Shown: positions 1-64,000 of the stretch, piece after piece
Position numbering within the stretch: position 1 is the first letter of the stretch
Layout of the letters: the number at the start of each line of letters is the position of its first letter
Source of the DNA: Solobacterium sp.
GTDB lineage: Bacteria; Bacillota_I; Bacilli_A; Erysipelotrichales; Erysipelotrichaceae
NCBI GenBank assembly: GCA_017469885.1
Contig: JAFUFO010000038.1
Coordinates: forward strand, 186,001-250,000
Reading direction: 5' to 3'
Length of the DNA stretch: 64,000 bases
Made by a program: the position numbers and the translations under genes
The notes under the pieces: generated by a model
What the model was told of the DNA's origin: nothing
The model's database searches: none
The model's input: only the letters and a program-made list of their open reading frames with translations

Positions 1-121
1 GATAAGCAAGGATCGTGTCGTACATTGCCTGTTCGTTCGGTTCGATTCCGAATACCGCGTCGGACAGCTCGATGGATTTAACGACCTTGGCTTCCTGATT
101 GTAAACATCAATCTTGGACAT
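1..121 (-). CDS. rplD: 50S ribosomal protein L4, N-terminal fragment
   Basis: The first 40 codons of L4 read leftwards off the window edge, starting at an ATG at 121. The visible protein begins MSKIDVYNQEAKVVKSIELS, the usual L4 N-terminus. It follows rplC by only 9 bp, in the conserved S10 operon order rpsJ-rplC-rplD. L4 is an early-assembling large-subunit protein whose extended loop lines the exit tunnel. In Gammaproteobacteria it also represses its own operon, but I cannot say whether that holds here. The remainder of the gene is outside the window. Confidence 0.95.
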   Translation of the reverse strand, partial: MSKIDVYNQEAKVVKSIELSDAVFGIEPNEQAMYDTILAY

Positions 122-130
122 GGTTTAACC

Positions 131-931
131 TCACTTTCCCTTGCGGGCATCACTGGCCGCTTTTTTCTTTGCGGCTTCAGCAGCTGCCTTTTCTGCAGCT
201 TCTTCCGCAAGTTCCTTGTTGATTTCTTCGTTGACCTTTTCCAGTTCTTCCTCAACCGAAGCACCCTTGTAGGAGATGAGCTCTTCTACCTTGACGCTCT
301 TGACCGGCTTGACTGTGGTCTTGATGGTAACGAGGCCTTTGCGCGGACCCGGTACATTTCCCTTGACGAGGATGTATCCCTCTTCCGCGTCAACCTTGAC
401 GATTGTCAGGTTCTGGTTGGTTGTGGCGAATCCGCCTTCCTGACCAGGCATCGGTGCGTTCTTGTTTACGACACCGTTGTTACGGCCGTTGGTAGCGAGG
501 GAACCGACATGACGATGATGTCCGGAACCGTGGGACTTCGGACCGATCGTTCCGTTGTTGCGGACGATGACGCCGTTGTATCCCTTACCTTTGGAGATAC
601 CGGAGATGTCGACGATATCGCCTGCGGCGAAGATGTCAGCCTTGACTTCTGCGCCGGTCTCAAGGTTCATCATTTCATCTGCCTTGATCTCGCGGATAAA
701 CTTCTTCGGTGCAGTGTTGGCCTTCTTTGCGTGGCCGATCGCTGCCTTGGTAGCTCTGGACTCCTTGACGTCCTCATAGCCGAGCTGAATTGCTTCGTAG
801 CCGTCTGTTTCCTTCGTCTTCTTCTGAAGAACGATGTTCGGCTGTACTTCGATGACAGTGACCGGAATCAGCGCACCGTCAATGGTGAATACCTGGGTCA
901 TACCCAGCTTTCTTCCTAAAATACCTTTCAT
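131..931 (-). CDS. rplC: 50S ribosomal protein L3 with C-terminal charged extension
   Basis: L3 binds 23S rRNA near the peptidyl transferase centre and initiates large-subunit assembly. The N-terminus MKGILGRKLGMTQVF and the segment GNVPGPRKGLVTIK are typical of the family. At 266 aa it is longer than the usual ~209 aa. The excess is mainly a ~50-residue tail (from about residue 215) rich in Glu, Lys and Ala, likely a charged helix, ending SDARKGK. The central loop that reaches towards the catalytic centre is also unusual: after GPKSHGSGHHRH it reads NKNAPMPGQEGG where most bacterial L3 proteins carry a Lys/Arg-rich FKGK..PGRMG-type stretch. The gene lies 23 bp downstream of rpsJ in the same operon. 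Start ATG at 931. Confidence 0.95.
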   Translation of the reverse strand: MKGILGRKLGMTQVFTIDGALIPVTVIEVQPNIVLQKKTKETDGYEAIQLGYEDVKESRATKAAIGHAKKANTAPKKFIREIKADEMMNLETGAEVKADIFAAGDIVDISGISKGKGYNGVIVRNNGTIGPKSHGSGHHRHVGSLATNGRNNGVVNKNAPMPGQEGGFATTNQNLTIVKVDAEEGYILVKGNVPGPRKGLVTIKTTVKPVKSVKVEELISYKGASVEEELEKVNEEINKELAEEAAEKAAAEAAKKKAASDARKGK

Positions 932-954
932 TCTTTAATTGCCGGTCCTTTCTT

Positions 955-1266
955 TTACATCTTGATCTGAACGTCAACGCCGCTCGGCAGATCCAGTCTG
1001 CTCATTGCATCGATCGTTTCCGCTGTCGGACCGATGATCTCAATCAGTCTCTTGTGTGTGCGGATTTCGAACTGCTCACGGCTGTCCTTGTACTTATGAA
1101 CAGCGCGGAGAACGGTGACGACTTCGCGTTCTGTCGGCAGGGGAACAGGTCCGACGATCTTCTTAGCGCCGTGCTTGTCTACGGTTTCAATAATCTTCTT
1201 GGAAGCCGCATCCAGATTTCTGTTCTCATAAGCCTTCAGACGAATTCTCAGAGAGTTTTTTGCCAT
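955..1266 (-). CDS. rpsJ: 30S ribosomal protein S10 (NusE)
   Basis: S10 is a small-subunit head protein that also acts as NusE in transcription antitermination. The 103-aa length and the stretch [21 protein letters not shown], cut short here as GPVPLPTE, are diagnostic. It is the first gene of the S10 operon. An AAAGGAGGAAAATTTC ribosome site lies just before the ATG at 1266. A promoter sits about 135 bp further upstream, separated by a structured leader. Confidence 0.98.
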
Positions 1267-1399
1267 GAAATTTTCCTCCTTTATTTCACTCCGACATTCG
1301 CGTCGGATCGCTCGGTGTGAGTTCCCCGGTTATCACGCCAGGACTGACAACGCTTTCCAGCGTGCCGGCAATCTCCCACGTCTACGCGAGTGCTCCACT
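1267..1399 (-). other. Untranslated leader of the S10 operon
   Basis: About 130 nt lie between the predicted transcription start and rpsJ. On the minus strand the region holds at least two short stem-loops: a CGCT/AGCG stem around 1351-1362, and a CCGAC/GTCGG stem at 1291-1306 just upstream of the ribosome site. No U-run follows either stem, so it does not look like a terminator. It could be an autoregulatory ribosomal-protein leader, but that is inference only. I see no ORF here. Confidence 0.4.
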
Positions 1400-1428
1400 A
1401 TCCTACCACCCCGAAAATAGCATTGCAA
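1400..1428 (-). promoter_or_regulatory. Promoter of the S10 operon
   Basis: On the minus strand TTGCAA (1423-1428) and TAGGAT (1400-1405) are separated by exactly 17 bp. This is a good sigma-70 class promoter placed to transcribe rpsJ-rplC-rplD. It shows that the S10 operon is not dependent on read-through from tuf, which lies about 6 kb away here. Confidence 0.75.
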
Positions 1429-1672
1429 GCATTATTTTTGCGAATTTTTAAATGTTTTTTCTGCCTGTCAGAACACCCCCTTTTGGTGCCCAATCGGGGT
1501 GAAACAAGTTTCATTTCCAACCAAAACCGGTAATTTTTCTGTGAAAGCGCTGTCATTTTCAAAGTTTGCGCAAAGGGTACACGCAATGCATTCCGTTTTC
1601 TTTCCGATTTGGCTCGTGTATGATAGGAAATAGTTCAGACATACACCCTGTGTGTCAGGAGGAATCTGTATT

Positions 1673-2056
1673 ATGAAACCCATTCTCCGTATCCTTACCG
1701 TACTGATCACCGCACTTGTTCTTACAGCCTGCGGATCTTCCGCCGCATCCGAGCCGGAACCGCAGATCGCAGCAGGAACCTATCGTCTGAAAGAACTGTA
1801 CGATGATGAGGGCACATCCCTGAATGACAAGCTTGCCCGGCTGGAAGCAGAAGGAAGCACTGTGACGCTGGTATTGGCAGAGGACGGAACCGGTACATAC
1901 CATCTGTTTGATGAGACAGAAGCCGTTACCTGGAACGAGACTTCCCTCACCCTGTTCGGGGAAACATACACCATGGAACAGACCCCGGAGGCGCTGACCG
2001 TTCATTCCGGAAGCGGAACGGAAGGCAGAATGGTCTTTGTGATGGAAAATAATTAA
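1673..2056 (+). CDS. Small lipoprotein of unknown function
   Basis: The 127-aa product starts at the ATG at 1673, behind a CAGGAGGAA ribosome site at 1656-1663; an upstream in-frame ATG at 1652 has no such site. Residues 1-20 form a lipoprotein signal peptide ending in the lipobox LTAC, so the mature protein would be anchored by its N-terminal Cys on the outer face of the membrane. The remainder contains a beta-rich segment (EGSTVTLVLAEDGTGTYHLF) resembling the small extracellular domains of other lipoproteins in this window, such as the one at 21456-22343. A TATGAT -10-like hexamer lies at 1619-1624 but without a convincing -35. Function is unknown. It ends just before a terminator at 2098-2126. 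Confidence 0.75.
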   Translation: MKPILRILTVLITALVLTACGSSAASEPEPQIAAGTYRLKELYDDEGTSLNDKLARLEAEGSTVTLVLAEDGTGTYHLFDETEAVTWNETSLTLFGETYTMEQTPEALTVHSGSGTEGRMVFVMENN

Positions 2057-2097
2057 AAAAGATAAGTTAAAAGATAAGTTAATTTATATATAAGGTA

Positions 2098-2126
2098 AAA
2101 AAAGCGGAACACAGTTTCCGTTTTTT
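2098..2126. terminator. Intrinsic terminator, bidirectional
   Basis: The stem is CGGAA/TTCCG flanked by A-run and T-run, so it reads as AAAAAAG-stem-TTTTTT on either strand. It ends the lipoprotein transcript. Confidence 0.7.
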
Positions 2127-2181
2127 CCATTTCCGGCATTGCCCGAAATGGTAATAATCCGTTTCCGGTATGGATTACTTA

Positions 2182-2187
2182 TATAAT
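2182..2187 (+). promoter_or_regulatory. Candidate -10 box upstream of the two-HTH regulator
   Basis: A perfect TATAAT sits in an AT-rich stretch. I find no good -35 at 16-18 bp. If used, transcription would start near 2194 and leave about 215 nt of untranslated leader before the chosen ATG at 2410. I see no other feature between 2194 and 2410. Confidence 0.35.
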
Positions 2188-2409
2188 TAAGATAACCGCA
2201 CGACTCCTTGGATGGAGAATCATTTACAGCCCCATACAGATGATCATAGTTCAGGTCATCCTTTTGATTTCATTCTTCCGGTTCAGCACAACACTTCCAA
2301 ACGGCATGCGTATGTGTGCCGCAATCCGTCAATCCGTCTTAAAGATAATGAGAACCAATCGGCGGCAGAACGTTTCCTCGCTGTTACGGCTGGTTCCGGC
2401 AGGTGTGCT

Positions 2410-4116
2410 ATGGAATTTCGTGATTATTTAAAAAAGGATCTGGAGCGAATCGGATGTTCTCTGAGTGAGCTTTCACGTGCTTCAGGGCTTTCAAGCGCAG
2501 TGATTTCCCGTTACCGGAGCGGAGAACGAATCCCCCGGGCGGACAGTGAGATGCTCATCCGTCTTTGCGGGGGGCTTTCCAAACTGGAGGCAGAAGCCGG
2601 CCTTACGCCGATGGGAGAAGAACGTCTTATCCGGTATCGGGCAGCCATCGGAAATAAACCTTCCCTGCTTGCGGAACATCTCGATGAGCTCCTCAGCACC
2701 CTCCGACTGTCCATGAAGGATCTTTCCTATATTCTGAATTATGATGCGTCTTACCTTTCACGCATCCGGTCCGGCAAACGGGCTCCGGCAGATCCTGTTG
2801 CGTTTGCGGATCATATTGCGCGGGCACTCAGTGACTCCCTTCGGCCGGCAGACCGCATGCTTGTCAACGAACTGACCGGAGCGGAATCCGACAGCGATTT
2901 CGAGGAATATCTCTCCCGCTGGCTGATTCAGACCGAAGCAACACAGGAGGCGGAAGTAGAACGTTTTCTAAGCACCATCAATACTTTTAATCTCAACCAG
3001 TATATCCGCTCCCTTCATTTTGAAGAGCAGTCATACACCGGCGTTCCAATTCATGAGGAGAAGCGGGAATACTATGATGTCGCGGGACTTCGCCAGGGAG
3101 AACTGGATTTCTTCGTGTCCACCCTGAAATCCGATTCCGTCGGTCCGATCTACATGTGCAATGATCTGCCGATGGAAGAGATGGCAAAAGATATTGAATT
3201 TGTGAAAGAGTGGATGGGGCTGATTGCCCAGTGCATCAAAAAAGGGCACCAGATTCACATCATTCACGATGTAAACCGCCCGTTCCCGGAAATGATGCTG
3301 GGACTGGAGACCTGGATTCCGGTCTATATGACCGGACAGATTTTTCCGTATTATCTGCCTTCCGCTTCCGGGAGTATTTACCGTCACTGTCTGTATGTCT
3401 CGGATGCCTGTGTTCTGAGCGGTGAAGGAATCGGTTCCGCCATTGAATCTGCCTCCTCTGTCCTGACAGGAGATTCAAAACGGCTCGCATACGGGAAAAC
3501 CCGCGTAAAGCAGCTGTTCTCACATGCCGTTCCGCTGATGCGCATTGTCCGCGGCGCTCACAATGATGTGGCTATCCGGTATATGGAAGAAGAGGCTGGC
3601 GGAGGCGGAATCTGGCATATCCGTGCAGCAGTTCCCCCCTACTTTGCGCTGAACTTTGATCTTCTTACACAGATACTGCACGAGAACCATTGCAATGAGG
3701 ATTTCACCCGGCGGGCAGAAGCCTACCTGATCAGCCAGCAGGACTTTATGAACCGGCTGCTTCGAAACGGATCTGCGGTTTCGGAGATCATGTCACTTTC
3801 AAAAGGTGAATTTGACCGGTTCACGCCGGAATTTGATGCGCCGTTCATGAATGCAGATGAGCGGCTCCAGTACAGTTGGGAAACCTACCAGAAACACCTG
3901 AGTCTGGCGAAGGATTACGCCGCAGGTCATGCCGGTTTGTCCATCCGTGAGACAACCGACAACGCCTTCCGCAATCTGTCGATTTATGTAAAGGAACAGA
4001 AACTCGCGATTGTCACCAAGCATAAGGATCCACGTATTGCCTTTGTCATTACGCACCCGAACATGGTGCGGGCAATCCGGCAGTTCACCGCACCGGTCAT
4101 CGAAACCGATGAATAA
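2410..4116 (+). CDS. Putative regulator with two XRE-like helix-turn-helix segments
   Basis: The 568-aa protein begins MEFRDYLKKDLERIGCSLSE. An upstream in-frame start at 2212 would add 66 residues that do not look like folded protein and lack a ribosome site, so I prefer 2410. Residues ~1-50 form a Cro/CI-type HTH with the pattern LSELSRASGLSSAVISRYRSG. A second, similar unit follows at ~90-135 (MKDLSYILNYDASYLSRIRSG). The remaining ~420 residues are a single soluble domain without membrane segments; I do not recognise it. The double HTH suggests binding of paired DNA sites, while the large C-terminal part could sense a ligand or partner. It is monocistronic, with a terminator following directly. 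The target is unknown. Confidence 0.7.
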   Translation: MEFRDYLKKDLERIGCSLSELSRASGLSSAVISRYRSGERIPRADSEMLIRLCGGLSKLEAEAGLTPMGEERLIRYRAAIGNKPSLLAEHLDELLSTLRLSMKDLSYILNYDASYLSRIRSGKRAPADPVAFADHIARALSDSLRPADRMLVNELTGAESDSDFEEYLSRWLIQTEATQEAEVERFLSTINTFNLNQYIRSLHFEEQSYTGVPIHEEKREYYDVAGLRQGELDFFVSTLKSDSVGPIYMCNDLPMEEMAKDIEFVKEWMGLIAQCIKKGHQIHIIHDVNRPFPEMMLGLETWIPVYMTGQIFPYYLPSASGSIYRHCLYVSDACVLSGEGIGSAIESASSVLTGDSKRLAYGKTRVKQLFSHAVPLMRIVRGAHNDVAIRYMEEEAGGGGIWHIRAAVPPYFALNFDLLTQILHENHCNEDFTRRAEAYLISQQDFMNRLLRNGSAVSEIMSLSKGEFDRFTPEFDAPFMNADERLQYSWETYQKHLSLAKDYAAGHAGLSIRETTDNAFRNLSIYVKEQKLAIVTKHKDPRIAFVITHPNMVRAIRQFTAPVIETDE

Positions 4117-4148
4117 AAAAGGCACCTGCGTGCCCTCTGAAAAACAAA

Positions 4149-4180
4149 CAGTGAAGGTGTTTATCCTTCACTGCTTTTTT
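4149..4180 (+). terminator. Intrinsic terminator after the HTH gene
   Basis: A perfect 9-bp stem CAGTGAAGG/CCTTCACTG with a 7-nt loop is followed by six Ts. The stop codon of the convergent acyltransferase gene (4168-4170) lies inside the stem. Confidence 0.85.
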
Positions 4181-5220
4181 GACTGCGCGATACGGATGTT
4201 ATGCAGAAGCATTCCCAGTCCGCAGGAGAGAACATAGATCACAAGAGCCAGAAGCAGCACGGCAAATCTTGCGTCCAGATGACACAGCCACCGCTGTCCG
4301 TTCACTGCCCGCGACAGGCGGGAGATGATATCCAGCAGGAATGCATGGATGAGATAGATGCTGTAGGTGTGTGCCGCAAATACGCCGGAGCTGAAATGCA
4401 CCTTCAGCCGTGCAAAGCCGGCAAACATCAATACGGATGCCAGCACCGTCAGCGGCGCATAGCTCATAAAGTAACGATGCTCCGCAAGCGCCCGGTCCAT
4501 ACCGGAGACAAAGACTGCACGGTAGACCAGCACCCCGCTGCATGCATGCAGAAGAAGTGCAGCGGCGATGAACAGCCAGCCGCCGGACTTTCCGCGGTTG
4601 GTTTCCCGCAGCACATATCCCAGTATGAAATAGCCGGTATAGCAGAATGCTTCACCGATGTTCCAGTGGGACGCAACCGGCGGATTCAGCCACAGACCAA
4701 GACACCCGGCAAGGGTCATTCCTGCTGCAATCTTTGCGAATGTCCCCGGACTCACTTCTTCGCGAAGCCGATAGATCCACGGCGCAAGCAGATAGGTTCC
4801 TGCCATGATGGGCAGATACCAGAGATGATAAAACGGCGCACCGCTGATCAGCGCTTCCACTGCCGGCATTACGCCGGTATGATCCAGCACCAGTCCGCAG
4901 AACAGCGAATAGACAACGCCGGCAATCATCGCAGCCAGTGCAGGAATTCCCACATGGCGCCAGGAACGCCGGTAGAACGACGCCGCATCTTTCGTCTTCG
5001 GATTTCCGAGCACAAACGCTCCCGATAACATCAGAAACGCCGGCACGCTGAATCTGCACAGTGCGGTAATCACCACGGAAACCAGCGGATGGTTCATCGG
5101 CAGTCCGTCGAAGTAATCCCACTGCGCAGTTTCGATAAACAGCGCTGCGACATGTCCGAACACGACCGCAAAGGCGGAAACCGCCCGCAGAAGGTCATAG
5201 TTATATTCCCGTTCCTTCAT
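4168..5220 (-). CDS. Acyltransferase 3 family membrane protein
   Basis: The 350-aa protein starts MKEREYNYDLLRAVSAFAVV, with the family's N-terminal RA.A...V...H pattern (His at about residue 23). It has about ten hydrophobic membrane segments. Members transfer acyl groups, often acetyl, to sugars, peptidoglycan or lipids at the cell envelope; the substrate here cannot be told. A GAGGAC ribosome site precedes the ATG at 5220. It lies 11 bp after barstar in the same direction, so it may be the third gene of the barnase-barstar transcript. Confidence 0.85.
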   Translation of the reverse strand: MKEREYNYDLLRAVSAFAVVFGHVAALFIETAQWDYFDGLPMNHPLVSVVITALCRFSVPAFLMLSGAFVLGNPKTKDAASFYRRSWRHVGIPALAAMIAGVVYSLFCGLVLDHTGVMPAVEALISGAPFYHLWYLPIMAGTYLLAPWIYRLREEVSPGTFAKIAAGMTLAGCLGLWLNPPVASHWNIGEAFCYTGYFILGYVLRETNRGKSGGWLFIAAALLLHACSGVLVYRAVFVSGMDRALAEHRYFMSYAPLTVLASVLMFAGFARLKVHFSSGVFAAHTYSIYLIHAFLLDIISRLSRAVNGQRWLCHLDARFAVLLLALVIYVLSCGLGMLLHNIRIAQSKKQ

Positions 5221-5231
5221 AACGTCCTCAA

Positions 5232-5513
5232 TTACCGCCGGAACAGAAGCCGCAGGTTCGGATTATCCTCGCCCGCTCTTCCCAGCACAAGCAGAACCTT
5301 ATAGGCATATTCATTCTGACAGATCTTCATGATCGCATCCGGCCGCAGGATAATATCCACCTGGTCAGTCACCTCACTCAGCGAATCACTGAGCGCGTCC
5401 AGATTGATAGCGCCGTATTCTTCATCTTCAAACAGAAACGTTTCCTGCATGTATTCCCGCATGTCCTGCTTTGTCATGATGCGGTCCGGGTTCAGTTCAA
5501 TTTGTCTGTACAT
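5232..5513 (-). CDS. Barstar-family ribonuclease inhibitor
   Basis: The 93-aa acidic protein contains EEYGAINLDALSDSL (residues 31-45), matching the barstar helix that plugs the barnase active site; Asp39 and Asp43 correspond to barstar Asp35 and Asp39. Barstar binds barnase one to one and protects the producing cell from it. The gene starts 2 bp after the stop of the barnase gene, and its GGAGGAG ribosome site lies inside the end of that gene. Coupling the inhibitor directly behind the nuclease is the expected safe arrangement. It has no signal peptide, so it stays in the cytoplasm. Confidence 0.9.
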   Translation of the reverse strand: MYRQIELNPDRIMTKQDMREYMQETFLFEDEEYGAINLDALSDSLSEVTDQVDIILRPDAIMKICQNEYAYKVLLVLGRAGEDNPNLRLLFRR

Positions 5514-5515
5514 GA

Positions 5516-6091
5516 TTACTCCTCCCCATACAGCAGTTCAAAGGTCTCATAGTGGTCTTCGGTGTAATAGACGAGAACTCCCCCGTCCGCAAAGACGATT
5601 CGTTTTGCGCCGCGGGATTTCTTTCCGATCGTATCGATGTCGCATTCCGTATAGTTGTACTGATCCGGCAGATATCCTTCCATGTTTCCGAAACGGTCGC
5701 CGCCGATTGCCATGCCCTTCAGCACTTTGGACAGCGCACCGCTGTTCCAGCCGCGCTTGCGCGCTTCCTTTTTGGACATGTAGTTGGACGGCAGGTGTCC
5801 GTAGGTATAAACATATAACGCCACACAGTCTTTGTCATCACAGCGCGTATCTTCCGAAATTGCAGGCTCCGGTTCCTTTGTGTGTTCCGGCGTGGTTTCC
5901 GCCGGGGCATTTGTTGCCTCGACCGCCGCAGGCGTTTCCGTTGGTTTCGATGTTTCTGGTGCCGTTGTTGTCTCGACAATATCCGGAATGACCGGCGTCG
6001 GCTGCGGCTGTACCGGCTTTTTACGGCATCCTGCGAACAGGAATGATACCGATAACAGGATCGGCAGGATTTTCTTCATTGAATTCTTCAT
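5516..6091 (-). CDS. Lipoprotein barnase-type ribonuclease (N1/T1 family)
   Basis: Residues 1-22 are a lipoprotein signal with lipobox LFAGC (Cys22). Then comes a ~60-residue linker rich in Pro, Thr and Glu, and a barnase domain from ~88 to 191. The motifs match barnase closely: CVALYVYTYGHLPSNYMSKK, IGGDRFGNMEG, TECDID, KRIVFADGG and EDHYETF. The expected catalytic residues are present: Glu149, Arg164 and His180, with Lys107 equivalent to barnase Lys27. The enzyme should therefore be an active guanine-preferring RNase. Three Cys in the domain (84, 89, 150) are not seen in classic barnase and could form a disulfide outside the cell. A start at Met5 is possible; neither ATG has a strong ribosome site. 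Being lipid-anchored instead of freely secreted is unusual. Confidence 0.9.
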   Translation of the reverse strand: MKNSMKKILPILLSVSFLFAGCRKKPVQPQPTPVIPDIVETTTAPETSKPTETPAAVEATNAPAETTPEHTKEPEPAISEDTRCDDKDCVALYVYTYGHLPSNYMSKKEARKRGWNSGALSKVLKGMAIGGDRFGNMEGYLPDQYNYTECDIDTIGKKSRGAKRIVFADGGVLVYYTEDHYETFELLYGEE

Positions 6092-6114
6092 ACATTCAAA
6101 AGTTTAACATAAAG

Positions 6115-6145
6115 AAAACGTCCGGTTTTTGATTCCGGACGTTTT
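6115..6145. terminator. Intrinsic terminator downstream of the DUF975 gene
   Basis: An 11-bp perfect stem AAAACGTCCGG/CCGGACGTTTT with a 9-nt loop. It separates the DUF975 gene from the barnase gene, and its A/T arms would function on either strand. Confidence 0.8.
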
Positions 6146-6163
6146 GTACAGATTGTTTGCGGA

Positions 6164-6847
6164 TCAGTGTGCCGGGCGGGTCGGATCTGCGCCTTCGATT
6201 ACCAGTTCACGGTAGGCAAGTGCCTTTGTCTGGTAACGGTACGGGTAGTAATAGAAGAGTCCGATAATACCCATGGACATACTGTTTGCGATGTTCCAGA
6301 GAATGAACGAAAGATCCAGCTTGAAGAGTTCCATTTTGCGGCCCTTTGTCATCTCCTTGGACAGATCGCCGATCTCCACCGGAGAAAGCTCCGGATGATC
6401 CACGGTCAGCGGTGCCACGAAATAGAATTCATAGGCTTTGATGATTCCCGGAATAATAAGCAGAAGCGTATACAGGAAGATCATCAGATCACGGTACAGG
6501 AAGGTCAGGGCAGACTGTTTCAGATGACCGTCCCGGAATCCGTCACCCAGGGCTCCGTCGCCGTTGCCGTCCGGGTTGCGCAGGAAGAACTTTGTTCCGC
6601 CGTATTCCAGAGGATGCAGGACAAACAGCGTAATGACAATTCCGATAAATGTCCCAAGGATTGCGGTCATGACCGCGATTGCACGAACCTTTTCGGGGAG
6701 CTCGTCAGCCTTATAGGTAACGGTTACCCGTACTGCTTCGCCGATTGCCAGCGCCAGTAAAAAGCCGGCAACGACCATTTTCCAGTAATTCCGTTTCAAC
6801 AGCGCCTTTGCACTGTCTTTCAATGCGACACGATTCAGTTCTTTCAT
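6164..6847 (-). CDS. DUF975 family membrane protein
   Basis: The 227-aa protein begins MKELNRVALKDSAKALLKRN, then has a hydrophobic segment at 24-42 and further ones to ~215. The internal stretch YRDLMIFLYTLLLIIPGIIK AY, shown here in two parts, and the following LS.EMT.GRK are typical of DUF975 proteins. These are integral membrane proteins of unknown role, common in Bacillota. A GAGGGGG ribosome site precedes ATG 6847. It is monocistronic with its own terminator. Confidence 0.8.
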   Translation of the reverse strand: MKELNRVALKDSAKALLKRNYWKMVVAGFLLALAIGEAVRVTVTYKADELPEKVRAIAVMTAILGTFIGIVITLFVLHPLEYGGTKFFLRNPDGNGDGALGDGFRDGHLKQSALTFLYRDLMIFLYTLLLIIPGIIKAYEFYFVAPLTVDHPELSPVEIGDLSKEMTKGRKMELFKLDLSFILWNIANSMSMGIIGLFYYYPYRYQTKALAYRELVIEGADPTRPAH

Positions 6848-6940
6848 GAGAAATTTCCCCCTCTCTCAGGTGCTTTCGCACTCAGTCTAATATACGGACT
6901 GCGGCAGAAAGAATCCACACACAGTGACTGACGCAGTAAA

Positions 6941-7249
6941 TCAGGAAGCGGTACGAAACCGCCGGATGATTAACAGTATTACAAATATGACTGCCGTTGT
7001 AAGCAGAAAAGAAATCACAAATCCGACCGGGCTGAACTGCACGGAGTGCGTTGTGAGCTGATCCGGCGTCATCCCGTAAATATGCACTGCCCGGATTCCC
7101 CCGAATCCATGTTCAATCGTAATCTCTCCGCCGAAGGTATTGAGTTTGATAAGCAGCCAGTTTGAAGACCGAAACGACAGCCAGTTAACCAGAGCACCGA
7201 TTCCGTTCAGTACCAATGAGATAATGCCCGCCAGTTTCAGATTTGTCAT
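6941..7249 (-). CDS. Small membrane protein of unknown function
   Basis: The 102-aa product has two hydrophobic segments, at ~6-24 and ~74-95, flanking a short polar loop, and a basic C-terminus (IIRRFRTAS). A clear AAAGGAGAA ribosome site precedes ATG 7249. The next gene upstream on the same strand ends 37 bp away, so the two may share a transcript. I do not recognise a family. Confidence 0.55.
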   Translation of the reverse strand: MTNLKLAGIISLVLNGIGALVNWLSFRSSNWLLIKLNTFGGEITIEHGFGGIRAVHIYGMTPDQLTTHSVQFSPVGFVISFLLTTAVIFVILLIIRRFRTAS

Positions 7250-7286
7250 AATGCAGGTTCTCCTTTCTCCGTTCGTTCTTTCTGCC

Positions 7287-7670
7287 TTACTTCTGCAGTT
7301 CTTCGAGATACGGATAACTCACGGTCGTGAATCCGCCTCTGACGGTAATCACAAGCGTTCTGCCGGTCATCGTATCCGGACGGATTTCATTCGAGAGGCT
7401 TCCGTCCATTGTGCTGACAAACAGTGATACCGCATCATCCTCCACCGGCACCTCGATCGTCTGTCCGTTACTGATACGGATACCGATCTGATCCAGTTCT
7501 TCGACGGCGATTCTCGGGACCGGCTGACCAAGAGCGTCATGAGTACCCAATGGTGATTCGATGCCATGCGCGTCCATAAACGCCTGCCGGGTTTCCCGTG
7601 ATACGATGATCCAGAACGGCATCAGGGCAGACGCAAATTTCCGTTTTCTTGTGATGGTGAGTGTTTTCAT
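7287..7670 (-). CDS. Conserved-looking hypothetical protein
   Basis: The 127-aa product starts MKTLTITRKRKFASALMPFW at the ATG at 7670, which has an AAGGAC ribosome site; an upstream in-frame ATG at 7727 lacks one. It contains a polar central region ending in EDDAVSLFVSTMDGSLSNEI and a beta-rich C-terminus. There is no signal peptide or membrane segment. I cannot assign a family. It lies directly downstream of the tuf terminator. Confidence 0.55.
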   Translation of the reverse strand: MKTLTITRKRKFASALMPFWIIVSRETRQAFMDAHGIESPLGTHDALGQPVPRIAVEELDQIGIRISNGQTIEVPVEDDAVSLFVSTMDGSLSNEIRPDTMTGRTLVITVRGGFTTVSYPYLEELQK

Positions 7671-7725
7671 GTCCTTACATTCAGTATACACGCAGGCAAA
7701 CTGAAGTACTGAAATCAATACGCAC

Positions 7726-7758
7726 AAAAAAAGACAACCTCCGTCAGGAGATTGTCTT
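7726..7758 (-). terminator. Terminator of the str operon after tuf
   Basis: On the minus strand a 12-bp stem (AAGACAATCTCC/GGAGGTTGTCTT, one mismatch) with a TGAC loop is followed by a T-run. Confidence 0.85.
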
Positions 7759-7774
7759 GATTGTACTGGGTTGA

Positions 7775-8968
7775 TTACTCAGTGATCTCAACGATGGATC
7801 CGGAACCAACGGTACGTCCGCCTTCACGGATGGAGAACTTTGTTCCCTGCTCAACAGCGATCGGAGCGAGGAGTTCAACGTCCATGACAACGTTGTCACC
7901 AGGCATGCACATCTCTGTGCCTTCCGGCAGACGGATAACGCCTGTAACGTCGGTTGTACGGAAATAGAACTGCGGACGGTAGTTGGAGACGAACGGTGTA
8001 TGACGGCCGCCCTCTTCCTTTGTCAGAACGTAAACCTGAGCCTTGAACTTGGTGTGCGGAGTAACGCTTCCCGGCTTAGCAAGAACCTGGCCACGTTCGA
8101 TCTGGTCACGGTTGACACCACGGAGCAGCGCACCGATGTTGTCACCAGCCTGAGCGAAGTCGAGAGTCTTACGGAACATTTCGATTCCGGTAACGACTGT
8201 GCTCTTTGTCTCACGGATACCGACGATTTCAACAGTATCGTTGAGGTTGAGTTTACCACGCTCAACACGGCCTGTCGCAACGGTACCACGGCCTGTGATT
8301 GTGAAGACGTCTTCAACAGCCATCAGGAACGGCTTGTCGAATTCATGCTCCGGAGTCGGGATCCAGCTGTCAACAGCGTCAAGGAGTTCCTTGATTGCCG
8401 GTGTCCACTTCGGATCGCCTTCAAGAGCCTTGAGAGCGGAACCACGAATGATCGGTGTGTTCTCGCCGTCGAAACCATACTCGGAGAGCAGGTCACGAAC
8501 TTCCATATCAACGAGGTCGATGAGTTCTTCATCGTCGACCATGTCGCACTTGTTCAGGAATACAACCATCTTAGGAACGCCTACCTGACGGGAGAGCAGG
8601 ATGTGCTCACGTGTCTGAGGCATCGGTCCGTCAGTTGCAGCTACGACGAGGATAGCACCATCCATCTGCGCAGCACCGGTGATCCTGTTCTTGACATAGT
8701 CAGCGTGACCCGGGCAGTCAACGTGCGCATAGTGACGTGTCTTTGTGCTGTACTCAACGTGAGCGGTGTTGATCGTGATACCACGAGCCTTTTCTTCCGG
8801 AGCACCGTCGATCTGATCGTATGCTTCGAACTTTGCAGAACCATCTTCAGGATGCTCTGCCAGATACTTTGTGATCGCGGCAGTCAGTGTTGTTTTACCG
8901 TGGTCAACGTGACCGATTGTTCCGATGTTTACATGTTCGAGGGATCGGTCGAAATGTTCCTTAGCCAT
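7775..8968 (-). CDS. tuf: Elongation factor Tu
   Basis: EF-Tu delivers aminoacyl-tRNA to the ribosome as a GTP complex. The 397-aa protein has the G1 loop GHVDHGKTT (residues 19-27), DCPGH and NKCD motifs, and the full domain 2 and 3 sequence ending SGSIVEITE. It is the last gene of the str operon. A GGAGG site precedes the ATG. A promoter of its own lies in the 78-bp gap after fusA, so tuf can be made in excess over the rest of the operon. Confidence 0.99.
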
Positions 8969-9014
8969 TTTAATTTTCCTCCGTTATTTCTTTCGTTAGT
9001 TTTTGACCTTTATC

Positions 9015-9043
9015 ATTTTAAGATAAACAGTTTTTGAATGCAA
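9015..9043 (-). promoter_or_regulatory. Internal promoter for tuf
   Basis: On the minus strand TTGCAT (9038-9043) and TAAAAT (9015-9020) are separated by 17 bp. The -35 begins just 3 bp past the fusA stop codon. It fits extra transcription of tuf, the most abundant protein of the operon. Confidence 0.7.
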
Positions 9044-9046
9044 TGC

Positions 9047-11128
9047 TTACTTATCAGCTTTGGTGGAGTTCTTTTCGATAATCTCTTTCGCGATGTTCTT
9101 AGGAACTTCCTCATAGTGATCTGTCTGCATGATGTAGGTTCCGCGGCCCTGTGTGAAGCTTCTCAGATCGGTAACATAACCGAACATTTCGGACAGCGGG
9201 ATGAAGCTTTCGATCTTGATCGCATTACCGGTTTCTTCCTGGGAACGGATCTGACCGCGGCGCTTGACAACGTCACCCATGATTGAACCGAGATACTCGG
9301 CCGGAGCGGTGATGTCTACGCGCATGACCGGTTCAAGGATGACCGGGTTGCACTTCTTCGCTGCTTCCTTGAGTGCAAGGCTGGCCGCAATCTTGTACGC
9401 CTGTTCACTGGAGTCGACATCATGGTAGCTACCGTCAAACAGTGTAGCTTTGATATCTACAACAGGATAGCCTGCGACAAGACCGTTGTTCAGTGCATCT
9501 TCGAGACCCTGCTGGGTCGGCTTGATGTACTCCTTCGGAATGGATCCGCCGACCGTCGCATCGACGAATTCGAAGCCCTTGCCTTCATTCGGCTCGAAGC
9601 GAATCCATACGTGACCATACTGACCGTGACCACCGGTCTGACGGACGAACTTACCTTCGCACTCTGCGGTTCCGCGGATCGTTTCACGATACGCAACCTG
9701 CGGAGCACCGGCTGTTGCCTCGACCTTAAACTCACGTTTCATACGGTCCATGATGATATCCAGCTGAAGTTCACCGACACCGGCGATGATTGTCTGTCCG
9801 GTTTCTTCATCCGTATAGGTACGGAATGTCGGGTCTTCCTCGGCGAGCTTGGCAAGCGCATCGTCCATCTTCTGGCCGTCCTGCTTTGTCTTCGGCTCAA
9901 CCGACATCTGGATAACCGGCTCCGGGAATACCATCGACTCAAGAATGATCGGGTGGTTCTCGTCGCACAGTGTATCACCGGTTGTGGTGTTCTTGAGACC
10001 TACCGCACCGGCGATGTCGCCTGCGTAGACCTCAGTGATGTCTGCACGATGGTTCGCATGCATGCGGACCAGACGTCCGAAACGCTCACGCTTGTCCTTC
10101 GATGCATTCAGCACATAGCTTCCTGCTGTAGCGACACCGGAGTATACGCGGAAGTATGTAAGACGTCCTACGAACGGGTCAGTCGCAACCTTGAATGCAA
10201 GTGCGCTGAACGGTTCGTTGTCATCTGCGTGACGGTCTTCCTCATCACCGTTCTCAAGGTGACCCTTGATCGCAGGAATGTCGGTCGGCGCCGGCAGATA
10301 GTCGACAACCGCATCCAGAACCAGCTGAACGCCCTTGTTCTTATATGCGCTTCCGCACAGAACCGGGAAGAACTCCGCGGTCAGAACGCCGGCACGAATC
10401 GCACGCTTGACTTCTTCAATGGTCGGCTCCTCGCCTTCGAGGACCTTCATCATGACATCGTCATCGTAGTCTGCGATTGCCTCAAGCATTGCCTGATGCA
10501 TCTCGGTTGCCTTATCCAGATACTGCGCATCAATGTCTGTGACCTTGATGTCAGTGCCCTGGTCGTTGTTGTACATGTGCTGCTTCATCGTAACCAGATC
10601 GATGATTCCGCGGAAACTCTGTTCTGCGCCGATCGGCATCTGAATTGCAGCGGCCTTTGCGCCAAGACGGTTTCCGATGGAGTTGACAGACATGTCGAAG
10701 TCCGCACCGGTCGCATCCATCTTGTTGGAGAATACGATACGCGGTACACGGTACTCGGTAGCCTGACGCCATACGGTTTCAGTCTGCGGCTCAACGCCTG
10801 CTTTGGAGTCCAGAACGGTTACAGCACCGTCGAGTACACGCAGGGAACGTTCAACTTCAGCGGTGAAGTCAACGTGACCCGGAGTATCGATGATGTTGAT
10901 CTGGCAGTCCTTCCACTGACAGGTTGTCGCAGCGGATGTGATTGTAATACCACGTTCCTGTTCCTGCGCCATCCAGTCCATCTGGGACGCGCCGTCATGG
11001 GTCTCACCAATCTTATGTATCTTTCCTGTGTAATACAGAATACGCTCTGTTGTCGTTGTCTTTCCGGCATCGATATGAGCCATGATTCCGATATTACGAA
11101 TCTTATTGAGTGGGAACTCTCTCGGCAT
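9047..11128 (-). CDS. fusA: Elongation factor G
   Basis: EF-G drives translocation and, with RRF, ribosome recycling. The 693-aa protein opens [20 protein letters not shown] with the G1 loop [13 protein letters not shown], then DTPGHVDF and NKMD. Its length and the five-domain sequence are normal for bacterial EF-G. It lies 39 bp after rpsG in the str operon and has an AAGGAGCG ribosome site. Confidence 0.99.
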
Positions 11129-11167
11129 AAATCGCTCCTTTCCTTATCTATGCGTATGCTTTGCTGA

Positions 11168-11638
11168 TTACCAGCGGAAGTGTGCGAATGCCTTGTTCGC
11201 CTCTGCCATCTTGTGGGTATCTTCCTTCTTCTTTACAGAAGCGCCGGTTCCGTTTGCGGCATCCATGATTTCAGCCGCGAGACGGCGCTCCATTGTCGGC
11301 TCATGACGCAGACGGGAGTAGTTAACGAGCCAGCGGAGGCCGAGTGTCAGTTTGCGCTCTGCGGAAACTTCAACCGGTACCTGATAGTTGGCACCGCCGA
11401 CACGGCGAACCTTGAGCTCGAGAGCCGGCATGACATTTCCGAGTGCCTTCTCGAAGACAACCATCGGATCTTCACCGGTCTTCTCACCAACGATGTTGAA
11501 TGCATCGTAGAGAATTGTCTGCGCTGTACCGCGCTTACCATCAAGCATGATCTTGTTGATCAGCTTTGTGACGAGTTTTGAATTGTAAATCGGATCAGGA
11601 AGTACGTCACGCTTCGCTATATAACCTTTTCTAGGCAT
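11168..11638 (-). CDS. rpsG: 30S ribosomal protein S7
   Basis: S7 nucleates assembly of the small-subunit head and contacts the E-site tRNA. The 156-aa sequence [20 protein letters not shown] through the C-terminal [15 protein letters not shown] is canonical. It follows rpsL by 19 bp. Confidence 0.99.
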
Positions 11639-11657
11639 CTCTTACATTCCTCCTGTC

Positions 11658-12077
11658 TTATTTGCCCTTCTTCGGCCTCTTCGCGCCGTAGAGAGAACGG
11701 CTCTGGTTACGTCCGTCAACACCTGCGCAGTCGAGTGTGCCGCGGATGATGTGGTAACGAACACCCGGGAGATCCTTGACACGGCCGCCGCGGATCATAA
11801 CAACGGAGTGCTCCTGCAGGTTGTGACCGACACCCGGAATGTAAGCTGTAACTTCCATGCCGTTGGAGAGACGGACACGGGCGTACTTACGAAGCGCAGA
11901 GTTCGGCTTCTTCGGTGTCATTGTGCCGACACGGGTGCAGACACCACGCTTCTGCGGAGAACTGATACGTGTGTTCTTCTTTTTCAGCGAGTTGTATCCG
12001 CGGTTCAATGCCGGGGACTTTGATTTGTAAACTTTGTCGGTACGGCCCTTGCGTACCAGCTGATTTATTGTAGGCAT
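11658..12077 (-). CDS. rpsL: 30S ribosomal protein S12
   Basis: S12 is the decoding-centre protein and a streptomycin-resistance locus. The 139-aa protein starts [20 protein letters not shown] at ATG 12077, behind an AAAGGAGAAAG ribosome site. A longer in-frame reading to 12134 is only leader. The conserved loops [11 protein letters not shown] and [11 protein letters not shown] are intact with the lysine usual in drug-sensitive strains. It is the first gene of the str operon. Confidence 0.99.
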
Positions 12078-12182
12078 TTCTTTCTCCTTTCGCCCTATAT
12101 GCACACACATCCAAGTGTGCCGTTTCTCAGCCAAATTTTAAGCTTTGCGCATCACAAAGCCATTTTTCGCCAAGCACGATTG

Positions 12183-12211
12183 ATAATAATCTCAGAAATA
12201 TGCGATGTCAA
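12183..12211 (-). promoter_or_regulatory. Promoter of the str operon (rpsL-rpsG-fusA-tuf)
   Basis: On the minus strand a perfect TTGACA (12206-12211) and TATTAT (12183-12188) are separated by 17 bp. This is among the strongest promoters in the window. The transcript would carry a ~100-nt leader before rpsL, including a GCACAC/GTGTGC stem at about 12100-12121. Confidence 0.85.
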
Positions 12212-12284
12212 CGCTTTTTTATCAATTTTGCCAAAAATCCACACATCCGGGTGGGCCGGATGCCGTTTTTGCCTCTTTTTACGT

Positions 12285-12310
12285 AAAAACACCGCCTTTG
12301 GGGCGGTGTC
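12285..12310 (-). terminator. Terminator of the Lys-rich protein gene
   Basis: On the minus strand an 8-bp GC-rich stem ACACCGCC/GGCGGTGT is followed by TTTT. A second hairpin, CATCCGG/CCGGATG (12245-12263), with T-runs on either side, lies between this and the str promoter and may add insulation. Confidence 0.8.
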
Positions 12311-12335
12311 TGGCTGTAATAATATATTTCTTTAT

Positions 12336-12611
12336 TTAGAGGTTGCTTCTGAGCAGATTGACTACGGATGCGGCATCGATTCCTTCCGCAAACTTCTCTG
12401 CCGCAAAATCAAGCAGCTTCTTTTCAATCAGGTTGCTTTTGCGGTAATTCTGCACAAGCTTCTTTTCCGCCGCAGAAAGACGGATTGAGGCTGATGTCTT
12501 CTTCTTTGCGGTGGAAGTCTTCTTTTTCTTCGACGAGGATGCCGGTTTCTTTGCGGCTGTCTTCCGTTCCACAATGTCCAGTCCGTTGAAATTCACAATA
12601 CTGTTATCCAT
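12336..12611 (-). CDS. Small Lys/Ala/Ser-rich basic protein
   Basis: The 91-aa product has an N-terminal 45 residues dominated by Lys, Ala, Ser and Thr (TAAKKPASSSKKKKTSTAKK), like the tails of bacterial histone H1-type proteins. A helical C-terminal half (LSAAEKKLVQNYRKSNLIEK) follows. This suggests nucleic-acid binding by a disordered basic tail, but no family is recognised. An AAAGGAGCGG ribosome site precedes ATG 12611. It lies 11 bp after the PfkB kinase gene and shares its direction, so the two are probably co-transcribed. Confidence 0.65.
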   Translation of the reverse strand: MDNSIVNFNGLDIVERKTAAKKPASSSKKKKTSTAKKKTSASIRLSAAEKKLVQNYRKSNLIEKKLLDFAAEKFAEGIDAASVVNLLRSNL

Positions 12612-12622
12612 AATCCGCTCCT

Positions 12623-13522
12623 TTATAAATAAGAAACAATCTCTTTATCAGTCGGGATGCCTGCCCGGCCGCCGATCTGTGTGCACTTGAGCGCTGCGGC
12701 GATGGTCGCATAGCGGATCGCCTGTCTTACATCATAGCCCCGCATATATGCGGCGATGAACGCACCGTTGAATACATCTCCTGCGCCGGTGGAGTCCACT
12801 GCCTTTACGGAATAGCCCGGGAATACTTCCACATGTCCGTCAATCCATGCAAGGCAGCCATGTGTGCCCTGAGTGGAAATCAGCACCTTCGGTCCGCGGT
12901 CCGCAAAAAATGCCAGTCCGTCTTCCGCGGTTCCGGTACCCGAGACCATTCTGGAATACGGTGCACTCATAATCAGGATGTCCGCAAGCTCTGCCATCTT
13001 CCGGTTCCGGTTCAGATCTTTTTCCATGTGGCGGCCGTCCACCGATACCATGATGTGATTCTGCTTTGCGATTTCGATGGCTGCCATCGCATTATCATAG
13101 CGGGTTCCGTCAACGTGGAGAATATCACTGTTCTTAATGACCGCAACCTGGTCATCATTCCATTCAATCGGCGGAAGTGTGTTACTGCATACAAATTTCG
13201 TGCGGGTTCCGGTTTCCGGATTGACCATGATTTCAGAGTGCGGAGAAGTTCCTCCCGGCACAACCTCAATCATTGTGGTATCAATTCCTTCCTTATCCAG
13301 TCCGTCAAGAATCTCTTTGCCGATTTCATCATCGCCGACGGATGTGATCATCTGTCCGTACATGCCAAGACGCTTGGCAGCTACGACCGCGGTCGCACAG
13401 GCACCGCCGCCCTGACGGATAATCTGTGTGATATGAGTGCTGCCTTCTTCCTGCGGATACGCTTCAATCAGATTCAGGTAATCGAGCACTGCCGCTCCGA
13501 CTCCGGTAATTATCTTCACCAT
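12623..13522 (-). CDS. PfkB family carbohydrate kinase
   Basis: The 299-aa protein has the PfkB signatures: a Gly-rich substrate loop near residue 38 (RQGGGACATAVVAAKRLG) and the C-terminal DSTGAGDVFNGAF with catalytic Asp in GAGD. Family members phosphorylate sugars or nucleosides, such as ribose, fructose, 2-keto-3-deoxygluconate and adenosine. The substrate here is undetermined. An AAGAGGTAT ribosome site precedes the ATG. The neighbour downstream is the Lys-rich small protein. Confidence 0.88.
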   Translation of the reverse strand: MVKIITGVGAAVLDYLNLIEAYPQEEGSTHITQIIRQGGGACATAVVAAKRLGMYGQMITSVGDDEIGKEILDGLDKEGIDTTMIEVVPGGTSPHSEIMVNPETGTRTKFVCSNTLPPIEWNDDQVAVIKNSDILHVDGTRYDNAMAAIEIAKQNHIMVSVDGRHMEKDLNRNRKMAELADILIMSAPYSRMVSGTGTAEDGLAFFADRGPKVLISTQGTHGCLAWIDGHVEVFPGYSVKAVDSTGAGDVFNGAFIAAYMRGYDVRQAIRYATIAAALKCTQIGGRAGIPTDKEIVSYL

Positions 13523-13587
13523 AGGTTATACCTCTTGTATTCAGTTCCATTATACGGTTCCTGTCCGCCGATTTCACTTCTGCCATG

Positions 13588-13616
13588 AAAAAACCGAGGT
13601 GTTTTCCGCCTCGGTT
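13588..13616 (-). terminator. Terminator of the subtilase-like gene
   Basis: An 8-bp stem AACCGAGG/CCTCGGTT is followed on the minus strand by six Ts. Confidence 0.85.
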
Positions 13617-13623
13617 CATTGTA

Positions 13624-16600
13624 TTATTCGTCTTCGAATTCCTCGTCTTCTTCATCCTGCTTTCCGGACCGGTACAGCGCAAGCAGTCCGATCGCCGCAA
13701 GATTCAGTACAACCAGAATCCATCCGACAATACTGTGATCAAGAACTGCCAGCACAACACTTCCGATCGCATCGCCTGCGATCAGCCAGGGAATCAGACC
13801 CTTGCCTTTGGACAGATAGATTCCAAGTCCGGTAAGAATCATCAGTACCGGAATACCGAGGAACCAGAGAATACCCTTGGTATTGATGATCTCCATCGGC
13901 GGCTGAATTTCTTCCGGTGTTGCGGTCGGTGTCGGAGTCGGTGTGATCTCCGGTGTTTCTGTCGCCTCCGGAGATTCGGTCGGTTCCGGTGTCAGTGTTC
14001 CGGAGTTGTTTGTGTTGTTACTCGCCGGACGCACCACCGTTCCGTTTCCATTGGTATTGCCGTTTGTGTTTCCGTTGGTTCCGCCGTTGTTATTGTTTGC
14101 GGGAGCCGGCGTCATCGGCGCAACACATGCCTTCTTGCTTTCGTTCCAGTACCAGCCTGCAGGGAATCCTGCATCCTGACAGGTCACTACTGTTGAGACC
14201 GGTGCGGTCGGAGCCGGTGTCGGCTTGGAAGCTGGTTCTTCGGCCGGCTTGGCTGTAGGTGCCGGAGTAGCAGTTGGAGCGGAAGTCGGAGTTGCGGTTG
14301 GCGTTGATGTTGGTGTTGGCGTCGCTGTTGGCGTTGGCGTCGCTGTTGGCGTTGGCGTCGCTGTTGGCGTTGAAGTCGGAGGTGTAGTCGGCTCTGAAGT
14401 CGGAGTCGAAGTCGGGGTTGGCGGTGTCGGTTTACTGCTGGTCTGAATGGTCTTGATCAGTGATGCCGCAGACTCCCCTTCACCGGTATTTCCGGCAAGA
14501 TACAGCTTTCCGTTTTTATCCAGCTCGCCGTTGATGATGTTTACAGAACCCGTTGTGATATCCGTGCTCTTAAGCGGCTTCCCGGGTGTTTCTGTGTCAC
14601 TCGGGTCATATTCCTCAAGCAGTACTCTGGAATCCTTCTGAACGCCATAGACTGAAATATAATCGCCGTTGGAAACTGCACCTGCGGTTGAATATGTGCC
14701 GGCTGACTGGGTTTCCGTTTCCTGGAACAGGACCTTCGGTACAGTCTTTCCCTCTTCATCCGTTGTCAGTTCATATACGGTGAGCTGTTCCCCGTTGGTT
14801 TCTCCGCTGTTTGTATTAACGCATACGGCATACAGTTTATCACCTGTCCTCACAACATCCAGGCACTTCAGATCCTGACGTTCTTCATCGGTTATTTCAC
14901 AGATCGGATCAAGTCTTCCTGGTGTTTCAGCGAACGATGCTTTCGCAATGGTAACCGTATCGCCGGTTGTCTCATCACTAAGGGTATAACTGACGATCAC
15001 ATCGTCATCAATTTTGGAGATACGGACATCCGCTGCGTTTTCAGGAAGCTTGATTGTTTCGGCGACATTCCATGTCATATCTCCGTATTCGTTGCGGGAT
15101 CCTTTTTCGCGAGGCTCTTCTGCAGGTACAGGAGTCAATCTGTCCAGACCACCCCCGCCAACTACGTAGATATATGTTTCATCCGAACAGACATCCATCG
15201 CTTCGGGCTCGTACCAGCCATGTGCTTTCCACTTCTCAGTCTCTGCGTTTTCATCGTATTTGAAGAAATCAGAGTTGCTGCCACTTCTGCACATCGCATA
15301 TATTCCGGCAGGTGTTCCCTCGAATACCACAATTCCTTCAACATTGGTAAGACCCTCTGTCGGCAGATCGGAAGACTTGCTTTCGCCGAGAATGTTTACT
15401 TTTCCGCTGGTTTTGATTTTGTCATTCCGGATAACTTCCAGTTCCTGAATACCGGGATTCACCGCATCTGTCTTGACTGTGATTTTGGAGTCTGTCCAGA
15501 CCGTTGCGCCGGATACAGGGGTTTCGCCTACCTTAACGGAACCCTTTTTCGCTTCAAAGTCGTAGCCGTGAATAATCAGATTTCCTTCTTTGATCTCTGC
15601 GTAATTCACAAGCGGCGCGGTATCCTTGCTGTCTTTGGCATTAATTGCCTTCAGTGCACTGGCGTAATTCACAAACCGGAAGGTTTCATCATTCTCGCCT
15701 TTAATCGTATCCGCACTCTCAAGAATTCTTGCGGCGAGAACATCCGCATCGAGCTTTTTGGAATTCTGTTCCTGAAGCGCGCTGACAAATGCGGTAACGA
15801 TTGCCGCAGACATCTGTGTGCTGCTCACATAGGAGTACGTATTGGAAACAACCGGTGCCGCCGGCGCCTGACCCGCAGGATCCGGAGCGGTCACCGCGGT
15901 ATCTGTGATTTCTGTTTCGGCTGTCTGTGCATCAGACGCAGTTGTATCAGCTGTCGTTGTTTCAGTCACAGCTGTTCCGGCTGTTTCATCAGTAACAGCT
16001 TCCGGCTTTGTAATATCGGTTGTCAGGATCTTTTCACCCGGCGCAAATACATCACAGCTGAGTGTTCCGAAGTTGGAACCGGTCCAGCGTTCTTTATTCT
16101 GATTGGTTGCGCCGACGGTAATCACATACGGATTATTCAAAAGAGAAACTGCAGTGCTTCCGTCCGTATTTGTGCCGCTGTCGCCTGCCGCAATGACCGT
16201 AATTACACCGGCTTCGCCAAGCTTTGTAATAAGTTCTCCGATTGCCGGAGTATAGGACGGGAGTGTGAGGTGAATCGCAGTTACATTTACATCTGCTTCC
16301 TTTGCCGCAAGGACATAGGAAAGACCGGACTCTACTGCACTGGGGGAAGTCGCCTTGACTGCCATGAGTTTCACACCGGAGAGTGCTCCGCTGATCCCCT
16401 TGTCATCCCAGGCTGCCGCAATCACACCGGCTGCCTGTGTGCCGGTTCCGACAGTATCCATCGGATCATCATAGGAACTGATACCGTCCGCTGAAATAAT
16501 GCCGTCCGCATTGTATCCGTAGACTCCGCCGCCCATATCCTTGAGCGATGAAACGGGCTCTTCGTCTTTCCACATGACGCTGTTCAGATCAGCATGTGTA

Positions 16601-16854
16601 TAATCCACACCGCTGCCGACAATCGCAATGACGCTTTCCGCAGTCGATGCATTCTTTTCCCAGTCCGGGAATACAACACCGGCATCTTTTCCGAAATAGT
16701 ATTGTTCTCCTGTGTGACTTACTTCCGGGTCAATCACGGGTTCTGTTTCCGCGGTATCGCTCTCAGCGTATACCGGAGTAATGCCCAGTGAAAGGAACGC
16801 CATTCCAAGCGCGCCGGCAAGACACAGTTTCTGTTTCAGTTTTTTACCGATCAT
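13624..16854 (-). CDS. Surface-anchored catalytically dead subtilase (S8 pseudoprotease)
   Basis: I place the start at ATG 16854, which has a GAGGGAA ribosome site (an ATG 24 nt upstream is weaker), giving 1076 aa. In order: signal peptide (~1-31); subtilase fold (~75-390); IPT/TIG-like domain (~420-490, GSVKVGETPVSGATVW); a ~300-residue beta-rich region, perhaps a propeller; a long Pro-Thr linker; a short Cys-containing module (CQDAGFPAGWYWNESKKAC); a second linker; three C-terminal membrane segments; and an acidic tail. All subtilase active-site positions are changed: the Asp of the D-T-G motif is Gly80 (IVGSG), the His is Thr137 (VGTGTQAAG), the oxyanion Asn is Asp225 (AAGDSG) and the Ser is Gln347 (SSTQMSAA). 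Family knowledge says such a protein cannot cleave peptides by this mechanism. A binding or scaffolding role is inference. Confidence 0.85.
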   Translation of the reverse strand: MIGKKLKQKLCLAGALGMAFLSLGITPVYAESDTAETEPVIDPEVSHTGEQYYFGKDAGVVFPDWEKNASTAESVIAIVGSGVDYTHADLNSVMWKDEEPVSSLKDMGGGVYGYNADGIISADGISSYDDPMDTVGTGTQAAGVIAAAWDDKGISGALSGVKLMAVKATSPSAVESGLSYVLAAKEADVNVTAIHLTLPSYTPAIGELITKLGEAGVITVIAAGDSGTNTDGSTAVSLLNNPYVITVGATNQNKERWTGSNFGTLSCDVFAPGEKILTTDITKPEAVTDETAGTAVTETTTADTTASDAQTAETEITDTAVTAPDPAGQAPAAPVVSNTYSYVSSTQMSAAIVTAFVSALQEQNSKKLDADVLAARILESADTIKGENDETFRFVNYASALKAINAKDSKDTAPLVNYAEIKEGNLIIHGYDFEAKKGSVKVGETPVSGATVWTDSKITVKTDAVNPGIQELEVIRNDKIKTSGKVNILGESKSSDLPTEGLTNVEGIVVFEGTPAGIYAMCRSGSNSDFFKYDENAETEKWKAHGWYEPEAMDVCSDETYIYVVGGGGLDRLTPVPAEEPREKGSRNEYGDMTWNVAETIKLPENAADVRISKIDDDVIVSYTLSDETTGDTVTIAKASFAETPGRLDPICEITDEERQDLKCLDVVRTGDKLYAVCVNTNSGETNGEQLTVYELTTDEEGKTVPKVLFQETETQSAGTYSTAGAVSNGDYISVYGVQKDSRVLLEEYDPSDTETPGKPLKSTDITTGSVNIINGELDKNGKLYLAGNTGEGESAASLIKTIQTSSKPTPPTPTSTPTSEPTTPPTSTPTATPTPTATPTPTATPTPTSTPTATPTSAPTATPAPTAKPAEEPASKPTPAPTAPVSTVVTCQDAGFPAGWYWNESKKACVAPMTPAPANNNNGGTNGNTNGNTNGNGTVVRPASNNTNNSGTLTPEPTESPEATETPEITPTPTPTATPEEIQPPMEIINTKGILWFLGIPVLMILTGLGIYLSKGKGLIPWLIAGDAIGSVVLAVLDHSIVGWILVVLNLAAIGLLALYRSGKQDEEDEEFEDE
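14315..14368. repeat. Perfect 3 x 18-bp tandem repeat in the Pro-Thr linker
   Basis: Three exact copies of an 18-bp unit (GTTGGCGTCGCTGTTGGC) encode the repeating TPTATP linker of the subtilase-like protein. Less perfect copies flank it on both sides. The exact identity suggests recent slippage, so repeat number may vary between strains. Confidence 0.85.
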
Positions 16855-16887
16855 ATTCTGTTCCCTCAGTTTAACCATACTGTTCTT

Positions 16888-16920
16888 ATTATATTTTAAA
16901 AAATAGTTGCGAACGCAACT
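16888..16920 (-). promoter_or_regulatory. Promoter with overlapping palindrome before the pseudoprotease
   Basis: On the minus strand TATAAT (16888-16893) is preceded by TTGCGT (16913-16918) at a 19-bp spacing. A perfect inverted repeat AGTTGCG-AA-CGCAACT (16905-16920) covers the -35 element, as expected of a repressor operator. The binding protein is not known. Confidence 0.55.
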
Positions 16921-16938
16921 ATTTATGCCATTCCAAAG

Positions 16939-16965
16939 GAAAACGGCCCGTTTCCGGACCGTTTT
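16939..16965 (-). terminator. Terminator of the Bax inhibitor-1 homologue
   Basis: A stem AAAACGG.CC/GG.CCGTTTT with one mismatch; on the minus strand it ends in TTTTCCTTT. Confidence 0.7.
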
Positions 16966-16988
16966 ACATGATTTGTTCTGTTTTTGAC

Positions 16989-17723
16989 TTAGTTCCGGTT
17001 CGAACGGCTGCCAAGAATACGCAGGATTCGCAGGAACAGGTTGATGAAATCAAGATACAGCTGGAATGCGCCGTATACTGCAAGATTTCCGCCGAGCGTG
17101 CCCATACCGCCCTGAGTTCCGTAGTAGAACTGCTTGATTTTCTGCATGTCCCATGCCGTGATGACAAGGAACAGGAGAACGCCGATGTAGCTGATGATCA
17201 GGGAATCACGCAGTACCGGAATGAACAGCGACAGAATGGTCGCGACAACCAGCGCGATCAGACCGCCGATCAGAAGTCCGCTGAACTTTGTGAGATCAAC
17301 GTTTGTGGTGTGGCCGATAATTGCGCAGCAGAAGAACATGACTGACGCAAATGCAAATGCGGAGAATACGGTCGCAACGTCAAACGCCATCGGCAGTACC
17401 GCGAAGGTAACACCGGTCAGTGCCGCATACGCATAGAACAGAATCTGAGCGGTCTTTGTCTCCATCTTTGTGATACGCATGGAGAGGAAGATGCACACGC
17501 CGAACTGTGCGATCGCACACACGATATAAGCGATGGAAATCGCACCTGTCATATACATGTTGTACAGGAATCCGCCGTTTACAAGGCTGAGATATCCCAC
17601 AAATGCGATTGCGGCAGTGAGCAGAACCGCGATGCCCATCATCGAGAATACTTTTGTAATATACGCATTCAGAGTTGTACCGGTCTCATTTACGTAAGTC
17701 TGTGTCTGATTGAATTCACTCAT
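16989..17723 (-). CDS. Bax inhibitor-1 / YccA family membrane protein
   Basis: The 244-aa protein has seven hydrophobic segments and the family pattern YAALTGVTFAVLPM in the middle and ITAWDMQKIKQFYY near the C-terminus. Bacterial members are pH-sensitive channel-like proteins (YetJ leaks calcium), and some interact with FtsH, as YccA does. The role here cannot be fixed from context. A strong AAAGGAGGTATTGG ribosome site precedes ATG 17723. It is monocistronic. Confidence 0.92.
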   Translation of the reverse strand: MSEFNQTQTYVNETGTTLNAYITKVFSMMGIAVLLTAAIAFVGYLSLVNGGFLYNMYMTGAISIAYIVCAIAQFGVCIFLSMRITKMETKTAQILFYAYAALTGVTFAVLPMAFDVATVFSAFAFASVMFFCCAIIGHTTNVDLTKFSGLLIGGLIALVVATILSLFIPVLRDSLIISYIGVLLFLVITAWDMQKIKQFYYGTQGGMGTLGGNLAVYGAFQLYLDFINLFLRILRILGSRSNRN

Positions 17724-17831
17724 GATCCAATACCTCCTTTATCAATACTATTTATACTTCTTTTTGACCCGCAGTCAATACTTTCGCCCTGCCGCCGTCG
17801 GAAGCATTTCATGCTTACAGGTGTTACATGC

Positions 17832-18656
17832 TTACAGATAATACATGTAAAGCAGAACTGCCAGAACAATCACAAGCAGGCCGATGATAATCCAGACGCC
17901 TTTTCCGTTCTTCTTCGGCTCGTCCGGAATCGAGAGCGGTGCTGCGCCGGGCTGAATTACCGGTGCTGTCTTTGCCGGCTCCTGAAATCCGGCTTTTGCG
18001 GGAATCTGATCCAGCGCACTTCCGCACCACTGGCATACCTTGGAACCCGGTTCATTCGGTCCTGTACAGAACGGGCAGGTTCCTTCCGGCACCGGCTCCG
18101 GTGTACTGCGCTCCGGTTCCGGTTTGGAAACGCCAAGCCACTCCATTATTTTTGCCAGCGCATCCGGTTCACAGACGCGATACATGCAGGCGTATGACTT
18201 TCCGTTTTTATCATGAATTCTCGCCCACACCTTCTTCATGCCTTCCTTGCGCGGTGTGATGGAATCCGCCGCCGCAATCTGTCCCTTCGGAAATGCCTGC
18301 GCGGTATGGCCGGCATTGATCATCAGCCATTCTTTGCCTAGACACAGATTCTTCTCCGCGTTGAGCGGTTCCAGTGTATCCGCATCAAATGCCATGGCAG
18401 CTGTCTGTTCCATTGTCTGTATTTTTTTCTTCATGCGTCCGGAACGGATAAATGCCGCAATCACACCTATCAGCATCATCACCGCAAAGACGCCGAATCC
18501 GATGCCGAACATTCCGAAGCTCAGCACCTCATCATATCCTTCCAGCAGAGAAGTCACATTTGCGGCAATTGCGGCAATCGCAGCCGTAAGTGTCCATGTG
18601 TGCATGGTTGTCCGCCAGACATGAGATGTCATCCGTTTTGTATTCGTCTTAGCCAT
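17832..18656 (-). CDS. Membrane protein with zinc-ribbon and C-terminal anchor
   Basis: The 274-aa product starts at ATG 18656, within an ATGGCTAA overlap with the end of miaA, so it is translationally coupled to it. Two hydrophobic segments (~22-40 and ~48-70) are followed by a ~95-residue soluble domain, then a zinc ribbon with two CxxC knuckles (CPFCTGPNEPGSKVCQWCGS), a Pro-rich linker and a C-terminal membrane helix (VWIIIGLLVIVLAVLLYMYY). Function is unknown. Its place behind mutL-miaA is probably an operon convenience and not a functional clue. Confidence 0.7.
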   Translation of the reverse strand: MAKTNTKRMTSHVWRTTMHTWTLTAAIAAIAANVTSLLEGYDEVLSFGMFGIGFGVFAVMMLIGVIAAFIRSGRMKKKIQTMEQTAAMAFDADTLEPLNAEKNLCLGKEWLMINAGHTAQAFPKGQIAAADSITPRKEGMKKVWARIHDKNGKSYACMYRVCEPDALAKIMEWLGVSKPEPERSTPEPVPEGTCPFCTGPNEPGSKVCQWCGSALDQIPAKAGFQEPAKTAPVIQPGAAPLSIPDEPKKNGKGVWIIIGLLVIVLAVLLYMYYL

Positions 18657-19557
18657 TCGGTTCACTCTCCTTCCACTGCCGGATTTTTTCCAGCATTCCT
18701 TCCCGCTCTGCGGGATCACTTACCGCAAACCAGTGCACCGGCATCTGATGATTCAACCAGGTGTACTGACGTTTTGCATAGTTCCGGCTGTGCTTCTGAA
18801 TTTCCGCCTTCACTTCATCCAGCGTACAGTCTCCGCTGAAGTATGGTTCAAACTCCCGATAGCCGATTCCCTTCATGGCCGGATCCGCAAAGGTTACACC
18901 TTCCGCAAGCAGACCGTGCACCTCCGCTTCGAGTCCGGCATTGAACATGGACTCTACCCGGGCATTGATCCGTTCATATAATACACTTCGCTCCATCGTG
19001 CATCCGGCAATGAAGAAGTCATATACCGGTTCATGTTTCTGCGATGCCTCGATTGCACTTTTTACCCGTCCGGTCCGCCGCTGAATCTGAAGTGCACGGA
19101 TGACACGTCGGCGGTTATTGGGATGAATCTTCTCAGCGCTTTCCGGATCGGTTTCTGCCAGCATTCCGTAAAGTGTTTCATTGTCCATCTCTTCGAGATC
19201 ACTGTCATCCGCTTCCTGCACCTCTTCTTCAAAGTCATAGTCATAAAGACACGCCTTCAGGTACAGTCCGGTTCCGCCGCAGATGATTGGAAATTCAATC
19301 TGTTCAATCGCATTCCTTGCGGCTTTCTGAAAGTCCGACACGCTGTACGGCTCCCCGGGATTCAGAATATCAATCAGATGATGCGGGATTCCGCAGGTTT
19401 CCTCCGGCGTCACCTTGCCGGATCCGATATTCATCCCGCGGTAGACTTGAATACTGTCTCCGCTGATGACTTCTCCGCCGAAGCGCTGTGCGGCAGTTAC
19501 CGCAAAACTGCTTTTGCCGGAGGCTGTTGGTCCGGCGATCACAAGCACTTTTTTCAT
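18649..19557 (-). CDS. miaA: tRNA dimethylallyltransferase
   Basis: MiaA adds a dimethylallyl group to A37 of tRNAs that read UNN codons. The 302-aa protein has the P-loop GPTASGKSSFAV (residues 8-19), the DSIQVYRGMNIGSGK motif and GGTGLYLKA. The C-terminal WLNHQMPVHWF is also typical. Its start overlaps the mutL stop by 4 bp (ATGA). The mutL-miaA pairing is common in Bacillota. Confidence 0.97.
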   Translation of the reverse strand: MKKVLVIAGPTASGKSSFAVTAAQRFGGEVISGDSIQVYRGMNIGSGKVTPEETCGIPHHLIDILNPGEPYSVSDFQKAARNAIEQIEFPIICGGTGLYLKACLYDYDFEEEVQEADDSDLEEMDNETLYGMLAETDPESAEKIHPNNRRRVIRALQIQRRTGRVKSAIEASQKHEPVYDFFIAGCTMERSVLYERINARVESMFNAGLEAEVHGLLAEGVTFADPAMKGIGYREFEPYFSGDCTLDEVKAEIQKHSRNYAKRQYTWLNHQMPVHWFAVSDPAEREGMLEKIRQWKESEPNG

Positions 19558-21365
19558 CGCAGGAACTCCTTTGCGAGGTCCTTCTCATTCAGGATGACAA
19601 ACGTCGGACGTCCGTGCGGACAATGGTATGGATTCTCACAGTCATTGAGCTGGCGCACCACTTCATTCATCTCCTGCATCGTAAGACTGCGGTTGAAACG
19701 GATACTGTGATGGCAGGCCATGGTCGCGATCTTTTTCTTTTCCATCCGGGTGTAGCTGGATTTCCGCTCATTCCGGAAGTTGTCGAGCACATCCTGCAGG
19801 AACGGTTCTTCTTCCAGGTCCTTCATCCAGGCTGGAATACTGCGGACAAGCAGCGTATCATGCCCGAACGGTTCAAAGGTGATATGCAGATCTGCGGCCG
19901 CCGCATTGAGTTCATCAATCCTGCGGACAAGATCATCTCCTGCCGCAAGTGTCAGCGGAACCAGGCAGTCCAGCATGACGGGATTCTGGTTGAGTGCACG
20001 GCAGTATTCTTCGTAATGCACACGCTCCTGTGCCGCATGCTGGTCAATGACCGCAAGCCCTGCCTCACAGGCGCAGAGAATAAACTTTTCATGGAGCTGA
20101 CCGATCACCTGCATTTCCGGCAGCTTCTGAACAACCGGCTCCGGTTCAGCTGCCGCAGCCGGGGTTTCCGTAACAACAGGAGTCTTTGGCTCCGTGTATA
20201 CCGGTTCCGGTTTTGTGAGCGGAACATCCGGAATAAATGCGGGTTCCATTTCCGGTGCAGACGTCACATTCGCCTGCGGTTCCGGTGCCGAGACAAACGG
20301 TTTATGAAAGGTCAGATTCGTTTCAAGCGGAATCTGTTCATACTGTACGCTTTCCCGGAACGGCCGGATGTTCGGTGCCAGCATCGTGTTTTTCAGTGCT
20401 TCGCGGACATTGTCCTTAAGCAGATATTCCAGCTGATTTTCCTTCGAAATACGCACTTCCCATTTCGACGGATGCACATTTACATCCAGCAGATGGGGAT
20501 CCATCTTGATATTCAGAACACAGAGCGGCTTGCGGCCTTTGACAATGAAGTCTTCATAACCGTCCATGACCGACTGATAAAGACGGTAGGTTTTTACCAT
20601 TCTGCCGTTCAGAAAGATATGCATGAAATTCCGGGATGCCCGGGTGATATTCGGTTTTACAAGATAACCGCTTACCTGATAGTCATAGTCCGAGAACGAA
20701 ACCGGAATGGCAGCTTCTGCGGCTTCGCGGCCCCAGCACTGAAAGATCACTTCCTTGAGATCGCCGCTTCCGGTTGTGCGGAATGCCTCCTTGCCGGATG
20801 AGACAAAGCGGAAGGCAATCTCCGGATGACTCATCGCAAACTTCATGATCACATCCTGTACCAGGGAGTTTTCATACGCGCCGCTGCGCAGATGTTTGAG
20901 TCTTGCGGGCGTGCGGTAAAACAGATTTTCAACCGTGATTTCCGTTCCCTGATTGCACGGCCAGGCAGAAACCGATACGGTTTTGCCGTATTCAATTACC
21001 ACTTTCGTGCAGTCGGTTCCGTCACTTGTGACAAGCGTCAGCTTGGATACTGAAGCGATGGAAGGAAGTGCCTCACCGCGGAAGCCAAGAGTTCCGATGT
21101 CCCAGAGATCTTCCGAGGAACGGATCTTTGACGTCGCATGACGAAGAAATGCGTTCACCGCATCCTTGCTGTCCATGCCGCAGCCGTCATCACTGACGGT
21201 CAGGGAAGCGATTCCGCCTTCCTCAACGGATATCGTAATGCGTTTTGCGCCGGCATCGATTGAGTTTTCGACCAGTTCCTTCACCACGCCCATCGGACGT
21301 TCTACGACCTCGCCTGCCGCGATCATATTCGCAGTCTGTTCATCCAGCTGTCTGATAATTGCCAT
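19554..21365 (-). CDS. mutL: DNA mismatch repair protein MutL
   Basis: MutL is the GHKL ATPase that links MutS mismatch recognition to strand incision. The 603-aa protein begins MAIIRQLDEQTANMIAAGEV, with ATPase motifs ENSIDAGA and GFRGEAL. A Pro-rich linker (~340-415) leads to the C-terminal dimerisation domain. That domain carries the DQHAAQERVHYE motif of nicking-type MutL proteins, so endonuclease activity is likely. mutS is not next to it in this window. The ATG has no ribosome site and lies 7 nt from a TATACT box, suggesting a leaderless transcript. Confidence 0.97.
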   Translation of the reverse strand: MAIIRQLDEQTANMIAAGEVVERPMGVVKELVENSIDAGAKRITISVEEGGIASLTVSDDGCGMDSKDAVNAFLRHATSKIRSSEDLWDIGTLGFRGEALPSIASVSKLTLVTSDGTDCTKVVIEYGKTVSVSAWPCNQGTEITVENLFYRTPARLKHLRSGAYENSLVQDVIMKFAMSHPEIAFRFVSSGKEAFRTTGSGDLKEVIFQCWGREAAEAAIPVSFSDYDYQVSGYLVKPNITRASRNFMHIFLNGRMVKTYRLYQSVMDGYEDFIVKGRKPLCVLNIKMDPHLLDVNVHPSKWEVRISKENQLEYLLKDNVREALKNTMLAPNIRPFRESVQYEQIPLETNLTFHKPFVSAPEPQANVTSAPEMEPAFIPDVPLTKPEPVYTEPKTPVVTETPAAAAEPEPVVQKLPEMQVIGQLHEKFILCACEAGLAVIDQHAAQERVHYEEYCRALNQNPVMLDCLVPLTLAAGDDLVRRIDELNAAAADLHITFEPFGHDTLLVRSIPAWMKDLEEEPFLQDVLDNFRNERKSSYTRMEKKKIATMACHHSIRFNRSLTMQEMNEVVRQLNDCENPYHCPHGRPTFVILNEKDLAKEFLR

Positions 21366-21372
21366 ATAAACA

Positions 21373-21403
21373 AGTATACAACAACGCCTTCCGGCAGACG
21401 TAA
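21373..21403 (-). promoter_or_regulatory. Candidate promoter of mutL giving a leaderless mRNA
   Basis: On the minus strand TATACT (21373-21378) lies 7 nt before the mutL ATG, with TTACGT (21398-21403) at a long 19-bp spacing. Transcription would start at or within 1-2 nt of the ATG. Confidence 0.5.
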
Positions 21404-21429
21404 AAGGAGCCGCGGCATCCCGCAGCTCC
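21402..21429 (-). terminator. Terminator after the lipoprotein gene
   Basis: A 10-bp stem GGAGCTGCGG/CCGCGGCTCC (one mismatch) is followed by TTTT on the minus strand. It directly abuts the mutL promoter. Confidence 0.8.
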
Positions 21430-21455
21430 GAACGGTTTCTGTAAGACGGTTTTTG

Positions 21456-22343
21456 CTATTCCGTCTTTGTCGCCCGCATGTCAATTTTCAGCGTATCTGC
21501 GCCTTCTCTGACCAGGTACTCGTAAATGGGATCCCCGCCTTCCTCATCCGGCGGCACCACAATCGTAATGATTCCATCGTTCAGTGTGATCTCGTAGCCG
21601 GCTGTTGCGGGCTGACCGTTCAGTTCATAGAAACTCAGCACATCGCCTTCCAGTTTCCAGAGTGTATCTTCCGTTTCGCCATCGAAATGAACCTTTCCGG
21701 TTCCGTCTTCATTGATTGTAAAGGCAAAACTGTCGCGCTCCTCTTCCGGAAGAAGGATGCAGAGATTGCCGCTTTCTGCGGCATAGGCGTAATAATACCC
21801 GGCGACGCTTTCCCCCGCGTCGTTACTGCCTTTATCCTTTGCGACAAGTTCCTGATATTCCTTCATGGTGATGATCTTGAACGAGGACGTATCCGTTCCG
21901 TCCTTGGCGAACTTGATAACAAACTCATCCCCAAGCGAAAGATCAAGGACACCCTCCTTCAGTTCTCCGGTAAAATCAGATACACCTGCCTTCATCGTAA
22001 ATGCGCCGTTATTCTCTTCCCAGGATGTGATGTCACCCTGATTGTTTTCTCCGAAGTACAGATAGCCGCTGCCGTCTTCCTTCAGGTCAAGATAATTTCC
22101 CTTCATCGAGTCCACTTCCACAACATACTGTCCCATGTTCATTCCAAGGGCATTGTATTTGCCTGCGGATGTGGCTTCGGCGGCTGGCGCTTCCGCAGGA
22201 GCTGCGGCCGACTGTGCTGCCGTTTCTTCCGGTTTGGATACCGACCCGGCAGTTTCCGAAGCAGACTTTCCGCATCCGGCCAGAGCAAGCAACATGAATG
22301 CAGGGATGCCTCCTGCAATGATACGTTTCAGAATCTGTTTCAT
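21456..22343 (-). CDS. Lipoprotein of unknown function
   Basis: The 295-aa product has a lipoprotein signal ending in LALAGC (Cys24), then an Ala/Glu-rich linker to ~60. Two related beta-rich domains follow, each with a pattern like LKEDGSGYLYFGE or NEDGTGKVHFDGE. This repeated fold is also seen in the small lipoprotein at 1673-2056. The mature protein should sit on the outer face of the membrane. A AAGGAGGAATG ribosome site precedes ATG 22343. It follows the gene at 22365 by 21 bp, so the two are likely co-transcribed. Confidence 0.75.
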   Translation of the reverse strand: MKQILKRIIAGGIPAFMLLALAGCGKSASETAGSVSKPEETAAQSAAAPAEAPAAEATSAGKYNALGMNMGQYVVEVDSMKGNYLDLKEDGSGYLYFGENNQGDITSWEENNGAFTMKAGVSDFTGELKEGVLDLSLGDEFVIKFAKDGTDTSSFKIITMKEYQELVAKDKGSNDAGESVAGYYYAYAAESGNLCILLPEEERDSFAFTINEDGTGKVHFDGETEDTLWKLEGDVLSFYELNGQPATAGYEITLNDGIITIVVPPDEEGGDPIYEYLVREGADTLKIDMRATKTE

Positions 22344-22364
22344 TTCATTCCTCCTTCACCGTTC

Positions 22365-22793
22365 CTATTCCGTCAGTCCCGCCTGTTCAAGCAGGGAACG
22401 CATGTATGCGGTATATACCTGCAGTGTTTCTTCTGCCGGACCTTTGCGTTCCTGTTCAGAGGACATCAGGCTGCCCATCTTTGCGGCACCGTACAGAATC
22501 CGGCGGCTCGGAATATTCCGCAGAAGTCCCTCCGCCGCACCGGCAGGCGAGTCCGCTGTGCACAGAACAACCGCGTTGTTTCTGTGAAACAGTCCGCCCT
22601 TCTTTACCGGATAGACAATCGTAAGATAGCGGTCGGTCGCCGGCAGAACGATGTACTCATCAAGGCTGCCGGGCGTTGGTTTTCCGTACACATATGCGTT
22701 GTACTGTTCCCTGTTCCAATGTTCATCCATAAACTGCAGAAGTTCTTCTTTGGACATTGGACGATTAATAACAATGACCTGTCTTCCAATCAT
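22365..22793 (-). CDS. Hypothetical cytosolic protein
   Basis: The 142-aa product has no signal peptide or membrane segment. It starts at ATG 22793 behind a GGAGGGAG ribosome site. Sequence such as LDEYIVLPATDRYLTIVYPV suggests an alpha/beta fold. I do not recognise a family. It is the first gene of a probable pair with the lipoprotein at 21456-22343. Confidence 0.6.
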   Translation of the reverse strand: MIGRQVIVINRPMSKEELLQFMDEHWNREQYNAYVYGKPTPGSLDEYIVLPATDRYLTIVYPVKKGGLFHRNNAVVLCTADSPAGAAEGLLRNIPSRRILYGAAKMGSLMSSEQERKGPAEETLQVYTAYMRSLLEQAGLTE

Positions 22794-22920
22794 TGCATTT
22801 CTCCCTCCTGAATATTCAATTATGGGTATGCGTTACTGGTGTGGTTAATTTCATTATAGGGGGCAGTGTTCGTCCATCTGTCCGGTTGCCGGTACAGGCA
22901 GTTTCCTCACATGACAACAG

Positions 22921-22972
22921 AAAAAAAAACCGTTCCCTTTCAGACCGATGTTTCAGTCCTTTTGGGGAACGG
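22921..22972 (-). terminator. Terminator of metG
   Basis: On the minus strand CCGTTCCC/GGGAACGG arms enclose a long loop and are followed by nine Ts. Confidence 0.8.
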
Positions 22973-23006
22973 CTTTCGTATAATTCTTTTTTTAATGCGT
23001 CAGCGC

Positions 23007-24956
23007 TCAGCTGATGACAGTGCCCGGCACAAGACCGTTGACTTCTGCGACAACGATTTCGCTTCCGTTCTGTCCTGCCAGCAGCATGCCCTGGCTCTCC
23101 ACACCGCGGATCGTGCTCGGTGTGAGGTTGGAGATGACAAGTACGTTCTTGCCGATCATCTGGCCCGGTGTATAGCTTGCGGCAATACCGGAGACGATCT
23201 GACGGATGTCACCTTCGCCGAGGTCCACTGCCATAACGAGCAGCTTCTCCGCATTCGGATGACGCTCGCAGCGCAGAACCTTTCCGGCCTTGAGTTCAAT
23301 CTTCTGGAAGTCGCTGATCGCAATCTGTGCTTTCTTCTCTTCCTTCTTCTTCTGCGCAAGGAACCGTGCACGCTGTGCCTTTTCAATCTCCGCAACCTTT
23401 GCCATGACTTCCTTGGCATCAAGACGCTTGAAGAGAATCTCCGGCGCATTCGTGATCGTGATGCGTGTCTCATACTGACCGAACTCATTGATCGTGTCAT
23501 AGTCACGCTTCTGCGTCTGGATCATATCGAGAATCTTGTCTGCGGTATCCGGCAGGAACGGTGCAAGCAGGATTGCACCGATACGGATGCTTTCCAGCAG
23601 ATTGTAGAGAACGGTCGCAAGGCGGGAAATGTGATCCGGATCCTGCGCCAGTGCCCACGGCATCGTCTCATCGATGTATTTGTTGCAGCGATCAAAGAGA
23701 TCGAGGATATTCTGAATCGCATCCGCAACACGGAGTTCTTCCATGTTCTTCTGAACGAGCTCGACAGTCTCCATGACCTTTGCCTTCAGGCTGTCATCCA
23801 CGTCCTCACGGACATCCGGATTTGCGATCAGACCGTTGAAGTACTTGTTCTCCATGGAGATGACACGGTTGACCAGGTTGCCGAGGTTGTTGGCAAGGTC
23901 ACTGTTGATGCGCTCGATCATCAGATCATAGGTGATGTGACCATCCTGGGCAAACGGCATTTCATGCAGCATGATAAACCGCACCGCATCAACGCCGAAG
24001 AGACCTACCAGGTCATCCGCGTAAATGACATTGCCCTTGGACTTGGACATCTTGTCGCTTCCGGTAAGCAGCCACGGGTGACCGAATACCTGCTTGGGCA
24101 GCGGAATATCCAGCGCCATCAACATGATCGGCCAGTAGATGGTATGGAAGCGGACGATGTCCTTGCCGATGAGATGAAGATCTGCCGGCCAGTACTTTTT
24201 GAACAGTTCTCCGCTTTCACCGTCCGCGTCATAGCCAAGACCGGTGATATAGTTGCTGAGGGCGTCGATCCATACATAGATGACGTGCTTCTCATCAAAC
24301 GGTACCGGGATGCCCCACTTGAAGCTGGTACGGCTGACCGACAGGTCCTGCAGACCCGGCTTCAGGAAGTTGTTGAGCATTTCGTTCTTGCGGCTCTCCG
24401 GCTGAATGAATTCCGGATGATCCTCAATATACTGAATCAGACGGTCCGCATATTTTGACATACGGAAGAAGTATGTCTCTTCACGCATCGGCTTGACCTC
24501 ACCGCCGCAGACCGGGCAGCGGCCGTCTTCGGTCAGCTGGCTCTTGGTATAGAATGCCTCGCACTCCTGGCAGTAACTGCCTTCATAGCTTCCCTTGTAA
24601 ATGTCGCCCTTGTCATAGAGCTTCTTGAAGATCTTCTGAACCTGCTTCTCATGATCCGCGTCCGTCGTACGGATGAACTTGTCATAGGACACGTTCATGA
24701 TATCGAACTGTTCTTTGATCTCCGCCGCAACGTTGTCAACGAACTGCTTCGGTGTCATGCCCGCCGCATTGGCGCGCTCTTCCACCTTCTGACCGTGCTC
24801 GTCGGTTCCGGTCTGGAAGCGGACATCATATCCGCACTGACGCTTGTAACGGACAATCGCGTCTGCCAGTACGATCTCATACACATTTCCGATGTGCGGC
24901 TTTCCGGCAGCGTAGGCAATCGCTGTCGTCAGATAATACGGCCCTTTGTTTTCCAT
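23007..24956 (-). CDS. metG: Methionine--tRNA ligase
   Basis: MetRS charges both initiator and elongator tRNA-Met. I take ATG 24956 as the start (649 aa, MENKGPYYLTTAIAYAAGKP); the in-frame reading upstream is T-box leader. The HIGH motif appears as HIGN (residue ~18), the KMSKS motif as KMSKSKGN, and the zinc-knuckle Cys pairs are CQEC and CPVC. The C-terminal ~110 residues form the EMAP-II-like tRNA-binding domain (IELKAGKVLRCERHPNAEKL). Expression is under a T-box leader. Confidence 0.98.
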   Translation of the reverse strand: MENKGPYYLTTAIAYAAGKPHIGNVYEIVLADAIVRYKRQCGYDVRFQTGTDEHGQKVEERANAAGMTPKQFVDNVAAEIKEQFDIMNVSYDKFIRTTDADHEKQVQKIFKKLYDKGDIYKGSYEGSYCQECEAFYTKSQLTEDGRCPVCGGEVKPMREETYFFRMSKYADRLIQYIEDHPEFIQPESRKNEMLNNFLKPGLQDLSVSRTSFKWGIPVPFDEKHVIYVWIDALSNYITGLGYDADGESGELFKKYWPADLHLIGKDIVRFHTIYWPIMLMALDIPLPKQVFGHPWLLTGSDKMSKSKGNVIYADDLVGLFGVDAVRFIMLHEMPFAQDGHITYDLMIERINSDLANNLGNLVNRVISMENKYFNGLIANPDVREDVDDSLKAKVMETVELVQKNMEELRVADAIQNILDLFDRCNKYIDETMPWALAQDPDHISRLATVLYNLLESIRIGAILLAPFLPDTADKILDMIQTQKRDYDTINEFGQYETRITITNAPEILFKRLDAKEVMAKVAEIEKAQRARFLAQKKKEEKKAQIAISDFQKIELKAGKVLRCERHPNAEKLLVMAVDLGEGDIRQIVSGIAASYTPGQMIGKNVLVISNLTPSTIRGVESQGMLLAGQNGSEIVVAEVNGLVPGTVIS

Positions 24957-24990
24957 ATGCTTGGTCTCCTTGTAAATGTTCAACGCAAAC

Positions 24991-25210
24991 GAAAACGTCC
25001 TGGGAAAGGACGTTTTGCACGCGGTACCACCTTTATCTTGCCTGCTGTTTCTGAATGCAGACCACTCTTCGCTGTAACGGGCTTCTCCGTGCAAAACTCA
25101 TCGCATTGCAGGCTCCGAGTCCATGTTCATCGTACCGCAATACAGACTCGCATCAGACCGTCTGTTTTCTGGAATCACACGCACGATTACTCTTCTCTTC
25201 AACGCCTTTA
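24991..25210 (-). ncRNA. T-box riboswitch leader of metG
   Basis: The leader carries the conserved T-box AAAGGTGGTACCGCG (complement of ~25020-25034). It is followed by an intrinsic terminator with a perfect 9-bp stem AAAACGTCC/GGACGTTTT (24992-25016). Upstream it has a GAAGAGAAGAGTA segment and a Stem I-like region. There the ATG at complement 25122-25124, in GAACATGGAC, is my candidate specifier codon for methionine. Known T-boxes turn on the gene when the matching uncharged tRNA binds, here when tRNA-Met is not charged. The specifier assignment is by eye. Confidence 0.9.
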
Positions 25211-25215
25211 CCGAA

Positions 25216-25244
25216 ATTATATAGATATTCCCACTGTTTGGAAA
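25216..25244 (-). promoter_or_regulatory. Promoter of the metG T-box transcript
   Basis: On the minus strand TTTCCA (25239-25244) and a perfect TATAAT (25216-25221) are spaced by 17 bp, placing the transcript start directly before the T-box leader. Confidence 0.7.
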
Positions 25245-25300
25245 GCATAATTTCCATATGGCAGAAATCGAAATCGCCGCATACCTATGCGAAAAATGAC

Positions 25301-25329
25301 TTGTATGTTTGATTCTGCAGTGCTACATT
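25301..25329 (+). promoter_or_regulatory. Candidate promoter of the cold-shock gene
   Basis: TTGTAT (25301-25306) and TACATT (25324-25329) are spaced by 17 bp. The resulting ~100-nt untranslated leader would fit the long leaders usual for csp genes. Confidence 0.5.
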
Positions 25330-25433
25330 AATAAATGTATTCAAGCCCGTTTTTCGAGTGTTATTCCGCATATTTCACTCAGGGTTTATCCCGACAGGTC
25401 TTGGGGTACATAGAATAGGAGATTCAATAGGGA

Positions 25434-25634
25434 ATGGCAACAGGTAAGGTCAAATGGTTCAACGCAGAGAAGGGTTACGGATTCATCACAACTGATGATG
25501 GAAATGACGTATTCGTTCATTATTCCGCAATTCAGGGCGAAGGATTCAAGACGCTCGACGAAGGACAGTCCGTTGAATTCGAAATCACTCAGAGTGATCG
25601 CGGCCCTCAGGCTTCCGGCGTTGTGAAACTGTAA
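25434..25634 (+). CDS. Cold-shock protein, CspA family
   Basis: The 66-aa single-domain OB-fold protein [20 protein letters not shown] has both RNP motifs (KGYGFI and DVFVHY). Such proteins bind single-stranded RNA or DNA and act as RNA chaperones. It is monocistronic with a ribosome site AATAGGGA or the stronger AGGAG at 25417-25421, and ends at a strong terminator. Confidence 0.97.
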
Positions 25635-25665
25635 GAAAAATAGAAACACATCGTCACGAAAGAAC

Positions 25666-25700
25666 AAAGGTCATGCAGTAATGCATGACCTTTTCTTTTC
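25666..25700. terminator. Terminator between the csp gene and larC
   Basis: A 12-bp perfect stem AAAGGTCATGCA/TGCATGACCTTT with a GTAA loop is followed by T-runs on the plus strand. It also has the A/T arms to stop larC transcription from the other side. Confidence 0.85.
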
Positions 25701-25706
25701 GGTTTA

Positions 25707-26924
25707 TTATGATGCGATGCGGTTCAGAAGTTCCCGCACACTGCAGCCTTCTTTCTCCGCCGCAGCTGCCAGATCATCATATTCATACTTCGATCGGCTC
25801 ACACCGTATCCTTCCGCATACTTGCGGCGGATCGGTCCGAATTCGGTTTCTTCGGTTTCCACACGGCGGTCAAGAATCATGCGGTTGTAGGTTCTGTGAC
25901 GAATGCCCAGCGTGGTCGAGTTGCGGAAGATGAGTTCTGCCATGCGTACCCGGTCGCGCGGATCACACATCACGGTCACGAGTGTTCCCGGCCGTGTTTT
26001 TTTCATCTGGATCGGTGTGGTGAATACTTCGTATGCGCCGTGTGAAAGCAGCTGTCCCGTCACAAAGCCAAGCTCTTCGCCGGTCATGTCATCGACATTG
26101 AAATTCAGTTCGCAGACTTCCGCTTCCCTTGCCTCTTCCTTTCCCACGAAAATACGTACGCAGTTGGCAATCGCAAAATCCTTTGTGCCCATGCCGTATC
26201 CGATCTTCTCCGAGATCATCGTCGGCATCGGTCCGAAGGAAGACACAAAGTGTTTCAGAAGCGCGGCTCCGGTCGGCGTGCAGAGTTCCCCTTCCACTTC
26301 CTGCCGGCTGTAGGTCGGAATTCCCTGCAGGATCAGCGCAGCCGCAGGTGCCGGCACCGGCAGAATACCGTGAGCACACTTCACGGTGCCGCGTCCGACA
26401 TGAACGGGAGATGCGGTGATTTCACATTCTCCGAGCTTATCCAGAAGATAGGAAACTGCGGTGATATCCGCCACCGCATCCATTGTGCCGACTTCATGAA
26501 AATGAATCTCTTCCACCGGAACGCCATGAACGCTGCTTTCCGCTTCCGCAATGATCTGATAAACCGCACGCACGTGTTCTTTAACGCGGCTGTTTACCGT
26601 CAGATGGTCTTCGATAATATGTTCGATTCCATGCAGAGAACGATGCGAATGCATGTGTCCGCCGTGTTCATGCACATCATGATCATGATCGTGATGATGT
26701 TCATGCATGTGCTCATCTTCTTCAGTCCCGTTTACCTCTACATGCAGGTGGCTTCCGTGAATGCCGCACTTCTCCGTCGTCTCCGCCCGAAATACAACAT
26801 CCGGTATTCCCAGACTGTTGAGCTCTTCAATAATCTGATCACGGTCTTCGAACAGATCAATCAGCGCTCCGCTCAGCATATCGCCGGCCGCGCCCATTCC
26901 GCAGTCAATGAATAAACGTTTCAT
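25707..26924 (-). CDS. larC: Nickel-pincer cofactor biosynthesis protein LarC
   Basis: LarC inserts nickel into the pyridinium dithiocarboxylate cofactor of lactate racemase-type enzymes. The 405-aa protein starts MKRLFIDCGMGAAGDMLSGA at ATG 26924 (AGAGGAC ribosome site); the longer reading to 26945 is less likely. A His-rich stretch (EHMHEHHHDHDHDVHEHGGH, residues ~78-97) fits metal handling. The catalytic-type segment FHEVGTMDAVADI is present. The frame is intact, unlike the split larC1/larC2 of lactobacilli. No larA, larB or larE is present nearby, so the target enzyme must be elsewhere. Confidence 0.9.
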   Translation of the reverse strand: MKRLFIDCGMGAAGDMLSGALIDLFEDRDQIIEELNSLGIPDVVFRAETTEKCGIHGSHLHVEVNGTEEDEHMHEHHHDHDHDVHEHGGHMHSHRSLHGIEHIIEDHLTVNSRVKEHVRAVYQIIAEAESSVHGVPVEEIHFHEVGTMDAVADITAVSYLLDKLGECEITASPVHVGRGTVKCAHGILPVPAPAAALILQGIPTYSRQEVEGELCTPTGAALLKHFVSSFGPMPTMISEKIGYGMGTKDFAIANCVRIFVGKEEAREAEVCELNFNVDDMTGEELGFVTGQLLSHGAYEVFTTPIQMKKTRPGTLVTVMCDPRDRVRMAELIFRNSTTLGIRHRTYNRMILDRRVETEETEFGPIRRKYAEGYGVSRSKYEYDDLAAAAEKEGCSVRELLNRIAS

Positions 26925-26942
26925 ATACTTTGTCCTCTTATC

Positions 26943-26971
26943 CAAAAAAAGATTCCGATTGCCCGGAATCT
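26943..26971 (-). terminator. Terminator of the coiled-coil protein gene
   Basis: An 8-bp stem AGATTCCG/CGGAATCT is followed on the minus strand by seven Ts. Confidence 0.85.
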
Positions 26972-26980
26972 ATCCCCATA

Positions 26981-28255
26981 TTACTGTTCGAATACAACTG
27001 TACGCCGGAAGCCGGTGCGCTCCTCCCTTGTGTCATACAGCAGCTGTGTGTCGAGTGATACACCGGCGCCTTCCAGATACCGGCAGGCCCCCTGACCTGC
27101 GGCACATAACGGGCCGCTTGCGAAGAAGATTGCCTCTACCAGTTCCTTTCCGGAGATGCCGTCCACATCCAGGATCCTCCGGAACTCTGACGAAGAAGAG
27201 ATCCATGCGGTAAGCAGATCCTCTGCTCTTGCGACAGCGGCGATGTACGCACTTTCAATTTCTTCCGGCTGCGCGGATGTTTCCCGGCGGATTGCCTCAA
27301 GGCGGGCCGCAAGAATTTCAACCCGCAGATCAAGATTGCTGATCATACGATGACCGCCGTCAAGTGCCTGCTGTGCTTCTTCCAGATTCTTTCTGGATTT
27401 GCCGATCGAGTTCATCAGATCATTGACGTTGGGTTTCCCTGCTTCCTGCGAAGCAAGGCTTTCCAATGTATCTTCCAGTTTTTTCAGCTGGTCGGTTTTG
27501 TCATTAAGCTGACTTGCGAGACTGTCATGTTCGCCGGTCAGCCGTTTTTCTTCCAGTTCCTGAAGACGGCTTGTCGTCGGTGAGAGTTCGGCATTTGTCA
27601 TTGCCCGCTCTGCCCGAAGCGCTTCAATCCGTGCAGCGAGATCCCGAAGCCGTGCGGTATCCTGTTCGATATCCAGTTTCAGCGACCCGGTTCTCTCTTC
27701 TGCAGCGCGGATCTGTGCACTGTTGTCCGTCTGCCCGCGGCGGGATTCCAGCGCACGCTCATACTCCCGGATTTCTTCTTCAATCAGACGGATCTTTCGA
27801 AGCCGGTCCGTGTTTTCCTTCTGAACCCATTCTTTCTGAACATTCGCATTCCGCATCGCTGTCTCCAGACGGTTGCGTTCTTTCTGTGCCCCGGCCGGCT
27901 TGCTGTTGAGATGGCGGAACCGGCGGATATCACGAAGATATGCCTGCCGCTTTTCCTCAAAATAGTTCCGGCTGATGGCAGGATAGGTCTGATACGATGC
28001 GATCAGACGTTCCAGCCAGTCGAGATTGTCGACACGCGGGCTGTCCGGCAGAAGCTCATTGCACTCCCCGGAATTGCCGAATAACACAAGAACACCGAAC
28101 GGTTGCTCGGCGTTAATTGCATGGCTGTTAAAAATATTATCCGGATTGGAAGATTCTGAAAGCAGGTCTGCCTTGCGGATCAGATCTGTCTCTTTTACCC
28201 TCCGGAGGATGGTAATAAGTTCCTCCGGTTTACGTCTGATGTGCGTAACTGCCAT
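26981..28255 (-). CDS. Coiled-coil protein of unknown function
   Basis: The 424-aa protein has an N-terminal ~110-residue folded part (MAVTHIRRKPEELITILRRV), then about 200 residues of heptad-rich, highly charged helix (~110-310, such as RLRDLAARIEALRAERAM), and a C-terminal part ending FRRTVVFEQ. There is no signal or membrane segment. The layout resembles a cytoplasmic structural or SMC-hinge-like protein, but no ATPase motif is visible. A GAGGGC ribosome site precedes ATG 28255. It is divergent from azlC. Confidence 0.65.
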   Translation of the reverse strand: MAVTHIRRKPEELITILRRVKETDLIRKADLLSESSNPDNIFNSHAINAEQPFGVLVLFGNSGECNELLPDSPRVDNLDWLERLIASYQTYPAISRNYFEEKRQAYLRDIRRFRHLNSKPAGAQKERNRLETAMRNANVQKEWVQKENTDRLRKIRLIEEEIREYERALESRRGQTDNSAQIRAAEERTGSLKLDIEQDTARLRDLAARIEALRAERAMTNAELSPTTSRLQELEEKRLTGEHDSLASQLNDKTDQLKKLEDTLESLASQEAGKPNVNDLMNSIGKSRKNLEEAQQALDGGHRMISNLDLRVEILAARLEAIRRETSAQPEEIESAYIAAVARAEDLLTAWISSSSEFRRILDVDGISGKELVEAIFFASGPLCAAGQGACRYLEGAGVSLDTQLLYDTREERTGFRRTVVFEQ

Positions 28256-28313
28256 GCCCTCATTCTACATCATTTGGTCACCAATCAACACTGAAAAAGC
28301 CCATTTTTGTTTC

Positions 28314-28345
28314 ATTTCCAACGATTTTTGGTTTGATTTCCAACG
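28314..28345. repeat. Direct repeat ATTTCCAACG upstream of azlC
   Basis: Two exact copies of ATTTCCAACG (28314-28323 and 28336-28345) are 22 bp apart, about two helical turns, in the divergent intergenic region. Such phasing can mark a regulator binding site. The regulator is unknown. Confidence 0.4.
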
Positions 28346-28439
28346 TTTTTTCAGTCATCGATATGAAAGCTGAAAAATGTATGCGCTTTCCGGGCATTTC
28401 CGTTGCATGTTCCACCCGTTTTGCCGCAAAATATGCCGT

Positions 28440-29141
28440 ATGAGTCTGCATCCTGAAAGTGTTCGCCTTGCCGCGAAAGATTCCATTCCGGTTCTTACCG
28501 GCTATGTTCTGCTCGGCATGGCTTACGGCATCTTTATGAATACCAGCGGATTTCCCTGGTACTATCCCGTCATAATGGCAATCGTCATTTACGGGGGTTC
28601 TCTGGAATTTGTCGCGGTGTCCCTGCTTCTGAGCCGGTTTGCGCCGCTTCAGACGTTTCTGCTTGCCTTTATGATTCAGGCAAGGCATCTGTTTTACGGA
28701 CTCGCCATGCTGGAAAAATACCATGGGGCAGGAACCCGTAAATTCTATCTGATCTATGCTCTCACGGATGAAACCTTCGCGGTTGCCGGAAGCCGTGTTC
28801 TGCCGGACAACATTAATAAATATGATTACTATTTTACGCTGTCCCTGCTTGACCACTGTTACTGGGTCACCGGCGCAGCGCTCGGCGGTATCTTCGGATC
28901 CTTTCTGCCGTTTGACACCACCGGTCTTGATTTCATGATGACCGCAATGTTTGTCGTAATCTTTCTGGACACCTGGATGCGGGAAAAGAGTCATCTTTCT
29001 TCCCTGATCGGATTCGGTGCTTCCTTTCTCTGCCTTGTGCTGTTCGGCGCAGACGGTTTTATCATTCCGTCCATGTGCGTGATTCTCTGTTTTCTGCTTG
29101 TATTCCGTAAGACGATCGCGGAAAAAGGAGGTTTCGAATGA
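28440..29141 (+). CDS. azlC: Branched-chain amino acid exporter, large subunit AzlC
   Basis: AzlC and AzlD together export branched-chain amino acids or analogues such as azaleucine. I take ATG 28440 as the start (233 aa, MSLHPESVRLAAKDSIPVLT); upstream in-frame ATGs add a non-membrane, Cys-rich stretch unlike the family. There are about five hydrophobic segments and the family motif FMIQARHLFYGLAML with DETFAV after it. The ribosome site is weak. The stop overlaps the azlD start (ATGA). Confidence 0.88.
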   Translation: MSLHPESVRLAAKDSIPVLTGYVLLGMAYGIFMNTSGFPWYYPVIMAIVIYGGSLEFVAVSLLLSRFAPLQTFLLAFMIQARHLFYGLAMLEKYHGAGTRKFYLIYALTDETFAVAGSRVLPDNINKYDYYFTLSLLDHCYWVTGAALGGIFGSFLPFDTTGLDFMMTAMFVVIFLDTWMREKSHLSSLIGFGASFLCLVLFGADGFIIPSMCVILCFLLVFRKTIAEKGGFE

Positions 29142-29473
29142 GTCCCCAGACGATTCCCCAGCAGGTCATCACGATCCTGCTGTGCACTGCCGCAACAATA
29201 CTTACGCGGTTCCTGCCGTTCCTTCTGTTCGGTCGTTCCGACCATGTGCCGCCGATCATCACCTATCTTGGCAAGGCACTTCCCTCCGCCGTGTTTGCGA
29301 TGCTGGTGGTGTACTGTCTGAAGAATGTATCCGTTACCGTGTCTCCCTTCGGCATTCCGGAACTGATCGGCATTACTGCCACTGCACTCATGCATCTCTG
29401 GAAGCGGAATACACTGCTTTCCATGTTTACCGGAACGCTGTTTTACATGCTGGTGATCCGGTTTCTGTTCTGA
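29138..29473 (+). CDS. azlD: Branched-chain amino acid exporter, small subunit AzlD
   Basis: The 111-aa protein has four hydrophobic segments with the family stretch LTRFLPFLLFGRS and LGKALPSAVFAML. It is translationally coupled to azlC through a 4-bp overlap, with a GGAGG site inside the end of azlC. The pair forms the AzlCD complex in the membrane. Confidence 0.88.
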   Translation: MSPQTIPQQVITILLCTAATILTRFLPFLLFGRSDHVPPIITYLGKALPSAVFAMLVVYCLKNVSVTVSPFGIPELIGITATALMHLWKRNTLLSMFTGTLFYMLVIRFLF

Positions 29474-29495
29474 TTGTTTATCTGATTTCATACAT

Positions 29496-29521
29496 GTGCA
29501 GACAAGATCTGCACATTTTTT
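29496..29521 (+). terminator. Terminator of azlCD
   Basis: A 7-bp stem GTGCAGA/TCTGCAC is followed by ATTTTTT. Confidence 0.75.
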
Positions 29522-29600
29522 AAAGACAGCCTTATCCAATCCTCCGCAAATTCACTACAATAATCAGTATCTGCAGTGAAAACGCAGACGGAGAACCTGA

Positions 29601-30509
29601 ATGATGAAACTGAATTTTAGAAAACAGCTGCCGTTACTGCTTGTCACGGCATTATGTGCCGGCTGTGCCGGTGCTTCCGGAGCGGCAGCACCTGCCGCAT
29701 CGGCGAACGGCCGGCTTGTCAGCACGGTCACCAGGTATGTGAAATATATCGGCAGCGGAGACTGGGTTGTATCCCAGCAGATGGAATACCAGTACGAAAA
29801 CGGATACCCGGTCATCATGAAGCGGACGGAGAACGGTTCCGAGGTTCCGGCGGAATTTACGTATTCCTATACATTTGAAAATGATCTCCCCGTATCCATG
29901 GAACTGTATGATGCCCACACCGGACAGATAACCCGGACGGAATATAATGAGGGCCGCGTATGGCGTGTGGAGTCTTCTGATCCGGATGGAATATTCGAAT
30001 CCGAAAAACTTTTCCAGTACGGTATCGGCGGTCCCTTCTTTACCGATGTGCTTCATGTCAACCGTGAGAATTCCTTCATCGACGGTATCAGTGCCGGTGC
30101 CACAATGGAAGAAATTGATGCGGTCAGCGTATATACAGAAAACGGACTGCTGGCAAAAACCAGCAATTCCGGACTGTATGCAAACTGGAATGACGGCGAT
30201 GAGAAAGAATGGATGCGGTTTAACGGAACCTATACGGTGGAATATGAAGACGGTATCGCATCGGATACCTCCGCAGTATACCGGGCCGGTCCTTCCGGCT
30301 CAAACAGTCACTTTGAAGTGAAGAAGGAAAACGGGCTTGTGACCGAAGTCATCCGCAGCGACAGTATGGAAGGTCAGGAACCGGCAGAACAGGAAAAGAT
30401 TGTCTTTACCTATACGGATACGGAGATTGATGCGGCACGCTATACTTCCATGATTAATTATTTCCTGCTGGACGGCGGGCAGACATTCTACATTTACAAC
30501 TGGTACTGA
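29601..30509 (+). CDS. Lipoprotein of unknown function
   Basis: The 302-aa product has a signal peptide ending in lipobox LCAGC (Cys22). The mature part is rich in Tyr and Glu with beta strands of the type YENGYPVIMKRTENGSEV, resembling YD-repeat-like or beta-sheet surface domains. A GGAGAACC site precedes ATG 29601. It is monocistronic, between two terminators. Function is unknown. Confidence 0.75.
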   Translation: MMKLNFRKQLPLLLVTALCAGCAGASGAAAPAASANGRLVSTVTRYVKYIGSGDWVVSQQMEYQYENGYPVIMKRTENGSEVPAEFTYSYTFENDLPVSMELYDAHTGQITRTEYNEGRVWRVESSDPDGIFESEKLFQYGIGGPFFTDVLHVNRENSFIDGISAGATMEEIDAVSVYTENGLLAKTSNSGLYANWNDGDEKEWMRFNGTYTVEYEDGIASDTSAVYRAGPSGSNSHFEVKKENGLVTEVIRSDSMEGQEPAEQEKIVFTYTDTEIDAARYTSMINYFLLDGGQTFYIYNWY

Positions 30510-30510
30510 A

Positions 30511-30537
30511 AACAAAAAACGGCTCAGCCGTTTTTTT
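30511..30537. terminator. Bidirectional terminator between convergent genes
   Basis: Stem ACGGCT/AGCCGT flanked by an A-run and seven Ts, serving the lipoprotein gene and the convergent membrane protein gene. Confidence 0.85.
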
Positions 30538-30545
30538 GTATTCCG

Positions 30546-31220
30546 TCAGTTACGGTCCCGTTCTTTTGCGGTATCCAGCTCATATGCACGCTTCACGAAG
30601 CAATACATGAGGACAACGGAGATCAGCGTGACCAGATGATATACGGCGTTATAGTTGAAATCCCAGATCAGATGAAACTGAATGGATTTCACATTCTGCA
30701 GGACACTGGCCGCAATCAGAGCCGCAATCCCCCACAGTCCGATTGTCATATGCGGTTTTTCCCTGCGTGCCAGAAACAGCTTTATAATCAGAAAAATCAG
30801 TATTCCGCCGCAGTAGATCAGAAATAGAACAAAATCATTGGGCACATAAGATGAGAACATCTGCCGCAGGATGACAAAGACAACCGCAGATGCCGCAAAT
30901 GCCGGCACTGCTTTTTTGAGACATGCCGGTCCGTGAATCTCATAGAGAACCGATACCGCAAGGGACGCTGCCATGAATGCCATCACAATATAGAGAATGT
31001 CCCAGGTCCGGCTCCTTGCGGCGTCCGAAAGCTGAACGCCGTGGGCATAGGTGCCAAGCAGGCATACGAGCAGAAACAGACCGAAGGATGCGCCCCACAC
31101 ATATTTTCTTACGGCGGGTCCCTTCATGCGGAAAATATCGATCATCAGAATGACGGTAATCACGGCATTGAACAGATTGGTGGCCGCAGTTGTAATTTCA
31201 TAACCTGTTGTCAGCGACAC
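30546..31220 (-). CDS. Multi-pass membrane protein of unknown function
   Basis: The 224-aa protein starts at a GTG (31220) behind a GGAAGGAGGT ribosome site. It has about seven evenly spaced hydrophobic helices (e.g. ILYIVMAFMAASLAVSVLY, FVLFLIYCGGILIFLIIKLF) and a charged C-terminus. The layout recalls seven-helix integral proteins, but no motif identifies a function. It is divergent from the TetR regulator. Confidence 0.65.
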   Translation of the reverse strand: MSLTTGYEITTAATNLFNAVITVILMIDIFRMKGPAVRKYVWGASFGLFLLVCLLGTYAHGVQLSDAARSRTWDILYIVMAFMAASLAVSVLYEIHGPACLKKAVPAFAASAVVFVILRQMFSSYVPNDFVLFLIYCGGILIFLIIKLFLARREKPHMTIGLWGIAALIAASVLQNVKSIQFHLIWDFNYNAVYHLVTLISVVLMYCFVKRAYELDTAKERDRN

Positions 31221-31341
31221 AGACCGGCACCTCCTTCCCGTTTATGCACAACACTTAGTATTTTACCGCCGCGGCAGGAATGACTGCAATTTACATCCTC
31301 GGAATTTGCAAATCTTGATATCTGTGAATTTATTAACTAAA

Positions 31342-31360
31342 ATGAACATGTTCATATAAA
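31342..31360 (+). promoter_or_regulatory. TetR operator and -10 region
   Basis: A perfect 14-bp palindrome ATGAACATGTTCAT (31342-31355) overlaps the upstream edge of a TATAAA -10 box (31355-31360). The -10 ends 8 nt before the ATG of the TetR gene. The arrangement suggests autorepression of the operon by its own TetR protein. The -35 is weak. Confidence 0.65.
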
Positions 31361-31368
31361 GTGGTATT

Positions 31369-31902
31369 ATGCCGAAAGTAATTGACGGTCTTCAATCCAG
31401 AATCATGCAATCCGCAAGGGAACGGCTGTTTTCAACACCTCCCTCCTTTTCACTGCGTGCCATTGCGAAAGACTGCGGAATTGCGGTCGGCACAATCTAC
31501 AACTACTTTCCGAATAAGGAAACCCTGATTGCGTCTGTGTTTGCGGATGACTGGAATCACATCATCGCAGAGACTGAAGCCAGTATTTCCGCTTCGGAAG
31601 GAATTGAGGAAGGAGTTCGTGCGATTTATTCCGGTCTCGCCCGGTTCACGCAGTCGCACCGAACGGTATGGAACGCCTTTCCGTCATTCCCGGCTGCCGG
31701 CACCTATTTTCACAAAGGGCACCGGCTTCTCGTGGGACAGATTGAGCGCCTTCTCAACATGCTCTATGAACAGTTCGACAGAACACCGGATGCGGCAGGG
31801 CTTGTGCTTACGGCTGAGCTTCTGATTGCGGCATCCCAGCACTCGGAACTGTCCGAAGAGGAAATCATGCGTGTAATTCGACGACAGATAAAGGGGGAAT
31901 AA
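31369..31902 (+). CDS. TetR family transcriptional regulator
   Basis: The 177-aa protein has the N-terminal TetR HTH: FSLRAIAKDCGIAVGTIYNY followed by FPNKETLI (residues ~28-58). The C-terminal ligand-binding part is helical and unassigned. Family members are mostly repressors released by a small hydrophobic ligand. It is the first gene of a five-gene run, and the next ORF starts 3 bp after its stop. So the regulator is probably autoregulated together with the enzymes it controls. Confidence 0.9.
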   Translation: MPKVIDGLQSRIMQSARERLFSTPPSFSLRAIAKDCGIAVGTIYNYFPNKETLIASVFADDWNHIIAETEASISASEGIEEGVRAIYSGLARFTQSHRTVWNAFPSFPAAGTYFHKGHRLLVGQIERLLNMLYEQFDRTPDAAGLVLTAELLIAASQHSELSEEEIMRVIRRQIKGE

Positions 31903-31905
31903 TCA

Positions 31906-32841
31906 ATGTCCGGATTCAAAAATCTGCGTGTGGTAGACAACTTCTACCAGACATCGCTGTTTTTCCCGATGCCGGCAGTACTGATCAGCACACTGACCGA
32001 CGACGGAAAAACCACATGCGGCCCGTATTCTCTGCTTGCGCCGTTCTATGTCGCAGGCAAGGACTACTATGCATTCATCCTCGAGGCGCGCAATTCATCC
32101 AACACGGCGCAGAACCTCATCAAGCACAAGAAATGTGTCATCAACTTCCTGCCGGATGACCGCGGAACATTCAGGGAAATGGTTCGTCTCGGCTGGCCGG
32201 GAGACAAACCGGAAGAGAAGATGAAAGACTTCCGCTTCCATCTGGAAGACGGTCACCGCAAGGCGGAAGATCCCGACGGCGTATATCCGCAGGTCATTTC
32301 CGAAGCACTCCAGGCCGTGGAATGCACATGGGTCGACACCCTCGACAATGCGCAGGATACCCAGCCGCTTCCGGAAGGTCAGGATCATTATGTGCTCGAC
32401 AAATATCATGACTTCAACGGCATCACAACGCCGTACGGTGCACACTTCGTTCTGCGTATCGATAAGATCCTCATGAAGGAGAAATACTACAACGGTATCG
32501 TCAACGGTGTGAAGCGCTCCGACTTCCCGCCCCTGCCGGTCGACTACGGCTACCGGGATTCCAAAAACTTCTGGTATCACAAGCACCGGTGGATGCTGCC
32601 GGAACTTCTCCCGCAGCGTGAAACAACCGTCCAATCCGTACGCTATGCCGCCAACCGGCTTCAGACGGATGTGGAATTTACCGATGAAGCGCTTGCCATG
32701 CTCGTCAAGGTGCCGCGCATCTTCCTGCCGACCGCACTCAAGGGCTGCGTCAAATGGGCAGAAGAAAACAATGTCAAAAAGATTGATGTTGAGCAGATGA
32801 AGATCATCAACGACAAGCGTTCCAAGGAAAAAGGAAAGTAA
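31906..32841 (+). CDS. Flavin reductase-like domain protein
   Basis: The 311-aa protein has an N-terminal FMN-binding split-barrel of the flavin reductase type (~15-200): MPAVLISTLTDDGKTTCGPY followed by SLLAPFYVAG, and RNSSNTAQNLIKHKKCVINF. The C-terminal ~90 residues are extra and helical, carrying MLVKVPRIFLP. Family proteins bind FMN and either reduce it for a partner oxygenase or reductase or act directly. In an anaerobe it could feed electrons to reduction of an organic substrate. An AGGGGGAATAATCA site precedes the ATG. Confidence 0.8.
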   Translation: MSGFKNLRVVDNFYQTSLFFPMPAVLISTLTDDGKTTCGPYSLLAPFYVAGKDYYAFILEARNSSNTAQNLIKHKKCVINFLPDDRGTFREMVRLGWPGDKPEEKMKDFRFHLEDGHRKAEDPDGVYPQVISEALQAVECTWVDTLDNAQDTQPLPEGQDHYVLDKYHDFNGITTPYGAHFVLRIDKILMKEKYYNGIVNGVKRSDFPPLPVDYGYRDSKNFWYHKHRWMLPELLPQRETTVQSVRYAANRLQTDVEFTDEALAMLVKVPRIFLPTALKGCVKWAEENNVKKIDVEQMKIINDKRSKEKGK

Positions 32842-32883
32842 TCAGAATCACAGATTACGGCATTCAACAGGAGGATAAAAATA

Positions 32884-33747
32884 ATGAAAGTATTGCTTGC
32901 AGGTGCGTTCGGAAATCTCGGATTTGAGCTTCTGAAATGTCTGACCGCAGAAGGACACGAAGTCATTGCGGCAGATCTGAAGGAAAAGGAAAACAACGGA
33001 CTGGAAGGAAAATATTCCTTCCGTGCCATCGATGCCACAAACGCAAAGACACTGGAAGGTATCTGTGACGGATGCAACATCGTCATCACCACAATGGGCC
33101 TTACCGGCGCATCCACAAAGTTTACCGCATATGACATCGACTATCAGGGAAACATGAACCTGTACAACGAAGCGGTGAAAGCCGGCGTCAAGAAATTCAA
33201 TTACATCTCCGTCATTGCATGCAATGAACCGGGCGCAGAAAAGGTTCCGATGCTGCATGCGAAGTTCATGGTCGAGGAAGAGCTGAAGAAAGGCTCCATG
33301 GATTATGTCATCTACCGTCCGACCGGATACTTCTACGACATTGCCAAGGTATTCAAGCCTTACGTTGATAAAGGCGAGATGCAGCTGCTGAAAGGCTATC
33401 ACGGCGTCAAGGCAAACGTTGTCGACTGCCCTGACTTCGCAAAGTTCATCGTTGCGCACATGAACGATACCAACAAGACTTATGAAGTCGGCGGAAAGGA
33501 AACCTACACCTACGAGGAAATGGCAAAGATGTGCTTCCGCGCTGCCGGCAAACCGGTCATCATCAAGGACAGCCCGATCTGGATGTTCGGTCTGCTCGCA
33601 AATCTTCCGAAGATCAAGAAGGAAGGAAAGCACGACATCATCCTGTTCTCCAAGTGGACGCTGTCCCATGATCTCGTCGGAAAAGATGTTACCGGCGATG
33701 CATCCTTTGCGGAATATATCAAAGAATACTTCGGAGGCAAGGCATAA
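32884..33747 (+). CDS. Atypical SDR, NAD(P)-binding oxidoreductase
   Basis: The 287-aa Rossmann protein has an N-terminal nucleotide loop AGAFGNLGFELL (residues 6-17) and an acidic residue after strand 2 (AADLKEKEN). The region where classic SDRs have YxxxK instead reads MLHAKFMVEEELKKGSMDYV, and is followed by IYRPTGYF. This is the NmrA/atypical SDR type, which includes reductases and redox sensors. It has a strong AGGAGG site. It is followed by the 5-alpha-reductase-like gene with a 1-bp overlap, implying coupled synthesis. Confidence 0.82.
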   Translation: MKVLLAGAFGNLGFELLKCLTAEGHEVIAADLKEKENNGLEGKYSFRAIDATNAKTLEGICDGCNIVITTMGLTGASTKFTAYDIDYQGNMNLYNEAVKAGVKKFNYISVIACNEPGAEKVPMLHAKFMVEEELKKGSMDYVIYRPTGYFYDIAKVFKPYVDKGEMQLLKGYHGVKANVVDCPDFAKFIVAHMNDTNKTYEVGGKETYTYEEMAKMCFRAAGKPVIIKDSPIWMFGLLANLPKIKKEGKHDIILFSKWTLSHDLVGKDVTGDASFAEYIKEYFGGKA

Positions 33748-34574
33748 TGTTCAAACTTGATCCCTCCTATATCGGCAAAGTATGGCCTGCCTTCATGTGG
33801 GGCGTTATGCTCGTTGCGGCAATCGGCTGCTGCATGGGCTTCAAGGAATTTGTCTGGTTCATGTCCGTCGGCTACGGCTTTGCGGTCATGTGCATCGGCA
33901 TCTACCTGCTTGCCTTCGGTCTCATCACTCATACGATTACGCTGGCAACCGCGATCATGGCAATTCTGTTCATCATCTACGGTTACCGTCTCGGCGGTTA
34001 TATTCTCAAGCGTGAGCTTACCAATGCCCACTACCGCAAGAAGCTGGAATCCACCGGTTCTGCAAAGGCAATGCCGCTTCCGGTTTCCCTCTGCATGTGG
34101 ATTTACTCCATGTGGATGTATACCGCACAGACTTCCGCAGTCACCTATCGTTTCATGAACCGGGCAAATGACAACATCTTTGCCTGGATCGGAATCATCA
34201 TCATGATCGTTGCGATCATCGGTGAAGCAACCGCAGATGCACAGAAGTCCGCCGCAAAGAAGATCAATCCGAAGCGGTTCTGCGACACCGGACTCTACAA
34301 AATTGTCCGCTGCCCGAACTACTTCTGTGAGATTCTGTTCTGGTTCGGCGTCACCGTATCCGGTATCGGAGCGGTACAGGGAAAACAGTGGATCATGGTT
34401 CTGCTTGCATTTGCGCTCATCACCTATGTCATGTTCAACTCCGCACAGCGTCTTGAACTCCGTCATGAAAAGACATACGGTCTTGACCCGGAATATCAGA
34501 AGTATTCGGACACCGTTCCCCTTCTGATTCCGTTCTCAAAGCAGTATCATTCTTTCCCGGTATACAGAGACTGA
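33747..34574 (+). CDS. DUF1295 / steroid 5-alpha-reductase-fold membrane enzyme
   Basis: The 275-aa protein has six to seven membrane helices and the C-terminal signature of the steroid 5-alpha-reductase/isoprenylcysteine methyltransferase superfamily: RFCDTGLYKIVRCPNYFCEI at ~172-191, then LFWFG, and later RLELRHEKTYGLDPEYQKYS. In SRD5A enzymes the equivalent Asn-Tyr and Glu bind NADPH and the steroid. DUF1295 members reduce a C=C bond next to a carbonyl in steroids or lipids, or are uncharacterised. Position in an SDR/flavin-protein operon under TetR control supports a reductase role. The substrate is unknown. Confidence 0.82.
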   Translation: MFKLDPSYIGKVWPAFMWGVMLVAAIGCCMGFKEFVWFMSVGYGFAVMCIGIYLLAFGLITHTITLATAIMAILFIIYGYRLGGYILKRELTNAHYRKKLESTGSAKAMPLPVSLCMWIYSMWMYTAQTSAVTYRFMNRANDNIFAWIGIIIMIVAIIGEATADAQKSAAKKINPKRFCDTGLYKIVRCPNYFCEILFWFGVTVSGIGAVQGKQWIMVLLAFALITYVMFNSAQRLELRHEKTYGLDPEYQKYSDTVPLLIPFSKQYHSFPVYRD

Positions 34575-34578
34575 ATTT

Positions 34579-35172
34579 ATGAATTCATTTACTGTCCCGA
34601 TGGCGCTTGTGGATTATATTCCGGTAATTCTGTTTCTTCTTGGAACAACGATTATCGCAAAGGATCTGAAGCACCGTATCTCATCCATCTCCTGGTGGCT
34701 CTTCACCATCGGCATTGTCATAGTCACCGCAGCCGGTGCACTCAAGGCAACCTATAAACTTCTGTGTGCCCTGAATATTGCGGATGTCACCTGGATGACA
34801 AAACAGTTTTTCTCCAATCAGGCAATCGGATTCCTGCTTGCGGGAATCGGTCTGACCATCGGCGTCACTTCACTGAAAGGAAAGACCCTCGCGCTGATTC
34901 CCACGATGGCGCTTGTCGGCATCATGGTGATCGGTCTTGGCGCAATGGACGCTTCTCTCGCCTTCCTTGCGAGCAGACTGAAAAAGCGCAGTGCGCTTGT
35001 CTGTTTCATCGTTTCCTTCTTCCTGTGTCTGGGAATGGGATATCTTTCCTCAAAGGACTTCACCCAGGCATCTATGAACTGGATTGCGCAGGGTGTCAAC
35101 CTTGCCGGACAGCTGCTGTTATACATTGGCTGCCGTCAGCTGCATGACGCAGGTCTTGCGGATCTGAAGTAA
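34579..35172 (+). CDS. Multi-pass membrane protein at the end of the TetR operon
   Basis: The 197-aa protein has six hydrophobic segments (e.g. YIPVILFLLGTTIIAKDL, AIGFLLAGIGLTIGVTSLKG). It begins 4 bp after the 5-alpha-reductase-like gene and ends at a strong terminator. There are no recognisable catalytic motifs. It could be a transporter, a membrane partner of the reductase or a charge-translocating subunit; I cannot choose. The ribosome site (AGAGACTGAATTT) is weak, consistent with coupling. Confidence 0.7.
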   Translation: MNSFTVPMALVDYIPVILFLLGTTIIAKDLKHRISSISWWLFTIGIVIVTAAGALKATYKLLCALNIADVTWMTKQFFSNQAIGFLLAGIGLTIGVTSLKGKTLALIPTMALVGIMVIGLGAMDASLAFLASRLKKRSALVCFIVSFFLCLGMGYLSSKDFTQASMNWIAQGVNLAGQLLLYIGCRQLHDAGLADLK

Positions 35173-35177
35173 GACAA

Positions 35178-35212
35178 AGCCGGAACTCTTATATGGGTTC
35201 CGGCTCCTTTTT
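35178..35212 (+). terminator. Terminator of the TetR operon
   Basis: A 9-bp perfect stem AGCCGGAAC/GTTCCGGCT with a 10-nt loop is followed by CCTTTTT. Confidence 0.85.
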
Positions 35213-35633
35213 ATCTTCCCGTTATATTCTGTCTGATCATCCGGTATGCGATGACCGCAAGCACAATGGAAAACGGCAGCATCACCATTCCTGCAAGAAT
35301 CGGAATGACCACCAACGCAAGTCCCGATCCGCCCTGTATGCCCATCATCTCCATGAGCGCAAACACGCTTGCGCCGATACTGAAGATCAGAACATCAAAC
35401 ACCGCATACAGAACCGCGTGTGACGGTGATATCCTGCGGTCTTCCTGAGATACCAGAAACGATACCGCAAAGGAAAGCAGGGAAAGAATCAGCGTTGCCC
35501 TCATGAGCTCAAACAGACCGCTGAATGAATTCTCAGCCAGAATAAACCAGGCGGCCTCTGCCACAAACAGCAATACCGTACGAATGGTATATGCCTTGAT
35601 CAGAATCTGTGTGATTATCGGTTTACGTCCCAT
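35211..35633 (-). CDS. Small four-helix membrane protein
   Basis: The 140-aa protein has four hydrophobic segments (~13-32, ~42-60, ~74-93, ~103-128) with short loops. The start MGRKPIITQILIKAYTIRTV lies at 35633. There is no identifiable motif. It is convergent with the TetR operon. Confidence 0.6.
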   Translation of the reverse strand: MGRKPIITQILIKAYTIRTVLLFVAEAAWFILAENSFSGLFELMRATLILSLLSFAVSFLVSQEDRRISPSHAVLYAVFDVLIFSIGASVFALMEMMGIQGGSGLALVVIPILAGMVMLPFSIVLAVIAYRMIRQNITGR

Positions 35634-35739
35634 GAGATCATCCCCTTTTTCTTCACCATAAACACATTTTTAATGATCCGCAAGGAAATGATTCACGCAT
35701 AACGATTCTTTCCCTCCAAGTACTCTTTCATCTGTGTCC

Positions 35740-35767
35740 TTGCGTATCCCTTTCAACTGTGTATAAT
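35740..35767 (+). promoter_or_regulatory. Promoter of the 72-aa CxxC protein
   Basis: TTGCGT (35740-35745) and perfect TATAAT (35762-35767) are spaced by 16 bp, 13 bp before an AAAAGGAGGT ribosome site. Confidence 0.7.
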
Positions 35768-35791
35768 ACTCTGCGGAAAAGGAGGTATCGC

Positions 35792-36010
35792 ATGACACTC
35801 AGAACCAAAAACATTTCAGATACGGCTGCGCCGGAAGTTATCAGTACACCGGTCCACGGCTACTATGAGACACTGATTCAGTACATTGCCGGCAATACCT
35901 GCCTTGACAATAAACCGCACAGTATCGTGACTCTGCGGCGGCCGTCCGCGCATTCTTCCGTCCCCCTTCTGGGACATACCATCTGCCGGCGCTGCGGCAG
36001 GGTATTCTGA
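35792..36010 (+). CDS. Small protein with C-terminal CxxC
   Basis: The 72-aa product starts MTLRTKNISDTAAPEVISTP at ATG 35792, behind a near-perfect AAAAGGAGGT site and a good promoter, so expression is credible. The only motif is HTICRRCGRVF at the very C-terminus, a single CxxC that could bind metal as a dimer or form a redox pair. I see no membrane segment. It is unrecognised. Confidence 0.6.
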   Translation: MTLRTKNISDTAAPEVISTPVHGYYETLIQYIAGNTCLDNKPHSIVTLRRPSAHSSVPLLGHTICRRCGRVF

Positions 36011-36044
36011 CCAACTTACAATCCGAAAGAAGCAGTTCAAAAAA

Positions 36045-36074
36045 AGTCGCATTCCCAAAAGGATGCGGCTTTTC
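36045..36074 (+). terminator. Terminator after the CxxC protein
   Basis: Stem AGTCGCATTCC/GGATGCGGCT with one bulge and a CAAAA loop, followed by TTTC. The T-run is short. Confidence 0.55.
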
Positions 36075-36266
36075 AGACTTTATTGCGCAAAACCGGATGC
36101 GGGCGTTTTTTAGTGTCCGTTGGGAAACAGATTACAAGATAACCTCCTGTTACTCAATGATTGGCTGATCAAAAAAGTGGCAATTCGTTTTGAAGTGCCA
36201 CGTTGTCAATAGATTGAAGCGACCCGTTACGGGTCGCTTTCTGTAATGTTCGCTCAGTTTGGTTTT
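36075..36266. other. Intergenic stretch with two stem-loops, no gene seen
   Basis: This non-coding stretch holds two clear hairpins: GTGGCA/TGCCAC at 36177-36201, and AAGCGACCC/GGGTCGCTT at 36217-36239, followed by TCTG on the plus strand. Neither has a strong T-run. It could be an untranslated small RNA or decayed sequence. I find no supported ORF here. Confidence 0.35.
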
Positions 36267-36320
36267 TTAAAAATAGTTACTTAATGACGATTCTGTGATT
36301 TCCAATGTTCGAAAAGACAT
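36267..36320 (-). CDS. Possible 17-residue peptide ORF
   Basis: On the minus strand an AGGAGG sits 6 nt before an ATG that opens a 17-codon ORF, MSFRTLEITESSLSNYF, ending in TAA. The ribosome site is near perfect, which is the only support. It lies between the SDR terminator and the hairpin pair at 36177-36239, and no promoter is obvious. It may be a leader peptide, a small protein or chance. Confidence 0.22.
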   Translation of the reverse strand: MSFRTLEITESSLSNYF

Positions 36321-36340
36321 AATGATCCTCCTGAGTGTAA

Positions 36341-36364
36341 TAAAAATCCCGGGTTTCCCCGGGA
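36341..36364 (-). terminator. Terminator of the SDR gene
   Basis: A perfect 7-bp GC stem TCCCGGG/CCCGGGA with a GAAA tetraloop is followed by TTTTTATT on the minus strand. Confidence 0.9.
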
Positions 36365-36385
36365 AATTGTTTGATTCTCTGATGC

Positions 36386-37177
36386 TCAGCCTTCACGCTC
36401 TGCCTTAACCTGATACGGATATGCGCAGTTCTGCACGGCGAGCTTTCCGCCGCTGATTTCAATGCGTGTGCCTGTGATATAAGCCGCATCATCGCTGAGC
36501 AGGAAGAGCGCAGCCTGCGCAACATCTTCTGCTTTGCCAAGCCGTCCCAAGGCAATCTGGGAAATCATGCGGTCACGGTTGGTGGCGATGACCGGTGCGG
36601 TAAGATCGGTTTCAATGACGCCCGGCACAATTCCGTTGACACGGATGTTGTACGGCGCCAGTTCCGATGCCAGTGTACGGGTAAGTGACATCATGGCGGA
36701 TTTGCTGGCGGCATAAGCGCCGGAGCCCGCACTTGGAATCACTTCCGCATAGGATTCGGACTGCACAATGGCACCGCCGTCCTTCATGTACTTATAGCAT
36801 TCCTTCGCGCAGATGAATGCGGAACGGAGGTTGACTGCCATGACGCGGTCCCACTCTTCCACGCTCATGTCCATAAGAAGCTTCTGCGGATACATGCCCG
36901 CATTCGAGACAAAGTAATCAAGTCTGCCGAATGTATTCACTGCATCCTCAAACATCGCATGGACCTGTGTTTCATCGCTGATGTCAACGGTATAGCCTTT
37001 TACATTTCCGAATTCCTTCAGGAGGGATTCAGCATTTTTTACTTTCGCTTCATTGGAACCGCAGATAAATACGGATGCGCCTTCCTTAAGCAGTTCGCGC
37101 GAAATCGCAAATCCGATTCCGGCCGGTGAGTTTGCGCCGGATACGCCGGCGACTTTTCCCTGAAATCTTCCAGTCAC
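36386..37177 (-). CDS. Classical short-chain dehydrogenase/reductase
   Basis: I choose the GTG at 37177, which has a GAGGTG ribosome site; a GTG three codons earlier is possible. The 263-aa protein shows the SDR cofactor loop SGANSPAGIGFAISR, the NAG motif (VSNAGMY), a Ser in IVQSESY and the catalytic YAASK. The C-terminus IEISGGKL is typical. The family reduces or oxidises hydroxyl/keto groups with NAD(P)H, including sugar-acid and 3-oxoacyl substrates. Its place downstream of nifJ and the IlvD-family gene makes a role in sugar-acid breakdown possible. Confidence 0.88.
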   Translation of the reverse strand: MTGRFQGKVAGVSGANSPAGIGFAISRELLKEGASVFICGSNEAKVKNAESLLKEFGNVKGYTVDISDETQVHAMFEDAVNTFGRLDYFVSNAGMYPQKLLMDMSVEEWDRVMAVNLRSAFICAKECYKYMKDGGAIVQSESYAEVIPSAGSGAYAASKSAMMSLTRTLASELAPYNIRVNGIVPGVIETDLTAPVIATNRDRMISQIALGRLGKAEDVAQAALFLLSDDAAYITGTRIEISGGKLAVQNCAYPYQVKAEREG

Positions 37178-37206
37178 TCTGTTCACCTCATCTCTTTCAG
37201 ATAAAT

Positions 37207-37239
37207 TGAGAGGCCGGCCGGATCTGTCCAGCCAGCCTC
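37207..37239 (-). terminator. Probable terminator after nifJ
   Basis: A 12-bp stem (GAGGCTGGCTGG with CCGGCCGGCCTC, two G-U pairs) and an ACAGAT loop, followed on the minus strand by TCTCAATTTATC. The T-run is weak. Confidence 0.55.
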
Positions 37240-37287
37240 AGCATATGAGTATATGCAGTTGAAGGGGGAGTTTGCAATTAATTTGAA

Positions 37288-40200
37288 TCAGCCGTTGAGG
37301 GAATCACGCAGTCTGACATAGGTCTTCCAGCGTTCATCCGCGTCCTTCTGCGCCGCATCGAAGAGTCTCTTTGCGGTTTCGGGGAACTTGATCTTGAGGC
37401 CTGCGAAACGTACCTGTCCGTCGAAGAAGTCGGTAACCGGACGGCTCGGCTCCTTGTAGTCGAGCGAGAACGGATTGACTTCCTTATCCGGGTTGTAGCG
37501 GTACAGCGGCCACAGACCGCAGTCAACAGCCTTCTTCATCTCAGCCTGTACGTTTGCCATACCGGCCTTGATGCCGTGGTTGATGCACGGTGCGTATGCG
37601 ACGATGAGGGACGGTCCCTTATGGTTGACCGCTTCCGTAACCGCCTGGATCAGCTGGTTCGGATTTGCGCCCATCGCTACGGATGCGACATAGGTATTCG
37701 GATAGTTCATGAGGATGCGTCCGAGATCCTTCTTCGCGGTGGTCTTTCCGCCATCCGCAAACTTCGCCGATGCGCCCAGCGGTGTCGCCTTGGAGGACTG
37801 TCCGCCGGTATTGGAATAGACTTCCGTATCAACGACCATGATGTTGATGTCTTCGTTCATGGCGATCACGTGGTCGAGTCCGCCGTAGCCGATATCATAC
37901 GCCCAGCCATCGCCGCCGTAGAGCCATACCACTTTCTTGGAGAGCTGATCCTTGTTTTCAAGAACCGCTTCCGCAAGCTTGGCGGCTTCGCCTTCATACT
38001 TCGTGCTTTCAATGACCTTTACGAGTGCTCTGGAATCTGCGTCACTCTGTTCAAGATCATCGAAGGTCTCGAGCCACTTCTTTGCGGCAGCTTCAGTCTC
38101 TGTGCCCGGAACTGCAGCCATGAGTGCTTCGACTGCGTTCTTTTCCGCATTTCTGCGCTGGTTGACACCGAGTACCACACCGAGTCCGTTTTCTGCGGAG
38201 TCTTCAAACAGAGTTCCGTAGAATGCCGGGCCGCGGCCTTCCTTATTCTTGGTGTACGGCAGTGACGGGAATGCTCCTGCCCATGCGAGCGAGCATCCGA
38301 CACCGTTGACCCAGTAGGTCTTTTCGCCGTAGAGCTGTGTGATGAGTTTTGCGTACGGGGTTTCGCCGCAGCCTGCGCATGCGCCGGAGAATTCAACCAG
38401 CGGCTGGTAGAACTGGGAGCCCTTGATCGTATTGCGCTTTGTATTGCCGTGCTTGTCCTTGAGACTCAGCGCATAGTTCCAGTTGGTCTCGTCGCGCATT
38501 GCGGTTTCGTCCGCCTTCTCCATGACGAGTGCCTTTTCCTTGGCCGGGCAGACCGATGCACAGCTTCCGCAGCCAGTGCAGTCCATCGTGCTGACCTGAA
38601 TACGGAACTTGAGATCCGGCATGCCGATGGCATTTGCGGTAACGAAGCCTTCCGGTTTCGCAGCTTCTTCTTCCGCATCTACGAGATAGGAACGGATTGC
38701 GGCATGCGGGCATACATATGCGCACATGTTGCACTGTACGCACTTGGACGGATCCCAGCTCGGCAGCATCGCCGCAATACCGCGCTTGTCATACTTGGAG
38801 GTTCCAAGATCGTAGGTGCCGTCCTGGTGGTTGATGAATGCGGATACCGGGAGCTTGTCGCCGACCTGGCGGTTGCACGGGATGACGATCTTGCGTACGG
38901 TTTCCGGAAGATTCTCGTCGATGACAGTATCATCGACACAGTCGGACCAGGAAGCCGGAACATCGACCTTGACCGGGCTGTTGATACCGGCATCTACGGC
39001 CGCGATATTCATGTTTACGACTTTCTCGCCCTTCTTGGAATAGGTCTTAACGACCGCTTCCTTCATGTGCTGCACGGCCTCTTCGACCGGCATGACATTT
39101 GCGAGTTTGAAGAACGCAGCCTGCAGGATCATGTTGGCATGGTTGCCGAGGCCGAGTTCACGCGCTTTTGTATTTGCGTCAACGATGTAGAAGTTGACGT
39201 TATGGTCTGCGATATACTTCTTGACTGCCGCAGGAAGCTTTTCATCGAGTTCTTCCGGCTTCCATGTGCAGTTGAGAAGGAAGGTTCCGCCGTCCTTGAC
39301 CTCATGGATCATGTCATAGCGGTAAATGTAGGACTCCGCATGGCAGGCCAGGAAATCCGCAGCCGTGATCAGATACGTGGAACGGATCGGATCTTTCGAG
39401 AAACGCAGATGGCTCTTGGTAATACCGTAGGATTTCTTGGTGTCATATTCGAAGTATGCCTGTGTGTACTTGCCGGCATAGTCACCGATGATCTTTGCGG
39501 AGTTCTTGTTTGCGCCGACGGTTCCGTCAGAGCCAAGACCCCAGAACTTGCAGGAAACGGTATCTGCGGATTCGGTAACGAGCGGTTCATGAACTTCCAG
39601 GGACAGATGTGTGACATCGTCGTTGACACCGATTGTGAAGAGCTTCTTCGGTGTTTCGGCGTTCATGTTGTCGAAGACTGCCTTCAGCTGAGCCGGAGTG
39701 ACGTCCTTGGACGCAAGACCGTATCTGCCGCCGAAGATTTCCGGCGCGTTTTCGTCATTTGCGAAGGATGCGCAGGTATCGAGATATACCGCACCGGCAA
39801 TGGCGCCCGGCTCCTTGGAGCGGTCCATCGCTGTGATCTTCTTGACCGTGGACGGGATGGCCTTCTTGAAGGTCTCCATGTCGAACGGACGGAACAGATG
39901 GATCTTGAGAAGTCCGGTCTTTTCGCCGCGGGCGTTGAGATAATCAATGACTTCCTCTGCTGCCTCACAGGCGCTGCCCATCATGACGATGACGCGGTCT
40001 GCGTCTTCGGCACCGTAGTAGTTGAAGATGTGGTAGTCACGGCCTGTGATCTTGTTGATGCCCTGCATGTATTCTTCAACCACTGCAGGGATGTTGTTGT
40101 ATGCGCCGTTGTTGGCTTCTTCCGACTGATAGTAGACATCGGAGCCCTGAACGGTGGTGCGCATCAGCGGGTGTTCCGGGTTCATTGCGATTTCATGGAA

Positions 40201-40809
40201 GTGACGCAGCGCATCCTTGTCCATGAGTTCCGCAACCTTGTCGAGATCGATAACTTCGATCTTCTGGATTTCGTGGGATGTACGGAAACCGTCAAAGAAA
40301 TGCATGAACGGAACGCGGGTCTTGATCGTTGTCAGATGTGCAACCGCGCTGAGGTCCATTGCCTCCTGTACGGATGCGGTGCTCATCATAGCGGCACCGG
40401 TCGTACGGCAGGTCATGACATCCTGATGGTCACCGAAGATGTTGTTTGCGTGCTGGGCAACCGAACGCGCCGCAACGTGGAAGACGGACGGCATCCGGTG
40501 TCCGGACATGATGTAGAGGTTCGGAATCATGAGGAGAAGACCCTGCGATGAGGTGAATGTGGTCGCCAGCGCACCGGATTCCGCAACACCGTGCAGAGCA
40601 CCGGCAGCGCCGGCCTCCGATTCCATTTCGATCAGCTTGACCTGCTGACCGAACATATTCTTTCTTCCGCCTGCGGACCACTCGTCAACGTGCTCCGACA
40701 TCGGGGAGGAAGGTGTGATCGGGAAAATCGCCGCAACATCCGTGAAGTGATACGCCACATACGCGCAGGCTTCATTTCCATCCATTGTTTTCATTACTTT
40801 TTCTGTCAT
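37288..40809 (-). CDS. nifJ: Pyruvate:ferredoxin (flavodoxin) oxidoreductase
   Basis: PFOR converts pyruvate and CoA to acetyl-CoA, CO2 and reduced ferredoxin, the central fermentative step of anaerobes. The start is ATG 40809 (ACAGGAGAACAC site), giving 1173 aa, normal for the single-chain enzyme. Visible features: the N-terminal pyruvate-binding region FPITPSSPMSEHVDEW; two ferredoxin-type 4Fe-4S motifs CVQCNMCAYVCP and CTGCGSCASVCP (~680-760); and the C-terminal TPP domain with GACAGCGETPYAKL and a DTEVYSNTGGQ segment. It follows the IlvD-family gene by 78 bp with an intervening hairpin and no terminator-type T-run, so partial co-transcription is likely. Confidence 0.97.
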   Translation of the reverse strand: MTEKVMKTMDGNEACAYVAYHFTDVAAIFPITPSSPMSEHVDEWSAGGRKNMFGQQVKLIEMESEAGAAGALHGVAESGALATTFTSSQGLLLMIPNLYIMSGHRMPSVFHVAARSVAQHANNIFGDHQDVMTCRTTGAAMMSTASVQEAMDLSAVAHLTTIKTRVPFMHFFDGFRTSHEIQKIEVIDLDKVAELMDKDALRHFHEIAMNPEHPLMRTTVQGSDVYYQSEEANNGAYNNIPAVVEEYMQGINKITGRDYHIFNYYGAEDADRVIVMMGSACEAAEEVIDYLNARGEKTGLLKIHLFRPFDMETFKKAIPSTVKKITAMDRSKEPGAIAGAVYLDTCASFANDENAPEIFGGRYGLASKDVTPAQLKAVFDNMNAETPKKLFTIGVNDDVTHLSLEVHEPLVTESADTVSCKFWGLGSDGTVGANKNSAKIIGDYAGKYTQAYFEYDTKKSYGITKSHLRFSKDPIRSTYLITAADFLACHAESYIYRYDMIHEVKDGGTFLLNCTWKPEELDEKLPAAVKKYIADHNVNFYIVDANTKARELGLGNHANMILQAAFFKLANVMPVEEAVQHMKEAVVKTYSKKGEKVVNMNIAAVDAGINSPVKVDVPASWSDCVDDTVIDENLPETVRKIVIPCNRQVGDKLPVSAFINHQDGTYDLGTSKYDKRGIAAMLPSWDPSKCVQCNMCAYVCPHAAIRSYLVDAEEEAAKPEGFVTANAIGMPDLKFRIQVSTMDCTGCGSCASVCPAKEKALVMEKADETAMRDETNWNYALSLKDKHGNTKRNTIKGSQFYQPLVEFSGACAGCGETPYAKLITQLYGEKTYWVNGVGCSLAWAGAFPSLPYTKNKEGRGPAFYGTLFEDSAENGLGVVLGVNQRRNAEKNAVEALMAAVPGTETEAAAKKWLETFDDLEQSDADSRALVKVIESTKYEGEAAKLAEAVLENKDQLSKKVVWLYGGDGWAYDIGYGGLDHVIAMNEDINIMVVDTEVYSNTGGQSSKATPLGASAKFADGGKTTAKKDLGRILMNYPNTYVASVAMGANPNQLIQAVTEAVNHKGPSLIVAYAPCINHGIKAGMANVQAEMKKAVDCGLWPLYRYNPDKEVNPFSLDYKEPSRPVTDFFDGQVRFAGLKIKFPETAKRLFDAAQKDADERWKTYVRLRDSLNG

Positions 40810-40830
40810 GTGTTCTCCTGTAATCCGGTT

Positions 40831-40860
40831 CAGCTCCCGGTTTTTTTTCACCGGGAGCTG
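40831..40860. other. Perfect hairpin between the dehydratase gene and nifJ
   Basis: An 11-bp perfect inverted repeat CAGCTCCCGGT/ACCGGGAGCTG has an A/T-only loop. There is no T-run after the stem on the transcribed strand, so it does not read as an intrinsic terminator. It may be an RNA processing or stabilising element between ilvD-type and nifJ messages. Confidence 0.6.
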
Positions 40861-40887
40861 ATCCTCTCCTGGTGTTACTGCTGGTGA

Positions 40888-42585
40888 TTACTTGTCAAGG
40901 TTCTCAGGCATGATGACTGCGCCCTTGTCGGCGGATGCCGCAACGCGCGCATACAGTCTGAGATAACCGTTGGGAATCGGCTTGTCCGGCCGCTTCCAGT
41001 TCTTGAAGCGCTCTGCGATCTCTTCATCGGAGACGCGGAGTTCGAGCTTGCCGTTGTCGACGTCGATTTCAATTTCATCGCCGTCCTGGACGATTGCGAT
41101 CGGTCCGCCTTCGGCAGCTTCCGGGGAGATGTGTCCGACGAAGCAGCCGTTGTTGGTTCCGGAGAAGCGTCCGTCTGTGATCAGAGCCGCAGACTTTGCA
41201 AGTCCGACACCGTACATGTACTTCATGGCCTTGAACATTTCACGCATGCCGGGGCCTCCCTTCGGTCCTTCATAACGGATAACCACAACATCGCCGGCTG
41301 TGATCTTTCCGCCGAGAATTGCGGCTTCCGCCTCTTCCTCGGAATTGTAGCACTTCGCCTTACCGACAAAGTGATGAATTGCCGGATCGATTGCGCCTGG
41401 CTTGGAGACACCGGTGTTCGGGCAGAGGTTTCCATGCATGACTGCGATACCGCCGGTCTTGGAGAACGGATTCTCGCGTGTCTTGATGATGGACGGATTG
41501 AACGGATACTTGTAGATGTAGCTCTTCAGGTTCTCGCTGATCGGCTTGCCGGTGACGGTGATGCAGTCGCCGTTGATGAGGTCGCCGAGTTCCGTCATAA
41601 CCTTCGGAATTCCGCCTGCACGGTAGAAGGCTTCCATATCCGGAGCCGCTGCCGGGTTGACCTTTGCGATCTGCGGTGTTGTGAGGTTGAGCTTTTCGAA
41701 CTCTTCGAGAACGTTCATGTCGAGGCCTGCCTCAACCGCAAGAGCGGACAGATGCAGAACCGCGTTGGTGGATCCGCTGATTGCCATGCACGTACGGATG
41801 GCGTTGCGGATTGCTTCAGGAGTGATGATCTGACGTGCTGTGATGTTTTTCTTGCAGAGCTCTACGATAGCCTGACCTGCTTCGAAGGAAGAACGGAGAC
41901 GTTCTGCGTAAACGGCAGGAATCAGAGCAGATCCCGGCAGGGTCATGCCGAGCGCTTCCGCAAGGCAGCACATGGTGTTGGCTGTGCCGAGGAATGCGCA
42001 GGAACCGCATCCCGGACAGGCTGTATCTTCGAGTGAATTGTAATCCTGTTCGGAAATCTTTCCGCTCTTGACCATTCCGAGTGCTTCGGAGATTGATGTG
42101 AGGTCGGATTTCCGGTTGTCGAATTCAATACCGCCGAGCATCGGTCCGCCGACGCAGATGATGCACGGAATATCCAGACGGGCAGCCGCCATCAGCATTC
42201 CCGGAACGATTTTGTCACAAGATGCCAGCAGTACGAGACCGTCAAGACGATGTGCCTGCGCCATGATTTCAACCGAGTCACAGATGATTTCACGGGACGG
42301 CAGAATGTAGTTCATACCTTCGTTGCCCTGAGCGACGCCGTCGCAGGCAGCGATGGTACCGAATGTTGCAGGTGTTCCTCCGGCGGCATAAATACCGTTT
42401 TTGACAGCTTCAGCGACTTTATCAAGACCGAAGTGTCCCGGATCAAGCGTGTTCCAGGTGTTTGCGATACCGATGAGCGGTTTTCCCATCTTCAGTTCGG
42501 AATCGGTGTAGCCCATTGCCTTGAACAGAGATCTGGCAAATGCGCTGTCTTCTTCACCCAGGATCTTTTTGCTGCGATAACTCAT
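40888..42585 (-). CDS. IlvD/Edd-family dehydratase (dihydroxy-acid or sugar-acid)
   Basis: The 565-aa iron-sulfur dehydratase has the family cluster Cys in ASCDKIVPG and CPGCGSCAFLGTANTM, plus the C-terminal GTNNGCFVGHISPEAAEGGP. Family members include IlvD (branched-chain amino acids), Edd, and sugar-acid dehydratases for xylonate, arabonate or galactonate. No other ilv gene is present. It instead shares an operator and promoter layout with a GntP gluconate-type permease and lies beside an IclR regulator. I infer a sugar-acid substrate, giving a 2-keto-3-deoxy acid. An AAGGAGGACAT site precedes ATG 42585. An automatic label of ilvD would be plausible but may mislead. Confidence 0.85.
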   Translation of the reverse strand: MSYRSKKILGEEDSAFARSLFKAMGYTDSELKMGKPLIGIANTWNTLDPGHFGLDKVAEAVKNGIYAAGGTPATFGTIAACDGVAQGNEGMNYILPSREIICDSVEIMAQAHRLDGLVLLASCDKIVPGMLMAAARLDIPCIICVGGPMLGGIEFDNRKSDLTSISEALGMVKSGKISEQDYNSLEDTACPGCGSCAFLGTANTMCCLAEALGMTLPGSALIPAVYAERLRSSFEAGQAIVELCKKNITARQIITPEAIRNAIRTCMAISGSTNAVLHLSALAVEAGLDMNVLEEFEKLNLTTPQIAKVNPAAAPDMEAFYRAGGIPKVMTELGDLINGDCITVTGKPISENLKSYIYKYPFNPSIIKTRENPFSKTGGIAVMHGNLCPNTGVSKPGAIDPAIHHFVGKAKCYNSEEEAEAAILGGKITAGDVVVIRYEGPKGGPGMREMFKAMKYMYGVGLAKSAALITDGRFSGTNNGCFVGHISPEAAEGGPIAIVQDGDEIEIDVDNGKLELRVSDEEIAERFKNWKRPDKPIPNGYLRLYARVAASADKGAVIMPENLDK

Positions 42586-42643
42586 ATGTCCTCCTTAGGG
42601 TTTTAGAAACACGACCGTAAATTGTAAATCATTCGGGGCGCGA

Positions 42644-42675
42644 GCATTCTACAATGTCGGCTTGCGTTCTACATT
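42644..42675. promoter_or_regulatory. Paired IclR-type operators downstream of the dehydratase promoter
   Basis: Two copies of a motif, GCATTCTACAATGT (42644-42657) and GCGTTCTACATT (42664-42675), have their TTCTAC cores exactly 20 bp apart. They cover the transcription start and early transcribed region, a position suited to repression. The same arrangement occurs before the GntP permease gene. Confidence 0.75.
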
Positions 42676-42676
42676 A

Positions 42677-42705
42677 AGTATAATTATCGTGTATAATGGT
42701 GTCAA
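42677..42705 (-). promoter_or_regulatory. Promoter of the IlvD/Edd-family gene
   Basis: On the minus strand perfect TTGACA (42700-42705) and TATACT (42677-42682) are spaced by 17 bp. The predicted start falls inside the operator at 42664-42675. Confidence 0.85.
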
Positions 42706-42760
42706 TATTAAAAGAAAGCGGTTTCTTAAAATCATAGCGAATAAAAGATGATACTATGAC

Positions 42761-42772
42761 AATGTAGAACGC
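42761..42772. promoter_or_regulatory. Third operator copy before the IclR gene
   Basis: AATGTAGAACGC is the exact reverse complement of the 42664-42675 site and lies 32 bp before the IclR ATG. It suggests autoregulation. I do not find a second copy at 20 bp here. Confidence 0.65.
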
Positions 42773-42804
42773 TGACTCAGTTCACAGGAGATTTTAGTAA
42801 ATTT

Positions 42805-43578
42805 ATGGCCACCACCAAGATGATTCAGTCCATTGAACGGGCATTTGCGATTATTGAATTCCTGGAGAGTTCCTCCGGCGATGAAAAGTCCATCAAGGAG
42901 ATTGCGGATGCCGTACAGCTCAACAAAAGCACGGTCTTCGGCATCGTAAATACCCTTGCGGCGCTCGGGTATCTTACCCACGATCCCAACAGCCAGAAAT
43001 ACAGTCTCGGCCTCCGGTTTCTCGGCATTTCGGAAGCGATTTCCAAAAATAACGCGATTATCCGGATCGTTCATCCCTACCTCAAGATGCTCAGCGATAC
43101 CTATGATGAGACCATCCACTGCGCCGTGCAGTCGGAAAACCGCCTGCTTTATATTGATAAGGTCGTCGCACAGAAAGTCATTTCCATCAATTCACAGATC
43201 GGCCGCTGCAACTACCTGCATTCCACCGGTGTCGGAAAGTGCTTCCTTGCCTTCATGGAAGAAAAGGAGCTGGATGCCTTCCTTCACAGCGAGCCGCTGA
43301 TCAGATTCACAGACACCACGATCACCGATCCGAAAAAGATGAAAAAGGAACTGGAGCAGATCCGCAGAAACGGCTATTCTATCGACAACGAAGAAGGCCA
43401 GGAAGGCGTCTACTGTATTGCCGTGCCGATCTTCTATGCCAAAGACAAGGTCGGCTGCGCAATGTCCCTCTCCTGCCCGATCATGAACCGTGCCAAGGTC
43501 ACAAGGCCGGAAGTGATCGATCATCTGAAGGAAATCAGCCGCCGCATTTCAAAAGAGCTCTACAGTTATACCTATTAA
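42805..43578 (+). CDS. IclR family transcriptional regulator
   Basis: The 257-aa protein has an N-terminal winged HTH (SIKEIADAVQLNKSTVFGIV, residues ~29-48) and the C-terminal IclR effector domain with GVGKCFLAFM and EEGQEGVYCIAVPIF. IclR proteins commonly control uptake and breakdown of organic acids and sugar acids. They bind as dimers of dimers, which fits the 20-bp paired operators upstream of the two neighbouring operons. A CAGGAG site precedes ATG 42805 at a longish spacing. Monocistronic, with its own terminator. Confidence 0.93.
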   Translation: MATTKMIQSIERAFAIIEFLESSSGDEKSIKEIADAVQLNKSTVFGIVNTLAALGYLTHDPNSQKYSLGLRFLGISEAISKNNAIIRIVHPYLKMLSDTYDETIHCAVQSENRLLYIDKVVAQKVISINSQIGRCNYLHSTGVGKCFLAFMEEKELDAFLHSEPLIRFTDTTITDPKKMKKELEQIRRNGYSIDNEEGQEGVYCIAVPIFYAKDKVGCAMSLSCPIMNRAKVTRPEVIDHLKEISRRISKELYSYTY

Positions 43579-43589
43579 TGAATTGTTTT

Positions 43590-43613
43590 GCCCGCAGAGA
43601 TGCGGGCTTTTTT
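43590..43613 (+). terminator. Terminator of the IclR gene
   Basis: A perfect 7-bp stem GCCCGCA/TGCGGGC with a GAGA loop and a T-run. Confidence 0.9.
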
Positions 43614-43625
43614 ATCGTCAGAATA

Positions 43626-43659
43626 GAAAAATGCGTCTCCGGGAAATTCCGGAGACGCA
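43626..43659 (-). terminator. Terminator of the GntP permease gene
   Basis: A perfect 11-bp stem TGCGTCTCCGG/CCGGAGACGCA is followed by TTTTT on the minus strand. Confidence 0.9.
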
Positions 43660-43692
43660 GATATAAGAGGTTACTGATTGTTGTTCGTTTGA

Positions 43693-45138
43693 TTAGCCAA
43701 GCAGACCGATCATGTTGACGATTGCAATTGCGATGATCGCGATGACGGAAGCAACGACACCCGGAACGGTGACATACTTCAGGGACTGCTTTGTGTTCAG
43801 ATGGAAGAACTGACCCATGACCCAGAAACCGGAGTTGTTGACATGGTCGAACATCAGGGTTCCTGCGCCGATTGCCATAACTGCAGCCAGCGGAGACAGG
43901 CCGAGGGACGGCAGCATCGGAAGAACGATACCTGCAGCGGTCATACCTGCGGTTGTCATGGAGCCGACAGCGGACATCATGATAACAGCAACTGCCCACG
44001 GAATGAAGATGGAAGGAATCGGGCTGTTACCAACGAGCTCGGAAAGCGGAGCCAGTGCCGGGGAAGAAGAGAGAACCTTACCGAAGGCACCGCCCATAGC
44101 GGTTACGAGCAGCGGGGAGAGGCAGACGATGAGTCCGCGTGCAACCCACTTGTTGAGCATGATCTCGGTGATCGGAGCTTTTTCTTCAGGGAAGTTGTCC
44201 TCATAGTACTTCAGGACAGCCTTGCGCTGTTTGTAGCCGAGGTACAGGGAGTACAGCAGACCGACGAAGAGAGCGATGACCTTGTTACCGATGGTTGTGA
44301 AGATTGCATAGATTGCGCTGTCCTTGGCCGCATACATGGATGCGAAGGAAGACAGGGAAATCAGAACGACCGGGAGAAGCAGCGGGAGGAAGGATTCGAA
44401 GGTGTTCGGCAGGTTCGGATCTTTGATCAGAATGTCGTCAACACTGTCGGAATCGGTTTCTTCCATACCCTTGACCATTTCCGGGTTCGGTTCGATCCAT
44501 TCTTTTTCCGTCCACTTTTTGAGGAGTACCCAGGAACCGAAGAATGCGATGAGCGAGAAGATAATACCCCAGAGAATTGTCATACCGAGGTCGGCATTGA
44601 ACATGATAGCGATTGCGAGGATGCCAGGTGTAGGCGGAACCATCGCGTGTGTGAGGAAGAGTCCAAGTCCGGTGAATGTAGCCATGGTGGACATGGAGAT
44701 GTGCTTTCTCTTGGAGAGCATGGATGCGATCGGTGCAGTCAGGACCATGGTGATGTCGCCGAATACAGGGATCGACATGATGAATGCGGTGAGAGACGGT
44801 GCGAGTTCCATGTTCTTGCCCTTGAAGAGCTTGATGAAGAAGTTCGCGATACCCTTTGCGGCACCGGTGTCTTCAATTGCCATGGAAATGATTGCGCCGA
44901 GGATGATGGTGATACCGACACCGCCGAGGGTGTTTCCGAAACCGGCGGAAATCAGATCAACGGTTCCGCCGATTCCTTCAATCTTCGGTGTAACCAGACC
45001 ATATCCGAGTGCTACGCCGGTAATCAGTGCTGCGGTGAACAGACCGAGAACCGGATGAACCTTGAGTTTAAGAATAAACAGCATCAGCAGTGCGATAGCG
45101 GCCACAAGGATGACTAAAAATAATACAGGTGATGTCAT
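43693..45138 (-). CDS. GntP family gluconate-type permease
   Basis: The 481-aa protein has about 12-13 membrane helices and the GntP family pattern (LGYGLVTPKIEGI, IALFVGLLYSLYLGYKQRK, DHVNNSGFWVMGQFFHLN near the C-terminus). Members are proton symporters for gluconate, other sugar acids, D-glycerate or small hydroxy acids. It has a promoter and paired operators matching those of the dehydratase gene. An AAAGGAGAAAAA site precedes ATG 45138. Confidence 0.93.
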   Translation of the reverse strand: MTSPVLFLVILVAAIALLMLFILKLKVHPVLGLFTAALITGVALGYGLVTPKIEGIGGTVDLISAGFGNTLGGVGITIILGAIISMAIEDTGAAKGIANFFIKLFKGKNMELAPSLTAFIMSIPVFGDITMVLTAPIASMLSKRKHISMSTMATFTGLGLFLTHAMVPPTPGILAIAIMFNADLGMTILWGIIFSLIAFFGSWVLLKKWTEKEWIEPNPEMVKGMEETDSDSVDDILIKDPNLPNTFESFLPLLLPVVLISLSSFASMYAAKDSAIYAIFTTIGNKVIALFVGLLYSLYLGYKQRKAVLKYYEDNFPEEKAPITEIMLNKWVARGLIVCLSPLLVTAMGGAFGKVLSSSPALAPLSELVGNSPIPSIFIPWAVAVIMMSAVGSMTTAGMTAAGIVLPMLPSLGLSPLAAVMAIGAGTLMFDHVNNSGFWVMGQFFHLNTKQSLKYVTVPGVVASVIAIIAIAIVNMIGLLG

Positions 45139-45251
45139 TTTTTCTCCTTTGTCTCTTTCGAGCCCCTTTACAACTTTTCATTGCGAACTGGATGAAATGC
45201 CTGTATCCGGATCTCTGTTAATTCGCGCCCCTGCCAGTGCTCCGTGCCCAA

Positions 45252-45287
45252 GCGTTCTACATTGTCATTCTCAGTTCTACAATGTAA
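45252..45287. promoter_or_regulatory. Paired IclR-type operators before the GntP gene
   Basis: GCGTTCTACATTGTC (45252-45266) and AGTTCTACAATGTAAGC (45273-45289) have TTCTAC cores 20 bp apart, identical spacing to the pair at 42644-42675 and in the same place relative to the promoter. Confidence 0.78.
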
Positions 45288-45295
45288 GCGCTTTT

Positions 45296-45324
45296 AGAGT
45301 AATTGATTTCGGAGAGGGCGTCAA
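45296..45324 (-). promoter_or_regulatory. Promoter of the GntP permease gene
   Basis: On the minus strand TTGACG (45319-45324) and TACTCT (45296-45301) are spaced by 17 bp. The -10 is poor, but the position matches the stronger dehydratase promoter. I see nothing further in 45325-45441. Confidence 0.65.
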
Positions 45325-45441
45325 TACGATTCCCCACAGAATTCACATTTTCAACAAATAAAACCGAACTTTTTTGAGTTTTGTTACATTTTTTCAGAGA
45401 ATGCAGGAATGGTTTCACCTCCAACCGGTGTTCCATGCATG

Positions 45442-45477
45442 AAAAAACGCCTGTTTCCCGTAGGATTCAGACGTTTT
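45442..45477 (-). terminator. Terminator of the clostripain-like gene
   Basis: Stem AAAACGTCTG/CAGGCGTTTT (one G-U pair) with a 14-nt loop, followed by TT on the minus strand. Confidence 0.75.
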
Positions 45478-45501
45478 GTAATGAATGATTGATGAACTGG
45501 C

Positions 45502-48219
45502 TCAGTTTTCGTATTCCAGCATCGGAGTCCAGCTGTTGGCGTTGTAGTAATCGGTCAGACGGTAGCCGTAACGTGCCTTTACGTCTTCCAGTTCCATCCC
45601 CGTAACCTCAAGATCACCGAGTACGGTAAGCTGTTCGCCAAGGTAGTAGGTATCCTTGTATTCGCCGTTATAGCCGTAGTAGTCACACAGGAAGTCGATG
45701 GTGTCGCCATCCATCATCTCAATGTAGCCCTTTGCGGCCATGCCGTCATCATAGATGCGTCTTACACCGAGTACTTCGCCGTCCGGGTTTTCCGCAGTGA
45801 ATTCAATTTCAATGTTTGCCCGTTCGCCGTTGTACATCACCGGAATATATCCGCTGTAGGTCCATTTATCATCCGAGACGTATTCATTGCCGGTCGCGTA
45901 GAAGGAGACAACCTGCTCGTTGATGCCGAGCCACGTTCCTGTGTAGTCCATGATCAGCGATCCTTCATCATCGAAGCTGTATACGCTGTCAAGACCGAGG
46001 TCGATATACCCTTCTCCGTCATCAACCCAGACGTTCAGGTTGATGTTCTGAATCATATCCCAGTCATCCTGCGACAGAGAGAGAACTTTCTGTCCGGCGC
46101 TGTTTTCCGTAAGAACCAGGTTCCCCGGATCCAGGTGGTTTCTTCCTACCAGCATGGAATAGAGATCCAGGCTGCTGGAGTCAACCGCTTCCTGGCCGCC
46201 GAGCAGATCATACAGCGAGAGTCCGCTTCCGGAATATCCGCTGCCGTAGCTTCCGCTGGAGTAGGAGTTGCCGTAGGAGGAAGAACTTCCGCCGGAGGTC
46301 GCCCCGCCGAGCAGGAGGTTCAGAATATCGGTCGGATCATAGGAATAGCTTTCCTGCGAATAGGAGTTTCCGCCGCCGAGAATGTCGAACAGGGAGTTGG
46401 AACTGTAGCCGTTGGCTACCTGTCCGGACGCATTCAGTGTCGCAAACGAACGGACCGCATCGGTATAATCGCTGTCCATGCCGAGGTTCTGATAAACCTT
46501 GATCGCACCGTTGACATTGCGCGGGCTGTAATACGGGAAGTAGATGGACAGACCGTACGCATTGTTCATGTTGTTGCAGCGGTTGTACTTCACGCAGGAC
46601 TGGATCGAGCTTGCAAGCTTGGATGCGGATGTCGTTCCGAGGTTCTTGCAGAAATGAATCAGGTCGATCTGGTCAATCTTTGTCGAGGTCGCAAATTCCT
46701 TGGTATTGGAACGTGCAGCCGCAACCTGACGGAAGTTGTCACCCTTGATGTTTGCGGTCATCTCCTTGGCAAATTCGCTGAAGATGGACGGAACGGTTCC
46801 GCTGAATTCCGCAAGGTCAAGCAGTGAGAGCGATGTCTTGTCGCGGGAAGAAGCCTGATAGGATGCGGTAATGAAGTCATCAATGATCTGCTTGCCGATT
46901 TCCGTTGTCGGCATGGAAGAGTTCTTGGACAGGTTTGTCACCCAGTTGGTGTAATACCAGCCGGTGCCCGGTTCGGTCTCTTCACTGGCAATCAGATAGT
47001 CCGCATACGGTTCCACCGCGATTGCGGTTTCCATGTTTGCCATTAAGCAGGCATCGAATCCGACTGCGTCAAACTTGATGCCACTGTCCTTGAGCGCCTT
47101 GGAAATCTCATCGACGGTCATGGTTCCGTTGGGATACAGCTCATCATGCGCATAGCCGGAGAGCGATCCTCCGCCATGGTCCCAGAGAATCAGAAAGTAG
47201 CGGTTAGCTGGATAGTTTGCGGCGCCCCACTTGATGAAATCGGTCAGGGTTGCCGGATCGGTCATCGCCTTCTTGCCGACGTTCTTGTCGAGCGCCACGA
47301 CACTGCGGTCCGCAATCAGCCAGCGCTGATTGGTGGTATTTGCCATGACCGAGTTCTTCCAGCGTCTTGTACCGCCGGTTTCCACGACAATATTCACCTT
47401 GTCGGAATGGGTCGCATACAGCATCTCGTTGAGATCGGATGTCGCCATGCCGTAGTTGGTCTCAAGGTCGGTACCGCACATGTAAATCAGGACGGTTACC
47501 TGGTCGTTTCCGTTTCCGAGCAGCTTCGTGAACTTCTCACGCGCGCCGCCGGATACCTCCGTGCTGACATTGCTGAGGTTGGTATCCTCATAGGTTGTTG
47601 CGGGCGGGTTCCAGTGTCCGATGCTTGCGGAGGAACTCTGTGCTCCCGCATTGGCATTCGCATTGGTATTTGCGGTCGGAACCGCAGTCGGAACCGGGGT
47701 GGTTACCGTGATGCCGCTGCCGCCCTGGGAAGAGGACGACGAGGTCCCGCACATTCCCAGCATGTTCATTAAGAACAGTACGATCGCAATGATCAGAATG
47801 ATCCGAAGCAGTCCGCCGCCGGAGCGTTTCGGTCTTCCGGTGCCAAGCGGGGATCCGCCGTATGGATTCTGTGAACCGCCGGATGATCCAAGACCTCCGC
47901 CGAGTCCGCCGATACCGCCGAGCGGAGACATGCCGCTCTGCTGGTTCGACTGATTGTGACTGCCGTACGAAGCGTTGTTTCCGCCAAGCCCGCCGATACT
48001 GCCAAGCGGTGAAGATCCGTATGATCCGCGGTCGCCGGTGCTTTCCGGACGCTTTGCGTTCTGTCCTTCCGTGCGTTCTTTAAAATCCGCATTTCCAACC
48101 TTGCCGGTGCCGAGACCGTCTCCGCGCTTATGCACGGTTCCGGATGCGGTCGGCTTGGATTGCGGTCTTCCGGTCGGCCGTCCGCCGGTCGGTCTTCCTG
48201 AAGGTTTATTATCAGCCAT
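45502..48219 (-). CDS. Membrane-anchored clostripain-like (C11) protease
   Basis: The 905-aa protein has a ~130-residue cytoplasmic N-terminal part rich in Gly, Ser, Pro and Asn (repeats like SPLGSIGGLGG), one membrane helix (~136-155, LLRIILIIAIVLFLMNMLGM), a Ser/Thr/Asn linker, then the C11 domain (~240-580). The catalytic pair is intact: His348 in LILWDHGGGS and Cys391 in GFDACLMANMETA. Clostripain-family enzymes cut after Arg or Lys and often self-process. A second Ser/Tyr/Gly-rich linker (~615-690) precedes a ~200-residue C-terminal beta domain. The active domain lies outside the cell. A strong AGGAGGTATCT site precedes the ATG. Confidence 0.9.
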   Translation of the reverse strand: MADNKPSGRPTGGRPTGRPQSKPTASGTVHKRGDGLGTGKVGNADFKERTEGQNAKRPESTGDRGSYGSSPLGSIGGLGGNNASYGSHNQSNQQSGMSPLGGIGGLGGGLGSSGGSQNPYGGSPLGTGRPKRSGGGLLRIILIIAIVLFLMNMLGMCGTSSSSSQGGSGITVTTPVPTAVPTANTNANANAGAQSSSASIGHWNPPATTYEDTNLSNVSTEVSGGAREKFTKLLGNGNDQVTVLIYMCGTDLETNYGMATSDLNEMLYATHSDKVNIVVETGGTRRWKNSVMANTTNQRWLIADRSVVALDKNVGKKAMTDPATLTDFIKWGAANYPANRYFLILWDHGGGSLSGYAHDELYPNGTMTVDEISKALKDSGIKFDAVGFDACLMANMETAIAVEPYADYLIASEETEPGTGWYYTNWVTNLSKNSSMPTTEIGKQIIDDFITASYQASSRDKTSLSLLDLAEFSGTVPSIFSEFAKEMTANIKGDNFRQVAAARSNTKEFATSTKIDQIDLIHFCKNLGTTSASKLASSIQSCVKYNRCNNMNNAYGLSIYFPYYSPRNVNGAIKVYQNLGMDSDYTDAVRSFATLNASGQVANGYSSNSLFDILGGGNSYSQESYSYDPTDILNLLLGGATSGGSSSSYGNSYSSGSYGSGYSGSGLSLYDLLGGQEAVDSSSLDLYSMLVGRNHLDPGNLVLTENSAGQKVLSLSQDDWDMIQNINLNVWVDDGEGYIDLGLDSVYSFDDEGSLIMDYTGTWLGINEQVVSFYATGNEYVSDDKWTYSGYIPVMYNGERANIEIEFTAENPDGEVLGVRRIYDDGMAAKGYIEMMDGDTIDFLCDYYGYNGEYKDTYYLGEQLTVLGDLEVTGMELEDVKARYGYRLTDYYNANSWTPMLEYEN

Positions 48220-48263
48220 AGATACCTCCTGATACTTTTCACGTATTTTTCATGTATACATTG

Positions 48264-48291
48264 ATTATATAGGAAAATAATCCGTTCGTAA
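48264..48291 (-). promoter_or_regulatory. Promoter of the clostripain-like gene
   Basis: On the minus strand TATAAT (48264-48269) is preceded by TTACGA (48286-48291) at 16 bp. Confidence 0.6.
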
Positions 48292-48316
48292 TATATGCAG
48301 ATTGCATTTCACAATG

Positions 48317-48351
48317 AAAAAAGCGCAAACACAATCGGGGTGTTCACGCTT
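48317..48351 (-). terminator. Terminator of the CHAP protein gene
   Basis: A 12-bp stem (AAGCGTGAACAC with GTGTTTGCGCTT, two G-U pairs) followed by six Ts on the minus strand. Confidence 0.85.
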
Positions 48352-48375
48352 CATTTTCTTTCATCTGTCTCTTAC

Positions 48376-49134
48376 TTACTCGCAGAGGAGTTTTGTGGTA
48401 ATTGCAGTTGCGGCTTCACGCTGCTGCTTATCTTCTTTCTGAAGTTCCTTCTTGGCGTCGAGATCCTCACGCTTTACGGTCTCTTCCTTCGCCGCATTAT
48501 CGACACGGACAACTTCCTCGCTGACTTCCGGGAATTCAATCACCGTGCCGGCGCCAGCCGTTGTAATGGTCTGGGTCTCAACCGTCTCACCGGTCGCCTC
48601 GTCATACGTCGTGGTCGTTGTGACGATCTGCGTCGGCTGAATCACCTGTCCTCCGGAACCGGTATAGACATATCCATAGATGGCCTGTCCGTTGCGGCCG
48701 CCCTGGGAAGGCCACCAGCCCTCATGATAACCGCCGCAGTATCCGCCTTCCTTGATGTATACCATCGAGCCGTCTTCACTGACTTCCGTCACAAAGCCGA
48801 CGTGATTCGACCAGACAATAATCGACATCGCGGCGGGTGCTGTTCCGACGGAATAGCCGAATCCCGGCGCATTTCCATACCACGCACCGGCGTTTCCGAA
48901 ACGCGGAAGCGCTATGCCTGTATGCTCATAACAAAGCTGCCATGCACTCCAGGTACAGTTGCTCCAACCGCCGTAGTAAGGATTGACCGCAGTGTAGGTA
49001 ACGGTTTCTCCGCCCCATTCACCGCCTTCTTCTCCTTCCGCGAGGAGCGCACTGGGATGCGCAGCTGTCATTCCGATGCATGCCGCAAGCGACAGTACAA
49101 ATGTCAGTTTTCGTTTCAGTGTTTTATAAGACAT
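48376..49134 (-). CDS. Secreted CHAP-domain cell-wall hydrolase
   Basis: From ATG 49134 the 252-aa product has a signal peptide (~1-32, ending LLAEG). A CHAP domain follows (~45-165), with catalytic Cys60 in GGWSNCTWSAW and His111 in WSNHVGFVTE. CHAP enzymes are cysteine amidases or endopeptidases that cut peptidoglycan cross-links. The C-terminal ~75 residues are Thr/Glu-rich and then highly charged (KKELQKEDKQQREAAT), perhaps a wall-association tail. An in-frame start at 49173 would put the signal peptide internally and is unlikely. Neither has a strong ribosome site. Confidence 0.88.
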   Translation of the reverse strand: MSYKTLKRKLTFVLSLAACIGMTAAHPSALLAEGEEGGEWGGETVTYTAVNPYYGGWSNCTWSAWQLCYEHTGIALPRFGNAGAWYGNAPGFGYSVGTAPAAMSIIVWSNHVGFVTEVSEDGSMVYIKEGGYCGGYHEGWWPSQGGRNGQAIYGYVYTGSGGQVIQPTQIVTTTTTYDEATGETVETQTITTAGAGTVIEFPEVSEEVVRVDNAAKEETVKREDLDAKKELQKEDKQQREAATAITTKLLCE

Positions 49135-49205
49135 ATGCCAAAAGATTCTACCACAAGTCGGGATGCTTTCCAACCTCGCCGTTCATAGAATAAAGTACCG
49201 GCAGC

Positions 49206-50171
49206 TTATCCGGCAGCGCGCGCTTTTTCAAGCCTTGCCTCCGCATCCGCCGGAACCGGAAGATGTCCGGCATTGGAAATCATATGTGCCGCAATCCCGT
49301 TCGCAAACCGGCATGCCTGCACAGGATTCAGTCCGCGGTCAAGGGCATACAGGAAGCCCGCATTGAAGGTATCTCCCGCACCGATGGTCTGCCATACAAA
49401 TACCGCTTCCGTCGGCACCATGGTCCGCTCGTTTTCCTGCGCAACACAGACCGGCTTCCGGCCATCGCGCGCAATCACTGTCTTGCCAAGCAGACAGAGA
49501 CGGTCGACCGCCTCGTCGATGCTGAGGGCGCCGGTTACCGCGGTGAATTCCTCAATGCCGGAGCCGATGATAATATCCGATGTCCGGATCATCCGGTCAT
49601 AAGCCGCCTTGCGTGCGTTATTCATGCCGTAGGTTTCCGCCCGTACATTCAGATCAAAGACAATCGTGCTTCCCGCTTTATGAAGCGCTTCTGCCTTTTC
49701 ACATACCGCATCCATGCTGGAAGGATCGTTGTTCATGACCATTCCCCCGGAGAATACCAGCATTGCTTCCTCCGGAATACGGGAGAGATTTTCTTTCGAG
49801 AACTTCGGATAATCCGATCCCGGCGGCAGCCATGGGAAGATCACACGTTCATTGTCTTCGTCAATGACCGCAATGCAGACCATATTTGCCTTGTCCGGAT
49901 TCTCCAGCGACCAGGACATGTCCACACCGTTCTGAATCATTTCGTCCCGCAGGTAACGTCCGATCTTATCCCCGCAGAGATCCGTCACAAAATGCGGATG
50001 TGCGCCGAGTTTGCCGAGAACCGCACAGGTGTTGCCGCAGGTGCCTCCCTGCTGAAAGAGGACCTCGGAATAATCAACTGAGCCCTTTTTCAGATTTGAA
50101 AGATGCGTTTTTACTTCTCCGTACGGCAGAAGAAGATCCGCACAGAGATCACCGATAATGCAGATTTCCAT
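49206..50171 (-). CDS. PfkB family kinase in the aminotransferase/TrpF-like operon
   Basis: From ATG 50171 (4 bp after the previous gene) the 321-aa protein begins MEICIIGDLCADLLLPYGEV. It has the PfkB Gly-rich loop FQQGGTCGNTCAVLGKLGA and the C-terminal IGAGDTFNAGF with the catalytic Asp. The family phosphorylates sugars or nucleosides. Its linkage to a TrpF-like phosphosugar protein suggests the product may be a phosphorylated sugar or an amino-sugar derivative. That is inference. Confidence 0.87.
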   Translation of the reverse strand: MEICIIGDLCADLLLPYGEVKTHLSNLKKGSVDYSEVLFQQGGTCGNTCAVLGKLGAHPHFVTDLCGDKIGRYLRDEMIQNGVDMSWSLENPDKANMVCIAVIDEDNERVIFPWLPPGSDYPKFSKENLSRIPEEAMLVFSGGMVMNNDPSSMDAVCEKAEALHKAGSTIVFDLNVRAETYGMNNARKAAYDRMIRTSDIIIGSGIEEFTAVTGALSIDEAVDRLCLLGKTVIARDGRKPVCVAQENERTMVPTEAVFVWQTIGAGDTFNAGFLYALDRGLNPVQACRFANGIAAHMISNAGHLPVPADAEARLEKARAAG

Positions 50172-50175
50172 AGTT

Positions 50176-50850
50176 TCAGTCTCCGAAGGAATGAGCCTTC
50201 CTGCAGAATGCGCGCACTTTTTCAATATCCTTGCGCACGAGGATTCCGTTTTCCTTAATACTGGTCGCGGTCAGTGAATCCACACCGTCCGGATGCACTG
50301 CCGCAATCGCTGCTTCCACATTGTCCGGTCCCAGTCCGCCGGCCAGCACAACCGGAACGGATACCGAATCTTTGATCCGGCGGTCAATCGACCAGTCATG
50401 TGTGATGCCTGCCGCTCCAATGCCCGGTACGGTTTTCGACACAGAGTCAAGAATCAGGATGTCCGCATAGGATGCACGGGTTACCGCATCTTCAACTGCA
50501 CTCTCATCCTCTACACCGATGGCCTCCATCAGAAGCACGCCGGGAACGCGTCCATTCAGCTGCTTTTTGAACTCCGCACTGCCGCGATACTCCGCGCATA
50601 GATGCAGGATATCCGGCCGCAGGTCTGCCGTTTCCGCAATGATTTCTTCCGGTGTTTCCTTAACCGAAATCAGGATCTTCAGCGCCCTGTCTCCAACTGC
50701 CGCAAAGATCCTGCGGCATTCCTCCGTGGTGACACCGCACGGATACGGACCGCCGGGTTCTTCCGTCAGAACCCCAATCCGGTCCGCGCCGGCTTCCACA
50801 CATGCCAGCGCTTCCTCCGCACTCTGCATTGCGTAGATCTGCGCAAACAT
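50176..50850 (-). CDS. TrpF-like TIM-barrel protein without the catalytic Cys
   Basis: The 224-aa protein aligns with phosphoribosylanthranilate isomerase along its length: AGADRIGVL, ILILDSVS, GITHDWSIDRRI and PVVLAGGLGPDNV (phosphate-binding loop). TrpF uses a Cys general base in KICG near the N-terminus; here it reads AQIYA, so Tyr6 replaces it, while the acid Asp is kept (Asp135). No other trp gene is near. I therefore expect a different phosphosugar substrate or reaction. It overlaps the aminotransferase gene by 1 bp (TGATG) and precedes the kinase. Confidence 0.8.
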   Translation of the reverse strand: MFAQIYAMQSAEEALACVEAGADRIGVLTEEPGGPYPCGVTTEECRRIFAAVGDRALKILISVKETPEEIIAETADLRPDILHLCAEYRGSAEFKKQLNGRVPGVLLMEAIGVEDESAVEDAVTRASYADILILDSVSKTVPGIGAAGITHDWSIDRRIKDSVSVPVVLAGGLGPDNVEAAIAAVHPDGVDSLTATSIKENGILVRKDIEKVRAFCRKAHSFGD

Positions 50851-52064
50851 CAGTGACTGTCCTCCGCGTTGAAGACGTATTTATCGAGCCGGTCGAATGC
50901 CTCAACGACCAGGGAATGCGGCACCGCAAGATTCATGCGGATCGCATAGTCCCGGTGGAAGGGACGGCCGTCCTGCCAGAGAACGCCGTATTCCACACCC
51001 TTTTTCTGCAGGGTCTCGATGTCCATGCTGTGTTCTTTACACCACTGTTCACAGTCAAGATAAAGCATGTATGTGCCTTCCGGTCTGAACAGTTCAACGC
51101 CTTTGAAATGAGCTTTGATGAAATCATAGGCATAGTTCACATTGTCAGAGAGCACCTGGTTGAGCTCATCGAGCCATTCCTCCCCTTCATCGGTATAGGC
51201 ACCGATCAGGGCATGCATCCAGAGGACGTTCATACTGTTGTAATGCGTATTGGCTGCTTCCTTGGCAATCCGGTCATTCAGCCATTTGTTGAAACAGATA
51301 TGATAGCTTCCGACAAGACCGGCAAGCGAAAAGGTTTTGGAAGGCGCATACTGTGTCACGGTATGCGTGCGTGCATAGTCACTGACCGAGAATGCCGGTG
51401 TATGTTTATTTCCGTTCAGAATCAGATCGGACCAGATCTCATCCGCTACGACCCAGACTTCATATTTCTCAAAGAGATCCATCATCGCTTTGATTTCGTC
51501 ATATTCCCATACACGTCCGCACGGATTGTGCGGGCTGCAGAATACTGCCGCATGAATGTGATACTGCTGTATTTTTTTCTCCATGTCCGCAAGGTCCATG
51601 CGCCATACACCCTGCTCATCCTGTTTCAGGTCGGAGAGCACCATATGGTATCCGTTTTCCCCGACGGAATTGGTAAAGCCGATATAGGTCGGCGAGTGAA
51701 ACAGTACATAGTCGCCTTTTGAACAGAGCACATTCAGTGCGGAGACCACACCGCCGAGCACGCCGTTTTCGTAGCCGATATTCTCCGGCTGCACATCTGT
51801 GTTATGACGGTCCTTCTGCCACTTGATGATCGCATCATAGTATTCCTTTGTCGGCGCAAAGTAACCGAAGCAGGGATGCCACAGGCGGTTTGCCATCGCT
51901 TCAACGATGGTCGGACAGGTCGCAAAGCTCATATCCGCAACCCACATCGGGATGCGTGAAAATCCTTCTTTTGTCGGAACGTTGATGTTGTACCACTGGG
52001 TGGGTTCCACCGCGATGGAGTCCTTTCCGCGGCGGTCAAGAATTGTCGTGAAATCGTATTTCAT
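50850..52064 (-). CDS. PatB/MalY-type PLP aminotransferase or C-S lyase
   Basis: The 404-aa fold-type I PLP enzyme has MWVADMSFATCPTIVEAM near the N-terminus, the N-P-C-G motif (CSPHNPCGRVW) and the PLP Lys in APSKTFSLAGLVGSY. PatB/MalY members cleave cystathionine or cysteine conjugates, or transaminate. It heads a three-gene operon with the TrpF-like and PfkB genes. The grouping hints at a pathway that handles an amino acid or amine joined to a sugar. A GAGGT site precedes ATG 52064. Confidence 0.88.
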   Translation of the reverse strand: MKYDFTTILDRRGKDSIAVEPTQWYNINVPTKEGFSRIPMWVADMSFATCPTIVEAMANRLWHPCFGYFAPTKEYYDAIIKWQKDRHNTDVQPENIGYENGVLGGVVSALNVLCSKGDYVLFHSPTYIGFTNSVGENGYHMVLSDLKQDEQGVWRMDLADMEKKIQQYHIHAAVFCSPHNPCGRVWEYDEIKAMMDLFEKYEVWVVADEIWSDLILNGNKHTPAFSVSDYARTHTVTQYAPSKTFSLAGLVGSYHICFNKWLNDRIAKEAANTHYNSMNVLWMHALIGAYTDEGEEWLDELNQVLSDNVNYAYDFIKAHFKGVELFRPEGTYMLYLDCEQWCKEHSMDIETLQKKGVEYGVLWQDGRPFHRDYAIRMNLAVPHSLVVEAFDRLDKYVFNAEDSH

Positions 52065-52160
52065 AGTTTATACCTCACGACTAATTGTAACTTTTTTCTG
52101 CATCTTTTTTCTGCATCTTTGTTAATGTAGTATTGTATATAAGGCATGAAGCGGCATCCA

Positions 52161-52182
52161 GATTCCCGCATCATGCGGAATC
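52161..52182. other. Stem-loop in the leader of the transketolase genes
   Basis: GATTCCCGCAT/ATGCGGAATC forms a 10-bp stem with one bulged C, 28 bp before the transketolase ATG. There is no T-run. A regulatory or stabilising role is possible. Confidence 0.4.
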
Positions 52183-52209
52183 ATTTCAGCAAAATCGAGG
52201 ATAAATGAT

Positions 52210-53037
52210 ATGAACAATGAAGAACTGAAACTGCACGCCAGAAATATCCGGAAGAACATTATCCGTCAGGTTTCCAGCGCAAAAAGCGGACACCCGGGCG
52301 GATCGCTCGGCGCAGCTGATATTCTGACACTGCTTTTCTTTGAAGTTATGGACATCACGCCGGAGAACGCAACGCGCGAAAGCATTGAAAATCCGGACCG
52401 CGACCGGTTTGTTCTGTCCAAGGGACATACTTCTCCCCTGCTTTATGCAGTGCTTGCCGAGAAGGGCATCATCCCGGAAGAGGAACTGCTTACCTTCCGT
52501 CAGGTCAACAGCCGCCTGCAGGGTCATCCCAATATGAACCTTGTGCCGGGTGTGGATATGAGTACCGGCTCCCTGGGCCAGGGTCTTGCGGCTGCCGACG
52601 GCATGGCGATTGCCAATAAACTGTCCGGCAATGATCACCGCATCTACTGCCTGGTCGGCGACGGCGAAAGCGAGGAAGGCGAGATCTGGGAAGCTGCCAT
52701 GGCGGCGGCGCATTACAAGAGCGATAACCTCTGCGCAATCATCGATGTCAACGGACTTCAGATCGACGGCGCTACAAAGGATGTCATCGGTCCCGAACCG
52801 CTGGACAAGAAGTTTGAGGCATTCGGCTGGCATGTCATCAATGTGGACGGTCATGACTTTGATGCCCTGCGTGCCGCATTTGCGGAGGCAGAAAACACCA
52901 AGGGTCAGCCAACTGCGCTGATCGCCCATACGGTCAAAGGCAAAGGCGTCTCCTTCATGGAGAACCAGGCCGCATGGCACGGCACCGCACCGAATGCGGA
53001 ACAGACCGAACTTGCACTGAAGGAGCTGGAGGGATAA
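52210..53037 (+). CDS. Transketolase, N-terminal (TPP-binding) subunit
   Basis: The 275-aa subunit holds the TPP-binding half of transketolase: SGHPGGSLGAADIL, GHTSPLLYAVL and the GDGESEEGEIWEAAM...IIDVN motif with the His residues expected for catalysis. Split transketolases work as a complex with the partner encoded 4 bp downstream. They move two-carbon units in the pentose phosphate pathway. A CGAGGATAAATG site precedes the ATG. A TATATA box at 52136-52141 may be the -10. Confidence 0.95.
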   Translation: MNNEELKLHARNIRKNIIRQVSSAKSGHPGGSLGAADILTLLFFEVMDITPENATRESIENPDRDRFVLSKGHTSPLLYAVLAEKGIIPEEELLTFRQVNSRLQGHPNMNLVPGVDMSTGSLGQGLAAADGMAIANKLSGNDHRIYCLVGDGESEEGEIWEAAMAAAHYKSDNLCAIIDVNGLQIDGATKDVIGPEPLDKKFEAFGWHVINVDGHDFDALRAAFAEAENTKGQPTALIAHTVKGKGVSFMENQAAWHGTAPNAEQTELALKELEG

Positions 53038-53041
53038 CGAT

Positions 53042-53962
53042 ATGGCAAAAGCAACCAGACAGGCATACGGCGAAAAGCTCGCAGAGCTCGTCGCTGAAAA
53101 TCCGAAGATCGTTGTGCTCGATGCCGATCTTGCGGGTTCCACCAAATCCGGTGAAGCGAAGAAAGTGGCACCGGAGCGCTTCTTTGACTTCGGTATTGCC
53201 GAAGCAGACATGATCGGACATGCGGCAGGTTTCGCCGCAAGCGGCTTTACCCCTTTTGCGTCAAGCTTTGCAATGTTCGCAAGCGGACGCGCCTGGGAAC
53301 AGATTCGCAACAGTGTGGCTTACCCGCACCTGAACGTCAAGATCTGCGGTTCCCATGCGGGTATCACGGTCGGTGAGGACGGCGTCAGCCATCAGGCGAT
53401 CGAAGACATTGCGATCATCCGTGCAATTCCCGACATGAAGATCTATGTGCCGTGCGATGAAAACGAGACCCGGGCTGTGCTCGATCAGGTCGTCAGTGAA
53501 TTCGGTCCGACCTACATCCGCACCGGACGCGCACCGGTTGAAAATGTCTATGACAGCGAAGATATTGATGTCACAAAGATTCATGTACTGCGCAGCGGAA
53601 ACCGCGCCGCGGTATTCGCCTGCGGCTTTTGCGTGAAGTCCGCACTCGAAGCGGCGGACAGGCTCAAGGCGGAAGGCATTGATATTACGGTCGTTGATGT
53701 ATGTGCAATCAAGCCGTGCGATGAAGAAGGCATCCTGCATATCCTGCAGGATTATGATCTGATCTTCACCGCAGAGGAACACAACATTGTCGGCGGTCTT
53801 GGCGGAATGATCGCGGAACTGGCATCTGAGAAGTGCCCGAAGAAGATTGTACGGATCGGTCTTGCGGACAGATTTGCGGAAAGCGGCAGCTATAAGGATC
53901 TCGCAAAGAAGTACAGACTCGACGGTGACGGTCTGTACGAACAGATCAAGGCTGCACTCTGA
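53042..53962 (+). CDS. Transketolase, C-terminal subunit
   Basis: The 306-aa partner contains the pyrimidine-binding domain with the catalytic Glu in FGIAEADMIGHAAGFA, the segment SHAGITVGEDGVSHQAIEDI, and the C-terminal transketolase domain (FTAEEHNIVGGLGGMI). It is co-transcribed with the N-terminal subunit and ends at an intrinsic terminator. Confidence 0.95.
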   Translation: MAKATRQAYGEKLAELVAENPKIVVLDADLAGSTKSGEAKKVAPERFFDFGIAEADMIGHAAGFAASGFTPFASSFAMFASGRAWEQIRNSVAYPHLNVKICGSHAGITVGEDGVSHQAIEDIAIIRAIPDMKIYVPCDENETRAVLDQVVSEFGPTYIRTGRAPVENVYDSEDIDVTKIHVLRSGNRAAVFACGFCVKSALEAADRLKAEGIDITVVDVCAIKPCDEEGILHILQDYDLIFTAEEHNIVGGLGGMIAELASEKCPKKIVRIGLADRFAESGSYKDLAKKYRLDGDGLYEQIKAAL

Positions 53963-53975
53963 TTTCATTATTCAG

Positions 53976-54005
53976 GGGTATCCGGTGAACCCGGATGCCC
54001 TTTTT
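53976..54005 (+). terminator. Terminator of the transketolase operon
   Basis: A 10-bp stem GGGTATCCGG/CCGGATGCCC (one mismatch) is followed by TTTTT. Confidence 0.88.
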
Positions 54006-54043
54006 CATTGCATGAGATACCTTGCGCATGATTACATTAAAGT

Positions 54044-54814
54044 ATGAGAAATGCATTCTTTTTTGACATTGACGGGACCCTTGCCATCCGGCGGGATGTG
54101 CCGGAAAGCGCATCGGCTTCCATCGCACAGCTGCGGTCTCAGGGAGATTATGTATTTATCTGTACCGGACGGAATGCCTCATATGTCCGCCGCCATTTTT
54201 CTTCGTATGCGGATGGATTCATCTGCGCCAACGGCAGATATGCATTTATGAATGACCGTGTGCTGTATGACCATCCCATTGAGACAGAACTTCTTGTGCG
54301 GGCACACGATACGGTGCTGTCAAATGGCGGCGGAATCATCTTCTTTGGAAACACCCATGCATACTATGTCGGGGATGAAGAAGGTTATGAGCGGTTCTGC
54401 ACTGCGCATGCCGGCGAACCGGTCGGCCGGCTTTCCTCATTTTCAGAAACCGACCCGATTTATACCTTTGATATCTTCTTCCACTCAGAAGAGGAACTTC
54501 ATCACATCACAGAACCCCTTTCCGACTTCTGCATCTTCAATCCGCACCTCCCCTGGCCTACCGCCGATGTGACCGTACTGCCGCATGACAAGGGAACCGC
54601 ACTGGCTTCCGTCATTGCGCAGCTTGGCATTGCACGTGACCACACCTATGCATTTGGAGACGGACATAATGATCTGTGCATGTTCCGGGAAGCGGGACAT
54701 ACGATTGCCATGGGCAATGCGGTACAGGAACTGAAACAGGCGGCCGAACATATTACGACGGATATTCTTGCGGACGGCGTCAGAAACGGACTCCGACATT
54801 ACGGACTTCTTTGA
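54044..54814 (+). CDS. HAD superfamily Cof-type phosphatase
   Basis: The 256-aa protein begins MRNAFFFDIDGTLAIRRDVP, with the nucleophile Asp8 and acid Asp10 of motif I, ICTGRNASY as motif II and FGDGHNDLCMF as motif IV. A C2-type cap lies between. Cof-type HADs hydrolyse sugar phosphates, pyridoxal phosphate and other small phosphoesters; the substrate is unknown. There is no ribosome site. A TACATT box (54033-54038) lies 5 nt before the ATG, so the message may be leaderless. Confidence 0.9.
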   Translation: MRNAFFFDIDGTLAIRRDVPESASASIAQLRSQGDYVFICTGRNASYVRRHFSSYADGFICANGRYAFMNDRVLYDHPIETELLVRAHDTVLSNGGGIIFFGNTHAYYVGDEEGYERFCTAHAGEPVGRLSSFSETDPIYTFDIFFHSEEELHHITEPLSDFCIFNPHLPWPTADVTVLPHDKGTALASVIAQLGIARDHTYAFGDGHNDLCMFREAGHTIAMGNAVQELKQAAEHITTDILADGVRNGLRHYGLL

Positions 54815-54822
54815 GATACCCC

Positions 54823-54851
54823 TTGCATGATGATGAAAGCGGAACTAAGAT
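54823..54851 (+). promoter_or_regulatory. Promoter of the PII-like/antiporter operon
   Basis: TTGCAT (54823-54828) and TAAGAT (54846-54851) are spaced by 17 bp, 36 bp upstream of the AAGGGGATG ribosome-site region. Confidence 0.65.
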
Positions 54852-54892
54852 AAAGAACGTTGCATTATTAATAAGAAGGGGATGATGTTTCA

Positions 54893-55237
54893 ATGCAGCT
54901 GCTGATTCATATCACAAACCACGAAGATACCGTAAATCCGATCATGGCAAAACTTGCCGAACAGGGATTTCGCGGCGGAACCATCGTTGACTGCGAAGGC
55001 ATGTTGAAGGCAATCAACGAAGACAGCGTAGACGCACCGGCCATCGTCGGAGGACTGCGCAAATTTATCAACCCGGGACGTCAGACAAACAAGATGATCA
55101 TGCTGGTGCTCAAGGATGAAGAAGTTACGGATGCGATCAATATTATTCACGGCGTTGCCGGCGATCTGAAACTGCCGAACACCGGAATTCTGTTTACCCT
55201 CCCGATCACACGCTGGGAAGGAGTTGCCAAGAACTGA
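54893..55237 (+). CDS. PII-like signalling protein
   Basis: The 114-aa protein has the beta-alpha-beta pattern of PII-fold proteins (MQLLIHITNHEDTVNPIMAK, then FRGGTIVDCEG) and a mobile T-loop-like segment (VGGLRKFINPGRQTNKMIML). PII-like proteins are small trimers that sense nucleotides and often gate a membrane transporter encoded next door. Its stop overlaps the antiporter start by 1 bp (TGATG), so the two products are made together. The true ligand cannot be told. Confidence 0.75.
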   Translation: MQLLIHITNHEDTVNPIMAKLAEQGFRGGTIVDCEGMLKAINEDSVDAPAIVGGLRKFINPGRQTNKMIMLVLKDEEVTDAINIIHGVAGDLKLPNTGILFTLPITRWEGVAKN

Positions 55238-56406
55238 TGAGTGCTCTTTATTACACCGCCCTCGCGATGCTGGGCGGGCTATTAATGACGCGCCTTACCC
55301 GTCTTGCCAAGCTTCCCAATGTCACCGCATATCTGATTGCCGGCGTTCTGATCGGCCCATATGTATTCAACCTTGTCGGCAGTGACATGCTGGAAGGATT
55401 CGGCGTCATTACGGAATGTGCGCTTGGCTTCATCGCATTTTCCATCGGTGATGAATTCAAACTGGAAAGTCTGAAGGCCATCGGAAAACCGGCGCTTCTG
55501 ATCACATTGTTTGAATCCGTATTTGCGGTAGTCTGCACAATGTCGATCACGCTTCTGCTTGGCTTCAATCCGATCATCTGCATCATGCTGGGAGCGCTGT
55601 CCGCTTCCACCGCGCCTGCGGCCACGCTTCTGATCGTACGGCAGTACAAGGCAAGCGGTCCGCTGACGGACATGCTGCTGCCGGTTGTTGCGGCGGATGA
55701 TGCGACCGGACTGATTGCCTATTCTATCTGTGTATCGATTGCCCAGAATATGGTGAACCATACCGCATTCAGTTTTGCCGGAACCGTTCTGCTTCCGCTC
55801 CTGCGTATTGCCGAAGCCCTGCTGCTTGGTGCGGTGCTCGGCGTGCTGCTTGCCCTCTCCCACCGGTACTTCCGCTCCCATACCAACCGCATGTCCCTGT
55901 GTATTGCATTTGTCATGATCGGCGTCGGTCTGGCAGATTATATCGGACTTTCCAACCTGCTGCTGTGCATGGCGCTCGGTGCCGTGTATGTTAACCTCTG
56001 GAATGAGAGTGAACGGATCCTCGGATGTATCGATGACTGGACCTACCCGCTGTTCATGCTGTTCTTCGTTATCTCCGGCGCACAGCTGAACCTCTCGACG
56101 CTGCCGAAGGTCGGACTGCTTGGAATCGTGTATGTGTTTGCCCGCTTCGGCGGAAAGTTCCTCGGCGCATGGCTCGGCGGCGGAATCACAAAGCAGCCGG
56201 CTGTCGTCCGGAACAATCTGGGCTGGGCTCTGATGCCGCAGGCCGGTGTTGCGATCGGTATGGCAACCATGGTTCTCAAACAGCTTCCGGCGGAATACAG
56301 CCAGCTGATTCAGACAGTTATTCTCAGCGCAACCCTGATTTACGAGATTGTCGGCCCCCTGGCCGCGAAAACCGCGCTTCAGAGAGCCGGCGAAATCCAT
56401 GCCTGA
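55237..56406 (+). CDS. CPA2-type cation:proton antiporter
   Basis: The 389-aa protein has 12-13 membrane helices and the CPA2 pattern: VTAYLIAGVLIGPYVFNLVG near the N-terminus, SASTAPAATLLIVRQY, and PVVAADDATGLIAYSI with the paired Asp that carry the ion. It lacks the C-terminal TrkA domain found in KefB/C, and the PII-like partner may supply regulation instead. It exchanges Na+ or K+ for H+. Confidence 0.88.
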   Translation: MSALYYTALAMLGGLLMTRLTRLAKLPNVTAYLIAGVLIGPYVFNLVGSDMLEGFGVITECALGFIAFSIGDEFKLESLKAIGKPALLITLFESVFAVVCTMSITLLLGFNPIICIMLGALSASTAPAATLLIVRQYKASGPLTDMLLPVVAADDATGLIAYSICVSIAQNMVNHTAFSFAGTVLLPLLRIAEALLLGAVLGVLLALSHRYFRSHTNRMSLCIAFVMIGVGLADYIGLSNLLLCMALGAVYVNLWNESERILGCIDDWTYPLFMLFFVISGAQLNLSTLPKVGLLGIVYVFARFGGKFLGAWLGGGITKQPAVVRNNLGWALMPQAGVAIGMATMVLKQLPAEYSQLIQTVILSATLIYEIVGPLAAKTALQRAGEIHA

Positions 56407-56435
56407 AACACGTGTCTTCGGACACGTTTTCTTTT
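56406..56435 (+). terminator. Terminator after the antiporter gene
   Basis: A 7-bp stem ACGTGTC/GACACGT with a TTCG tetraloop and a following TTTCTTTT. Confidence 0.85.
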
Positions 56436-56503
56436 GTCAGATGATACATAGGCAGCGGAAACCTATGCTAAAATAGTAACGACCGCAACGGGAGATATTT
56501 TTC

Positions 56504-57604
56504 ATGTTGAAAGTTCATACATCACAAACAGGAAGCACCGTATATTTTGATATCACCGGACGTATCGATTCGATTACTGCGCCGAAGTTTGAGCAGGAGC
56601 TGAACTCCATCAACCTCGCTTCTGTAAAAAAGATTGTCATTGACTGTACGCGTCTGGACTTTATCTCCTCTGCCGGACTGCGTGTTCTGCTTAAGATGCG
56701 CAACCACACCACAGAGGATACGGAAATTGACGCAATCAATGTCAACTCGGCAGTAAAAGACATTTTTGATCTCACCGGTTTCAGTGACATTATTACGATT
56801 CACGCGGATACAGAGGCCCAGGCTTCCGTACCTGTCGCCGCCGTATTCTTTGATATTGACGGAACGCTTCTGTCACATTCCACCGGAACCGTGCCGCAGA
56901 GCGCGCGGGATGCGATTGCCGCAATGCAGAAAAAAGGCATCAAGGCGATCATCTGTACCGGACGTGATATCGGCGAAGTCGAAAAGCTTCCGCTGAATGA
57001 CATTAAATTTGACGGCTATCTGACACTGAACGGAAACCTCTGTCTCGATCAGAACAAGAAGATGTTCGCCGGCAATCCGATTGACCCGGGTGAAGTGGAC
57101 ATTCTGGTCCGCATCTTCCAGGCCAGCAAGATTCCGTTTGTCCTGATCGGTGAAAAGAACCGCTATATCAACTATGTGGATGACATTGTCATTGACACAC
57201 AGAACAGCACAAAGGGAACCATTCCGGATATCGGCGAATACCGTGGTGAAAAGATCTATCAGTGTCTGGCATTCGTTAAGGACAAGGAACGTCTGATGCT
57301 GGAGAACATGCTCGACATGTGCACGATCACCAGCTGGAACAAGACCGGTATCGATATCATTTCAAGATCCGGCGGAAAAGCCGCAGGTCTGGAACTGTTC
57401 CTCGACAAGTACGGACTGCGCCGCGGTGAGACCATGGCATTCGGTGACGGTGAAAACGACATCGATATGATCCGTTATGCCGGCATCGGTGTTGCGATGG
57501 GCAATGCGCTTGAGACGGTAAAATCCGCCGCGGATTATGTCACCACACACATTGATGAAGACGGTATTGCCAATGCGCTGAAACACTACGGTGTCATTGA
57601 CTGA
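56504..57604 (+). CDS. STAS domain fused to HAD Cof-type phosphatase
   Basis: The 366-aa protein joins a STAS domain (residues ~1-105) to a complete Cof-type HAD (~110-366). In the STAS half, LDFISSAGLRVLL matches anti-sigma factor antagonists; Ser56 aligns with the phosphorylated Ser58 of SpoIIAA. In the HAD half, FFDIDGTLLS gives Asp117 and Asp119, ICTGRD is motif II and FGDGENDIDM is motif IV. Each half is ordinary, but the fusion is unusual. It could couple a phospho-switch to a phosphatase acting on a metabolite or on a phosphoprotein. A GGGAGA site precedes the ATG. Confidence 0.88.
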   Translation: MLKVHTSQTGSTVYFDITGRIDSITAPKFEQELNSINLASVKKIVIDCTRLDFISSAGLRVLLKMRNHTTEDTEIDAINVNSAVKDIFDLTGFSDIITIHADTEAQASVPVAAVFFDIDGTLLSHSTGTVPQSARDAIAAMQKKGIKAIICTGRDIGEVEKLPLNDIKFDGYLTLNGNLCLDQNKKMFAGNPIDPGEVDILVRIFQASKIPFVLIGEKNRYINYVDDIVIDTQNSTKGTIPDIGEYRGEKIYQCLAFVKDKERLMLENMLDMCTITSWNKTGIDIISRSGGKAAGLELFLDKYGLRRGETMAFGDGENDIDMIRYAGIGVAMGNALETVKSAADYVTTHIDEDGIANALKHYGVID

Positions 57605-57624
57605 GCAGAGATCATCAAAGCACA

Positions 57625-57649
57625 AAGCTGCCCTTCCGGCAGCTTTTTT
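57625..57649 (+). terminator. Terminator of the STAS-HAD gene
   Basis: A perfect 8-bp stem AAGCTGCC/GGCAGCTT with a CTTCC loop and TTTT. Confidence 0.88.
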
Positions 57650-57657
57650 CATGCGTT

Positions 57658-57689
57658 AAAAAAGGATACCGCATGGCTCAGCGGTATCC
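57658..57689 (-). terminator. Terminator of telA
   Basis: A perfect 9-bp stem GGATACCGC/GCGGTATCC followed by six Ts on the minus strand. Confidence 0.9.
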
Positions 57690-57707
57690 GTAAATCTGTA
57701 ATGTGAA

Positions 57708-58895
57708 TTATCTGCGGCGGGTAACGTCAGCTTCCTCGTTGATCTGCAGGAGTTTCTGGTTGAGCTGTCCTTCGATCCGTGCGAGTTCTGCCTCAGCTGC
57801 CTGACGCTTCTGATGACCGTCACGCTGAATTGCGATGACTTCATCGAGTGTGGCAATGAGTTCCTGGTTGGTATGCTGGAGGGTTTCCAGATCAACAATA
57901 CCGCGCTCGGACTCTTTTGCGGTTTCAACGGTTGCCTGATGCAGGGTTTCCGCATTCTTCTTAAGCAGGTCGTTGGTCATGTTGGTGACTTCACGCTCTG
58001 CCTCGAGTGCTTCCTTGGAATGGCTGATGCCGAGAGCCAGAACGATCTGGTTCTTCCAGAGCGGAATCGTATTGACGAGGGTGCTCTGGATCTTCTGGGT
58101 CATCAGGGTGTCATTGTTCTGAATCAGACGGATCTGCGGAGCCATCTGAATGGAAATCTGACGGGTCAGTTCCAGGTCATAGAGTTTCTTCTCGAAACGA
58201 TCGCAAGCCTGCGAGAGGTCGTTGGCAGCCTGCGCATCTTCCGGCAGTCCGCTGTCCTGCGCCTTCTTGACGAGCTTCGGAAGTTCTGTCTCACGGACTT
58301 CCTGGAGCTTTTTCTTACCGGCGATGATATACATCGACAGTTCCTTGGTATTCTGTGCGTTGCGCTCGTAGAGCTGATCGAGCAGGGCAATATCCTTAAG
58401 CAGGGTGATCTGATGATCTTCGAGAACTGCCGCGATCTTGTCTACATTGGCTTCTGCCTTGTCATAACGAGCCTTGTATTTGACTACGGAATCCTGTCCC
58501 TTCTTGAACAGGTTGCCGAAGAAGCCCTTGTCTTCCTTTTCATCCGTTGTCTTCAGTTCAACAACCAGGTCACTGAGCAGTGTTCCGATTTCACCAAGAT
58601 CCTTGGTGCGGACATTCTTCAGTGCAGAATCAGAGAAGTCACTGATTTTCTTCTGCGCAGCGCTTCCGTATTCCAGAACTGTGCTGGATTCGGTAATATC
58701 GATTTTCTTGGAAAAATCTTCAACGGTCTTGCGCTCTGCTTCTGTCAGTTTGGCATCCGTATACAGTTCCTCAATGGTCTTTGTCTGCGGAGCCTGTGCC
58801 TGCAGGTCGTCCAGTTTTACTTCCTGTTCTTCCTGCGGATTCAGTGTCAGGGTAATCTCCTGTGCCTGAGCCTGGGTATTGTTGTTTTCACTCAT
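57708..58895 (-). CDS. telA: TelA-type toxic anion resistance protein
   Basis: The 395-aa protein is almost wholly helical and charged. It has the TelA hallmarks: GFFGNLFKKGQDSVVKYKAR, LYERNAQNTKELSMYIIAGK, and IPLWKNQIVLALGISHSKEA near the C-terminus. TelA homologues are linked to tellurite and envelope-drug tolerance and often sit with Ter-type genes, but no ter gene is seen here. The molecular action is unclear. A GGAGGGAATACGATC site precedes ATG 58895. Monocistronic. Confidence 0.9.
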   Translation of the reverse strand: MSENNNTQAQAQEITLTLNPQEEQEVKLDDLQAQAPQTKTIEELYTDAKLTEAERKTVEDFSKKIDITESSTVLEYGSAAQKKISDFSDSALKNVRTKDLGEIGTLLSDLVVELKTTDEKEDKGFFGNLFKKGQDSVVKYKARYDKAEANVDKIAAVLEDHQITLLKDIALLDQLYERNAQNTKELSMYIIAGKKKLQEVRETELPKLVKKAQDSGLPEDAQAANDLSQACDRFEKKLYDLELTRQISIQMAPQIRLIQNNDTLMTQKIQSTLVNTIPLWKNQIVLALGISHSKEALEAEREVTNMTNDLLKKNAETLHQATVETAKESERGIVDLETLQHTNQELIATLDEVIAIQRDGHQKRQAAEAELARIEGQLNQKLLQINEEADVTRRR

Positions 58896-58997
58896 GATCG
58901 TATTCCCTCCGTATTGTCAGTTTTTTCGTTGGTATCGCTGATTTTCAGTATAGCACACTGACTCTTTTCTGGCAGAAAAGTAAGTCGGTTTGCGGCA

Positions 58998-60266
58998 TTA
59001 CTTCCCGTTCAGATAGGCGATGTATTCCTCATATGTCATCTTCGGTTTAAAGGAGTCCGTGATATGCTTCACCTTTTCCGGATGCGCAAGCAGATCGAGC
59101 ACTGCCATGCCGACAACCTTCGGCTGAGTCAAATACACTTCCTGCGGATCATCAATCGCAAGATCTGCGCCGTGGATCGCACCGGAGAATCCGCCGTATC
59201 CGTACTGAATGATGGGCTTGAAGAGCGAAATATCACCGACATCCCCTGCCGCAGGGCTGATCTCACCGCGGCGGATCGTATTGTCCGGGGTGAATTTCCG
59301 CATACTGTCGAGAATCACTTCATTCAGTTCTTCACTCTGATGAAGCGGAAGGTATCCCGGGGTATCTTCAATGACGCAGCTGCCGCCGAGTGCTTTGGCG
59401 CAGTGTTCTGCCGCCCGGCTGACTTTTGCATTGACTTCACGGATCACATCCGGATTTACCGAGCGGACATAGCATTCATAGACGACTCTGTCCGGAATGG
59501 AGTTGACCGTATTTCCGCCGTTGTCGATGATGCCGTGCAGACGCACCACGTCTTCATCGCGGAAGGTTTCCCGCAGCATATTGATGGCGCTGATGAACAG
59601 CGTGCATTCATGGAGCGCATTGATGCCCATCTCCGGCAAGGCCGCCGCATGGCTCGCTTTTCCGAGGAAGGTAATCTTTTTATAAACAAATCCGCTCAGC
59701 ACGCTGCCGAGGCTGAAGCGCCAGTGCTTGTCAGACATCGCATGTACATGAATCAGGCAGTCCACATCATCCAGCACATGTTCCGCCAGCATGTTCTGCT
59801 TGCCCGAACAGTACGCGATCTTTCCCTCTTTCACCAGGCCCTTACGGTATTCCATATCCGTAAATTCCTCCGCCGGTGTAAAGAACAGTGTTACGGTTCC
59901 TGCAGGACGGTTGGGATCGTCGTTCAGCGCCGCCATCACCCCCAGCATGATTCCGACCTGGGTGGAATGACCGCAGGCATGTGCAGCGGTAGTCAGCGGA
60001 TCTGCACATGGATGTCCCTGCGTCGGAATCGCATCCAGCTCCGCAACAAGTCCGATATGTGGTCTGCCTTCCCCGAGCGTCACGGAGAATCCGGTCAGTG
60101 CATATTCCCGGTCGATCTTCAGATCATGCCGGTCAAGGAACTTCTGAATGATCTTTTTTGTTTCAGTTTCCTTGAATCCAAGTTCCGGATGATGGAACAG
60201 TTCATCGCCGAGCGCAAGCAGTTCCTCCGCATGCGCATCAATATAATTCACAAGATAATCTGACAT
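58998..60266 (-). CDS. M20 family (M20D) amidohydrolase
   Basis: The 422-aa protein has the N-terminal HHPELGFKE signature, the metal-binding AAHACGHSTQVG with its Cys and His, FTPAEEFTDMEY for the catalytic Glu pair, and SHAAALPEMGINAL in the lid domain. M20D enzymes remove N-acyl groups from amino acids or hydrolyse p-aminobenzoyl-glutamate and small peptides. The substrate is unknown. An AGAGGTTATC site precedes ATG 60266. Confidence 0.9.
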   Translation of the reverse strand: MSDYLVNYIDAHAEELLALGDELFHHPELGFKETETKKIIQKFLDRHDLKIDREYALTGFSVTLGEGRPHIGLVAELDAIPTQGHPCADPLTTAAHACGHSTQVGIMLGVMAALNDDPNRPAGTVTLFFTPAEEFTDMEYRKGLVKEGKIAYCSGKQNMLAEHVLDDVDCLIHVHAMSDKHWRFSLGSVLSGFVYKKITFLGKASHAAALPEMGINALHECTLFISAINMLRETFRDEDVVRLHGIIDNGGNTVNSIPDRVVYECYVRSVNPDVIREVNAKVSRAAEHCAKALGGSCVIEDTPGYLPLHQSEELNEVILDSMRKFTPDNTIRRGEISPAAGDVGDISLFKPIIQYGYGGFSGAIHGADLAIDDPQEVYLTQPKVVGMAVLDLLAHPEKVKHITDSFKPKMTYEEYIAYLNGK

Positions 60267-60309
60267 ACTGATAACCTCTGATTACTTCTATACTAGCGGA
60301 TTTCCGCAT

Positions 60310-60337
60310 AAAAAAATCCGGATTTGCGTCCGGATTT
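60310..60337 (-). terminator. Terminator of the murQ-CW_7 operon
   Basis: A 9-bp stem AAATCCGGA/TCCGGATTT followed by TTTT on the minus strand. Confidence 0.88.
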
Positions 60338-60349
60338 CAGCGTTTCGGA

Positions 60350-60958
60350 TTATTTGAGCAGCTCGTTGACTCTTGCCTGTACGGCATTGTAGTCATAGCC
60401 TGCAGCTTCCAGTTTTGCCTTGCGGTCCGCGCCGTTGCCGTATTCGCCGCGAATGACAGCCTTCGCAATGTCATCGAGGTTTCCTGCAGGTGCGATCGGC
60501 TTGCCGGCAAGTTTTGCGTTGACTGCCGCCTGAACCTTGTCATAGTCGAAACCGGCAGCTTCCAGCTTTGCCTTACGGTCTGCGCCGTTGCCGAATTCAC
60601 CGCGGATAACCTGATCCACGACTGCCGTGAGTTCCGCAACCGAAGCACCTTCGACACGGTTTACTGCACGCTGAACCATATTGTAGTCATAGCCTGCAGC
60701 TTCGAGTTTCGCCTTGCGGTCTGCGCCTGCGCCCCACGCGCCGTCAATGACTTCTTTTACGATTTCATCGAGCGGCTTCTTTGCAGGTTTTGCGGCTGCC
60801 GGAGCGGTCTTGGGAAGATTGCTGGGCATACCTGCCTTGCTGGCCGGACGGGATGAAACTGTGGCGGACTTTGGCAGATTGGACGGCATTCCTGCCTTGC
60901 TTGCTTTGTTTGTGGGAGCGCTCTTGGTTCCATTGCTGTTGGAATTGAATGTGGGCAT
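60350..60958 (-). CDS. Protein with three CW_7 (Cpl-7) repeats and no signal peptide
   Basis: The 202-aa product has a Ser/Pro/Lys-rich N-terminus with an internal duplication (SKAGMPSNLPK at 20-30 and 40-50). Three ~40-residue repeats follow (~63-102, ~112-150, ~161-201), each of the form VIRGEYGNGADRKAKLEAAG then YDYNAVQARVN. This is the CW_7 repeat of the Cpl-7 lysozyme, which binds GlcNAc-MurNAc-dipeptide in peptidoglycan. Normally it is attached to a secreted muramidase. Here there is no signal peptide and no enzyme domain. The gene lies 23 bp after murQ, so the protein may handle recycled muropeptides in the cytoplasm. That is inference. Confidence 0.85.
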   Translation of the reverse strand: MPTFNSNSNGTKSAPTNKASKAGMPSNLPKSATVSSRPASKAGMPSNLPKTAPAAAKPAKKPLDEIVKEVIDGAWGAGADRKAKLEAAGYDYNMVQRAVNRVEGASVAELTAVVDQVIRGEFGNGADRKAKLEAAGFDYDKVQAAVNAKLAGKPIAPAGNLDDIAKAVIRGEYGNGADRKAKLEAAGYDYNAVQARVNELLK

Positions 60959-60981
60959 AACGAATTTCTCTCCTTCCTCTG

Positions 60982-61791
60982 TTATTGTTCGGTTTTACCC
61001 TGAATCAGGCGGATTGCACTCATGCAGTGATTATCCGAGGCTTTCATTGCCTCTGCTGCCTGTGCTTCATCACAGCCTGTTACTTCCATAACGATGCTTC
61101 TTGCACGCCGTACCAGTTTCTCATTCATCGGCTTCACATCGACCATATAGTTGGAATACACCTTTCCAAGCCGCACCATTGCGGCAGTGGAAAGCATGTT
61201 CAGGATCATCTTTTCCGCAGTTCCCGCTTTCAACCGGGTTGAGCCGGTCAGCACTTCCGGACCGGTAACGGCTTCCGCGCAGTAGTCCGCAAGTTCCTTC
61301 ATCACACTTCCGGCATTGCATACAATCGCAGCGGTCGCTGCGCCGATGGATTTTGCATAACGGAGTCCCTCTGCGACATACGGTGTCGAGCCGCTTGCCG
61401 CAACTCCGATCACAAAATCTTTTTCACTGCAGCCATGCATGCGAAGCTGTTCTTCCGCCTTGCTGCGGCTGTCTTCATCATTGGTTGTATAGTTGATTCC
61501 ATCTTCCGCCGTCAGCGCGATGACATGATCCGGCGTCATCCCGAACGTCGGCGGCACTTCCGCCGCATCCAGCAATGCCAGCCCTCCGCTTGTGCCGGCC
61601 CCAAGGTAAAAGACCCGTCCGCCGTTTTTCAGGGTTTCTGCGTAAACATCCGCAATCTGTGCAATTGCCGGAATACAGCGGTTAACCGCTGAAAGAACCG
61701 CGGCATCTTCTTCATTCATCAGCCGGACGATTTCCTCCGTGCTCATCTCACTGAGGTGAACGGAACGGGGGTTTCTGGATTCTGTACTCAT
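60982..61791 (-). CDS. murQ: N-acetylmuramic acid 6-phosphate etherase
   Basis: MurQ cleaves the lactyl ether of MurNAc-6-phosphate to give GlcNAc-6-phosphate and D-lactate in cell-wall recycling. The 269-aa SIS-fold protein has RVFYLGAGTSGGLALLDAAE and PPTFG, the later VAASGSTPYVAEGL and GPEVLTGSTRLKAGTAEK. It is about 30 residues shorter than typical MurQ at the C-terminus, but all sugar-phosphate binding motifs are present. An AAAGGCAG site precedes ATG 61791, with TATAAT at 61809-61814 as a likely -10. D-lactate release may relate to the larC gene elsewhere in the window, but nothing here shows a link. Confidence 0.93.
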   Translation of the reverse strand: MSTESRNPRSVHLSEMSTEEIVRLMNEEDAAVLSAVNRCIPAIAQIADVYAETLKNGGRVFYLGAGTSGGLALLDAAEVPPTFGMTPDHVIALTAEDGINYTTNDEDSRSKAEEQLRMHGCSEKDFVIGVAASGSTPYVAEGLRYAKSIGAATAAIVCNAGSVMKELADYCAEAVTGPEVLTGSTRLKAGTAEKMILNMLSTAAMVRLGKVYSNYMVDVKPMNEKLVRRARSIVMEVTGCDEAQAAEAMKASDNHCMSAIRLIQGKTEQ

Positions 61792-61887
61792 AAAACTGCC
61801 TTTAATTTATTATAAACACACCCGTTTTGTTTCGGCATGCATTCTCAAAAAACTTTTAAGTGCCCGCAGGAATTTCCGGTTTCACGC

Positions 61888-61893
61888 TATAAT
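61888..61893 (+). promoter_or_regulatory. -10 box of the alpha/beta hydrolase gene, leaderless arrangement
   Basis: A perfect TATAAT ends exactly 7 nt before the ATG at 61901, so transcription would begin at or next to the start codon. There is no ribosome site. The -35 is poor. Confidence 0.55.
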
Positions 61894-61900
61894 TTTTGTT

Positions 61901-62884
61901 ATGAAACGATGGAAAGACCTGCAGCCCATTACCCGATATCTGATTCTGCTCGCAATAACACTGGGCCTCTTAATCAACTTTGGTTCAGTATGTGCCCATT
62001 ACGTCCGGGAGTGGATCAAGGCGGCTCAGGAACCGGTCACGGAAACCGCAGCACCTGCGCAGCCCTCTGTTGCACCAACACCTTCCTCTGTTCCGGATGC
62101 CACGGAAGATACAGCGGGCTCCTATACCGTCGAAGAACATCCGATCACGTTGGAGAATAAGTATATTTACGGAAAGACCTATCTTCCGGACGACGAAAAT
62201 GATACGCATCCCCTTGTAATTCTCTGCCACGGTATCGGGACGAATCACTTTCATGCCGAGCCGTTCGCAAAACGGTTTGCGGAACAGGGAATCGCCGCAT
62301 ATGCATTTGATTTCTGCGGCGGCGGAGATCCGATCCAGAGCAGCGGCACACTGTATGATATGAGCGTGCACACCGAGGAAGAAGATCTCAAGGATGTACT
62401 CCGCTATCTTCAGGAAACCGGGATTGCGGACGGTCAGCCGATCATCCTGCTCGGCATGAGTCAGGGCGGCTATATCGTTACCGAAACCGCCGCAGATCTT
62501 CCCGATAAGATTGCAGGACTGATTCTGATGTATCCGGCTTTCAACATCAATGACCTGATCAGCGCCAAGTTTTCTTCCCCTGAGGATGTACCGGAGTCCG
62601 TCACAATTTTTGATCAGACCGTCAGCCGCAGGTACTTCGTGGATGCGATGAATGAGCCGATCCTCGATGATATGAAACAGTATGCCGGACCGGTCCTGTT
62701 ACTGCATGGCAGTAATGATCCGATCGTTCCGGCACAGTATTCCCTGGATGCGGCAGAACAGTTCCCCAATGCGGAAGTGCATCTGATTGACGGCGCAGAA
62801 CACGGGTTCTTCGGTCCGCATGAAGATGAGGCATTCGCTTCCTGCATGGAATTTCTTAAATCGTCCGGTATTACTCAGAACTGA
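61901..62884 (+). CDS. Membrane-anchored alpha/beta hydrolase
   Basis: The 327-aa protein has an N-terminal membrane helix (~13-31), a Pro/Ala/Thr linker (~41-72), and an alpha/beta-hydrolase domain. The catalytic triad is visible: Ser187 in LLGMSQGG, Asp273 in HGSNDPIVP and His301 in GAEHGFFG; ILCHGIGTNH holds the oxyanion turn. The domain would face outside. The S9/BAAT-like subfamily acts as esterase or peptidase; the substrate is unknown. The start is set by the membrane helix, and no ribosome site precedes it. Confidence 0.87.
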   Translation: MKRWKDLQPITRYLILLAITLGLLINFGSVCAHYVREWIKAAQEPVTETAAPAQPSVAPTPSSVPDATEDTAGSYTVEEHPITLENKYIYGKTYLPDDENDTHPLVILCHGIGTNHFHAEPFAKRFAEQGIAAYAFDFCGGGDPIQSSGTLYDMSVHTEEEDLKDVLRYLQETGIADGQPIILLGMSQGGYIVTETAADLPDKIAGLILMYPAFNINDLISAKFSSPEDVPESVTIFDQTVSRRYFVDAMNEPILDDMKQYAGPVLLLHGSNDPIVPAQYSLDAAEQFPNAEVHLIDGAEHGFFGPHEDEAFASCMEFLKSSGITQN

Positions 62885-62896
62885 TTCCAACAGAAA

Positions 62897-62922
62897 ATCC
62901 GCACACATGTGCGGATCTTTTT
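62897..62922 (+). terminator. Terminator of the alpha/beta hydrolase gene
   Basis: Stem ATCCGCACA/TGTGCGGAT followed by CTTTTT. Confidence 0.85.
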
Positions 62923-62960
62923 ATGGAATGAAAAATGTACATGCCAGTCTGATTCTGTTT

Positions 62961-64000
62961 TTAACCGGCAAGGTAGGCATCCGTGAAATTTTTCGCTTCA
63001 TCCATTTCGACAATGATCGTATGACCGGCAAACAGTTCACCGCCGTCAAAAAACAGCGATGCCTCACCTTCATTGGAAACTGTGATTTCGGGTATGCCAA
63101 TCCGTTCAATGAATTCTTCCCGGGTGAGCGGTTCATCATACCAGTCTTCCAGATTCCCATACATTTCATCGGCCGCATAATTCTGTGCTCTTACGATCAG
63201 GTCATTCGTACCGGTGAGCATAGTTTTTAGTGCGGCTTCCGCCTTCGATGCATCAACGCCGCCATCCGTATCCAGACGGACACTGAGTTCCATGCCGGCA
63301 TAATTCGCGGTTCCTTCGTACCAGTCGTACTCCCGGTCAAGCGTAAAGGTTCCGAATTCATTTTTGATACTGCGCGGCTTCAGATAATCTTCGATGACTG
63401 CGTCAAACCGCGGTTCCTTCACTTCCACCGGCATCCTTACAAGCAGGAATTCATGATCGCTTTTACGGGATTTTCTTACCTGTGCCCGGTATGCATGAAG
63501 CGGTTCAAACGGAAGCTTGCCGTGTGTCTTACGCAGCGGATCCAGGAATACAAATGTTCCGGGGCGGTATTCCACTGCGCCGTGTTCCGGATTCATGATC
63601 CACGCAACTGCCGATACTGCATAACGCGGATAGTCCCAGTACATCCCCCACCCGTACAGTTTTCTCTGATTCAGAAAGATGCATTCCGTCACTTCGGTAT
63701 CGTAATCCCTGTAGAACTGTGCAATCGGGTCGAGCCGCGGTTCGTCCACATCTTTTTCAAGCAGTGCATCCACGTAATATTCATTATCGCCAGCCGTGTT
63801 TCCGCACTGCCGGACTTTCAGCCGATAGATATGTCCTTTTGTCAGCCGATATCCAAATGGGTCACGGAACAATCCCGGCCGGACAAACCACTTCAGAAAA
63901 TTATGCTGTCCCTTTCCGATGATCTCTCCGGTTTCGGTATCTACAGCCTCGTCAAATTTTGCGCGGACCGGATACGGTTCCCGCGGGTGATCCTTGATCG
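62961..64000 (-). CDS. Unknown protein, C-terminal part, open at the window edge
   Basis: The frame stays open from the stop at 62961 to the right edge, encoding at least 346 residues; the start lies beyond 64000. A TTG at 63872 is not needed as a start, because in-frame codons continue upstream (PREPYPVRAKFDEAVDTETG and on). The visible protein is soluble and acidic, with repeated short beta-type segments and the motif TREEFIERIGIPEITVSNEG near the C-terminus. I do not recognise a family. Confidence 0.75.
   Translation of the reverse strand, partial: IKDHPREPYPVRAKFDEAVDTETGEIIGKGQHNFLKWFVRPGLFRDPFGYRLTKGHIYRLKVRQCGNTAGDNEYYVDALLEKDVDEPRLDPIAQFYRDYDTEVTECIFLNQRKLYGWGMYWDYPRYAVSAVAWIMNPEHGAVEYRPGTFVFLDPLRKTHGKLPFEPLHAYRAQVRKSRKSDHEFLLVRMPVEVKEPRFDAVIEDYLKPRSIKNEFGTFTLDREYDWYEGTANYAGMELSVRLDTDGGVDASKAEAALKTMLTGTNDLIVRAQNYAADEMYGNLEDWYDEPLTREEFIERIGIPEITVSNEGEASLFFDGGELFAGHTIIVEMDEAKNFTDAYLAG

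Follow-up and report, generated by a model that had tools for sequence, protein, structure and literature searches.

A TetR-regulated reductase operon in a Solobacterium sp. and its possible link to tetrapyrrole pigments of the herbivore gut

We analysed a window of 64,000 nucleotides (the whole stretch of DNA under study) from the genome of a Solobacterium sp. and examined an operon of five genes within it. The original prediction of a TetR-run operon whose dedicated task is the reduction of a hydrophobic ligand has good support in the conservation of the gene unit, of the operator and of NADPH-site residues. We interpret the operon as inducible and as serving the reduction of a conjugated hydrophobic substrate, which most likely derives from a tetrapyrrole, such as a chlorophyll catabolite or a bilin (rough probability 0.4). 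We favour a tetrapyrrole pigment on account of a protein with the bilin reductase/red chlorophyll catabolite reductase (RCCR) fold, whose gene is repeatedly linked to the cassette and, in the genus, almost always present in the same genomes.

An ORF check of the window recovered all five predicted genes, tightly packed and in one direction at positions 31369-35172. Pfam searches agreed with the predicted TetR, atypical SDR and DUF1295 families (E=4e-9, 9e-13 and 5e-28, respectively). The features are as follows:

31315..31343, + strand: promoter-like site TTGATA-17-TAAAAT (consensus scan, by itself no proof of function)
31342..31355, no strand assigned: operator palindrome ATGAACATGTTCAT with core TGAACNNGTTCA, a perfect 14-bp repeat conserved before related tetR genes
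31369..31902, + strand: TetR-family regulator, 177 aa (PF00440, TetR_N, E=3.7e-9)
31906..32841, + strand: FMN split-barrel protein, 311 aa, ending in a small helical domain (Flavin_Reduct E=0.005, structure model, Foldseek)
32680..32802, + strand: weak PCP_red-like segment at the C-terminus of the FMN protein (the genome's top PCP_red match, E=0.15)
32884..33747, + strand: atypical NmrA-type SDR, 287 aa (NmrA/NAD_binding_10 E=9e-13, alignment)
33747..34574, + strand: DUF1295/SRD5A-like membrane reductase, 275 aa (PF06966 E=5.4e-28, PF02544 E=5.6e-5, conserved residues)
34579..35172, + strand: membrane protein MP6 without a family match, 197 aa (partner in 40/80 named loci, hydrophobic segments)
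35178..35205, + strand: intrinsic-terminator-like hairpin at the operon end (11 pairs, then CCTTTTTATC)

The perfect 14-bp palindrome noticed at the outset is more than a chance repeat, because the strict operator pattern WTGAACRYGTTCAW occurs a single time in the 2.66 Mb of this genome and the core is found exactly upstream of 33 out of 42 related tetR genes. The -10 element of the promoter-like site overlaps this palindrome. The operon would be autoregulated, with TetR occupying the TGAACATGTTCA operator that lies over the promoter, and a hydrophobic ligand should free TetR from it. No operator was found upstream of the genome's unlinked gene of the bilin reductase fold. As this genome has the motif a single time, co-regulation of this partner by the same TetR is unsupported here.

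The membrane reductase matches DUF1295 (PF06966) with 98.5 bits against a curated cut-off of 20.4, narrowly passes the Steroid_dh cut-off (PF02544; 23.6 vs 22.6 bits) and stays below that of the ICMT profile (11.9 bits against a curated 24). Profile comparisons with solved structures matched PbSRD5A at E=6e-5 and ICMT at E=0.048. The likeness to solved 5-alpha-reductases is restricted to the C-terminal NADPH half, and the protein shares the CPNY...E...W motif and several NADPH-site residues with the steroid 5-alpha-reductases (human SRD5A2, PbSRD5A; PF02544). Asp164, Asn191, Glu195 and Arg235 are conserved in at least 99% of sequences, in places that match human D164, N193, E197 and R227; at position 239, the putative match of H231, 99% have Arg. 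Judging from its fold family and these conserved cofactor residues, the protein may be an NADPH-dependent membrane C=C reductase. We know of no DUF1295 enzyme that acts on a tetrapyrrole, which counts against the pigment reading.

The reductase could instead be a 5-alpha-reductase of 3-oxo-delta-4 steroids or bile acids, served by accessory enzymes. This would fit the narrow Steroid_dh pass, the PbSRD5A match and Tyr78, which is invariant in 99 DUF1295 sequences and could correspond to the catalytic Tyr. However, DUF1295 far outscores Steroid_dh in Pfam and is the best family for this protein, and in a register set by sequence and not by structure, the Gln-Glu of the substrate motif QEY is missing upstream of Tyr78 in all 99 relatives, with no conserved Q, E or D before this residue. 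Within the N-terminal 110 residues, a conserved acidic residue or Gln stands in one column alone, Glu90, which follows Tyr78. The QEY triad (Q56, E57 and Y91) is reported to be essential in all steroid 5-alpha-reductases studied (PMC7815742). The SDR speaks against steroids as well. In our alignment, it keeps GxxGxxG, Ser109 and Lys127 and lacks the YxxxK active site: Lys127 is invariant and position -4 is Met, Leu or Ile in 19 out of 19 SDRs. Without the catalytic Tyr it is not a classical 3-beta-HSDH. The steroid or bile-acid substrate raised in the original prediction is therefore weakened by the incomplete QEY, the likeness confined to the NADPH half and the Tyr-less SDR, and we regard it as highly improbable. 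The SDR may bear some resemblance to divinyl-chlorophyllide 8-vinyl reductase (BciA/DVR).

The second gene had been described as a flavin-reductase-like FMN protein. The fold part of this description holds: the AF2 model (pLDDT 78) is a split barrel that retrieves flavin reductases in Foldseek (E 1e-8) and superposes on 4z85 with Z 16.7 and an rmsd of 3.0 over 163 aligned residues. The family part does not reach the Pfam cut-off, as the Flavin_Reduct match has 17.3 bits against 27 (E=0.005); relatives of the protein match Flavin_Reduct with E-values down to 5.8e-7. An early profile search of the protein against the PDB gave nothing useful. Its C-terminus resembles PCP_red, the protochlorophyllide reductase 57 kD subunit, in 9 of 19 relatives, with a best E-value of 0.0035 and all scores below the cut-off. 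We did not adopt this assignment, as PCP_red was a recurrent top match that never exceeded the cut-off and had no PDB sequence match, and as the helical arrangement of this domain also resembles AAA+ lid domains (RuvB); the likeness may be taken as a hint only. Genes for the FMN protein are found also in the absence of DUF1295. Both the split-barrel protein and the Tyr-less NmrA-type SDR would work as soluble NAD(P)H/flavin oxidoreductases, either giving the ligand a first reduction or supplying electrons. The last gene product, MP6, matches no known family and is conserved as a partner in 40 of the 80 named loci; it would serve the system as a membrane partner. It has several strong hydrophobic segments, as expected of the membrane protein first described, the six helices of that description being a putative count.

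A search of related genomes for the five-gene order, as proposed at the outset, found it conserved elsewhere: the order is the same in congeners, and a reshuffled version exists in Lachnospiraceae, Oscillospiraceae and Coriobacteriaceae. The rumen bacterium Butyrivibrio fibrisolvens D1 carries the cassette on a plasmid (plasmid searches yielded the name of no characterised relative), and Pseudobutyrivibrio ruminis CF1b carries both the cassette and the partner gene. Of the 80 named loci, at least 57 bear names that refer to the ruminant gut, an excess that may stem from the choice of taxa searched.

The rumen setting also bears on isoprenoids or lipids as substrates, with DUF1295 reducing an allylic or alpha,beta-unsaturated isoprenoid in the way that SRD5A3 acts on polyprenal in dolichol synthesis. 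Chlorophyll-derived phytol or phytenal, converted to dihydrophytol and phytanic acid, would be an example. SRD5A3 works together with the SDR DHRSX (PMC11607601), so that an SRD5A-like reductase stands beside an SDR in both systems; hydrogenation of phytol to dihydrophytol in the rumen has been reported (PMC7551613), strain D1 comes from this habitat, and chlorophyll as the common source would fit the partner of the bilin reductase fold. In contrast to DHRSX, the SDR of the operon is of the NmrA type and lacks the Tyr expected for alcohol dehydrogenation of that kind, nothing here points to a polyprenol, and among the operon genes none was recognised for tail cleavage or a fatty-aldehyde step. 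We consider such a substrate unlikely.

The case for a tetrapyrrole comes from the partner gene. At least 20 of the 80 named genomes carry it inside the cassette or next to it. It follows the FMN gene (L039, L040, L042 and L043), follows the DUF1295 or MP6 gene (L055, L057, L060, L112 and L122), directly precedes the DUF1295 or SDR gene (L105, L119, L121 and L214) or is divergent with the operator in between (L033). The operon studied here does not include it; this genome's copy is on another contig (L130:2654-3325) and has no operator, and 14 of the 16 DUF1295 genomes of the genus likewise have an unlinked copy. Within the genus, the partner is present in 15/16 DUF1295 genomes vs 1/44 others (Fisher 5e-12). 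On a marker tree, DUF1295 and the partner each change 5 times, always jointly in independent pairs, in a test based on 3-5 pairs (p = 0.25). The partner is rare outside the carriers, since 3 of 392 genomes in a broad draw of the phylum have it. It is not obligatory: outside the genus, 41 DUF1295 carriers have no adjacent partner, and in 31 of these it is missing altogether; none was found in the DUF1295 genomes of the sister family.

A confident structure model places the partner in the bilin reductase/RCCR fold. The AF2 model has a pLDDT of 94.3 and superposes on 6qx6 with Z 22.0 and an rmsd of 3.1 over 224 aligned residues; its 42 Foldseek matches at E<0.001 comprise bilin reductases and RCC reductases, together with two chains from a chloroplast FtsHi complex. 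The partner profile matches a bilin reductase in the PDB at E=5e-7. Fe_bilin_red matches 14 of 19 partners with a best E-value of 1.5e-6, one member having 19.8 bits against a cut-off of 31. Asp84 (numbered in L119) is invariant in the 19 partners and is placed by the HMMER alignment on residue 105 of PebS, making it the counterpart of the catalytic Asp of PcyA/PebS, D105.

A broader role in detoxifying xenobiotics such as plant or dietary enones, with TetR sensing the toxin, the reductases disarming it and the partner as one add-on among several, would explain why TetR and the reductases are accompanied by variable partners, why many carriers lack the bilin-reductase-fold gene and why carriers come from herbivore guts. 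It leaves unexplained the 15/16 co-occurrence in the genus and why one tetrapyrrole-fold gene was inserted into the cassette repeatedly, and we judge it rather unlikely. Plant or blood pigments are a better guess than steroids, because residues needed by steroid 5-alpha-reductases are missing and relatives carry, next to the cassette or elsewhere in the genome, a gene of the reductase family of bile pigments and chlorophyll breakdown. Most likely, the ligand would be a conjugated pigment from the herbivore gut that derives from a tetrapyrrole, either a chlorophyll catabolite or a bilin. It is possible, if doubtful, that the bilin-reductase-fold enzyme, DUF1295, the Tyr-less SDR and the FMN protein together make up an undescribed anaerobic gut-bacterial reduction of chlorophyll catabolites or bile pigments. 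In ruminants, an example of such chemistry would be vinyl reductions of the phylloerythrin kind. Phylloerythrin, a chlorophyll breakdown product, causes photosensitisation in ruminants.

We compared the system with known reductases. The partner shares its fold, family profile and invariant Asp with ferredoxin-dependent bilin reductases and the pre-PcyA proteins of heterotrophs (PMC10151467), but it is linked in relatives, and not in this operon, to DUF1295, SDR and FMN genes. The section of that source on the spread of bilin reductases and pre-PcyA does not name gut Firmicutes or Coriobacteriaceae, which host the partner. Plant red chlorophyll catabolite reductase shares the partner's fold (Z 19) at ~11% identity. 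The bilQRS bilirubin reductase operon is likewise a small regulator-plus-reductase operon of gut Bacillota, whereas its reductase bilR is a TIM barrel of the Old Yellow Enzyme type and its regulator a MarR (PMC10769871), and the five genes described here include neither a TIM-barrel/OYE nor a MarR gene.

A first consequence concerns annotation: the QEY motif should be checked before gut-bacterial DUF1295 genes are named steroid 5-alpha-reductases. The pigment reading is testable because carriers with strain names are known (Butyrivibrio fibrisolvens D1 and Pseudobutyrivibrio ruminis CF1b). If true, it would provide gene candidates for the anaerobic reduction of chlorophyll-derived or bile pigments in the ruminant gut outside the bilR/bilV route, and it would place the bilin reductase superfamily in non-photosynthetic gut Firmicutes.

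The five genes of the original prediction are present as a tightly packed unit, and the palindrome it described lies directly upstream.

31342-31355: perfect 14-bp palindrome, overlapping a promoter-like site
31369-35172, + strand: five ORFs encoding TetR, an FMN split-barrel protein, an NmrA-type SDR, a DUF1295 membrane reductase and the membrane protein MP6 (intergenic gaps of 3, 42, -1 and 4 bases)
35178-35205: terminator-like hairpin, closing the five-gene unit

The neighboring genes on either side are on the opposite strand. A whole-genome pattern scan located the strict operator pattern WTGAACRYGTTCAW only once in the 2.66-Mb genome, at this operon. The core TGAACNNGTTCA was exact before 33 of 42 related tetR genes and had at most one mismatch before 39; the arms were constant and the center variable (AT, GC, AC, GT), which is the pattern expected of an operator. 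The proposed search for the same five-gene order recovered it in congeners, among unrelated surrounding genes, and the cassette was also found, rearranged, in other families. Operator and gene order are more than chance. Plasmid pNP243 of Butyrivibrio fibrisolvens D1 carries TetR-SDR-DUF1295 with a small hypothetical gene. Named carriers are mostly MAGs of ruminant gut origin, as stated in the names of at least 57 of the 80 named loci.

Elsewhere in the window, genes of 254 and 111 aa (28377-29473) resemble by eye a branched-chain amino-acid exporter pair of the AzlC/AzlD type. The gene at 37288-40851 is a second one of the pyruvate:ferredoxin oxidoreductase kind, ~47% identical to the copy on contig C39; among 30 genomes searched, only one other congener (G049) has a near-identical copy.

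We assessed the original suggestion of a steroid substrate. By Pfam profile scores, the membrane reductase is clearly assigned to DUF1295 (98.5 bits, versus 23.6 bits for Steroid_dh, barely above the cut-off). Against solved structures, the DUF1295 profile matched PbSRD5A (E = 6e-5), covering only part of the C-terminal NADPH-binding half. The QEY motif, which coordinates the steroid 3-ketone, is reported to be conserved in all studied 5-alpha-reductases and required for activity (PMC7815742). At the sequence level, this motif is not kept across 99 DUF1295 sequences: Tyr78 is invariant, but neither a Gln nor an acidic residue is conserved ahead of it. Within residues 1-110, Glu90 is the sole conserved Gln/acidic column, and it might serve another geometry. 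The SDR keeps GxxGxxG, Ser109 and Lys127, and its catalytic Tyr position is Met, Leu or Ile in 19 of 19 sequences, which rules out a classical hydroxysteroid dehydrogenase. The steroid reading is thus disfavored: the putative NADPH-holding residues (Asp164, Asn191, Glu195, Arg235) are conserved, but the Gln-Glu of the QEY motif and the SDR Tyr are missing.

Several relatives carry an extra gene of ~223 aa inside the cassette, henceforth the partner. Some members searched singly had no Pfam match; no family other than Fe_bilin_red recurred, and it matched 14 of 19 members (best E = 1.5e-6). The partner profile matched the Guillardia bilin reductase in PDB (E = 5e-7). The AlphaFold2 model (pLDDT 94.3) aligned with bilin reductases at Z 20-22 over ~220 residues and with red chlorophyll catabolite (RCC) reductase at Z 19; HemF ranked next, and unrelated structures fell below Z 6. 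An invariant Asp aligns with PebS Asp105. To our knowledge, functionally characterised proteins with this fold act on tetrapyrroles. The FMN protein has an extra small C-terminal helical domain beyond its split barrel, and this segment is the genome's best, albeit weak, PCP_red match.

The partner lies within 5 kb of DUF1295 in at least 20 of the 80 named loci, in at least four arrangements. This is probably an undercount, because a genome search gave at least one more copy apparently adjoining DUF1295 (G503, the genome of locus L109). At L033 the partner is divergent with the operator in between, and in another genus of the family (L214) partner-SDR-DUF1295-MP6 are consecutive. Among 60 genomes of the genus, DUF1295 occurs in 16, the partner in 16 and both in 15 (Fisher 5e-12, a p-value that ignores descent); 14 of the 16 genomes, this one among them, have an unlinked copy of the partner.

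L130:2654-3325 (contig C11 of this genome): unlinked partner gene

Its neighbors, by eye cation-efflux-like, GtrA-like and transposase-like genes, give no hint to function. In a single-marker protein tree covering 25 of these genomes, DUF1295 and the partner each change five times. The partner changes with DUF1295 in every independent pair, three of them on well-supported branches; the pairs are too few for significance alone (p = 0.25). Of 41 DUF1295 carriers from outside the genus that lack an adjacent partner, 31 had none in a genome search. The DUF1295 genomes of the sister family also have none, and 12 genomes of the genus have the FMN protein without DUF1295. The partner therefore often accompanies the cassette but is not an obligatory component of it.

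Next to the cassette, several close relatives have another split-barrel gene of FMN type, distinct from the one described above and sometimes divergent (PNPOx_N match, E ~1e-8).

L070:3844-4356, L054:1525-2067, L027:5358-5933, L086:2309-2848: second split-barrel gene, adjoining the cassette

In congeners without DUF1295 (L186, L187), TetR-FMN is paired with metallo-beta-lactamase-fold and aconitase-like genes; at L187 a 649-aa gene, Old Yellow Enzyme-like by eye, lies upstream of TetR. In one congener the FMN protein is reduced to its C-terminal domain behind an unrelated coding sequence (L194:6687-7274), with the look of a remnant or a fused gene. In several genomes (L208, L210, L211, L028:8807-12559), ABC transporter genes of the spermidine/putrescine type lie beside either the partner or the DUF1295 cassette, possibly by chance.

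The cassette is neither a bilQRS operon (PMC10769871) nor the bilV system (PMC13252198); each of those depends on an Old Yellow Enzyme. Pre-PcyA bilin reductases of heterotrophs are known from other bacterial groups and gene settings (PMC10151467). No paper on homologues of bilin reductases in gut Firmicutes turned up in a literature search that left out most subscription journals, so their absence from the literature is only weakly indicated.

We propose that a ligand would free TetR, lifting repression of the operon, and that an NADPH/flavin reductive module would reduce a hydrophobic compound with conjugated bonds. General detoxification of enones is a plausible alternative. A phytol-type isoprenoid would also fit, sharing the dietary source of tetrapyrrole pigments and following the SRD5A3 precedent, although the Tyr-less SDR is ill-suited to an alcohol-oxidising step. 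The likeliest single substrate class, at a probability of roughly 40%, is a tetrapyrrole pigment, either a chlorophyll catabolite or a bilin. With moderate confidence, this testable hypothesis replaces the steroid reading.
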